Shown here: positions 1 through 32,734 of the stretch, one piece after another
How the letters are laid out: every line of letters begins with the position of its first letter
Position numbering within the stretch: position 1 is the first letter of the stretch
Source: a virus
Length of the DNA: 32,734 nucleotides
IMG/VR virus record: IMGVR_UViG_3300030388_000609
Coordinates: 1 to 32,734 of that record
Direction: 5' to 3' (one strand)
The notes under the pieces: model-generated
The model's input: only the letters and a program-made list of their open reading frames with translations
The model's database searches: none
What the model was told of the DNA's origin: nothing
Made by a program: the position numbers and the translations under genes

Positions 1-194
1 TCCACGTTGCGCCAGCCATCGTTGCCATCACTGGACAGGTTGTCCTCGTGGTAATAAATATCCGCGTGATTAGTCATAGTGTTGCAGATATAATTGCCAA
101 GGCCACCAGCCTTAGACTCTGCAAGCTGTTCGGTAAGCACGCGAACTTGATTTGTGAGTGCCGCTACTGTGTTATCATTTTTCTTAATAGTCAT
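1..194 (-). CDS. Hypothetical protein, N-terminal part (runs off the left edge)
   Basis: The start codon is at 194-192 with an AGGAGT ribosome binding site at 202-207, seven bases upstream. Sixty-four codons are open to the left edge. The protein begins MTIKKNDNTVAALTNQVRVL and continues as a short coiled-coil-like stretch (TNQVRVLTEQLAES, residues 13-26) before a polar segment. I recognise no family. It is divergent from the small terminase. Joined to the right edge of the window with a one-base shared end, it would continue in frame into the minus-strand gene that stops at 32334, giving about 197 residues; that join is inference. Confidence 0.7.
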   Translation of the reverse strand, partial: MTIKKNDNTVAALTNQVRVLTEQLAESKAGGLGNYICNTMTNHADIYYHEDNLSSDGNDGWRNV

Positions 195-400
195 TTTATG
201 TACTCCTAAAGTTTAAATTATCGTTCTTTCTTTCTACCACCACAGTCTTTCGGCAGGCGAAAGCGGGTGGGGCCAGACGACTAAGAGATGCCTACAAACT
301 GAAGCCCTCTTAGGCTGAGGCTTGACGTTTGCAAGGGCGGACAACAAGGAAGGTTGCCCGTTCAACAATGAGGTTGCCCTGACCAAGCAAAGCGGCGTCA

Positions 401-446
401 GGTTAACAGCAACCGCACACAGGTCGTTCGGTTAACAGCAACCGCA
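401..446. repeat. Two copies of a 17-bp direct repeat
   Basis: GGTTAACAGCAACCGCA occurs exactly at 401-417 and 430-446, starts 29 bases apart. Its GCAACC core is complementary to the GGTTGC blocks at 352-357 and 372-377, so alternative hairpins can form. The first copy also closes a longer stem: CCTGAC at 378-383 pairs with GTCAGG at 397-402. Confidence 0.75.
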
Positions 447-762
447 AGAAAATACTATGTTCGTTTCTATCCCTTGCAACCGTTTTGGGGGTAGCTCATA
501 GACGGTTGGACCTACACGGTTTTGCCTGTTGTAAGACGCCGAGCGTAAGCGAGGTGGTTAATTCAGTAATGCGCGCAAGCGCCCTATTCTGTCTTTCCTA
601 CTTCTTTACTCTCTTCTCTTGCGATAGTCGGCAGGTGCCCGTCAGGGTCAAGACGGAACGGCTTGATGCTCTTGCACACCAGAGCGTCCGACCCTATGTC
701 GGGATCGTCCGTCAATAGCAGAACGAGGTACTAGAATACCTATTTGGTACTGTGACGTTACG

Positions 763-781
763 TTACGCATTGACACTGCCT
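763..781 (+). promoter_or_regulatory. Candidate late promoter/activator motif, copy 1 (imperfect)
   Basis: This site matches 13 of 19 positions of the motif at 4652-4670. It includes the GCATTGA core and a perfect -35-like TTGACA at 770-775. The matching -10 is weak (GCTTAT at 793-798). It lies 89 bases before the small terminase start. Confidence 0.4.
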
Positions 782-851
782 CTTGCCAAGGTGCTTATTG
801 GGGGGAGAGAGGGAGAGGGGGGCAAGCAAAGGGATATATGGAAGGTATGGA

Positions 852-1226
852 ATGAATGTAGTTACTAAGAAGCTGACTGATAAACAGACAGCACTAGTGG
901 ACACCCTCGTAGCAAACGGGTGTACAATTAAACAGGCCGCTGAGTTGGCTGGATATGCAGTAGGCGAGTCTGGAAGAGTGACTGCAAGCAAGGCTTTAAA
1001 GCTAGCGCATGTGCAGCAATACATGCAACAGAGGATCAATGAGGAGTTCGGTCTTAGTGCTACACTAGCAGTAGGGACAGTGCGTAGATTAGCTACAGGT
1101 GCTAAGTCTGAGTACGTGCAGTTGGAAGCGAGCAAGGATCTACTGGATAGGGCTGGTTACAAGCCGATAGAACGGGCACAGGTACAGGTGGCGGGTGACA
1201 TCCGTGTTAGTATTGACCTCGGATAG
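852..1226 (+). CDS. terS: Terminase small subunit
   Basis: Probable DNA-recognition subunit of the packaging motor, 124 residues. The N-terminal third (TDKQTALVDTLVANGCTIKQAAELAGY, split here as residues about 8-34) reads as a helix-turn-helix of the terminase small-subunit type, followed by a helical region ending in a strand-rich tail. I chose the ATG at 852 because GAAGG at 841-845 is well spaced. An in-frame TTG at 783 would add Gly/Arg-rich residues that simply translate the purine tract. Position ahead of the large terminase agrees with the role. The gene is flanked by G-rich tracts on both sides. The assignment rests on fold pattern and context. Confidence 0.75.
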   Translation: MNVVTKKLTDKQTALVDTLVANGCTIKQAAELAGYAVGESGRVTASKALKLAHVQQYMQQRINEEFGLSATLAVGTVRRLATGAKSEYVQLEASKDLLDRAGYKPIERAQVQVAGDIRVSIDLG

Positions 1227-1259
1227 CGTGCAGCCCTCGCTAGCGCTCGGACTTTGTAT

Positions 1260-1306
1260 GGGGGGGGGTAACAAGTTCTCTAATTGTAAGAGAGGGGGGT
1301 GGGGGG
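1260..1306 (+). other. G-rich tract downstream of small terminase
   Basis: The plus strand carries a run of nine G at 1260-1268, then two runs of six G separated by one T at 1294-1306. It lies in the non-coding gap 1227-1421. With the purine tract 800-822 it brackets the small terminase gene. A G-quadruplex is possible but untested. Confidence 0.5.
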
Positions 1307-1421
1307 TCAAAACTGCAAGCACACTTGCTATGTTACGTCTACAGCGCACACCATTTGCTGAAAAGGTTTATTGCCAGATATATTTTTATTAGTGTAAGGT
1401 GATCTTGAAAAGGAGAATGTT

Positions 1422-1745
1422 ATGGCTACTGTTAAAGAGCTTCAAGCTCAGTTAAAGAAACTTACTGTGCGTCGAGACAGCTTGCTATCGTTACGTTTTA
1501 TGAAGCATGAATTAGGCCCAAAGCAAGAGAAGCAGTTATCCAACGCTGCTAAAGAAGCGGACAAAATAAAGGTTTCGATGGATAAGACAGCAGCTGCTAT
1601 TAAGAAAAGAGAAGCAATGCTAAAAAGAGAGACCTCCAAATTACTCAAGGCGGGTCGTGGTGGCGGTGGCGGAAACGCCGGCAATCCTACAATAGACATG
1701 GGCAGCCACAAGGTACGATTAGTAAAAGATATGGTTGGTAAATAG
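1422..1745 (+). CDS. Small basic coiled-coil protein, unknown function
   Basis: 107 residues with a strong AAGGAGA site before the start. The protein is Lys/Arg-rich and mostly helical: heptad-like stretches run from residue 3 to about 80 (VKELQAQLKKL and AAAIKKREAMLKRE). A glycine run of five follows at about residues 79-85, then a short basic tail. I recognise no family. It opens a row of eight tiny genes between the two terminase subunits, so a virion or packaging accessory role is possible but not shown. Confidence 0.75.
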   Translation: MATVKELQAQLKKLTVRRDSLLSLRFMKHELGPKQEKQLSNAAKEADKIKVSMDKTAAAIKKREAMLKRETSKLLKAGRGGGGGNAGNPTIDMGSHKVRLVKDMVGK

Positions 1746-1755
1746 GAGAAGAGTT

Positions 1756-1899
1756 ATGGCCGAGGCTAAGAAAAAGAAAGCAGTTGCGGAGAAGAAGGTA
1801 GTTTCTCTTCCTCTCTCAGCAAACGCCATTAACAAGAAGCGTCTTAGCGATCTTCGAGATGAGATAGCTCGTGCTAACTCAGGGAAGAAAGATGCGTAA
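1756..1899 (+). CDS. Small Lys-rich protein, unknown
   Basis: 47 residues, ATG at 1756 with AGGAGA seven bases upstream. The sequence starts MAEAKKKKAVAEKKVVSLPL and ends in a charged helix (KKRLSDLRDEIARANSGKKDA). Its last codons overlap the next gene's start at 1892 by eight bases, which suggests translational coupling. No family recognised. Very short, but the ribosome binding site and the tight packing support it. Confidence 0.65.
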   Translation: MAEAKKKKAVAEKKVVSLPLSANAINKKRLSDLRDEIARANSGKKDA

Positions 1900-2161
1900 T
1901 GAGCATAAGAGTCCTACTGGAGGGTTGAGCCCTGCTGGACGTAGACATTTAAAGAGGACAGAGGGTGCCAATCTAAAACCTCCTGTTAGTAGTGGAACGA
2001 ATCCCCGACGTGTTTCTTTCGCTGCAAGGTTTGCTGGAATGGCTGGACCTATGACGGATAATAACGGTGAGCCAACCCGTAAGGCATTGGCACTGAAGAA
2101 GTGGGGCTTTGGTTCTGTCGAAGCTGCCCGTAATTTTGCAAGGAGGCATAAGAAGTCATAA
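1892..2161 (+). CDS. Small conserved phage protein, resembles DUF6321
   Basis: 89 residues. I place the start at 1892 (MRNEHKSPTGGLSPAGRRHL) rather than at an upstream GTG because GGGAAG is spaced correctly. Visible features are the basic N-terminus with SPTGGLSPAGRR, a GANLKPPV segment near residue 28, an FAARFAGMAGPMTDNNGEPTR segment (residues 44-64, with RKALALKKWG after it), and a basic end. This order recalls the small phage proteins labelled DUF6321, from memory and unverified. The stop overlaps the next start by one base (TAATG). Confidence 0.7.
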   Translation: MRNEHKSPTGGLSPAGRRHLKRTEGANLKPPVSSGTNPRRVSFAARFAGMAGPMTDNNGEPTRKALALKKWGFGSVEAARNFARRHKKS

Positions 2162-2352
2162 TGTGTTTTAGTGGAGCAAGCGCGGAAAACCGCTACCAAG
2201 CAATGAAGAAGACATACGATCCTCTTCCATCATTAGGAATGAAGTCTGACACCAGTGAAGACGCGGCCCCAGAGGCATCGCCATTAATGGATGTCCGCCG
2301 AGGAGGCAAGAAGAAGCGCTCTCTGCTAACGCCTATGTACAACGCGGGATGA
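2161..2352 (+). CDS. Small MCF-type phage protein A
   Basis: 63 residues. It begins MCFSG and ends with a Gly/Lys patch followed by KKRSLLTPMYNAG. The same layout (MCF start, acidic middle, Lys-Gly patch, RRSL near the end) occurs in the gene at 4710-4916, so the two look paralogous. Small MCFGG-type proteins are common beside terminase and portal genes of podoviruses; their function is unknown to me. It overlaps the upstream gene by one base and the downstream gene by four. Confidence 0.7.
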   Translation: MCFSGASAENRYQAMKKTYDPLPSLGMKSDTSEDAAPEASPLMDVRRGGKKKRSLLTPMYNAG

Positions 2353-2549
2353 GTTTTTTATCGACCCTACCAAGAGCAGACTTAGCCCTTCTTCGCCACA
2401 TCGTTCGCAAGACTGAGTATGCTTACATTGAAGCGAAGCACGGCAAGAGCTTTGTAACTGATGCTGAGTGCGACAAGCTCATAGATAGCATCGCCCCTGA
2501 GATAGTCGAGCGTATGATTAAGTTCGGCGTGGATAAAGGATTAAGATAA
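2349..2549 (+). CDS. Small hypothetical protein
   Basis: 66 residues, starting within the ATGA overlap with the previous gene. It is predicted helical throughout (ADLALLRHIVRKTEYAYIE, then a charged C-terminal helix ending KFGVDKGLR). No family recognised. Its final codons lie inside the first copy of a 19-bp repeat, whose second copy lies after the next gene. Confidence 0.7.
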   Translation: MSFLSTLPRADLALLRHIVRKTEYAYIEAKHGKSFVTDAECDKLIDSIAPEIVERMIKFGVDKGLR

Positions 2550-2825
2550 TGGCTGAAGAAACAGGACGCGCAAAATTAAACAAGCAAATGCTAGCCGCTG
2601 TAAGAAGGTACATCAAAGTTAAAAACGATGGTAGTGTAGTTGTTACTAAGGGTGTTGGCTCTTTTAAGCAGGGTCAACAGTTGCCTATGGTGGGAATAAA
2701 AGGCGCAAGCTTAATATCTACTGATCCTAAATCGAATCTTTCTTGGCAAAAAGAAAACGCAAAAACAGTTAGATCTATATTCAATGCAATAAAAACAAAC
2801 TCAGAGTAAAGGATTAAGATAATGG
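2534..2825. repeat. 19-bp direct repeats bracketing one small gene
   Basis: TAAAGGATTAAGATAATGG occurs exactly at 2534-2552 and 2807-2825. In the first copy it encodes the end of the upstream protein plus a TAATG stop/start overlap. In the second copy the same bases follow a stop codon and are untranslated until the next ATG at 2822. This looks like the remnant of a gene insertion or tandem duplication. Confidence 0.85.
2549..2809 (+). CDS. Small hypothetical protein inside a direct repeat (likely inserted)
   Basis: 86 residues. It has a basic N-terminal helix (RAKLNKQMLAAVRRYIKVK, residues 7-25) then a strand-rich middle (NDGSVVVTKGVGSFKQGQQL) and a polar C-terminus. No family recognised. 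It overlaps the upstream gene by one base but, unlike most neighbours, is separated from the next gene by 12 bases of repeat sequence. The 273-bp repeat-to-repeat unit is 91 codons. I infer late acquisition; its sequence looks more AT-rich than its neighbours by eye. Confidence 0.7.
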   Translation: MAEETGRAKLNKQMLAAVRRYIKVKNDGSVVVTKGVGSFKQGQQLPMVGIKGASLISTDPKSNLSWQKENAKTVRSIFNAIKTNSE

Positions 2826-2965
2826 GACTATACTCTAACATGAATGCCCGTAAGAAGGCTGGCACCAGCAGGTCTAAGAAGAAATCTACGGTTACAGACA
2901 AGGCATACTCTAATATGAAGGCTGGTTTCCCTAAAAAGAAGAGCCTTCTTAAAAAGAAAGTCTAG
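2822..2965 (+). CDS. Small basic phage protein (YSN/RKKAGTSR type)
   Basis: 47 residues: MGLYSNMNARKKAGTSRSKK, then a Thr/Lys segment, AYSNMKAGFPKKKSLLKKKV. The YSN...RKKAGTSR...AYxNMKxGFPKK pattern recurs, as I remember it, in tiny basic proteins upstream of phage large terminases; the function is unknown. The YSN-M element occurs twice within the protein (residues 4-7 and 29-32). It is translated from the ATG in the second 19-bp repeat. Confidence 0.7.
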   Translation: MGLYSNMNARKKAGTSRSKKKSTVTDKAYSNMKAGFPKKKSLLKKKV

Positions 2966-2968
2966 CAA

Positions 2969-3127
2969 ATGGCAAGTTTAACTGCAAAACAAACAGCAGC
3001 AATGAAGAAGCACAAGGTACATCATACAGCAAGGCACATGAGCAGTATGACTAAATCCATGAAGGCAGGTAAAACCTTTGGTCAAGCGCACACCATTGCA
3101 AAGAAAAGTGAAGCATCTAAAAAATAA
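2969..3127 (+). CDS. Small basic His/Lys-rich phage protein
   Basis: 52 residues: MASLTAKQTAAMKKHKVHHT, ARHMSSMTKSMKAGKTFGQA, then a basic tail. The LTAKQ...KKH...HHTxxHMxxM...MKAGKxFxxAH pattern matches, from memory, a common tiny podovirus protein encoded immediately before the large terminase. It may bind DNA given its charge, but no function is shown. The stop overlaps the large terminase start by one base (TAATG), so the two are probably translationally coupled. Confidence 0.75.
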   Translation: MASLTAKQTAAMKKHKVHHTARHMSSMTKSMKAGKTFGQAHTIAKKSEASKK

Positions 3128-4650
3128 TGGCTGAGTTTAAGTACAAACCTGACGGTGATGTCCTCAAAGAGTTTATGAAGAACACCACTTTTTTTCGTGG
3201 CATAAGAGGCCCAGTAGGTTCTGGTAAGTCTGTAGCCTGTTGCGTTGAAGTATTCCGACGTGCGCTTGAACAAGAGAAAAGCCCAGATGGAATACGACAT
3301 AGCCGATGGGCTATTATCCGTAACACCAACCCACAGCTTAGAACCACAACCATTAAGACATGGCTTGATTGGTTCCCAGAATCTGATTGGGGCAAGTTTA
3401 CTTGGTCCGTTCCGTACACCCACCACATTAAGAAGGGTGATATTAATCTCGAAGTTCTTTTCCTAGCATTAGATAGGCCCGAAGATGTTAAGAAATTACT
3501 ATCTCTTGAGCTTACTGGAGTCTGGATTAACGAAGCTAGGGAGCTTCCTAAGAGTATTATTGATGCCTGTACAATGCGTGTTGGTCGTTTCCCTTCAATG
3601 CGTGATGGCGGTCCTTCTTGGACTGGCGTTATTGCCGATACCAACGCCCCTGAGGAAGATCATTGGTGGCCAATCATGGCTGGGGAGGTTCCAGTGCCAG
3701 ATCATATTCCGCGTGAGCAAGCTAAGATGCTGGTTAAACCTTCGAACTGGAAGTTCTTTACGCAGCCCTCTGGTATGGTGGAAGACAAAGGGGACGAAGG
3801 GGAAATAAAAGACTACGTTCCCAACAAGAATGCTGAGAACACTAAGAATATGATGAAGTCTTACTACCCAAACCTCATACAGGGTAAGACTAAAAGCTGG
3901 ATTGACGTGTATGTAATGAATAAACTAGGCCATATCCAAGACGGAAAGCCTGTTTATCCTATGTTTGCACCTGATATCCACGTAGCAACAGACGAAATAC
4001 CAGTGGCAGCAGGGGTTCCTGTGTATGTGGGGGTAGACTTTGGCCTTACTCCAGCCGCAGTATTCGGCCAGAAGATACGAGGTCGTTGGTTCTTACAGTC
4101 TGAGATAGTAGCTATCGACATGGGCATTGTAAGATTTGCTGAAGTTATGCGTAATGAGCTATCAACTCGCTTTGCTGCTGCTGGCGATGTTATTATATAC
4201 GGCGATCCCGCAGGTGACTTTAGAGCGCAGACTGATGAATCTACTCCCTTTCACATTCTGCGTGGTGCTGGCTTGAAGGCGTACCCAGCGCCCTCCAACT
4301 CTGTTGACCTTCGTCTTGAGGCTGTATCTTCCCAGCTAACCAAGATGGTAGAAGGGAAGCCAGTGCTTTTAATTGATAGGCGCTGCCCACAGCTAATCAA
4401 AGGCTTTGAAGGTGGCTATGCTTATAAGCGTATGGAAGTATCAGGCGAACGATATGCTGATAAACCAGACAAGAATATGTTTAGCCACGTTCACGATGCT
4501 GCTCAGTACCTATTCTTAGGTGCCGGTGAGGGTCGAGCATTGATGAACTCACAGAAGCCAGCGGTCCCAGTGGTCGCCAAGCGGAACTTTGATGTGTTTA
4601 ACAGAGGTTCAAGCGCCAGAAAGAAGCCTAGCTTCTGGGCTAGGATGTAG
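3127..4650 (+). CDS. terL: Terminase large subunit
   Basis: ATP-driven packaging motor and headful or end-cutting nuclease, 507 residues. The N-terminal ATPase shows a Walker A motif GPVGSGKS at residues 28-35 and a Walker B-like LTGVWINEARE at 129-139, with E136 as the likely catalytic glutamate. The C-terminal RNase H-like nuclease shows VGVDFGLTP (D304), YGDPAGD (D360) and HVHDAAQY (D457), the usual acidic triad. Length is normal. The start overlaps the upstream gene by one base. It is followed by a promoter-like intergenic motif, so the portal block may have its own transcription start. Confidence 0.95.
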   Translation: MAEFKYKPDGDVLKEFMKNTTFFRGIRGPVGSGKSVACCVEVFRRALEQEKSPDGIRHSRWAIIRNTNPQLRTTTIKTWLDWFPESDWGKFTWSVPYTHHIKKGDINLEVLFLALDRPEDVKKLLSLELTGVWINEARELPKSIIDACTMRVGRFPSMRDGGPSWTGVIADTNAPEEDHWWPIMAGEVPVPDHIPREQAKMLVKPSNWKFFTQPSGMVEDKGDEGEIKDYVPNKNAENTKNMMKSYYPNLIQGKTKSWIDVYVMNKLGHIQDGKPVYPMFAPDIHVATDEIPVAAGVPVYVGVDFGLTPAAVFGQKIRGRWFLQSEIVAIDMGIVRFAEVMRNELSTRFAAAGDVIIYGDPAGDFRAQTDESTPFHILRGAGLKAYPAPSNSVDLRLEAVSSQLTKMVEGKPVLLIDRRCPQLIKGFEGGYAYKRMEVSGERYADKPDKNMFSHVHDAAQYLFLGAGEGRALMNSQKPAVPVVAKRNFDVFNRGSSARKKPSFWARM

Positions 4651-4651
4651 T

Positions 4652-4670
4652 TTGTGCATTGATATTTTCT
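4652..4670 (+). promoter_or_regulatory. Candidate late promoter/activator motif, copy 2
   Basis: TTGTGCATTGATATTTTCT lies in the 59-base gap after the large terminase. It is identical at 17 of 19 positions to 19616-19634, before the fiber gene. TTGATA could serve as a -35 box, but the -10 (TACGAA at 4683) is poor, so an activator or a non-standard sigma factor may be needed. Confidence 0.55.
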
Positions 4671-4709
4671 CATATTTGTGTTTACGAATAACAAACGAAG
4701 GAGAATGGT

Positions 4710-4916
4710 ATGTGTTTTGGTCCTAGTAGTTCAGCAAAGCAGGCATCTGCTGAACAGCGTGTAGAAGCTGACGATGTAGAACGTGAAGAGTTAGTTGATC
4801 GCGCAGAGCAAAAGCGTGAAGACATATCAGATGTTCTTAAAAAGAAAAAGGGCGGGGGTACACGTAGGTCTTTATTCTCTAACAACCGTCAAGGTTTTTT
4901 AGGTAGGTTCGACTAA
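4710..4916 (+). CDS. Small MCF-type phage protein B
   Basis: 68 residues with an AAGGAGA site at 4698-4704. It begins MCFGPSSSAKQASAEQ, has a strongly charged helical middle (EADDVEREELVDRAEQKRED, residues 19-38), and ends in a Lys/Gly patch and TRRSLFSNNRQGFLGRF. It shares layout with the gene at 2161-2352. Its stop overlaps the portal start by one base, tying its expression to the portal. The function of this family is unknown to me. Confidence 0.75.
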   Translation: MCFGPSSSAKQASAEQRVEADDVEREELVDRAEQKREDISDVLKKKKGGGTRRSLFSNNRQGFLGRFD

Positions 4917-6469
4917 TGGCTGATGACCCAATTGCAAAGCAGTACGTTCAAAGCTACCAGAAGGCTAAGGCTTTCCGAGAGAATTGGGTCCCATTGTTTG
5001 AAGAGTGCTACGAGTATGCCCTTCCACAGCGTGAATCGTTTTACTACGAAGAAGCTGGCCAACGTAGAGACGATAAGATCTTTGATGAGACTGCCGTAGT
5101 AGGTGTGCAAGAGTTTGCTAGCCGCCTACAGTCTGGCATTGTTCCTAACTTTGCTAGGTGGGCTGACTTACTTGCTGGTAGCGAAGTACCAGTTGAGCAA
5201 AGGGAAGAAGTAAACAACGAGCTAGATGAAGTAACGGACTATGTGTTCGAGGTTCTCCAGAACTCTAACTTTAGCCAAGAGGTGCATGAGTCATTCATGG
5301 ACTTGGCTGTTGGCACAGGTATTCTATGCGTAGAAGAAGGCGACTCGGTTAACCCTGTTCGCTTCTCTGCTATACCGTTGCCGCATGTTGTCCTAGACAA
5401 CGGACCTGATGATACGATTGATCACGTTTACAGAGAGCGCAAGAAGGTTAAGTTCGACCATCTTTCTTTAATGTACCCTACTGGTCAGTTTAACTCTGAA
5501 GTCATGGCGTTAATGGGATCTGGTCGTGAGACTACTGTTCTTGAAATAGTATGCCGAGATTATTCCAAAAAGAATCAAGAAGCCTACTTCCACTTTGCAA
5601 TCTGTATGACGACAAAGTCCTGTATCTATAAAAAAGAGATGTCCGGACTAGGCTCAAACCCCTTTGTTTGCTTCCGCTGGTCTAAATGTGCTGGTGAAAT
5701 CTATGGCCGTGGCCCATTAATGAACGCATTATCTGCGATTAAGACTACGAACCTTACAATAGAACTGATCCTTGAGAACGCTCAGATGTCTATCTCTGGT
5801 ATTTACCAGATGGAAGATGACGGAGTTATTAATCCAGATACAATAAACCTAGTTCCCGGATCTATCATACCTAAAGCTATGGGTTCTGCTGGCCTACAGC
5901 CTATCCAAGCGGCTGGTAGGTTCGATGTGGCACAGCTTATCTTGTCTGATATGCGACAGAACATTAAAGCTGCACTGTATAACGACATGCTTGGCAATCC
6001 TGACAAGACACCAGCGTCTGCTACTGAGGTTGCAGAAAGAATGGCTGACCTTTCTAGGCGTATGGGCTCTGCATTTGGGCGTCTACAAGCGGAACTTGTT
6101 CAGCCGGTACTTCAGCGTGTTATATATATCTTAAAGAAACAGGGGCGTATTGATGTACCGAAGGTTAATGGAAGAGAAGTTAAGGTTCGGTCGGTTTCTC
6201 CACTGGCTCAAGCACAATCCAATCAGGACATTTCTAGCGTGGCTAGATTCCTAGAGTTAGTTGGCGGGGCCTTTGGTCCTGAGATGTTGCAGCTATTAAT
6301 TGATGGGGAAAAGACAGCTATTCACTTAGCTAAGAAGTTTGGTGTACCAGAAAGCTTGATACGCGACGAAGATCAGCGTAAGCAAATAGCTGCAATGGCG
6401 CAGCAAATGGCGCAACAGCAACAACAGCAACAACAACAAGGACAGATGGTTGAACAACCAGAAGGTTAA
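4916..6469 (+). CDS. Portal (head-tail connector) protein, T7 gp8-like
   Basis: Forms the dodecameric ring at the packaging vertex, where terminase docks and the tail attaches. 517 residues, in the range of T7-type connectors. Family features are the N-terminal helical stretch with LFEECYEYALPQRESFY (residues about 27-43), a GVQEFASRLQSGIVPNFARW segment near 62-81, and SATEVAERMADLSRRMGSAFGRLQAELVQPVL, split by family convention around residues 365-400. The C-terminus is odd: a glutamine-rich run at residues 496-509 (residues 494-517 include MAQQMAQ and nine consecutive Q), encoded by CAA/CAG repeats. Confidence 0.93.
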   Translation: MADDPIAKQYVQSYQKAKAFRENWVPLFEECYEYALPQRESFYYEEAGQRRDDKIFDETAVVGVQEFASRLQSGIVPNFARWADLLAGSEVPVEQREEVNNELDEVTDYVFEVLQNSNFSQEVHESFMDLAVGTGILCVEEGDSVNPVRFSAIPLPHVVLDNGPDDTIDHVYRERKKVKFDHLSLMYPTGQFNSEVMALMGSGRETTVLEIVCRDYSKKNQEAYFHFAICMTTKSCIYKKEMSGLGSNPFVCFRWSKCAGEIYGRGPLMNALSAIKTTNLTIELILENAQMSISGIYQMEDDGVINPDTINLVPGSIIPKAMGSAGLQPIQAAGRFDVAQLILSDMRQNIKAALYNDMLGNPDKTPASATEVAERMADLSRRMGSAFGRLQAELVQPVLQRVIYILKKQGRIDVPKVNGREVKVRSVSPLAQAQSNQDISSVARFLELVGGAFGPEMLQLLIDGEKTAIHLAKKFGVPESLIRDEDQRKQIAAMAQQMAQQQQQQQQQGQMVEQPEG

Positions 6470-6713
6470 CATAGGGATAGACGGGGTTCAGAGGAAGTCG
6501 GACCTTGATCGACAAATAAGCCACAACATATCGAAACTATTCGAGGGGGTGACGGGCAAGGAAGTCCTGCGCTACCTTCGCTCTATTACCATTGAGATGG
6601 TGAATGGGCCTAACGTGACCACTGATGAACTGCGACACCTAGAAGGCCAGCGTTATATAGTTGGCCTTATAGAGCAGCGGATTTCACATTCACATAGGAG
6701 TAAGAACAAATGA
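6450..6713 (+). CDS. Bbp19-like small phage protein
   Basis: 87 residues from a TTG start at 6450, with AAGGA at 6438-6442 inside the portal gene. It overlaps the portal end by 20 bases and the scaffold start by four (ATGA). The pattern ISKLFEGVTGKEVLRYLRSI (residues 28-47) and LRHLEGQRYIVGLIEQRI (about 62-79) recalls Bbp19-type proteins encoded between portal and scaffold in many podoviruses. The exact role is unknown. The unusual start codon is supported by the reading frame and spacing; no ATG gives a full-length alternative. Confidence 0.75.
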   Translation: MNNQKVNIGIDGVQRKSDLDRQISHNISKLFEGVTGKEVLRYLRSITIEMVNGPNVTTDELRHLEGQRYIVGLIEQRISHSHRSKNK

Positions 6714-7441
6714 GCGATAGCTTAATGAACACTGAGTCAGCGGAAGCTGCGCCTGTAGAAGAGCAGCGCGACTTCGTAGTTGCAGAAGACACACAACCAG
6801 ATCGGCCTGAGTGGCTACCTGAGAAGTACAGCAGTGGCGAAGATCTAGCCAAAGCTTACAAGGCTCTTGAGTCCAAGCTTGGTGGCAAGGAAGAAGACAT
6901 CCGTAGTAAGCTTATCGAAGAGATCCAAGCAGAAGGATTTAGTGAACGTCCCGAATCTGCTGGAGCTTACGAGCTTCCTGAGTCGGTAAACGAAGATCTT
7001 GCTGTTGATAACGATCTACTGAAGTGGTGGTCGGACCACTCGTTTGAAAATGGCTACAGCCAAGACGAGTTTAAAAAAGGCATTGAGATGTATGCCGAAG
7101 CAGTAAACGGGGCACAGCCAGACATGGACGCTGAGTCAGAGAAGCTTGGGGAGAATGCAAACGAACGCATTCAAGCTGCTTCTATGTTTGCAAATAAGTT
7201 CTTTCCGACTGATGCCATTCCCGCAATCGAACGGATGTGCGAAAGCCACGAAGGTATCATTGCTCTTGAGTCTGTGATGGAGGCAATGAAGGACGGTTCG
7301 TTTGCTGGCAACACTGAGCCAAGCGCGGGTACTTCAGAACAACAACTAAGGGAGATGATGAATGACCCAAGGTACTGGAAAGATCGCGACCCAAGCTACA
7401 TCAAGCAAGTTACCGATGGGTTCCAACAAATATATAAATGA
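6710..7441 (+). CDS. Capsid scaffolding protein
   Basis: Internal scaffold for prohead assembly, 243 residues, strongly acidic. AGGAG lies upstream of the start. Features typical of T7-type assembly proteins are the RPEWLPEKYSSGEDLAKAYKALESKLG segment (residues about 32-58, starting RPEWLPEKY), a long acidic helical middle, and the C-terminal LREMMNDPRYWKDRDPSYI, the likely capsid-binding end. Position between portal and capsid supports the call. Residue ranges are approximate. Confidence 0.9.
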   Translation: MSDSLMNTESAEAAPVEEQRDFVVAEDTQPDRPEWLPEKYSSGEDLAKAYKALESKLGGKEEDIRSKLIEEIQAEGFSERPESAGAYELPESVNEDLAVDNDLLKWWSDHSFENGYSQDEFKKGIEMYAEAVNGAQPDMDAESEKLGENANERIQAASMFANKFFPTDAIPAIERMCESHEGIIALESVMEAMKDGSFAGNTEPSAGTSEQQLREMMNDPRYWKDRDPSYIKQVTDGFQQIYK

Positions 7442-7958
7442 AGTTAAGATAATAAGACGGGGCAGGCATTACCTGACCCCGTTTACTACTGACCACATTG
7501 ATGAGGTTGTTGAGCTACTAAGCAAAGAAAGCCGTAGAGAGCTAAAGCTTCTTGGTCATGTAGACATAAGACAAGCAATCGAAGAGATGCAGAAATACTC
7601 TGAGTGTTTTATTGCTAGGAAGGAAGGCGGTTCGTTCCTAGCGGTAGGCGGTCTTTGGTATGATGCTGACCAAGACTTCCCACAGTTGTTCGCTATGTTC
7701 TCTGATGGTATCAAAGAAAACTTTAACGCAATGGCCCGTGGATCTAAGATGTTAGTCAAGTTCTTTGACACCACACAGTCACACATGAGCATGACAATCC
7801 TTGCTGATTACGAGTTTATGCTAGACTGGGCTAGCTGGTTAGGCTTTGAGGCTGTCGGTGTATCGGTCAACGGCCCCAACAAGTATGTTGATTTTGTGCG
7901 TTGCAATCCTAACAGAAATGATGTTAGTGATAAATCACTGCGGCCCGTTACGCACTGA
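7416..7958 (+). CDS. GNAT-fold/DUF2833-like phage protein
   Basis: 180 residues from the ATG at 7416 (MGSNKYINEVKIIRRGRHYL). An upstream in-frame ATG at 7362 would overlap the scaffold by 80 bases and merely re-read its conserved C-terminus, so I prefer 7416. The pattern (KIIRRGRHYLTPFTTDHIDE, FIARKEGGSFLAVGGLW, a helix, then MLDWASWLGFEAVGVSVNGP) resembles an acetyltransferase fold of the kind seen in T7 gp13-like proteins. A conserved acetyl-CoA loop is not evident, so it may be structural rather than catalytic. In T7 the comparable gene lies after the tail tubular genes; here it sits between scaffold and capsid. Confidence 0.6.
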   Translation: MGSNKYINEVKIIRRGRHYLTPFTTDHIDEVVELLSKESRRELKLLGHVDIRQAIEEMQKYSECFIARKEGGSFLAVGGLWYDADQDFPQLFAMFSDGIKENFNAMARGSKMLVKFFDTTQSHMSMTILADYEFMLDWASWLGFEAVGVSVNGPNKYVDFVRCNPNRNDVSDKSLRPVTH

Positions 7959-8036
7959 AAGGCCCGAAAGGATACCCTTGCTGAAGTGAAAGAGTGGATA
8001 CCCGTGTAATCGTAACTTCAAAACAGGACTGAAAAA
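7959..8036 (+). promoter_or_regulatory. Capsid gene leader with a direct repeat
   Basis: The 78-base gap contains GGATACCC(T/G)TG twice, at 7970-7980 and 7996-8006, starts 26 bases apart. An AGGA ribosome binding site precedes the capsid start. The repeat may bind a protein or affect capsid mRNA expression; this is inference. Confidence 0.35.
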
Positions 8037-8846
8037 ATGGCTAATACTATTGACACAGCCTTTATCAAGCAGTTTGAAACCGAAGTTCACATGGCTTATC
8101 AACGTATGGGTTCCAAATTACGGAACACTGTTCGCACAAGCAATGTGACCGGTTCAGTTGCTCGATTCCAAATCATTGGAAAAGGCGTCGCAACCACTAA
8201 ATCACGCAACGGCAATGTAACTCCTATGGAGTTGGCGCACACAACAGTCGAAGTAACTATGGCTGACTTCTATGCACCAGAGTACATCGACAAGTTAGAC
8301 GAGTTGAAGATCAACATCAACGAACGTCAAGCTGTTGCTCAATCTGCTGCTGCTGCTCTTGGTCGTAAGACTGACGAGCTTATCTATGCAGCTATGGATG
8401 CTGCTGGTGGTACATCAATTCACGATACTAGCTCGGCTCTTGAGATCGCTGACTTGTTATCACTGTTCGAGACTATGGGCGTTAATGACGTTCCAGAAGA
8501 CGGACAGCGTTACTTGGCAATGAACCCAAAAGGTTATGCTGACTTGTTCGGCATAAGCCAGTTTGCTTCTTCCGACTTTGTTGGTGAGCAGAACCTACCG
8601 TTCGCTGGTGGCATGACCATGAAGGAATTCTTGGGATTCAAAGTGTTCTCTACTTCTGCTGTAACGGCTGGTAAGAACATTGCGTATCACACATCATCTG
8701 TTGGCCTTGGCATTAATGCTGACGTACAGACTGAAGTGAACTATGTCGCTGAGAAAGCTTCACACCTAGCAACATCAATGATGTCAATGGGCGCTGTCGG
8801 CATAGATGCTGATGGTATCTGTGAAGTCCTTGACAACAACTCCTAA
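8037..8846 (+). CDS. Major capsid protein
   Basis: Main head shell subunit, presumably HK97-fold, 269 residues, which is short compared with T7-type capsids of about 340. The N-terminus (MANTIDTAFIKQFETEVHMA, then QRMGSKLRNTVRTSNVTGS) and the VEVTMADFYAPEYIDKLDEL stretch near residues 76-95 are typical of marine podovirus capsids. The helical ERQAVAQSAAAALGRKTDEL (about 99-118) fits the spine helix. It lies after the scaffold, has its own leader, and is followed by a small putative decoration gene. Confidence 0.9.
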   Translation: MANTIDTAFIKQFETEVHMAYQRMGSKLRNTVRTSNVTGSVARFQIIGKGVATTKSRNGNVTPMELAHTTVEVTMADFYAPEYIDKLDELKININERQAVAQSAAAALGRKTDELIYAAMDAAGGTSIHDTSSALEIADLLSLFETMGVNDVPEDGQRYLAMNPKGYADLFGISQFASSDFVGEQNLPFAGGMTMKEFLGFKVFSTSAVTAGKNIAYHTSSVGLGINADVQTEVNYVAEKASHLATSMMSMGAVGIDADGICEVLDNNS

Positions 8847-8860
8847 GAAAGGGACTTAAT

Positions 8861-9130
8861 ATGGCTTATACTGCATCTAGTCTTGTTCGTGTTGGTGGAG
8901 GTTCTGGTAGGGCGCTTTGGTATTACACCAGTGCTGACACCATTGCTGACGCAAATACAGCGGGATACTTCAATGCCGCTGCTCCGATGTTGAACTTGAA
9001 CGACTTAATCATGACAGTGACATCTACAGGTGGAACGCCTGTTATCACTCATGCTTATGTTAATGCAAACAATGGTTCTGTTGTCGATATTACTAACGGC
9101 GTTGTCGTTACTAATACTGATGGCGACTAA
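8861..9130 (+). CDS. Putative head decoration/structural protein
   Basis: 89 residues, AAAGGGA ahead of the start. The protein is Gly/Thr/Asn-rich and strand-forming: MAYTASSLVRVGGGSGRALW, YYTSADTIADANTAGYFNAA, and a C-terminal half rich in VTSTGGTPVITHAYV. Similar small proteins commonly follow the capsid gene in podoviruses and are thought to be virion components. It may be a capsid decoration or fiber-anchoring protein; I cannot tell which. Confidence 0.7.
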   Translation: MAYTASSLVRVGGGSGRALWYYTSADTIADANTAGYFNAAAPMLNLNDLIMTVTSTGGTPVITHAYVNANNGSVVDITNGVVVTNTDGD

Positions 9131-9136
9131 ATAGGG

Positions 9137-9156
9137 TGGGGGGTTTCGGCCCCCCA
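9137..9156 (+). terminator. Strong GC hairpin after the capsid genes
   Basis: TGGGGGG pairs with CCCCCCA around a six-base loop (TTTCGG). It follows the decoration gene, where T7-like phages often place a transcription terminator to boost capsid mRNA. The T-run expected of an intrinsic terminator is absent, so it may instead attenuate transcription or stabilise mRNA ends. Confidence 0.5.
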
Positions 9157-9164
9157 ACTTACTC

Positions 9165-9749
9165 ATGCCAGACGTAGCTGACACAGCGATAAAAATATGT
9201 TCCCGTTCGTCGATCTTGATCGGCGGCGAGGCTATACAGTCCTTCGAAGATGGGACGACTGAATCTGATGTTGCAAATTCCATCTATGAAGACATTGCAA
9301 GATCTTGCTTAACCAACACGCGATGGCGGTTTGCAACCAACCAAGTACAATTAAGCAGGCTAACTGACGTGCCTGCATCTAGGTACTCTGCTTCTTACCA
9401 ATTACCACACGACATGCTTATGCTTAATGCCCTTACGGTAAGTGATGACGTTATTAAGTATGACACATACAAAGACAAAGCATTCACTGATGCTGATGTA
9501 TCTGATGTTGTGATGGCTGATTATATATTTAGAGTTGGCGAAAACTATTGGCCACCTTACTTTACTCTCGCTGTAGAGCTTTCTTTATCCAGTATCTTTG
9601 CTGTGTCTGTAGCTAGGGACGCACAGCTTGCGGCCGCTATGGAGCAAAGAGCAGAGTTCCAAATGAGGAAAGCTAGGACGCTAGACTCTCAGCAGCAGAC
9701 TACTCGCAAGCTGAATACATCAAGGTTTATTGCTCAAAGGCGAAGCTAA
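9165..9749 (+). CDS. Tail tubular protein A (T7 gp11-like)
   Basis: Adaptor ring joining the portal to the tail nozzle, 194 residues, normal for the family. The N-terminus (MPDVADTAIKICSRSSILIG, GEAIQSFEDGTTESDVANSI) and the cluster ARSCLTNTRWRFATNQVQLSR near residues 44-64 (LTNTRWRFA being the recognisable core), then SYQLPHDMLMLNAL and ALAVELSLS-type C-terminal helix (TLAVELSLSSIFAVSVARD), match the gp11 family. The start follows a stable hairpin and has no clear Shine-Dalgarno sequence, so translation may be low or coupled. The stop overlaps the next gene by one base. Confidence 0.9.
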   Translation: MPDVADTAIKICSRSSILIGGEAIQSFEDGTTESDVANSIYEDIARSCLTNTRWRFATNQVQLSRLTDVPASRYSASYQLPHDMLMLNALTVSDDVIKYDTYKDKAFTDADVSDVVMADYIFRVGENYWPPYFTLAVELSLSSIFAVSVARDAQLAAAMEQRAEFQMRKARTLDSQQQTTRKLNTSRFIAQRRS

Positions 9750-12376
9750 TGCAGAAAGTTAGAGTACCAATTAACAGCTTTCAGTATGGCGAAGTTAGTG
9801 ATTCTCTCTCAATGAGAGTTGATACTCCTATCTATGCCTCTTCTGCGTCTACAATACAGAACATGGTTGTTATGGCGGAAGGTTCCTTGATTAAACGCAA
9901 GGGTCTAAAGTTCCACGTCAACCACGGTATAACCTATAGCTCCACCTATGAGGAGCAGTCTAGACTAATACCGTTTCTGTTTGATGAGAACGAGCAGTAC
10001 CTTGTTTCTATCCAGCACCAAGCAGTCAAGGTCTACAGGGTTAATGCAAACGGCACTGTTGTAAACACTAACTTAAATATTACTGCTGGAATTGATGGAG
10101 TAAATGTTCCTTTCGATAGAGAGTATCTTCAAGAATACACAACAGCGCAGATTGGGAATGTGTTATATATATCTCACCCCCTCTTTGCTCCAAGGATACT
10201 TACAAGAACTGGCTTAACAGCCTTTGAGATCAGTACGTTTATCTTTGACCAACGCGCTGACAATAAGAAAACCTACCAACCATACGCTAGGTTCCAGCCG
10301 CAACACACTAAGCTTGACCCTGACGATGTAAGCGGAAGCTCAGTAGTTCTTATTACGCACAACAATACTGAGGTTGCTGATATAAACGGGATCAGGACTT
10401 CATCTACTTTTACTACAGGTAACATGACATTAAACGGTGCGCTAATATCTAGCGGTACAGCTACGTTTAGTGACGCTAGGCAAATAACGCTGAAGTCAAC
10501 GGGAAACCTTTCTGGCATGGTTGTTACAGTTACGGGGACCGACCAAGATGGAACTTCTATAAACGAAGACTTAACAGGACCTAATAATTCAACTGTTACT
10601 TATACTAAGTTCTTTAAGACTATCGCTACCATCGTGCCTCAGACATCATCTGGCTCTGTTGCAATTGAGATAGGTGTTACAGACCGTCAGTGTGTATCTT
10701 ACTTTGACATAACAGGTTCTATAAACGCAGGATACTATGGTAGCTCTACGCATGTCGGAACAACCATTCGCTATGCTGGAAATGAAATATTAATAACTAA
10801 CGTAGCAAGGTCAGATAGCGCTTTAGGCACAATACTTGATAGCCTCCAGACAAGACTAGACATACTTAATCCATTCCGAACAAACAATGGCAGTGCAATA
10901 GTTGAAGTCAGTCAACCCGTCCACGGGTTTGCAGGCGGCGAATCGCTAACTGTAGCTGACGCAACCGCTGTTGGTGGAATCGCTGCTAGTAATTTAAACG
11001 GAGCAAGGACTGTTACCTCTGTTATTGATGAGAACACGTTTACCTTTACGGCTGCTGCTAATTCTAACTCTTCGGCTGACGGCGGTGGATTTGTAAAGAT
11101 AACAAGTCATGCTCCTACTTTAAACTTTGATGAGCAATCCTTCTCTGCAAAGCGTGGATACCCTGCGGCTGTAGCTATACACCAGAATCGCTTGGTCTTT
11201 GGTGGGACTTTATCAGAGCCAGACGCATTGTGGTTTAGCCAGATTGGTAGGTTTTATAACTACGATGTTGGTGAGGCTTTAGACAATGAAGCAATCAGTG
11301 TTACTGCTGCAACGGGATCAGTAAACAATATACGTTACCTAGTTTCCAATCGTGACCTACAGATCTTTACCAGCGGTAGTGAGTTCTATGTCCCTACATT
11401 TGAGAATAAAGCCATAACCCCAACCAACTTGCAGATTAAAAAACAGACACCCTTTGGGACTTCGTTTGTTACGCCTGTTGAGATAGACGGTGCTACGCTC
11501 TTTGTGCAAGCAAACGGCAAGGCAGTTAGGGAATACATCTACACGGACTCTGAGCAGGCTTACAGCGCCTCTCCGGTGTCTTCCATTGCATCACACATGA
11601 TAAGCTCTCCCAAGTACATGGCAGTTGCACACAGTGGGTTTGGACAGCCAGACTCCTACGCTGCTATGACAAACTCAGATGGCACTATGGCTTTGTTTTC
11701 ATCGAACAGGACTGAGCGAAGAGCTTCGTGGACAAAGATAACGATAGAAGGCGGTAAGTTTAATTCGCTTGCTGCTATTGGTGACAGGTTATTTGCTAAC
11801 GTATATGATAAATTTAATTCATTAATGCTATGCGAGTTTACTGGTGACGTTGGATTAGACGTTTATCAGTACACTACTATCTCTCAAAACAAGGCAAATG
11901 TTGGAACCCCATACGATGCTGGGGATGTTGTAGACGTTATAATGACTGATGTTCTTGGTAGCTTCCAAGACTACATGGGCGAATTTACAGTCAACTCTGA
12001 TCAAGAAGTAGACCTTACTGGCCTTGTAGAAAATCAACGAACCCACGCTTACGTTGGGAAGAGGTTTAACGCTAAGATAGTTACCAACGAGATTGATGCC
12101 TCTATGGGTAACGGTCCTGTTACTGGTGACGTAAGGGGAATTGGTAGAATAATTCTAGACCTAAAAAACACTCAGTCGATAAAGGTTAACTCAAAGAATG
12201 TTTCTATTGGCAGTAAGTTAAATCCTAATAATTCAAACTTTACTGTACTAAATCCAATAACAAATAAAATAGAAGTGAAGACCACAGGTTTCTCACGAAG
12301 CCCAAGAGTTACAATAGAACAAAATGAACCATTACCGCTACAGGTAAACGGTCTAGTAGTGGAGTTAATAGTCTAA
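9749..12376 (+). CDS. Tail tubular protein B (T7 gp12-like nozzle)
   Basis: Forms the tail nozzle, 875 residues. The N-terminal part (VPINSFQYGEVSDSLSMRVD, YASSASTIQNMVVMAEGSLIKRKGLKF, recognisable core NMVVMAEGSLIKRKG) is characteristic of the family. Further family features are RGYPAAVAIHQNRLVFGGT and PDALWFSQIG near residues 468-500, DLQIFTSGSEFYV, and the Ile/Gly-rich strands to the end. The middle contains a strand-rich insertion (about residues 210-330). It overlaps both neighbours by one base in TAATG junctions. Confidence 0.92.
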   Translation: MQKVRVPINSFQYGEVSDSLSMRVDTPIYASSASTIQNMVVMAEGSLIKRKGLKFHVNHGITYSSTYEEQSRLIPFLFDENEQYLVSIQHQAVKVYRVNANGTVVNTNLNITAGIDGVNVPFDREYLQEYTTAQIGNVLYISHPLFAPRILTRTGLTAFEISTFIFDQRADNKKTYQPYARFQPQHTKLDPDDVSGSSVVLITHNNTEVADINGIRTSSTFTTGNMTLNGALISSGTATFSDARQITLKSTGNLSGMVVTVTGTDQDGTSINEDLTGPNNSTVTYTKFFKTIATIVPQTSSGSVAIEIGVTDRQCVSYFDITGSINAGYYGSSTHVGTTIRYAGNEILITNVARSDSALGTILDSLQTRLDILNPFRTNNGSAIVEVSQPVHGFAGGESLTVADATAVGGIAASNLNGARTVTSVIDENTFTFTAAANSNSSADGGGFVKITSHAPTLNFDEQSFSAKRGYPAAVAIHQNRLVFGGTLSEPDALWFSQIGRFYNYDVGEALDNEAISVTAATGSVNNIRYLVSNRDLQIFTSGSEFYVPTFENKAITPTNLQIKKQTPFGTSFVTPVEIDGATLFVQANGKAVREYIYTDSEQAYSASPVSSIASHMISSPKYMAVAHSGFGQPDSYAAMTNSDGTMALFSSNRTERRASWTKITIEGGKFNSLAAIGDRLFANVYDKFNSLMLCEFTGDVGLDVYQYTTISQNKANVGTPYDAGDVVDVIMTDVLGSFQDYMGEFTVNSDQEVDLTGLVENQRTHAYVGKRFNAKIVTNEIDASMGNGPVTGDVRGIGRIILDLKNTQSIKVNSKNVSIGSKLNPNNSNFTVLNPITNKIEVKTTGFSRSPRVTIEQNEPLPLQVNGLVVELIV

Positions 12377-12873
12377 TGGACCCAGCAACAATGATGCTAC
12401 TTGCTGCTGCCGCAAGCGCAACGAGCAAAATATTAGGCGGAATAGGCGCTAACGAAGACGCAAGGCTTAATGCTTTTAATACGCTTACAGATAAAAAACT
12501 TAGTAAAGTGCAGGCTATGCAGCAGGCACAAGCAAGAAGACAAGAATATGATTTTGCTACAAGCACCAATATAGCAGCGCTTGCTGCTCTATCTGGTAGG
12601 AGCCTTGATGATAAAAGTGTACAAGCCTTTCTGAAAAGAAGTGAAGATCAATTTGGTAAAAGTGTTAAGCGCGCGCAAAGACAGATAACATTTTCTGGCA
12701 GGCAGTCTGACATATCTGCTGCCAATATAAGACGCCAAGGAAGGAACACTATGCTTTCCTCAACTGTTAGTGCCGCTACGGACGTAGCTAAGGCATACGC
12801 TTCAAGCGAAACCATACGACAATCTCAAATTAAACCCATACAACAACCTCGAGTCAAGAAGGTAAGAAATTAA
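12376..12873 (+). CDS. Internal virion protein, T7 gp14-like
   Basis: 165 residues. The N-terminus MDPATMMLLAAAASATSKIL is a small hydrophobic, Ala-rich segment that could enter a membrane. A long Gln/Arg/Ala-rich helical body follows (KVQAMQQAQARRQEYDFATS). Size, Ala/Gln-rich helices and the place directly after the nozzle gene match the T7 gp14 role: ejected protein forming part of the channel in the host envelope. Sequence similarity itself is weak, so position is the main evidence. Confidence 0.75.
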   Translation: MDPATMMLLAAAASATSKILGGIGANEDARLNAFNTLTDKKLSKVQAMQQAQARRQEYDFATSTNIAALAALSGRSLDDKSVQAFLKRSEDQFGKSVKRAQRQITFSGRQSDISAANIRRQGRNTMLSSTVSAATDVAKAYASSETIRQSQIKPIQQPRVKKVRN

Positions 12874-15800
12874 TGGCTGTAATTAGACAGAAAACTACAG
12901 TCTTTAATCAACCCGTTGGCGTTGTTAGAGTAGACTCTGGAGGCCAACAGCTTGGTAATGCTATAAGCATAGCAGCTTCTGAAGCTGCTTCCTTTATTTA
13001 CAACAAGGCGGTTGTAGATCAAACAGAGTCAGGCGCAAAAGCTGGCTTAACCGTAGCTTCATCAAAGATTTCTGCTATTGATCCTGTTACCAATACGCCT
13101 GTAGCCTACATACCTCCACAAGGCTTCAGTGAAGTCCAAACAAAAGCTTATCAAGATATAATTGATCGTAGGTTTGAGGAATCAATAACAAACGAGATTA
13201 AAGCTAAAGGTGCAGAGCTTGCACAAACATCTCCCACCTCAGAACAATACAAAGAACGTATGTCTAATCACGTTGCAGAAATGTTTAACGCTGAAGGCGA
13301 AGGAACCTTATACAGTCGATACATACAAGAAAGCGGTGAGAGCTATATAGCAAGTACATACTCAGTCTTGGCTACAAAAGAAAGGGAGGCGGCAAAAGCT
13401 GCCCTTATTCTAGATAGCAATATAGAAGCATCTATGGGTCTAGAGTTTATTACTAGGTCTATTGCTGCTGGGACGGACTCTAGTAAAATAGAACTAGATA
13501 TAACAAATGAGTTTAATAGGAATAATGATTTATTAAAAATTAAAGGTATATCTTTTAGTGTGTGGGAAAGCCGGAGAAAAGAATTATCTGGTTATAGATC
13601 TATTTTAGCTAACAATAATCTAACAACAATATACGCAGGGCTTAATGACGCAGATAAGTCCATGTTTCAATTAGGCTTAACCAACCCTGTTATTATGCAA
13701 CAGTTAGGCTCTAACCTAGGAAATGGATCGTTAGCAAGTCTTGCCGCTATAGCAAAAGTAAACAATGATGTTTCTAGTTTAATAGCTGGCTATAAATCAT
13801 TTGCTAAAGCAAAAGACGATCAAGTTGTTTCTGAGTCCGAATCTATTTATTCTATTTTATCTACCGTAGGTCAAGGTATAGGATATAACGATTCAGTCCA
13901 CGATATAAAACAACTTGTTAATGGTCAGGAAGGTAGTGCTGCTGCAAAACAAGAAGTTACTTCCTTGCTTATTTCTGATTGGATAATTGCTAATTTAGAT
14001 GCTGTTGGAAAAACTGCTTTAGATATAGCGGGTATTTCTGAAGCTCTTCTTGGCACAAGAACGACAACAAGGGCAAGTACTCTATACAAACTCCTTGGCA
14101 ATACCGCACATGCAGACTCGGTTGTAAAACAAATATTTGATCTATCAGATAAAGAGAGATCTGAGCTTTCAGTAAAACTGACAGATAGGCTATCTTCTGT
14201 TAAGCTCATAGAGGCAGGAACCTCTAACAAGATAGAAGACGGTTTTAGGAAAACGGCAGCATCTTTTGAGACTATGACTGACCTTGACTTTAGTAAGACC
14301 ATTAAAGACTTCTCTGTCTTCAAAAGAAAAGTAAATGGCTCAAAGCTTAGTGGAACTAAAAAGCGAACAATCATTACGGCCGCAGAGCAAATGGTTGTAG
14401 AACAGGCATTATTAAGGTCTGACTCTATAGATCTACCTCTTGATCTATTAAGGGGGGTTCAGCAAAGTCTCTCTCAAGAGGGGGTTTCCTTTGAAGACCC
14501 AGAGATGCAGAAAGCTTACGATCTATTAAGACCAGCATATGAGATAGAAAGATCTATGGTTAATTCCCATATTGAATTAAGATCTAGTAATTTAGAAAAA
14601 CAAATTAAAGCTGAAGCAAATAACAAATTCTTTAGTGATATTATGAGTAACATTGGCGGCTCGAGCCGACAGGATATAGAAGCGTTTGATAGTATTTTAT
14701 TTGAAGGCGTTTCGATTACAGCATCAGAGATTAGAGGTAACACTGTAGCAATGCAGGCTTTAAACGATGGCGTTGTTTTGCCTACTGTAGCAAGAGCAAT
14801 AGAGGCTTCTTTATTTTCTAGTGAAGGAAACCTACAAGAAGCTTTGACGTTGTTTGGTCAATACTCATCGCTTGAAGTTACGGCAAGCGATGGGACTGTT
14901 GGCACTAGAGACGCAATGAGAGCAGCCATTAGCGAAAAAGCATACAATCGTTTATCTACCATAATGTTTGCAGCAAAAAAATATGGGCAAACCCCTATTT
15001 CAACATCTCTTCAGCTTACTGCTTACGATGGTGACATTGATAACGATATTAAAACAGACTTAGGAATTTCTCAAAGCAAGGCAATTACAGAAATACTAAA
15101 TAATTACACTATGTCATCAGGCTACAGGCGAGAAATACTTTCAGTAATTAGATTACAAAAAGCTTATGGGGAAAAAATAACAGAGTCTGGTATTGAGGAT
15201 ATTATAAACGAATACACATCATCAATGTACTCTGATGAAGATGTTGTTGGACAAAACATTGAAGGCAAAACAATGTTTGCTAGAAATATCTACTTCTCAG
15301 ATACAGAGATAATTAAGAATAGAAACAAGCTTGTAGATGCTATGGTAGCCGCTGGAACCTTTAGTGACATCCTTAAAGGTGGGAATCTTATAGATGCCAC
15401 TGGTGCGGGATTAAGAGAGATGTTTTTGTTGGGGGGGTTCCCAACAATAATGTCTTTTGTAGAAGGGTTTAATACAGGAGTTTCCTCTAGTGAAGAAATT
15501 AGTGACAATGCTAGAAGAAGGATTGGCGAAACAGTCCTTAATATAGGTTTAAAATATAGACCAATACAAAATACATTTAGTACAACGCCCACGTATGAGG
15601 TCGGATACTTAGTACCGGAAACTAAACAATTCGAGCCTATTATAATTAACGGTCAAACATGGAAGCTTATGGGAGACGCAGATGACAATACTGCAATCCT
15701 TAGATTTCAAGCAAAAAACAATGCTTTTACCGCTAATACAAGTAGGACTACAGAAGAAGAAAAAAGAATTGCTGATATAGGATACCTTGCGACTCTTAGC

Positions 15801-15938
15801 CATATGACTGAGGCAAAGTTTTTTGAATCAAAGTATTTAGACGAGACCATTATCATTTCTAGAGGTGATAGGGACAGGTACTTAGAGGAGTTCCGAGATA
15901 AACGAGCCCTTTATGAGACTGCTGGGGGCTCAAACTAA
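12873..15938 (+). CDS. Internal virion protein, T7 gp15-like
   Basis: 1021 residues, mostly helical and soluble. It occupies the gp15 slot between the gp14-like and gp16-like genes, with one-base overlaps on both sides. The N-terminus (MAVIRQKTTVFNQPVGVVRV) carries a strand and loop; long amphipathic helices follow. No lysozyme, transglycosylase or peptidase motif is visible to me. In T7 the protein is ejected and forms the periplasmic tube; the same role is inferred here from order and size (T7 gp15 is about 750 residues, so this is larger). Confidence 0.75.
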   Translation: MAVIRQKTTVFNQPVGVVRVDSGGQQLGNAISIAASEAASFIYNKAVVDQTESGAKAGLTVASSKISAIDPVTNTPVAYIPPQGFSEVQTKAYQDIIDRRFEESITNEIKAKGAELAQTSPTSEQYKERMSNHVAEMFNAEGEGTLYSRYIQESGESYIASTYSVLATKEREAAKAALILDSNIEASMGLEFITRSIAAGTDSSKIELDITNEFNRNNDLLKIKGISFSVWESRRKELSGYRSILANNNLTTIYAGLNDADKSMFQLGLTNPVIMQQLGSNLGNGSLASLAAIAKVNNDVSSLIAGYKSFAKAKDDQVVSESESIYSILSTVGQGIGYNDSVHDIKQLVNGQEGSAAAKQEVTSLLISDWIIANLDAVGKTALDIAGISEALLGTRTTTRASTLYKLLGNTAHADSVVKQIFDLSDKERSELSVKLTDRLSSVKLIEAGTSNKIEDGFRKTAASFETMTDLDFSKTIKDFSVFKRKVNGSKLSGTKKRTIITAAEQMVVEQALLRSDSIDLPLDLLRGVQQSLSQEGVSFEDPEMQKAYDLLRPAYEIERSMVNSHIELRSSNLEKQIKAEANNKFFSDIMSNIGGSSRQDIEAFDSILFEGVSITASEIRGNTVAMQALNDGVVLPTVARAIEASLFSSEGNLQEALTLFGQYSSLEVTASDGTVGTRDAMRAAISEKAYNRLSTIMFAAKKYGQTPISTSLQLTAYDGDIDNDIKTDLGISQSKAITEILNNYTMSSGYRREILSVIRLQKAYGEKITESGIEDIINEYTSSMYSDEDVVGQNIEGKTMFARNIYFSDTEIIKNRNKLVDAMVAAGTFSDILKGGNLIDATGAGLREMFLLGGFPTIMSFVEGFNTGVSSSEEISDNARRRIGETVLNIGLKYRPIQNTFSTTPTYEVGYLVPETKQFEPIIINGQTWKLMGDADDNTAILRFQAKNNAFTANTSRTTEEEKRIADIGYLATLSHMTEAKFFESKYLDETIIISRGDRDRYLEEFRDKRALYETAGGSN

Positions 15939-18900
15939 TGGAAATTATTGTACCTGAGCCAGAAAAGTTTGACTTTAAGAGGCGTCGAGTCTCAACGACC
16001 ACCTCAACTCTTGGCGAAAACCTTAAAGCACAATATGGAAATATAATAAATCCAATCATAAGCCAAAATGAGTTTTATTCTGGAGCAGGGGGTGAGGAGG
16101 TTTATGATCAAAACTCTATTTCAAGGGTTGAGGATTATATAAACGACAACGGTATTGTAGGGCCCGAAGCCGATGAGCTAAGGGCTTTTGGCATTGGTAG
16201 TTTAGAAAATTTCCAATCTACTTTAAGGTCAATAGAGGAAAAGCAAAAGAACTTAGAGAACCTTTCTAGAGCCAGCACATTAAACTTAATTGTTTCTGAC
16301 CCAGCATTACACGTTTCATTGCTTATACCCTACGCTGGCATGTCTGCTGCTAATAAGTTTGCAGGTGCCTTGAGGGCTTCCGCTTCTCGCTCCACTGCCC
16401 TTAGAAATCAAAGTACATTCCAAGAATTTACTCAAGGCAGGGCTTCTTTTAGTGACCCAAGGTATTTGGATGTACGTTTATTTCGTGACTTTGTTTCTGC
16501 AAAACAAACAATGAGTAGTAAGAAGTTTTCTGTAGCTCAGTTAGCAAGGATAGGCGCTCTTGATGCTGGCGTTGTAGACGGAAGTATTAACTTAACACTT
16601 GCATTAACAGAAATTAGTGAAGGCCAAGACCCATTAGACGCAATGGCGAACGCTGCTTTATATACAGCAGGCGCGACTGCAATTGGTGGGCTTATGGGCT
16701 ACGGTGTAGGCAAAGTAGCTAACCGTCCAAGAACCGCACTGAATCGAGAAGCTACATTTAACAAAGCATACAAGAAATTCCTTAATTCTGTATCAGAGAA
16801 ACCAACGGAAACTGGAGAGGACCTTTCGTTTACAGGGTCGTGGTTTACAAACTCTTGGTTTATGAAATCTGTTCCAACTCCAGTAAGGGCTACGATACAA
16901 GACTCTGATCTACCGGAGTGGCCCAAGCTTGAAATGTTACAGCTTGGCGGTGATAATGGTATGCCATTTGCTATGAACCAAGTTGGTCGCAGCGTTGGTA
17001 GTTCTACTTTTATTGAAACTGGTAGACGCCAAGGTGATTGGTTTAAGGCTCTTGATGTAATTAATAAAGACTATCGTACTGTTAATCCGAACTCTGGTGG
17101 AGCAGAGTTTTTAAGCATACCCCTTGGGGAGTACGCTGAAAAAATTAAAAGAAAAATAGGTAGAGACAGCTTCGCTCCTGACGAGTGGTACAACCACATT
17201 GGTAGACTAATGGTTGATGAGGTGCCGTTTGACAAAATGACACCACAGGAAGCCTCTTCTGTCCAAGCCGCTCGTTCTTTCTTTGAGAAATATGGAGATG
17301 AACTACAATCTCTAGGCATTATAAATGTTAAAGACGTTTATGAAGACAGCTACTTAAAAAATGTAGGTCGTCAGATGGAGCTTCAGAGCGTTACTAGGAG
17401 TATTATACAACAGAATAAAAAATGGATGGAGCCACAGTTAAACAAAGAAACTATTGGAATAGAAAAGATAAGCAATAAACTAAAAGCTTTAAATAAAACA
17501 CAAGCCTCAAGAGGTCTAACTAAAAAACAATTAGAATTTAGGGCCTCTTTAGAAAAGCAACTTGTGGAGTCTCAAGACAAGCAAGCAGCCCTTCAAGATC
17601 TCTTTGACAAAATAGAGGAAGCTAATTCAATAGAAGAGTTGGCCTTATTGTACGACAAGCTTCGACTTACAGCAAAAATGTCAGATGGTTTGCAGAAGTT
17701 AAGTAAGTCTATGCAAGAAACTAGCGTAAGAATAACTAACGCTCTTGATGTTTTGAAAAGTAAGGGAACTAAGTCTCCAAATAATTATTTAATGAGAATC
17801 TTTAACCGCCGTAAGATAGAGCAAGATACTAACGCATTTAAACAAATCTTAATTAAATACTTCAAAGAAAATCCTGAGGTTATTTCTAAAAATGATGATG
17901 GGCTTTTTGTACGGCAGCAACTTGCTACAGATCCAGCCTCTCTTGATCGAAGGGCACAGGAAACAATAGATAACATTTTGGGCGAAACTGACGAGGATTC
18001 TGTTGACGCTATCTTTACAGGATATGGACGCAGCGGTCCTCTAATATCAAGACGACTTGATATACCTAACAGCTTAATTAAAGATTACATTGTTACAGAT
18101 ATTAAAGAGATAATGATTGCTTATACTAACAGAGTCGCTCCAAGAATAGAGTACCACAAACGGTTTAGCGACCCTAAGAGCGGCAAGTTAATGAGCCTTG
18201 AGTCTAGGATAAATTACTACCGAGAACGCCTAACAAAAGAAGGTGTAAAGGAAGTAACTATAGATAAGTTTATTAAGAACTTTGTTGCTATTTACGACCA
18301 AGTTGTAGGCACAACACTAAAACGACCTGATGCCATCGACACTAAGGCTGCTGACTTTCTTAGAACGGCTACAAGTTGGACGTTCCTTGGTGGGTCTGGC
18401 CTTGCGGCGATTGGAGATGGTGCTTCTATACTTATGGACCATGAGCTAAATGTTATTGGCAAATCTTTTCTTGGCTTAATGGATGATGTCTCATTCAAAG
18501 CATCTAAAAGAGAACTAAACTTAGCTGGCGAAGCTTTAGAGATTGTACGCGGGGTTACTCACCTAAAATATATGGAAAGCCTAAGCAATAATTTGTTTAA
18601 TAAAACTTTACCTGATAAATTAAACAATGCTTTCTATATAGCAAATGGTTTAGCTCCTGTTACAATAGCAATAAAGGTTCTTGACGGATTACTCCGTGGC
18701 CACACAATTGTTGAAGCCTCAAGTCGTCTTGTTGCAGGCAATGCTAGCAAATTTGAAATAGAGTTTCTTGCTAGGTATAATATTACTCCAGATCTAGCTA
18801 AGAAAATATCAGAATCTCCTTTTGATACAAGCGAAGGTGGTTTATTTTTACCCAATACAGAAGCTTGGACAGATGAAGATGCCGTTATAGCTTTTAGAAA

Positions 18901-19600
18901 CGCTTTAAACTCTGGTGTAATGAACAGGGTTATTATGGGAACGCCTGCTGACAAGCCAATAGTTATGAGCGGAGTTGCTTATATACCTGACAGCATTGCT
19001 AGCAAACTTCCATTTGATTTACCCGCAGACCCTAGAGTTAAGGGATATCGCAGGGTAGAAAGTGGATTGCTCGCGTTACCATTTACTTTCTATAGCTACA
19101 CAATGGGAGCATTAAGCAAGATAACAGCCAATCATGCAGCTGGATCGGTTAGAAACAGATTAAGCCATGCAGCAGTTGCTATGGGTCTTGGTTCTTTAAT
19201 TGTAAGTACAAGGACACCAGATTGGGCATGGGATAAAATGGATACGGAAGACAAGATTATGAGAGCTTTTGATTTCTCAGGTCTTGCTGCTATTTATACT
19301 GACATGGCTTACAGGGCAATAACTATGGCAAGCGAAACAGGTTTAGGAAACAATTTCCCAATACAGCCTAAGTTTCAAGCCAGCCCAGACAAGCTAGGTG
19401 CAGCGGTCTCTGTATTCGGCGCTCCAGCCGATTGGACTTACGAAGTTTTAAGCGGGATTGGGCAAATGTTACAAGGAGATGTAAAGGATGGAGCCCAGCA
19501 AATGATTAAGATGGCACCTTTAGCTACGACAATTATGACAGGAAACGCACTAAAGGATATGGCTAATGAAATGGTAGAGGGATTACCAAACAGGCCATGA
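15938..19600 (+). CDS. Internal virion protein, T7 gp16-like
   Basis: 1220 residues, ejected core protein by position. Visible features: an N-terminal basic patch (FDFKRRRVS), hydrophobic small-residue segments near 104-130 (NLIVSDPALHVSLLIPYAGM) and 234-262 (NAALYTAGATAIGGLMGYGV) that could span a membrane, coiled-coil-like stretches near 485-600, and another hydrophobic region near 810-830 (FLGGSGLAAIGDGASILMD). The N-terminal transglycosylase found in T7 gp16 is not evident, so peptidoglycan opening may rely on another protein. It is followed by an intergenic promoter-like motif. Confidence 0.78.
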   Translation: MEIIVPEPEKFDFKRRRVSTTTSTLGENLKAQYGNIINPIISQNEFYSGAGGEEVYDQNSISRVEDYINDNGIVGPEADELRAFGIGSLENFQSTLRSIEEKQKNLENLSRASTLNLIVSDPALHVSLLIPYAGMSAANKFAGALRASASRSTALRNQSTFQEFTQGRASFSDPRYLDVRLFRDFVSAKQTMSSKKFSVAQLARIGALDAGVVDGSINLTLALTEISEGQDPLDAMANAALYTAGATAIGGLMGYGVGKVANRPRTALNREATFNKAYKKFLNSVSEKPTETGEDLSFTGSWFTNSWFMKSVPTPVRATIQDSDLPEWPKLEMLQLGGDNGMPFAMNQVGRSVGSSTFIETGRRQGDWFKALDVINKDYRTVNPNSGGAEFLSIPLGEYAEKIKRKIGRDSFAPDEWYNHIGRLMVDEVPFDKMTPQEASSVQAARSFFEKYGDELQSLGIINVKDVYEDSYLKNVGRQMELQSVTRSIIQQNKKWMEPQLNKETIGIEKISNKLKALNKTQASRGLTKKQLEFRASLEKQLVESQDKQAALQDLFDKIEEANSIEELALLYDKLRLTAKMSDGLQKLSKSMQETSVRITNALDVLKSKGTKSPNNYLMRIFNRRKIEQDTNAFKQILIKYFKENPEVISKNDDGLFVRQQLATDPASLDRRAQETIDNILGETDEDSVDAIFTGYGRSGPLISRRLDIPNSLIKDYIVTDIKEIMIAYTNRVAPRIEYHKRFSDPKSGKLMSLESRINYYRERLTKEGVKEVTIDKFIKNFVAIYDQVVGTTLKRPDAIDTKAADFLRTATSWTFLGGSGLAAIGDGASILMDHELNVIGKSFLGLMDDVSFKASKRELNLAGEALEIVRGVTHLKYMESLSNNLFNKTLPDKLNNAFYIANGLAPVTIAIKVLDGLLRGHTIVEASSRLVAGNASKFEIEFLARYNITPDLAKKISESPFDTSEGGLFLPNTEAWTDEDAVIAFRNALNSGVMNRVIMGTPADKPIVMSGVAYIPDSIASKLPFDLPADPRVKGYRRVESGLLALPFTFYSYTMGALSKITANHAAGSVRNRLSHAAVAMGLGSLIVSTRTPDWAWDKMDTEDKIMRAFDFSGLAAIYTDMAYRAITMASETGLGNNFPIQPKFQASPDKLGAAVSVFGAPADWTYEVLSGIGQMLQGDVKDGAQQMIKMAPLATTIMTGNALKDMANEMVEGLPNRP

Positions 19601-19615
19601 TTTGTACTAGCTCCG

Positions 19616-19634
19616 TTGTGCATTGATCTTCTCT
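19616..19634 (+). promoter_or_regulatory. Candidate late promoter/activator motif, copy 3
   Basis: TTGTGCATTGATCTTCTCT lies in the 68-base gap before the fiber gene. It matches 4652-4670 at 17 of 19 positions, including 12 identical bases in a row. The motif starts 53 bases before the fiber start, against 58 bases for the copy before the small MCF gene. Confidence 0.55.
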
Positions 19635-19668
19635 GCATTTCAGTAAAGAAAAGACTTAGAGGTGACAT

Positions 19669-22600
19669 ATGACAATTACAGTATCAGCAAATAACGCTCG
19701 TGTTCGTTACACAGCAACAAGTTCACAGACTGCATTTGCAGTTCCTTTTGAGTTTACTGACAACGATGAGATTAGCGTCTTCGTTGCAACAACAGCGACT
19801 AATGAAGCAGGCGCAGAAAAAACTCAGGGTACGGGAAGCACTCACTACGCAATATCAGGTGGCGGTGGAGCTACAGGAACAGTTACGTTTGTTACTGGCA
19901 TTACCCAAGGCCATATTGTTACTATTGTAAGGGACATACCAGTTGAAAGAACCACAGACTTTACTGCTGGTACTACAATCAACAGGGCTGCGCTCAACAC
20001 ACAGCTAGATAACATGACAGCAATGATTGGCGATCTTAAAGATAGGACTGATCGCTCTATTAGGCTTTCAGATTCGGATACAGAGAATAGTTTGTTGCTG
20101 CCTTCTATAGATAACAGGGCTGGTAAGATCTTTGGCTTTAATTCTTCTGGCGGTCTTACTGCTGATACGGCTGCTAACTTTGACATAACCCTTGATGACG
20201 TTTTATCTAATACAATTACTATTACGGGGAATCCCAATAGTAAATTTCTAGTTTCTACTGCCCTTGATAGCCATCTTAAAAGCGTAGGTGGTGTTTTAAA
20301 CCTACAGTCTCAAAAGGGTTCAAACACTGCTGGCATTTCCCTTGATGGGAGCGCATCGGTAGGCATTGACATAAGTGCTGGTAACAAAACAATACGGATA
20401 CAGGATGCTACTAACTTTACGTCTACCGTTGATATAGATGGTGCCCTTAATGTAGACGGCGCTGCTATTATAGACGGTACATTAGGTGCTGGTGCCTCAA
20501 CACTAAGCTCAGTAATTACAAATACAATCACATCACTTGCTAGTGCTGACATTGATATAAAACCTTTAGGTGGTCAGGTAAACATTTTAAATGCAGCTGG
20601 CGCACAAAGGCTTTTATTTGACAACGCTGACCAACCATTTATAACATACTTTCAAAGCAGCAACATAACAAAGCTGGGTGTTGTTGACCCAACCGCTACC
20701 AGAAATATTCTACTTCCCAATGCTAGCGATACATTAGTAGGTAAAGCCACAACTGACACGCTAACAAACAAGACGCTTACAAGCCCTGTCTTAAATACTG
20801 GTGTGTCTGGGTCTGCCTTCTTAGATGAAGACAACATGGGTTCTAACAGCGCAACTAAGGTTGCCTCTCAGCAATCTATTAAAGCTTACGTTGATTCGGT
20901 TGCAGGCGGGGCTACTTTTAGCGCTCTTTTATCTAGTGGTAATACAACGGGCGGAACTGACATTGTTGTATCAGCTAACGATGACATTACATTTACTGAT
21001 TCTTCAAAAGCTATCTTTGGCGCTGGCGGTGATCTTAAAATACATCACGATGCGTCTAACTCATACATAACGGAGTCCGGAACTGGCGGTTTATTTATAG
21101 AATCAAGCACTGTAAGAATAAATACAGGAACATTATTTGTAAACAATGCTGCTAATGATGAAAACTTATTTAAGGCTGTCCAAAACTTTGGTGTCACACT
21201 TTATTATAATAACGCTATTAAAATTGCGACTACCAATACTGGCATTGCTGTTACTGGCGAAGTGGCCGCTACAACTTTAGACATTTCGGGTGCTATAGAT
21301 GTAGCAGGTACAACTAACCTTGATGTAGTAGATATTGATGGCGCTGTTAACATGGCAACGACTGCCCTAGTAACAGGCGTCTTAACTACTACAGCTACAC
21401 AGGTAGCAACGGGTGGAATTACAAGTGGTTCAAATATTGTTTCTGATACAGACAGCACTGACGATCTTGGTACAACTAGTGTTCGTTGGGCTAACTTGTT
21501 TGTGGATGGTATTACTGCAACTGATCAAATAACCGCCACTGGATTTACGGGTACATTAGACGGTGTTCTTGGGGGTGGCACTGCTGCTGCCGCGAATATA
21601 ACAGCCCTTGATACAAGCGCGGCTGTTAACCTAAACCTTACTACTGACTCAACTAGCTCAACTTCAGGTGCTTTAATTGTAGACGGTGGTGTTGGTATAG
21701 CTAAGAAACTATTTGTTGGTACTGACCTAGACGTTGATGGTACAACTAACCTAGATGCCACGAATATTGTGGGGGCTACAGATATTAACGGCCTGTTGCA
21801 TATAAGCCCAAACACTTCTGGTAAAGACACCTTTGAGCTATCTACAAGCGCTTCAAATGAAGCAAGACTACGGATGAAGAATGTTGATACCCTCGCCGTT
21901 GAAATTCGTGCTGGGGGCGCCAGCTATTTTAATGGCGGCAATGTTGGGCTTGGCGTAACGTCCCCAGCAGCAGCATTGCACATTGATGCCATAGACAACG
22001 GGGCTATTGTTGCAATCTTTGATACAGACAATTCTGCGAGCAAACTTATATTTCGCAATACTTCAACTACTGGGAACAACACTCAAATTGGTGCAGTTGG
22101 TAATGATTTTGCAGCGTTTACTGGTGGCGCAGAACGTATGCGCATCAGTGCTGCTGGAGCGGTACAATTAGCGGCTACTGCAACCACAAGTGCCATAATA
22201 GGTAGATCAGTTATTCCGAATGGTTCAAATGGTCTAACTTTAACAGCATCAGTTGTTTCAACTTTACCATCAACTACGCCAGCGATTGCAGATAACACAA
22301 GCACTGGTGCTAGTCTCTTTTTAGCTGGTCGGTCTACGGACGCATACGGCGGTAATATAGTTCTCCAAGCTTACGGATCAGGCTCCGCTACAACTGGAAA
22401 TCAAATTTCATTTAATAATCGTAGTGGCGCTGGAACTACAAAAGAAGTTATGAATATCAACAGCGCAGGTGACGTAAAGGTTAATGTAGGCAACCTAGTA
22501 ATCGGCACAGCAGGTAAGGGCATTGATTTTCATAATTTTGGTTCTGGCGCTACTATTGGTAGTAACTTGTTAGATGACTACGAAGAAGGTGTTTGGACTC

Positions 22601-22995
22601 CCGCAATTAAACACGGCTCGACGGCTGCTACTATGACAGACCTTGGAGCAAGTGGCTCCTATACTAAGGTTGGACGGATGGTAACACTAATGGGAAATGC
22701 AAAAGTAGCGGGTGTTAATGGTAACGGCGCTGTTACAATGACGGGCTTTCCTTTTACTGTAGCAGATACTGTTGCAGTTACAGGGGTAGAAGCAAGCGGC
22801 ACTATTAGCTATTATGCAAGTTGGGGTGCAGTTGTTAACTCGTTGGTCATAACCGCTAGTGCTGGCAACACAACTGGAGAGATGTATGGCAATCATAATA
22901 CTAGTGGGATGAACTCCACAGCAGAGGCAATAACTCAGGTTGAATTAAATGCTAACGCAGAATTTAGATTTTCTATAACTTACTTTTCAACATAA
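19669..22995 (+). CDS. Tail fiber protein with T7-type N-terminal domain
   Basis: Host-recognition fiber, 1108 residues. Residues 1-130 match the T7 fiber N-terminal domain: TVSANNARVRYTATSSQTAF, VPFEFTDNDEISVF, YAISGGGGATGTVTF, IVRDIPVERTTDF, and a coiled stretch before residue 140. This part docks to the tail. The shaft is Thr/Asp/Ser-rich with recurring TTNLD and DVDG units. Familiar fiber units occur near 350-365 (GKATTDTLTNKTLTSPVLN) and 453-475 (GGDLKIHHDASNSYI). The C-terminal domain from about residue 968 starts DDYEEGVWTPAI, a common receptor-binding or trimerising end. AGAGGTG precedes the start. Confidence 0.93.
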   Translation: MTITVSANNARVRYTATSSQTAFAVPFEFTDNDEISVFVATTATNEAGAEKTQGTGSTHYAISGGGGATGTVTFVTGITQGHIVTIVRDIPVERTTDFTAGTTINRAALNTQLDNMTAMIGDLKDRTDRSIRLSDSDTENSLLLPSIDNRAGKIFGFNSSGGLTADTAANFDITLDDVLSNTITITGNPNSKFLVSTALDSHLKSVGGVLNLQSQKGSNTAGISLDGSASVGIDISAGNKTIRIQDATNFTSTVDIDGALNVDGAAIIDGTLGAGASTLSSVITNTITSLASADIDIKPLGGQVNILNAAGAQRLLFDNADQPFITYFQSSNITKLGVVDPTATRNILLPNASDTLVGKATTDTLTNKTLTSPVLNTGVSGSAFLDEDNMGSNSATKVASQQSIKAYVDSVAGGATFSALLSSGNTTGGTDIVVSANDDITFTDSSKAIFGAGGDLKIHHDASNSYITESGTGGLFIESSTVRINTGTLFVNNAANDENLFKAVQNFGVTLYYNNAIKIATTNTGIAVTGEVAATTLDISGAIDVAGTTNLDVVDIDGAVNMATTALVTGVLTTTATQVATGGITSGSNIVSDTDSTDDLGTTSVRWANLFVDGITATDQITATGFTGTLDGVLGGGTAAAANITALDTSAAVNLNLTTDSTSSTSGALIVDGGVGIAKKLFVGTDLDVDGTTNLDATNIVGATDINGLLHISPNTSGKDTFELSTSASNEARLRMKNVDTLAVEIRAGGASYFNGGNVGLGVTSPAAALHIDAIDNGAIVAIFDTDNSASKLIFRNTSTTGNNTQIGAVGNDFAAFTGGAERMRISAAGAVQLAATATTSAIIGRSVIPNGSNGLTLTASVVSTLPSTTPAIADNTSTGASLFLAGRSTDAYGGNIVLQAYGSGSATTGNQISFNNRSGAGTTKEVMNINSAGDVKVNVGNLVIGTAGKGIDFHNFGSGATIGSNLLDDYEEGVWTPAIKHGSTAATMTDLGASGSYTKVGRMVTLMGNAKVAGVNGNGAVTMTGFPFTVADTVAVTGVEASGTISYYASWGAVVNSLVITASAGNTTGEMYGNHNTSGMNSTAEAITQVELNANAEFRFSITYFST

Positions 22996-23042
22996 CCCAC
23001 TGCATAGCTTTGGGTCGGACAGTCCATACAAGGAGATAAAAT

Positions 23043-23444
23043 ATGGCAAACGGTGACATCACAAAGGTAATAGACTATGACAAAATTGAGGTCGTGCAAG
23101 CTTGGAGCATACAAGTTCGCAAGGCTACAAAGATCATGGAAGAAAACTCAGACGGTTCATTGACAGAGCTTAGTCGTGGTTTTCACAGACACGTTCTTGT
23201 GCCTTTTAACTCAGTCTATACGGCTGCTGTTGAAGCTGTTGAAGCTGTAGCCGAAGAGACAGACAGTGACGGTAATGTTACCACTGAAGCAGTAGAAGCT
23301 GTTGAAGCTGTTGATGCAAGCTGGGCGCACAATGCCACAGACATCTCAGGTGAAGCCGCAAGTGTACAAGCTATAGCTAACGCTGCATGGACGGACGCAG
23401 TTAAGAACGCATACAAAGCAATGCGTGAAGCACAAGGGAGTTAA
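23043..23444 (+). CDS. Small post-fiber protein with VEAVEAV repeats
   Basis: 133 residues with a strong AAGGAGA site. The start (MANGDITKVIDYDKIEVVQA) leads into a conserved-looking first half. The middle holds a duplicated Val-Glu-Ala element (AAVEAVEAVAEETDSDG and TTEAVEAVEAVDASW, residues about 61-95). The C-terminus is helical and Ala-rich. Similar short proteins follow fiber genes in many podoviruses; function unknown. The repeat probably varies in copy number by slippage. Confidence 0.7.
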   Translation: MANGDITKVIDYDKIEVVQAWSIQVRKATKIMEENSDGSLTELSRGFHRHVLVPFNSVYTAAVEAVEAVAEETDSDGNVTTEAVEAVEAVDASWAHNATDISGEAASVQAIANAAWTDAVKNAYKAMREAQGS

Positions 23445-23456
23445 CCCTAACCACCG

Positions 23457-23473
23457 CCACGGGTGTACCGTGG
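23457..23473 (+). promoter_or_regulatory. Hairpin in the leader of the next gene
   Basis: CCACGG pairs with CCGTGG around GTGTA. It sits just before the AAGGAG site of the gene at 23496 and may act in mRNA processing or stability. No T-run follows, so it is not a clear terminator. Confidence 0.4.
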
Positions 23474-23495
23474 TAACTCAAATAAGGAGATCACA

Positions 23496-23714
23496 ATGAC
23501 CGAGAAAAAAACACAAGTCATTACGATCGACGACAAAGAATATACTGAAGATCAACTTACTGATGAGCAGAAGGTAATGATAAACCATATAGCTGATCTT
23601 GATCGTAAGGTTTCTTCGGCTCAATTTAATCTAAATCAAATGATTGTAGGTAAACAAGGTTTTGTCAGGATGCTAACTGACTCACTTGCAGAGACTACTG
23701 AAGACACGGAATGA
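23496..23714 (+). CDS. Small phage protein, resembles DUF6447
   Basis: 72 residues. I place the start at 23496 (MTEKKTQVITIDDKEYTEDQ) because AAGGAG is at 23484-23489; an upstream GTG would translate the leader hairpin. The ITIDDKEY beta-hairpin start, the LTDEQKVMINHIADLDRKV helix and the FNLNQMIVGKQGFVRML helix recall proteins labelled DUF6447, unverified. Probably a small virion or regulatory accessory; no function is known to me. Confidence 0.7.
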   Translation: MTEKKTQVITIDDKEYTEDQLTDEQKVMINHIADLDRKVSSAQFNLNQMIVGKQGFVRMLTDSLAETTEDTE

Positions 23715-23719
23715 ATTAA

Positions 23720-24193
23720 ATGATTGATCCCTTTACAGCTATGGCGGCTGCTACCACCGCTTATAAGGGGATCAAGAAAGCTGTTGAGTTTGGTAAGGGC
23801 ATAAGCGAGATGTCTGTTACCATCTCACAGTTTGCTAAAGCTGCATCCGATATGGATTTCCTAGAAAAGAAAGCTGAGAAGCCTCCTCTCTATAAAATGT
23901 TTGGAGACACTGAAGCTAATGCGTTAGAGATCTGGACGCAGAAACAAAAGATGGCTGAGATGCGTGAGGAATTACGATCTCATATCAGTTGGCACTACGG
24001 GCCCAGCGCATGGGAGGCCATAGTAAAAATTGAGGGCCAGCAGCGCAAGAGACAACAAGAGTTAGTATATAAAAAGCAAGAGTTCATTGATAATTGTATT
24101 AGCTGGGCTGTTGGCATCTGTCTTTTGCTTGCCGGTGTGGGTGCTTTAGTTATTGTTTTATTTTTCCTAGGTGTAAAGCACGGCAAATGGTAA
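23720..24193 (+). CDS. C-terminal-anchored membrane protein near the lysis cassette
   Basis: 157 residues. The N-terminus (MIDPFTAMAAATTAYKGIKK) and the coiled, charged middle (KKAEKPPLYKMFGDTEANAL, then a QRKRQQELVYKKQEF helix) precede one strong transmembrane segment at about residues 128-150 (WAVGICLLLAGVGALVIVL). The short tail KHGKW would sit outside. Similar MIDPF...AYKGIKK proteins occur downstream of fibers in marine phages, from memory. A lysis or virion role is possible; not shown. Confidence 0.7.
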   Translation: MIDPFTAMAAATTAYKGIKKAVEFGKGISEMSVTISQFAKAASDMDFLEKKAEKPPLYKMFGDTEANALEIWTQKQKMAEMREELRSHISWHYGPSAWEAIVKIEGQQRKRQQELVYKKQEFIDNCISWAVGICLLLAGVGALVIVLFFLGVKHGKW

Positions 24194-24313
24194 GTGAGGC
24201 TTGTATATCGAAAAGGTAAGTACGTCGTGTACAACAAGAGAGGAATGGTTGTTATCATTACTCACCACAGGCACATAGCAATTAGTTATGCGAAAGGGAT
24301 AAGAGATGACTAG
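24194..24313 (+). CDS. Tiny basic protein, probable gene with GTG start
   Basis: 39 residues beginning at a GTG directly after the previous stop (TAAGTG) and overlapping the next start by eight bases. It reads VRLVYRKGKYVVYNKRGMVV then IITHHRHIAISYAKGIRDD. The regular strand pattern RLVYRKGKYVVYNKRGMVVI, followed by a basic helix, looks like a real fold rather than chance. No good ribosome binding site is seen, so translational coupling would be required. An internal ATG would give only 22 residues. Confidence 0.5.
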   Translation: MRLVYRKGKYVVYNKRGMVVIITHHRHIAISYAKGIRDD

Positions 24314-24620
24314 TGAATTTAAGGATGCTGACTTAAATAATGATGGCTGTATCGATGCACTCGAATGGCAAAAGCTAGCACTTGAAGATCGTTGGCGTGA
24401 GATAAATGACAGCGATGCTAAGAGAGATACACAGCGTAGGCTTGCTACTGCCTGCGCCTTTGGTATGTTGCTGTACCCTTTCGCTATTGTAGGCTCCTCT
24501 GCGCTGGGCTTAGACACTGCTGCTAATTTGATAGCAGACATTGCGACCGTTTATGTGGTCGCTGCATCTGGCGTAGTAGCTGCATACTTTGGATTCAATG
24601 CGATGGAGGCTAAGAAATGA
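24306..24620 (+). CDS. Holin-like membrane protein with an EF-hand
   Basis: 104 residues. Residues 9-20 form a canonical EF-hand calcium loop (D9, N11, D13, G14, I16, D17, E20 in DLNNDGCIDALE). Two transmembrane segments follow, about 47-69 and 75-97, and a short charged tail. It directly precedes the 3TM holin with an ATGA overlap and is two genes before the endopeptidase, so a role in lysis timing is likely. Whether it is a holin, antiholin or regulator is open. Confidence 0.7.
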   Translation: MTSEFKDADLNNDGCIDALEWQKLALEDRWREINDSDAKRDTQRRLATACAFGMLLYPFAIVGSSALGLDTAANLIADIATVYVVAASGVVAAYFGFNAMEAKK

Positions 24621-24958
24621 TCGGTATATTAAGTAGCGTTGTCGGGCTTGCGACCAGTGTTATTGATGGCAAGACTGCTGTTAAGAAAGCTGAAGCAACA
24701 ACTAAGATGAAGATTGCTACTGGAGAAATATCTTGGGAGCAGTCAGCCATTCAAGCAAGTAAAGAAAGTTGGAAGGATGAGGCGTGGACTGTGTGCTTCA
24801 TAGCTATAGTAGGGTGTTCATTTGTTCCCCCGCTCCAGCCCTATATGAGGGAGGGCTTCGCTAATATCTCAGCAGCACCGCAGTGGTTCCAGTGGAGTTG
24901 CTATGCTTCGATTGCTGCAAGCTTTGGAATAAGAACAATGAAAGGATTTAAGAAATGA
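24617..24958 (+). CDS. Holin, 3TM (GTA-release) type
   Basis: 113 residues. The N-terminal hydrophobic stretch (MIGILSSVVGLATSVI), a charged helix, then the SWKDEAWTVCFIAIVGCSFV region (residues 51-70) and a C-terminal membrane segment (about 88-107) match the 3TM-type holins associated with gene-transfer-agent release. It should make the inner-membrane lesion that lets the endopeptidase out. It overlaps the EF-hand gene and the endopeptidase gene by four bases each. Confidence 0.8.
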   Translation: MIGILSSVVGLATSVIDGKTAVKKAEATTKMKIATGEISWEQSAIQASKESWKDEAWTVCFIAIVGCSFVPPLQPYMREGFANISAAPQWFQWSCYASIAASFGIRTMKGFKK

Positions 24959-25410
24959 AGTTTAAATTATCTAAGCGTAGCCTAGACAGGCTTGATGGTC
25001 TCGATGAGCGGTTAATCGCTGTAGTCAGGGGCGCTATCCATGTATCTAAGATAGACTTTGGTGTGATTTGTGGCATGCGTACCATAGATGAGCAGCGTGC
25101 GTTGGTTGAGAAGGGCGCTAGTCAAACCATGAAGAGTAAGCACCTGGACGGGTTGGCTGTGGATCTCATGGCTTACATTGGATCGCGTGGTTCTTGGGAG
25201 CTTAATCTTTATGATGACCTAGCTGATGCTATGGCTGAGTCGGCTCGTGATATAGATGTACCTATTAGATGGGGGGCAAGTTGGACAGTACCTAACATAG
25301 CTCAGTTCGATGGCACGATGGAGGATGCAATGAATAGTTACATCGATGAAAGAAGATCTCAAAACCGTAGACCTTTTATTGATGGACCTCACTTCGAACT
25401 TATGGTTTAA
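24955..25410 (+). CDS. Endolysin, M15 family metallopeptidase
   Basis: Cleaves peptide cross-links in the host cell wall, 151 residues. The zinc site is visible: SKHLDGLAVDLMAY gives H63 and D70, and GPHFE gives H146. GMRT at residues 40-43 holds the usual substrate-side arginine. No signal peptide or wall-binding domain is present, so export depends on the holin. It is the last gene of the rightward block. Confidence 0.92.
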   Translation: MKFKLSKRSLDRLDGLDERLIAVVRGAIHVSKIDFGVICGMRTIDEQRALVEKGASQTMKSKHLDGLAVDLMAYIGSRGSWELNLYDDLADAMAESARDIDVPIRWGASWTVPNIAQFDGTMEDAMNSYIDERRSQNRRPFIDGPHFELMV

Positions 25411-25517
25411 GGATCAGGTGGGTGGTATAATCTAAACAGTCTATGCCACGGGGTTCGGTTTGTTTTGGTTCGTGCTACCAAATGTGCCAGCATACAATAT
25501 CACAGCCACCCACACGA
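25411..25517. other. Convergent intergenic region
   Basis: It separates the rightward lysis genes from the leftward early genes. It holds an 8-bp inverted repeat, GTGGGTGG (25418-25425) and CCACCCAC (25506-25513), and a TTTGGT/ACCAAA hairpin (25464-25482). No classical terminator with a T-run is visible for either direction. Confidence 0.5.
25423..25431 (+). promoter_or_regulatory. Extended -10 promoter facing into the early operon
   Basis: TGGTATAAT is a perfect TGn-TATAAT extended -10 element in the 107-base gap between convergent blocks. No good -35 is present (TGGTTT at 25403). A transcript from about 25438 would run antisense to the leftward genes 25518-26419. Confidence 0.45.
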
Positions 25518-25748
25518 TCACTTAGTCCAAGGTCTAACTCTCGGTCTCTCTGTCCCAGATAGTTGATCTGTCTTTATACAAGCAGCCATACTATTCCGAG
25601 AGAACCCGTGGTATATTACCGGATAGATTGCATCACTTGCTTGTGAACATAGTTCTTGCGTTGGGAATATAACAGTTGATTTAAAGTCATACTCTTCTGC
25701 GTTTATAGTTACAGTGTAAGTTAAGACAAGAGCTACAAAGAATGTCAT
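25518..25748 (-). CDS. Small secreted protein, unknown
   Basis: 76 residues. The first 17 or so residues (MTFFVALVLTYTVTINA) look like a signal peptide with cleavage near INA-EE. Two cysteines remain (C34 and C57), which could form a disulfide in the periplasm. No family recognised. It overlaps the upstream regulator gene by four bases (ATGA). It could act at the envelope, for example on lysis or superinfection, but nothing shows this. Confidence 0.65.
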   Translation of the reverse strand: MTFFVALVLTYTVTINAEEYDFKSTVIFPTQELCSQASDAIYPVIYHGFSRNSMAACIKTDQLSGTERPRVRPWTK

Positions 25749-26419
25749 TGGCTTAGGTCTGCTCTTTGTACTTTAGAATAAGACCAGACCATATTTTTTT
25801 TACCTCTGATCTTTGTCCTTTCTTTATTTACAATTCCCTGCTTTCCCATCTTGTGCAACAGGGCTGTGATAGAATGTATTTCTAGATCTGTTTTTGCTAC
25901 TATCTCTGGCGCTGTTAGGTTCTCTCTACCTATGGCTAACATTATTAGCCTGCGCTTGATAACTGCTTCTTGCTGTCTAGTCTTTGATACAGCCTGTGGC
26001 TTGTTTGGTTTGCTTTTCTTTTCGTTCTCTTTCTGCATTAGATAAGCATATACTATCTCGTACTTTTCCCCTTGTGTTTTTGCTCCAGCGATTAGCGTCT
26101 TAAACTTCTTCTTTATGTACTCCTTCGAACGATCTCGACCAGAGCTGACAGTTCTTCCAACTGTTGTTTTAAGTTGTTTCTGTCCCTCTTCTCGGCTTGG
26201 ACTACCATTAAGTGCAGCAGCCGTTGCATTCTTTCTATCGCGGCGTTCTTCTGCTCTTGTTTCATTTGATCTTCTCCTATTGCATACGAATTTAATAGCG
26301 TACTTCTCTGCTATCTCTTCTATTATATCATAGCCTATTGAGAAATATGCTGATGCTTCCTTCATACTCAGTCCGAGTCGTGAAGCTTTCATACATATTA
26401 ATAAATCTTTATCTTGCAT
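25745..26419 (-). CDS. Two-headed HTH DNA-binding regulator
   Basis: 224 residues with AAGGAG before the start. The N-terminus (LGLSMKEASAYFSIGYDIIE, residues 15-34) resembles a helix-turn-helix, a basic linker rich in Arg/Lys follows (residues 48-140), and the C-terminus (NLTAPEIVAKTDLEIHSITA, then LLHKMGKQGIVNKERTK, residues about 166-203) resembles a winged helix. It is set apart from the operon by an intrinsic terminator, so it is probably expressed separately or by readthrough. It is a candidate activator of the late promoter motif; inference. Confidence 0.7.
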   Translation of the reverse strand: MQDKDLLICMKASRLGLSMKEASAYFSIGYDIIEEIAEKYAIKFVCNRRRSNETRAEERRDRKNATAAALNGSPSREEGQKQLKTTVGRTVSSGRDRSKEYIKKKFKTLIAGAKTQGEKYEIVYAYLMQKENEKKSKPNKPQAVSKTRQQEAVIKRRLIMLAIGRENLTAPEIVAKTDLEIHSITALLHKMGKQGIVNKERTKIRGKKNMVWSYSKVQRADLSQ

Positions 26420-26438
26420 TTCTACTCCTTGGTTAGTT

Positions 26439-26464
26439 AAAAAAGGACAGCCCGAAGGCTGCCC
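26439..26464 (-). terminator. Intrinsic terminator with UUCG loop
   Basis: Read on the minus strand: GGGCAGCC, TTCG, GGCTGTCC, then six T. The stem has eight pairs including one U-G wobble, with the very stable UUCG tetraloop. It follows the SSB-like gene and ends most early transcripts before the regulator. Confidence 0.9.
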
Positions 26465-26487
26465 AGTTAAGTCAGGAGAGAGTAACT

Positions 26488-26507
26488 ACCGAAGTAGGAG
26501 CTTCGGT
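26488..26507 (-). other. Second hairpin ahead of the terminator
   Basis: ACCGAAG pairs with CTTCGGT around a six-base loop, between the SSB-like gene's stop and the terminator. It lacks a T-run and may protect the mRNA 3' end or serve as a protein site. Confidence 0.5.
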
Positions 26508-26523
26508 TGAGAACATCTCTACC

Positions 26524-26895
26524 TTAGAACGGTATGGTGTCATCTGACAAGGGGCTTTGTGGTGCAGCAGTAGCACCTTGTAGCTTGTCGCTGATTTGGA
26601 ATGACATGTATGGCCTGTCATCCTTCATCTTCTTCCACCCTGCTATGCGCTTTGTCTCGCCCATCGGACCACTATAGTCAGGCGCACTTTCGTTGCCCTT
26701 CTTATCGTTCTCAAACAACACGCCAATCTTCTCATACATTTCGACAACTGCCTTGCCATCCTTGGTCTGGTCTTTAACTAACAAGACCTTCTTGCCTTCA
26801 CCATCTACGTTAATCCTACCTTGTAAGATAAGTGACTGCGTTGGGAACGGAGTAAATGCCGCGCCCTTGTTGGTATCATCGTATGTATCTGCCAT
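26524..26895 (-). CDS. Small protein with SSB-type acidic tail (candidate ssDNA-binding protein)
   Basis: 123 residues. The last residues SDDTIPF closely match the DDDIPF tip by which bacterial SSB recruits repair proteins. The body is strand-rich (SLILQGRINV, KKVLLVKDQT, VVEMYEKIGVLFEN, GWKKMKDDRPYMSFQISDKL), compatible with a small OB-like or DUF736-like fold. It is encoded next to an ERF annealing protein and a YqaJ exonuclease, the usual neighbours of a phage SSB. Classical SSB motifs are not clear, so the function is inferred from tail and context. Confidence 0.65.
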   Translation of the reverse strand: MADTYDDTNKGAAFTPFPTQSLILQGRINVDGEGKKVLLVKDQTKDGKAVVEMYEKIGVLFENDKKGNESAPDYSGPMGETKRIAGWKKMKDDRPYMSFQISDKLQGATAAPQSPLSDDTIPF

Positions 26896-26948
26896 GCTTC
26901 TGGCTCCTTAGTTTAAGTTAAAATTAAAAGGGGAGTTACCCCCTTTCT

Positions 26949-27416
26949 TTACCACCCGCTCGGTGCGGAGGGATCTTCTGATGACTTACCTTTGGTAACT
27001 TGTACTGAAGGCTTGCTTGCATCGTTGCCATCATCGTCTTCTGGCGCAAGGCAGGCCATGCCTAGCAGTCCGTATCTACGTGCGTAGGTTATAGCACTAC
27101 CTAAACCTTGCATGTCCTGTTTGCTAAGGGCTAGGTAAACCCTGCTTGAAAAGCGCTCTCCTGTAGTGTGAAGCAGCACTGTCTCAACGAATACACCGAG
27201 GTCATCACGGCCACATGGCTGCATGACTGCAAAGCCATTGGACTGAAACACCTTTGACGTTGCGTCAATCACTGCTTCGAGCGAGGCGTACCTGTTCTTG
27301 AAGTGTGGGTTGATGCTATCTTTCTTTACAGAAGTCATGCCTTGTTGGGCAGCTATCAAGGCTTTGACAGCTAAGGTACTGGTTGGGGAGTAACCACTGG
27401 TTAAAACATCGTTCAT
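26949..27416 (-). CDS. erf: ERF-family single-strand annealing protein
   Basis: Anneals complementary single strands during phage recombination, 155 residues. ERF features: NPHFKNRYASLEAVIDAT (residues 36-53), MQGLGSAITYARRYGLLGMA (102-121), and the acidic PEDDDGNDA after it. It is somewhat short for the family (P22 Erf is about 200 residues). Its start overlaps the YqaJ-like gene's stop by one base, so the pair is translationally coupled, as expected for a cooperating exonuclease and annealing protein. Confidence 0.92.
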   Translation of the reverse strand: MNDVLTSGYSPTSTLAVKALIAAQQGMTSVKKDSINPHFKNRYASLEAVIDATSKVFQSNGFAVMQPCGRDDLGVFVETVLLHTTGERFSSRVYLALSKQDMQGLGSAITYARRYGLLGMACLAPEDDDGNDASKPSVQVTKGKSSEDPSAPSGW

Positions 27417-28201
27417 TATATTCTCCTTGTTATGCGGAGTGATCCGCGTTTATCTCTCTTGACTACGAGTTGGTCACAGTAAACCTCTCGTTCGTTATCA
27501 CCGACCATTTGCTTGAGGTCTTTTTTGGCTGACTCAAATGCTTTGGCATCTGCTTCGAGCGTGCTGTAGGTATGGGCTGCGTCAACAAAGTGGTTGTCTG
27601 TTGTGGCGTCACGCTTGACCATGTCGTCCACCTTAATCTGGTCAGTCCCAAGTTGTATCGGCTGGTCATTACCAACTGGCTCTTCATCGCGTAGCACGTA
27701 ACCCCAGAAGTCTGACACCACTGCCCACATAGAATCGAAATACTTCTGATCGTAGCTGACATGCGCTGACTCCCACTTATTATTGCCAAAGATTACAGAA
27801 AGATACGCACCCTTTGCATTAGCTAAGTGCATGTATAGCTGCACTTGAGGCATGTAATAGTCGATAACCTTATCTAAAGTGTTGTAAGCATTAGTATGTT
27901 TGGCTTCTACTATTTGTATCTCATCATCAGCTGACTTACACATAGCATCCATCGTTCCCTTAACTGGAACTTCACCAATCGTATCCTTATAAGACTTCTG
28001 AAACCCTGATAGCTTTACATCGTACTCATCAGCAAACCATTTTAAATTAAAGTCTTCTGTATGCACACCCATCTGCACAGCTACGTTGCGAGACAAATCT
28101 TCTGACTCAGCACGTCCTGTCTTGACCTGCCATAATCCTAACCAGTTCCCCTGCATTATTTTTACGCAGTCAGAACCACCTATAAAACCCTTGCGTTCCA
28201 T
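27416..28201 (-). CDS. YqaJ-like PD-(D/E)XK exonuclease
   Basis: Degrades one strand of double-stranded ends for annealing, 261 residues. The nuclease core shows GTMDAM (D85), IVEAKH (E99, K101) and the downstream QVQLYMHLA helix (Q119, Q121), typical of the YqaJ/lambda Exo group. The N-terminus IGGSD (residues 7-11) and GVHTEDFNLKWF (about 45-56) fit too. AAGGAG precedes the start. The upstream gap carries a perfect inverted repeat. It pairs with the ERF protein next to it. Confidence 0.9.
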   Translation of the reverse strand: MERKGFIGGSDCVKIMQGNWLGLWQVKTGRAESEDLSRNVAVQMGVHTEDFNLKWFADEYDVKLSGFQKSYKDTIGEVPVKGTMDAMCKSADDEIQIVEAKHTNAYNTLDKVIDYYMPQVQLYMHLANAKGAYLSVIFGNNKWESAHVSYDQKYFDSMWAVVSDFWGYVLRDEEPVGNDQPIQLGTDQIKVDDMVKRDATTDNHFVDAAHTYSTLEADAKAFESAKKDLKQMVGDNEREVYCDQLVVKRDKRGSLRITRRI

Positions 28202-28262
28202 TACTTTCTCCTTTGTTTTCTGATAGTAACCTACTGCTTATGCGCAGTTAGATCAATCCAAT

Positions 28263-28277
28263 GTGACGTAGCGTCAC
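28263..28277. promoter_or_regulatory. Perfect inverted repeat before the exonuclease gene
   Basis: GTGACGTAGCGTCAC is a six-base palindrome with a three-base centre, touching the stop codon of the upstream gene. It lies 62 bases before the YqaJ-like start. It could be an operator; a loop of three bases is too short for a stable terminator, and no T-run follows. Confidence 0.5.
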
Positions 28278-28540
28278 TACTCTTGCTTGCCGTACTTTAG
28301 AAAGTCTTCTTCTGTAAGATATTGGAATTTCTTTAGGCGCTCTTTACTCAAGCCGCGAAGGTAGGGTTGACCTACTGCATCGCCATTGCGAATCCTATCT
28401 GCAATAACCTTATCGCTAACCAACTCATACTTGGATCGCTTGTACTCAAGTGCTTGGACAGGAGAGCTAGCTGCCTTACTGATGTGAGCATCCCATACAT
28501 TCTTACTGACTGCTGATCCTACTTGCTTAGGCTTATACAT
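28277..28540 (-). CDS. Hypothetical early protein
   Basis: 87 residues, basic and helical (MYKPKQVGSAVSKNVWDAHI, then YELVSDKVIADRIRNGDAVG). The C-terminus (LRGLSKERLKKFQYLTEEDF) is charged. No family recognised. It follows the HTH_39-like gene by two bases and probably belongs to the same mRNA. Confidence 0.65.
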   Translation of the reverse strand: MYKPKQVGSAVSKNVWDAHISKAASSPVQALEYKRSKYELVSDKVIADRIRNGDAVGQPYLRGLSKERLKKFQYLTEEDFLKYGKQE

Positions 28541-28542
28541 AT

Positions 28543-28761
28543 CTACCCTCTAACCCTTGATGGATTGTAATACTGTGCAACACGCGCGCCTGATTCAGTC
28601 TCGACCATAACTTTATCTACGTTATAACCTTCTTGCTTTAGGTCGCCGATCCTTGCAGCTAATCGAAAGCACCCGAAGGTAGCCAACGCATCTATTGCTG
28701 TGATGCGATACCCTTGGTTAAGGTATGCTTTGATTTGATTTGTTTGTGATACTTCACTCAT
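28543..28761 (-). CDS. HTH_39-like small DNA-binding protein
   Basis: 72 residues. The pattern QTNQIKAYLNQGYRITAIDA, LATFGCFRLAARIGDLKQEG, YNVDKVMVETESGARVAQYY is typical of the phage helix-turn-helix group Pfam calls HTH_39: an N-terminal helix, the GxRITxxDALxxFGCxRLAARIxDLK core (residues 17-43) and a C-terminal strand. Likely binds DNA to regulate early genes or aid replication; the target is unknown. Confidence 0.82.
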   Translation of the reverse strand: MSEVSQTNQIKAYLNQGYRITAIDALATFGCFRLAARIGDLKQEGYNVDKVMVETESGARVAQYYNPSRVRG

Positions 28762-28774
28762 GTCTTAGTTCTCC

Positions 28775-29245
28775 TTAGATTAGTTTCTCTGCTGCATAGA
28801 GAGCAATCAGTGTGGCTTCTGCTCGGCCATCATCCTTTACTCTAGCAAATAGGTGGGCGTATTGTGGAAGACGTTGCGTCACTAGCCCACGGCTAACACC
28901 CTTGTCTCTGTTTAATCCGAAGTGTTTCTTCCACACTGCGGGACTCACATATTGAATGGGTAAGTTGCAAGCTGCAATGCCCATCTCTAATTGACCAAAG
29001 CCTTGGCCAAATCTAAACGTGCTGCTAACCCCTTGATTAGGCATAGCATTTACACGTTCCACTACAGCTATGCATGATTCATCAGCCTCGTTACTGAGTA
29101 TCCTTAATAGCTCATGTAAATTAATTAAAGTTTTACCTTTAGGATTCTTGAATGTCGGCATGTCGTAGCACTCAAGCTTACCTGTGTCCGTCCAATATAG
29201 GCTAACTGCACCTGTAAATCCGGGGTCTATACCATAGATAAGCAT
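28775..29245 (-). CDS. RuvC-like Holliday junction resolvase
   Basis: Resolves branched DNA before packaging, 156 residues. RNase H-like fold with acidic residues in the expected places: GIDPGFTG (D7), AVVERVNAMP (E63), and VKDDGRAEATLIALYA (D138, D139, E143). The FGQGFGQLEMG segment (residues 79-89) and the KKHFGL lysines match bacteriophage RuvC homologues. A GGAGAG site lies upstream. It completes the recombination set with YqaJ, ERF and the SSB-like protein. Confidence 0.9.
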   Translation of the reverse strand: MLIYGIDPGFTGAVSLYWTDTGKLECYDMPTFKNPKGKTLINLHELLRILSNEADESCIAVVERVNAMPNQGVSSTFRFGQGFGQLEMGIAACNLPIQYVSPAVWKKHFGLNRDKGVSRGLVTQRLPQYAHLFARVKDDGRAEATLIALYAAEKLI

Positions 29246-29305
29246 GTTGCTCTCCTGTCTAGGTTACATAATTAATTTTTTATCGGTAACTAAATAGCTA
29301 ACAAC

Positions 29306-29593
29306 TTACCAATCGAGTGTTGGCTTGACTGCTTTCTCGATGCTGCTTTCCCATGCACCAGCTTGTAGTTTGACGCTGGGTTTTCTTATACGTTTGGGTT
29401 CGGTGCGCTTGGTAGGTGGTTTGATTTTGGATATAGCTTCTTGCCATCTGTCGTTCTCGTAACAGTGAAGGCACACAAACCAGTGCTTAACAGTAGACCC
29501 ACCATGTTCTTTAAGCAGGGCTACATAGTAATGTGTCTTGTCTTGGCACGCTATGCATATGCACGCGCTACCTTTTCTTGATCTCGATGTCAT
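29306..29593 (-). CDS. Small zinc-ribbon-like protein
   Basis: 95 residues. Two CxxC pairs, C13-IA-C16 and C41-LH-C44, suggest a zinc ribbon in the first half; the second half is basic and Pro-rich (KIKPPTKRTEPKRIRKPS). Possibly a nucleic-acid-binding accessory. It overlaps the upstream HTH gene by 26 bases. No family recognised. Confidence 0.65.
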   Translation of the reverse strand: MTSRSRKGSACICIACQDKTHYYVALLKEHGGSTVKHWFVCLHCYENDRWQEAISKIKPPTKRTEPKRIRKPSVKLQAGAWESSIEKAVKPTLDW

Positions 29594-29816
29594 AACCTAG
29601 TGCATCCAGCCAGCATATTAACATAAATCCTGATGGTATCCTCTTGTGGCTCTCCCACTTGTGGATAATTGAAGTTGTACAGCCCATCTTATGAGCTAAT
29701 CTTTCTTGGCTTAAGCCTTGCTTTAACCTTGCGTCTGTCAACATCTTTACCATTGGCTCGTAGTCCCTTGGTATAATCACGGGCTTGTTGTAGTAGGTAT
29801 AGTTCTCCAATGGCAT
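29568..29816 (-). CDS. XRE-type HTH protein
   Basis: 82 residues. The region MVKMLTDARLKQGLSQERLA, HKMGCTTSIIHKWESHKRIP (residues 22-61) is a clear Cro/C1-type helix-turn-helix, ending GFMLICWLDALGYDIEIKKR. Starting at 29816 it overlaps the upstream HTH gene by 128 bases in another frame. An internal ATG at 29753 would still include the HTH and shorten the overlap to 65 bases; GGGA lies about ten bases before it. Likely an early or lysis-timing regulator. Confidence 0.8.
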   Translation of the reverse strand: MPLENYTYYNKPVIIPRDYEPMVKMLTDARLKQGLSQERLAHKMGCTTSIIHKWESHKRIPSGFMLICWLDALGYDIEIKKR

Positions 29817-29973
29817 GATGTACTTTCAATGCAGTCTCATATCGAATCTCGGATGTTCCATTGACTGTTCTATAGTAAGTAGATGTAGGTATTTTTGCGT
29901 GTTGAAAAGATCTAAGCAGAGAGACCTTAGCCTCTGCTGCTTGATGAGTTATTGTTTTGAGATACGATTTCAT
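29689..29973 (-). CDS. Second HTH-like small protein, overlapping the XRE gene
   Basis: 94 residues. An HTH-like core lies in AAEAKVSLLRSFQHAKIPTS, TYYRTVNGTSEIRYETALKV (residues 12-51), then a helix and a very basic tail (DRRKVKARLKPRKISS). The tail is encoded in the stretch that also encodes the start of the XRE protein. No clear Shine-Dalgarno sequence; a small hairpin abuts the start. It may be real, or the tail may reflect a frame change; the HTH half is convincing. Confidence 0.65.
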   Translation of the reverse strand: MKSYLKTITHQAAEAKVSLLRSFQHAKIPTSTYYRTVNGTSEIRYETALKVHHAIGELYLLQQARDYTKGLRANGKDVDRRKVKARLKPRKISS

Positions 29974-29974
29974 G

Positions 29975-29988
29975 CTGCACTAATGCAG
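29975..29988 (-). promoter_or_regulatory. Inverted repeat abutting the HTH start codon
   Basis: CTGCA, four-base loop, TGCAG lies one base before the ATG at 29973. It sits where a ribosome binding site should be. It could be an operator or an RNA hairpin blocking initiation. Confidence 0.4.
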
Positions 29989-29992
29989 TGAT

Positions 29993-30211
29993 CTACTCTT
30001 CGTTGTCAAGATCCTCATCGTAATCATCCATCTCGATTTCACACCTGCCATCACAGGCATGGCATGTAGTGCTGACAACATCTACTTCTCCAATGTCTCG
30101 GTTAAAATTCTGAGGTCGTGGTACTTCAAGGTCTATAGTCCCATCGCCTGCACATGCAGGGCACACAATCATCATGCGTTTTAATCTGTGGACGCCTTGT
30201 AATTTAATCAT
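29993..30211 (-). CDS. Small DnaJ-type zinc-finger protein
   Basis: 72 residues with a GAGGAG site. Two CxxC(x)G motifs, CPACAGDG (C17, C20) and CHACDG (C50, C53), resemble the Cys-rich repeats of DnaJ. The C-terminus is strongly acidic (EIEMDDYDEDLDNEE). Probably a zinc-binding adaptor; similar small proteins are common in phage early regions. No further function is evident. Confidence 0.72.
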   Translation of the reverse strand: MIKLQGVHRLKRMMIVCPACAGDGTIDLEVPRPQNFNRDIGEVDVVSTTCHACDGRCEIEMDDYDEDLDNEE

Positions 30212-30225
30212 AACTAACTCCTCGT

Positions 30226-30429
30226 TTAGTAAGGGATTTCATCATCAACAACAGGGAAGACAAAGTTCTTTTCCCATGCTGTTGTACCTCGTTCAATAAA
30301 CTTAGCTCTATTAAACCTTGGATTATCTTTCTCAAGTTCATCTGCAATTGTATGCAAGTGAGAGGGCCACGGTATTAGTGGCCCAATCTTATCTGCAATG
30401 TATTCAAAGTGCTGACGTGTCATCTTCAT
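30226..30429 (-). CDS. Hypothetical early protein
   Basis: 67 residues. Helical N-terminus (MKMTRQHFEYIADKIGPLIP) and a mixed, aromatic C-terminus (AWEKNFVFPVVDDEIPY). The pattern resembles small early proteins of marine phages that I cannot name. It overlaps the DUF932-like gene by four bases (ATGA), so it is translationally coupled. Confidence 0.65.
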   Translation of the reverse strand: MKMTRQHFEYIADKIGPLIPWPSHLHTIADELEKDNPRFNRAKFIERGTTAWEKNFVFPVVDDEIPY

Positions 30430-31274
30430 ATTACTCTACCTTCTTTCATTGATGTCCATAAGTTGTGACGCATAGCATTACTTATTGCAGCCTCACGATT
30501 GTATCTCGCCACATGAGGGGCTCGAAGATCGTTCGTGTGTGTGGCCCATGAGGTCAGGCAGTTATACAATGCCCACTTGTTGCGACCGAGTAATCTAACC
30601 TCGTCTTGCCAACCTGATATTAAGTTTTCTAATTGACGTTCATTAGTCTTCTCGACTTGCTTCTGCTTAGTAGTTACTTTGCAAAGGGTGCTACGAAAGA
30701 AGTTCTCTGCTTGGTCATCGTTAAGCTGTGACTTCATCCATGACTGCCACTCTTCTGCTCTGTTCATGAAGTGGTCAGCGCCAGAGATTACTTTATCTGC
30801 GCTGCCTAATACATCGACTGATGCTGTATGCTTGAAGCGTGATCTCGCAATAAGATCTGGTGTTGTGCATCCATTGAGACACCATAACCTAAGAGCGTTA
30901 GCTTGCTGTGCAAATGCCCATGATCCATCGTAACTATTAAAGAAACTAATGCGGTACTTAATGATGTCACCTACTGATGGCTGCTGAATGATGTCACCGA
31001 ATACAATCTCACCTCGTATCTTGCGTCCATTATCTATAACACTTACGTTTACTTCGTAGTCAGTAGATAAGTTAGCTGCGTTGACACCATCTATGATTGA
31101 GTTAACAACGTCATCATGTGGTATGATACGGTATTGATTACCGTGTAAGCCAAGTGTGTCACCTGTATCTGTGCGAACCACACACTTATGATTCTGTATC
31201 TCATTGCCTTCTTCTGTAAAGACAGGCTGTAGTTCTACTGGAAAGTTGTAGTCCTCTGAATTGAAATCTAACAT
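30426..31274 (-). CDS. DUF932-like phage/plasmid protein
   Basis: 282 residues. The order GLHGNQYRIIPHDDVVNSII (residues 42-61), GRKIRGEIVFGD (83-94), YRISFFNSYDGSWAFAQQAN (107-126), LRLWCLNG (128-135), then a long helical C-terminus matches the DUF932 family found in phages and plasmids. Its biochemical role is unknown; it is generally an early, DNA-metabolism-linked gene. It overlaps the upstream gene by one base. A central member of the early operon. Confidence 0.82.
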   Translation of the reverse strand: MLDFNSEDYNFPVELQPVFTEEGNEIQNHKCVVRTDTGDTLGLHGNQYRIIPHDDVVNSIIDGVNAANLSTDYEVNVSVIDNGRKIRGEIVFGDIIQQPSVGDIIKYRISFFNSYDGSWAFAQQANALRLWCLNGCTTPDLIARSRFKHTASVDVLGSADKVISGADHFMNRAEEWQSWMKSQLNDDQAENFFRSTLCKVTTKQKQVEKTNERQLENLISGWQDEVRLLGRNKWALYNCLTSWATHTNDLRAPHVARYNREAAISNAMRHNLWTSMKEGRVI

Positions 31275-31462
31275 TACTTGTCACTCCTTTCATCTCTTAT
31301 TGGTAGGTTATTAAACTTTAGTTTATCAGCATCGCTACCAAACAGTTTGATTAGATAGCTTGATCCTGTGTCGTCTGTTATTTTTATACGTTTGACTGTG
31401 AACCCGTTGTAAATGACTGGTTCTATTGTAACTTCTTGTACTCTTTGGATAGTTACTTCCAC
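31274..31462 (-). CDS. Small hypothetical early protein
   Basis: 62 residues, strand-rich: MEVTIQRVQEVTIEPVIYNG, FTVKRIKITDDTGSSYLIKL. No family recognised. One-base overlap with the DUF932-like gene and 27 bases from the upstream gene support operon membership. Confidence 0.65.
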   Translation of the reverse strand: MEVTIQRVQEVTIEPVIYNGFTVKRIKITDDTGSSYLIKLFGSDADKLKFNNLPIRDERSDK

Positions 31463-31489
31463 TGTATGTCCTCCTAGACAATTTATTTA

Positions 31490-31759
31490 TTAGTTCTTTC
31501 CGTTCAGTTTTAGCTCACCTTCACAGGGTGGCTCCTCTTCCCAAGGCCCACATATATCAGCCAACTCTTTAGGTGTGATACCTGTCGTCAGGAACTCACG
31601 CTCATCAGCTGTGAGGTGTGAAGGCAAGGCATTTTTTATTAGCTCACCACCCTCCTCCCATGCCATTACTTGGGCATAGCTCACATCAATCATCATGCTA
31701 CTTAACTTATTAGTAAGCGCAGATCTTCTAACAAAATTATTAGGCATATTATTCCCCAT
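31490..31759 (-). CDS. Small hypothetical early protein
   Basis: 89 residues. Basic N-terminus (MGNNMPNNFVRRSALTNKLS) and acidic C-terminus (DICGPWEEEPPCEGEL). LTADEREFLTTGITPKEL (residues about 48-65) reads as two short helices. An internal ATG four codons on is an alternative start. Overlaps the upstream stop by one base. Function unknown. Confidence 0.65.
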   Translation of the reverse strand: MGNNMPNNFVRRSALTNKLSSMMIDVSYAQVMAWEEGGELIKNALPSHLTADEREFLTTGITPKELADICGPWEEEPPCEGELKLNGKN

Positions 31760-31929
31760 TATTTATTAGCTCTGTGTGCAGCAACATCTGCATCTTGCAT
31801 CTTATAGCTAAGGTTCATGATGCTATCATACACAGCACCTAAAGCCTCATTAGACTTGTTACCTGATACCATATTAAGCATCATCGTAGCGATGGCACGT
31901 AATTCTTTTACATTTTGTACATTGTCCAT
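31759..31929 (-). CDS. Small helical protein, first gene of the early operon
   Basis: 56 residues from ATG at 31929-31927 with AGGAGA upstream. It reads MDNVQNVKELRAIATMMLNM, VSGNKSNEALGAVYDSIMNL, SYKMQDADVAAHRANK: two amphipathic helices. No family recognised. It follows the candidate early promoter and is coupled to the next gene through TAATG. Confidence 0.7.
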   Translation of the reverse strand: MDNVQNVKELRAIATMMLNMVSGNKSNEALGAVYDSIMNLSYKMQDADVAAHRANK

Positions 31930-31951
31930 GATCGTTCTCCTAAACGGTTTT

Positions 31952-31981
31952 TATATAAAGATAGTACAAGTTCTAAGTTAA
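31952..31981 (-). promoter_or_regulatory. Candidate sigma70-type early promoter
   Basis: On the minus strand, TTAACT (31981-31976) and TATATA (31957-31952) are separated by 18 bases, in an AT-rich stretch just before the first early gene. The boxes are imperfect, but position and composition fit. It would drive 31929 down to the terminator at 26439. Confidence 0.45.
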
Positions 31982-32262
31982 AATTAAACCACTGTTCTGC
32001 TAAGTGACGCCGCGTAACACACACTGTAACCACTAGGCTGGAACCTTTGCATTACCCTACGTCATAGCAATGTGTTGATAGTGTTGTGCCATATGAGCGT
32101 AGCGAACCTGTGCGAGTGAAGCGAGTAAGTCTAGTCAGGCGCAGCCTGTCCTTCCTTCCTTCCAAACTAAGCGAAGCGCCCTGGAATACAGGCCGAGTGA
32201 AGCGAGGACACTACCCGCCCGAAGGGCGAAATTTTGGGAGGCCATTTCTGACCTCCCTTGAT
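31982..32262. other. Non-coding region with iteron-like repeats
   Basis: No credible gene. CGAGTGAAGCGAG occurs twice (32113-32125, 32194-32206) and GAGCGTAGCGA once (32095-32105), similar to GAGCGTAAGCGA at 541-552. A CGCCC/GGGCG hairpin with a three-base loop lies at 32216-32228, and a GGGAGG/CCTCCC hairpin at 32236-32257. The region separates two leftward transcription units and could include an origin; this is inference. Confidence 0.5.
32236..32257 (-). terminator. Hairpin after the membrane microprotein
   Basis: GGGAGG pairs with CCTCCC around a ten-base loop, five bases past the microprotein stop codon. The following bases on the minus strand are AAAATTT, with no T-run, so termination efficiency is uncertain. 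Confidence 0.45.
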
Positions 32263-32337
32263 TTATAGTATAAGCCACAAACAAATTGCGGCACTGATAA
32301 CAAGATATGTTACCAGTATTAATGCGTCTTCCGTCAT
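32263..32337 (-). CDS. 24-residue membrane microprotein
   Basis: MTEDALILVTYLVISAAICL then WLIL: four polar/acidic residues followed by a single 20-residue hydrophobic helix. A perfect AGGAGG site lies four bases before the ATG, and the start overlaps the upstream stop (ATGA). The short length lowers certainty, but the strong ribosome binding site and membrane helix support translation. Candidate inner-membrane effector or lysis/exclusion peptide; function unknown. Confidence 0.6.
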   Translation of the reverse strand: MTEDALILVTYLVISAAICLWLIL

Positions 32338-32734
32338 GAGGCCTCCTTCTTTTCTGTTGTATAGCTTAACTCTTTTAATGGTGTGGTTGATTCATTGGCC
32401 GCGTCTAGAGATTCCATCTCTTTCATTAGCGCGAAGACATCAGCGGGCAGGTCGCCATCTATTTGATTAGCCTTGAGGCTGGTAAAGCTGCGATTATACT
32501 GCTCCTTAAATGAGGCCTGTAAATTGGCAAGCTCTGCTACCATTAAGGTGGTGAGCATATGGTCGCCTTTATATCTGGCGGCCGCACCCATAAAGTTGTT
32601 GCGCGATAGCTCGCTATCTGAGCTGTATTCCGCCTTGTATTTATCGGCGAAATACTTGGCCTTTGACTCCCGGTCTTTCTGTTTTGGCAACCAATATTCG
32701 TAGTGGCCTATCATGCGTTCCATCATAATACGCT
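32334..32734 (-). CDS. Hypothetical early protein, C-terminal part (5' end beyond the window)
   Basis: The frame is open to the right edge, with an ATG pair at 32726/32723 but no visible ribosome binding site. The visible protein (MMERMIGHYEYWLPKQKDRE, then KAKYFADKYKAEYSSDSELS, FMGAAARYKGDHMLTTLMVA) is helical and charged, 130 residues from the first ATG. No family recognised. If the window ends are joined with one shared base, it continues the gene starting at 194, reading ...GWRNVERIMMERMIGH..., about 197 residues in total. Confidence 0.65.
   Translation of the reverse strand, partial: RIMMERMIGHYEYWLPKQKDRESKAKYFADKYKAEYSSDSELSRNNFMGAAARYKGDHMLTTLMVAELANLQASFKEQYNRSFTSLKANQIDGDLPADVFALMKEMESLDAANESTTPLKELSYTTEKKEAS

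Follow-up and report, generated by a model that had tools for sequence, protein, structure and literature searches.

Probable recent gain of a small ORFan gene at a duplicated stop/start junction in the late operon of a podovirus-like marine phage

The series of small genes located 5′ of the large terminase subunit (TerL) gene of the phage considered here includes a gene, g2549, whose start and stop codons fall within two perfect copies of a 19-base direct repeat, hereafter J (TAAAGGATTAAGATAATGG), the upstream copy forming the end of the preceding gene and the downstream copy the beginning of the following one (Table 1). The window, i.e., the whole stretch of DNA analysed, corresponds to the 32,734 bases of the virus record IMGVR_UViG_3300030388_000609 (IMG/VR). 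The source is a marine phage, podovirus-like judging from its genes: the window encodes a Head-tail_con portal, a Phage_capsid_2 capsid, tail and internal virion proteins. Among named phages, the terminase comes closest to that of Pelagibacter phage EXVC031P Hodr (65% identity at the protein level), followed by those of Methylophilales phage MEP301 and Burkholderia phage BcepC6B. The small genes surrounding J belong to the late (packaging) operon. Neither Rfam families nor tRNAs were found in the window. A separate 22-bp direct repeat (91%; CGTCAGGTTAACAGCAACCGCA) occupies positions 396-417 and 425-446, in a long stretch free of clear genes that separates two divergent gene blocks.

Table 1. 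Positions in the window of the repeat, of the genes around it and of the recombination genes
Feature	Coordinates	Strand	Remarks
g2349, conserved upstream gene	2349..2549	+	66 aa, ends VDKGLR-stop; 3′ end = copy 1 = left slot edge; has relatives 5′ of TerL in almost every locus
Repeat copy 1 (J)	2534..2552	+	spans the DKGLR-stop codons, an SD-like AAAGGA and the TAATG overlap up to the first bases of g2549; single in L092-L094
Inserted 273-base unit	2534..2806	+	one repeat copy + 254 bases unique; exact 273-base gap in L092, L093, L094
g2549, gene probably gained	2549..2809	+	86 aa, ORFan; stop codon in copy 2; GC 0.375, GC3 0.30
Repeat copy 2	2807..2825	+	stop of g2549, SD-like AAAGGA, start of g2822
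g2822, downstream gene	2822..2965	+	47 aa, phrog_25774; follows g2349 directly in relatives
g2969, small basic protein	2969..3127	+	optional slot occupant; present or absent among relatives
Terminase large subunit (TerL)	3127..4650	+	PHROG 2; right slot edge; gene used for tree
ERF-family single-strand annealing protein	26949..27416	-	Pfam ERF E=7e-22; PHROG 2324
YqaJ/RecE-like recombination exonuclease	27416..28201	-	phage-encoded

J occurs exactly twice in the window, the two copies being identical at 19/19 positions and spaced by 273 bases, and the identity between them stops abruptly at both ends; no third site with up to three mismatches was detected in the window, where shuffles led to an expectation of 0.01 matches. 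It is the longest exact direct repeat found in the window at a spacing of 30-1500 bases, the longest such repeat in first-order Markov versions of the window (n=100) having reached 16. Copy 1 reads GAT AAA GGA TTA AGA TAA, i.e., DKGLR-stop, the last codons of g2349 (a gene without a known family in PHROGs or Pfam), which is joined to g2549 by a TAATG stop/start overlap. Copy 2 opens with the stop codon of g2549 (2807-2809), continues with 12 untranslated bases and closes with ATGG, the start of g2822. The edge of the inserted unit can slide by 19 bases, 2553-2825 being an equally valid placement.

The initial annotation of this DNA had described two perfect 19-bp repeats, and both their positions and their identity were verified, as was its reading of copy 1 as an upstream C-terminus followed by a TAATG junction. 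On the other hand, its view of copy 2 as an untranslated fossil applies to the 12 central bases but not to the stop codon of g2549, and the statement that TAATG overlaps occur all along the cluster is a slight overstatement, TAATG/ATGA being found at 2161, 2349, 2549, 3127 and 4916 but a 3-base gap at 2965/2969. The contention that deletion of one 273-base unit restores a g2349-TAATG-g2822 junction proved correct, and this very arrangement is present in relatives.

As read from the sequence, J is the coding 3′ end of g2349 as well as the predicted Shine-Dalgarno region and the start codon of the next gene, and copy 2 likewise sits where the predicted ribosome-binding region of g2822 must be. 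Since J combines the g2349 end with a Shine-Dalgarno/start region, its duplication leaves each of the two following genes with one. A stem-loop is absent from J (z 0.08), and nothing resembling a promoter or a terminator was found in it, the promoter check consisting of the sigma-70 consensus only. A short hairpin of marginal significance (z -1.78) is created by the insertion edge around the start region of g2822 (AGAGTAAAG/CTATACTCT, 2803-2811/2828-2836), and the empty allele would be without it.

The codon usage of g2549 is like that of the phage's own late genes (0.266 bits/codon in frame, negative in all other frames, 0/2000 shuffles), and the chance of an open frame for an insert of its composition is p ~0.0016. 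No homologue of g2549 was found in IMG/VR beyond a single contig, L001, nor among the phage records (best E = 5), the species genomes, or the fetched records and loci; PHROGs and Pfam gave no family, a weak RsgA_N match (E = 0.022) falling below its cut-off. The single-sequence structure model (mean pLDDT 45.8) is too poor for use. The inserted unit is AT-richer, its GC of 0.378 corresponding to the 11th percentile of the window, but this is only suggestive and the codon usage is phage-like, so that foreign origin by composition was rejected.

Relatives were gathered by scans with the terminase and with g2349. Three independent contigs from three different samples (L092, L093 and L094) display the empty site, with a clean 273-base gap and a single J copy (GATAAAGGATTAAGGTAATGGG) that matches the window J at 18/19 positions. 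Their g2349, g2822 and TerL proteins are 100% identical to those of the window and their downstream DNA is ~99% identical; only 5 to 7 differences are found in the 434 bases to the left of the unit and therefore no long donor tract is visible around the insert. The filled allele is also present in L001, an independent contig with 99.77% identity; the occurrence of the same insert in a contig with 14 differences in 6119 bases, 0 of which inside the unit, makes an assembly chimera unlikely. All other relatives in which g2349 adjoins g2822 are also without g2549. Gene-less relatives with one repeat copy, which had been indicated as a check, are thus at hand, and the situation is the opposite of that which would have spoken against an insertion, namely the gene being present in every relative, between divergent flanks and without the repeat.

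If filled and empty alleles are both known, in which direction did the change occur? Mapped on a tree of 129 terminase genes, the presence/absence of g2549 entails one change, located towards the tips, a count that by itself does not separate gain from loss. However, the window and L001 are nested in a well supported clade of 14 rows, in all other members of which g2549 is lacking and g2822 comes right after g2349, and gain is favored over loss because of this nested position; gain is favored also over repeated loss because every other g2349-g2822 neighbour pair is without g2549. In light of these data, the 273-base unit with g2549 was probably gained recently at J, between two late-operon genes, in the lineage of the window and L001. 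The recent gain of this gene had already been put forward in the initial annotation, and the empty sites and the nested tree position lend it support.

That g2549 is instead ancestral, its absence from the relatives resulting from a deletion (through recombination or slippage) between the J copies, is unlikely, even though a deletion between perfect repeats would yield exactly the empty allele observed and the published analogues (see below) did not decide between gain and loss. Indeed, in place of one gain, this reading would require at least three separate deletions in the 14-row clade, with L092-L094, L095-L097 and the L002-L112 group each losing the gene, or else its acquisition on the stem and a subsequent loss, and a perfect repeat is what is expected of a young event. 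In addition, the single J of L092-L094 and of the next group/outgroup, L095-L097, has TTAAGG where both window copies have TTAAGA; since a deletion between the window copies would leave A, the G of the empty alleles would need a further mutation. This base, however, also varies among other close relatives and can provide weak, supporting evidence only.

As far as its mechanism is concerned, the gain would have involved recombination at the J repeat, and annealing at J, homologous or template-switch joining, and longer homology with a donor having a g2349-like gene are the routes that can be envisaged. The joining would have used J as homology or as a template-switch site, perhaps with the aid of the phage's own Erf and exonuclease, and the insertion would have left J on both sides of g2549, with copy 1 ending g2349 and starting g2549, and copy 2 supplying the stop of g2549 while retaining the ribosome-binding site and start for g2822. 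Both g2549 and g2822 would be translated from their J copies, as suggested by this anatomy, and products with two J copies would be maintained since the translation starts of both neighbours are preserved. The ERF protein is a possible agent of such short-homology recombination, and the phage also encodes an SSB-like protein and a Holliday junction resolvase. In the case of phage D3, Erf and its exonuclease recombine identical and 78% identical sequences with an activity equal to that of lambda Red (PMC3945230). According to the minima cited there, pairing takes 31-34 bases with RecA and 23-27 bases with Red-beta (PMC3945230); with its 19 bases J is shorter, and by itself it may not suffice for efficient homologous exchange.

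A small unit with one ORF and direct-repeat flanks resembling a target-site duplication might also be the product of an ultra-small, MPME-like mobile element inserted with target duplication. This explanation is very improbable insofar as terminal inverted repeats are lacking (just one short pair occurs, at the right edge and not across the unit), no second location was found among the 316 loci or the records searched, and 19 bases exactly matching a stop/SD/start junction are unlike an ordinary target duplication; identity with MPME was rejected on the absence of terminal inverted repeats and of several genomic sites. Finally, practically no credence can be given to a functional convergence in which both genes would simply share one strong ribosome-binding/start sequence, for although J has AAAGGA and ATG and a start-region motif such as AAGGAGAATGTTATGG is widespread (at least 120 viral contigs), the identity spans bases without a translation role and matches the codons of the conserved g2349 C-terminus, the empty allele is short of exactly one unit, and the J 18-mer occurs in only 7 viral contigs, three of which from this phage group.

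Gene 14 of Corndog, genes 43-46 of LRRHood and gene 68 of Island3 represent the same kind of event as the probable gain of g2549. In the Cluster O mycobacteriophages, a 17-base direct repeat flanks the small Corndog gene 14 and is single in four relatives (PMC4351075, Fig. 12A); as in the present case, a small gene is found in one of several close phages and the repeat occurs once at the gene junction where the gene is absent, but the phage group is another one, and gain or loss was left undecided there whereas many relatives favor gain here. The direct repeat is of 29 bases in the case of LRRHood genes 43-46 and of about 50 bases in that of Island3 gene 68, whose product gp68 is an 85-aa ORFan with a C-terminus repeating that of the upstream gene (PMC3029335). 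These repeats too mark the 3′ terminus of the upstream gene and recur where the insert ends, yet they are longer than J, and that of Island3 belongs to the translated end of the new gene while in the window just the first three bases are used, as a stop. The traits of these cases recur here: the gene is cleanly absent from near-identical relatives (the gap of L092-L094), the repeat stands on both sides of it and is single in the empty site (19/19 in the window, 18/19 in L092-L094), and it coincides with the end of the upstream gene and the next start, both in the sequence and in the relatives. To the published cases, the present one adds a direction favored by many relatives and a reading of the repeat in terms of translation.

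Short conserved boundary sequences of mosaic phages have been discussed as places of exchange (PMC3029335). A short shared sequence at gene borders is what J has in common with them, the difference being that the boundary in the window consists of a coding 3′ end plus a ribosome-binding/start region. No donor phage with g2549 and the repeat was found in the collections searched, among which L001 is the only contig with a relative of g2549, nor is a donor known for the published cases. In the PeSL promoter/stem-loop cassettes of T4-type phages, attributed to Arbiol (2010) and Comeau (2014), a border regulatory sequence is reportedly associated with cassette shuffling; unlike these, J carries a translational signal, and identity with a PeSL cassette was rejected since neither a stem-loop nor, by the sigma-70 consensus, a promoter was found at the border. 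Both PeSL papers are among the references of PMC4503421.

The region between the end of g2349 and TerL, here called the slot, is variable. It contains nothing (90 rows), g2822, g2822 plus g2969, a LIPFDPKKHKP gene, MPKG genes or others, and its contents require 23 changes on the terminase tree. When both are counted on one 118-row tree, the filled/empty state of the slot requires 15 changes and the presence of extra DNA between the TerL and portal genes 6; length classes vary at the latter junction as well, and the notion of the slot as a unique hotspot is only partly supported. Most other slot changes have just 0-8 bases of shared sequence at their joins (the 20 bases of the L038/L126 join are a tie in a poor alignment), and a duplicated J as the general rule at the slot was accordingly rejected; the perfect duplicated junction is particular to the g2549 event, perhaps owing to its youth. 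From 368 to 9 bases 5′ of the L035 terminase there is an exact 27-nt repeat, part of which is an untranslated duplicate of the terminase start (MTTFKY), and then, before a second slot gene, a 37-nt decayed copy of L035's own g2349 end (0/500 shuffles); this may be an older insertion scar involving a different gene. Just 5′ of the terminase of L021, L031 and others, otherwise unlike slot genes have a common KKSLLK C-terminal coding sequence, perhaps a sequence that bounds the slot on the right. On L168-L171, contigs without a recognisable relative of the window terminase in the fetched stretch, g2969 has relatives (77-81% identical), and this gene may move between unlike phages. It is a rather doubtful extension of these data that the g2349 end/TAATG is a recurrent landing pad at which this phage group repeatedly loads and unloads small genes via its own Erf-type annealing protein; on such a premise, the duplication would keep every neighbour translated, since the conserved gene carries within its coding end the ribosome-binding site of the gene that follows.

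Ribosome-binding/start regions are also where other gene differences between these near-identical phages end. In L093 and L094, the 16-base repeat AAGGAGAATGTTATGG, a generic start region that is single in the window (1410-1425) and in L092, brackets an extra gene (MAEEKKDFRKD...); the gene following the extra one retains the GGGGKPTIDMGSHKVRLVKD C-terminus but differs in its N-terminus. Furthermore, the window genes 31490-31759 and 31759-31929 (minus strand) are missing from the near-identical contig of L094, in which the join (window 31462-31929, minus strand; L315 12000-12130) falls inside the ribosome-binding/start sequence of the outer genes. A different type of variation is seen at 1900-1999, inside gene 1892-2161 (DUF6321 domain), where a patch is ~27% divergent between the window and L092-L094, the DNA to its left being nearly identical and that to its right less divergent, a pattern indicative of a local exchange within the gene.

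Overall, this locus offers a clean natural snapshot of ORFan gain by a phage, in which filled and empty alleles are both in hand and the direction is favored by many relatives, a distinction that the published analogues could not make. The anatomy of the junction suggests the reason why the event spared the translation of the neighbours. At the same time, the locus marks an often-changing gene slot beside the terminase of a widespread marine phage group, a slot whose changes usually leave no such scar.
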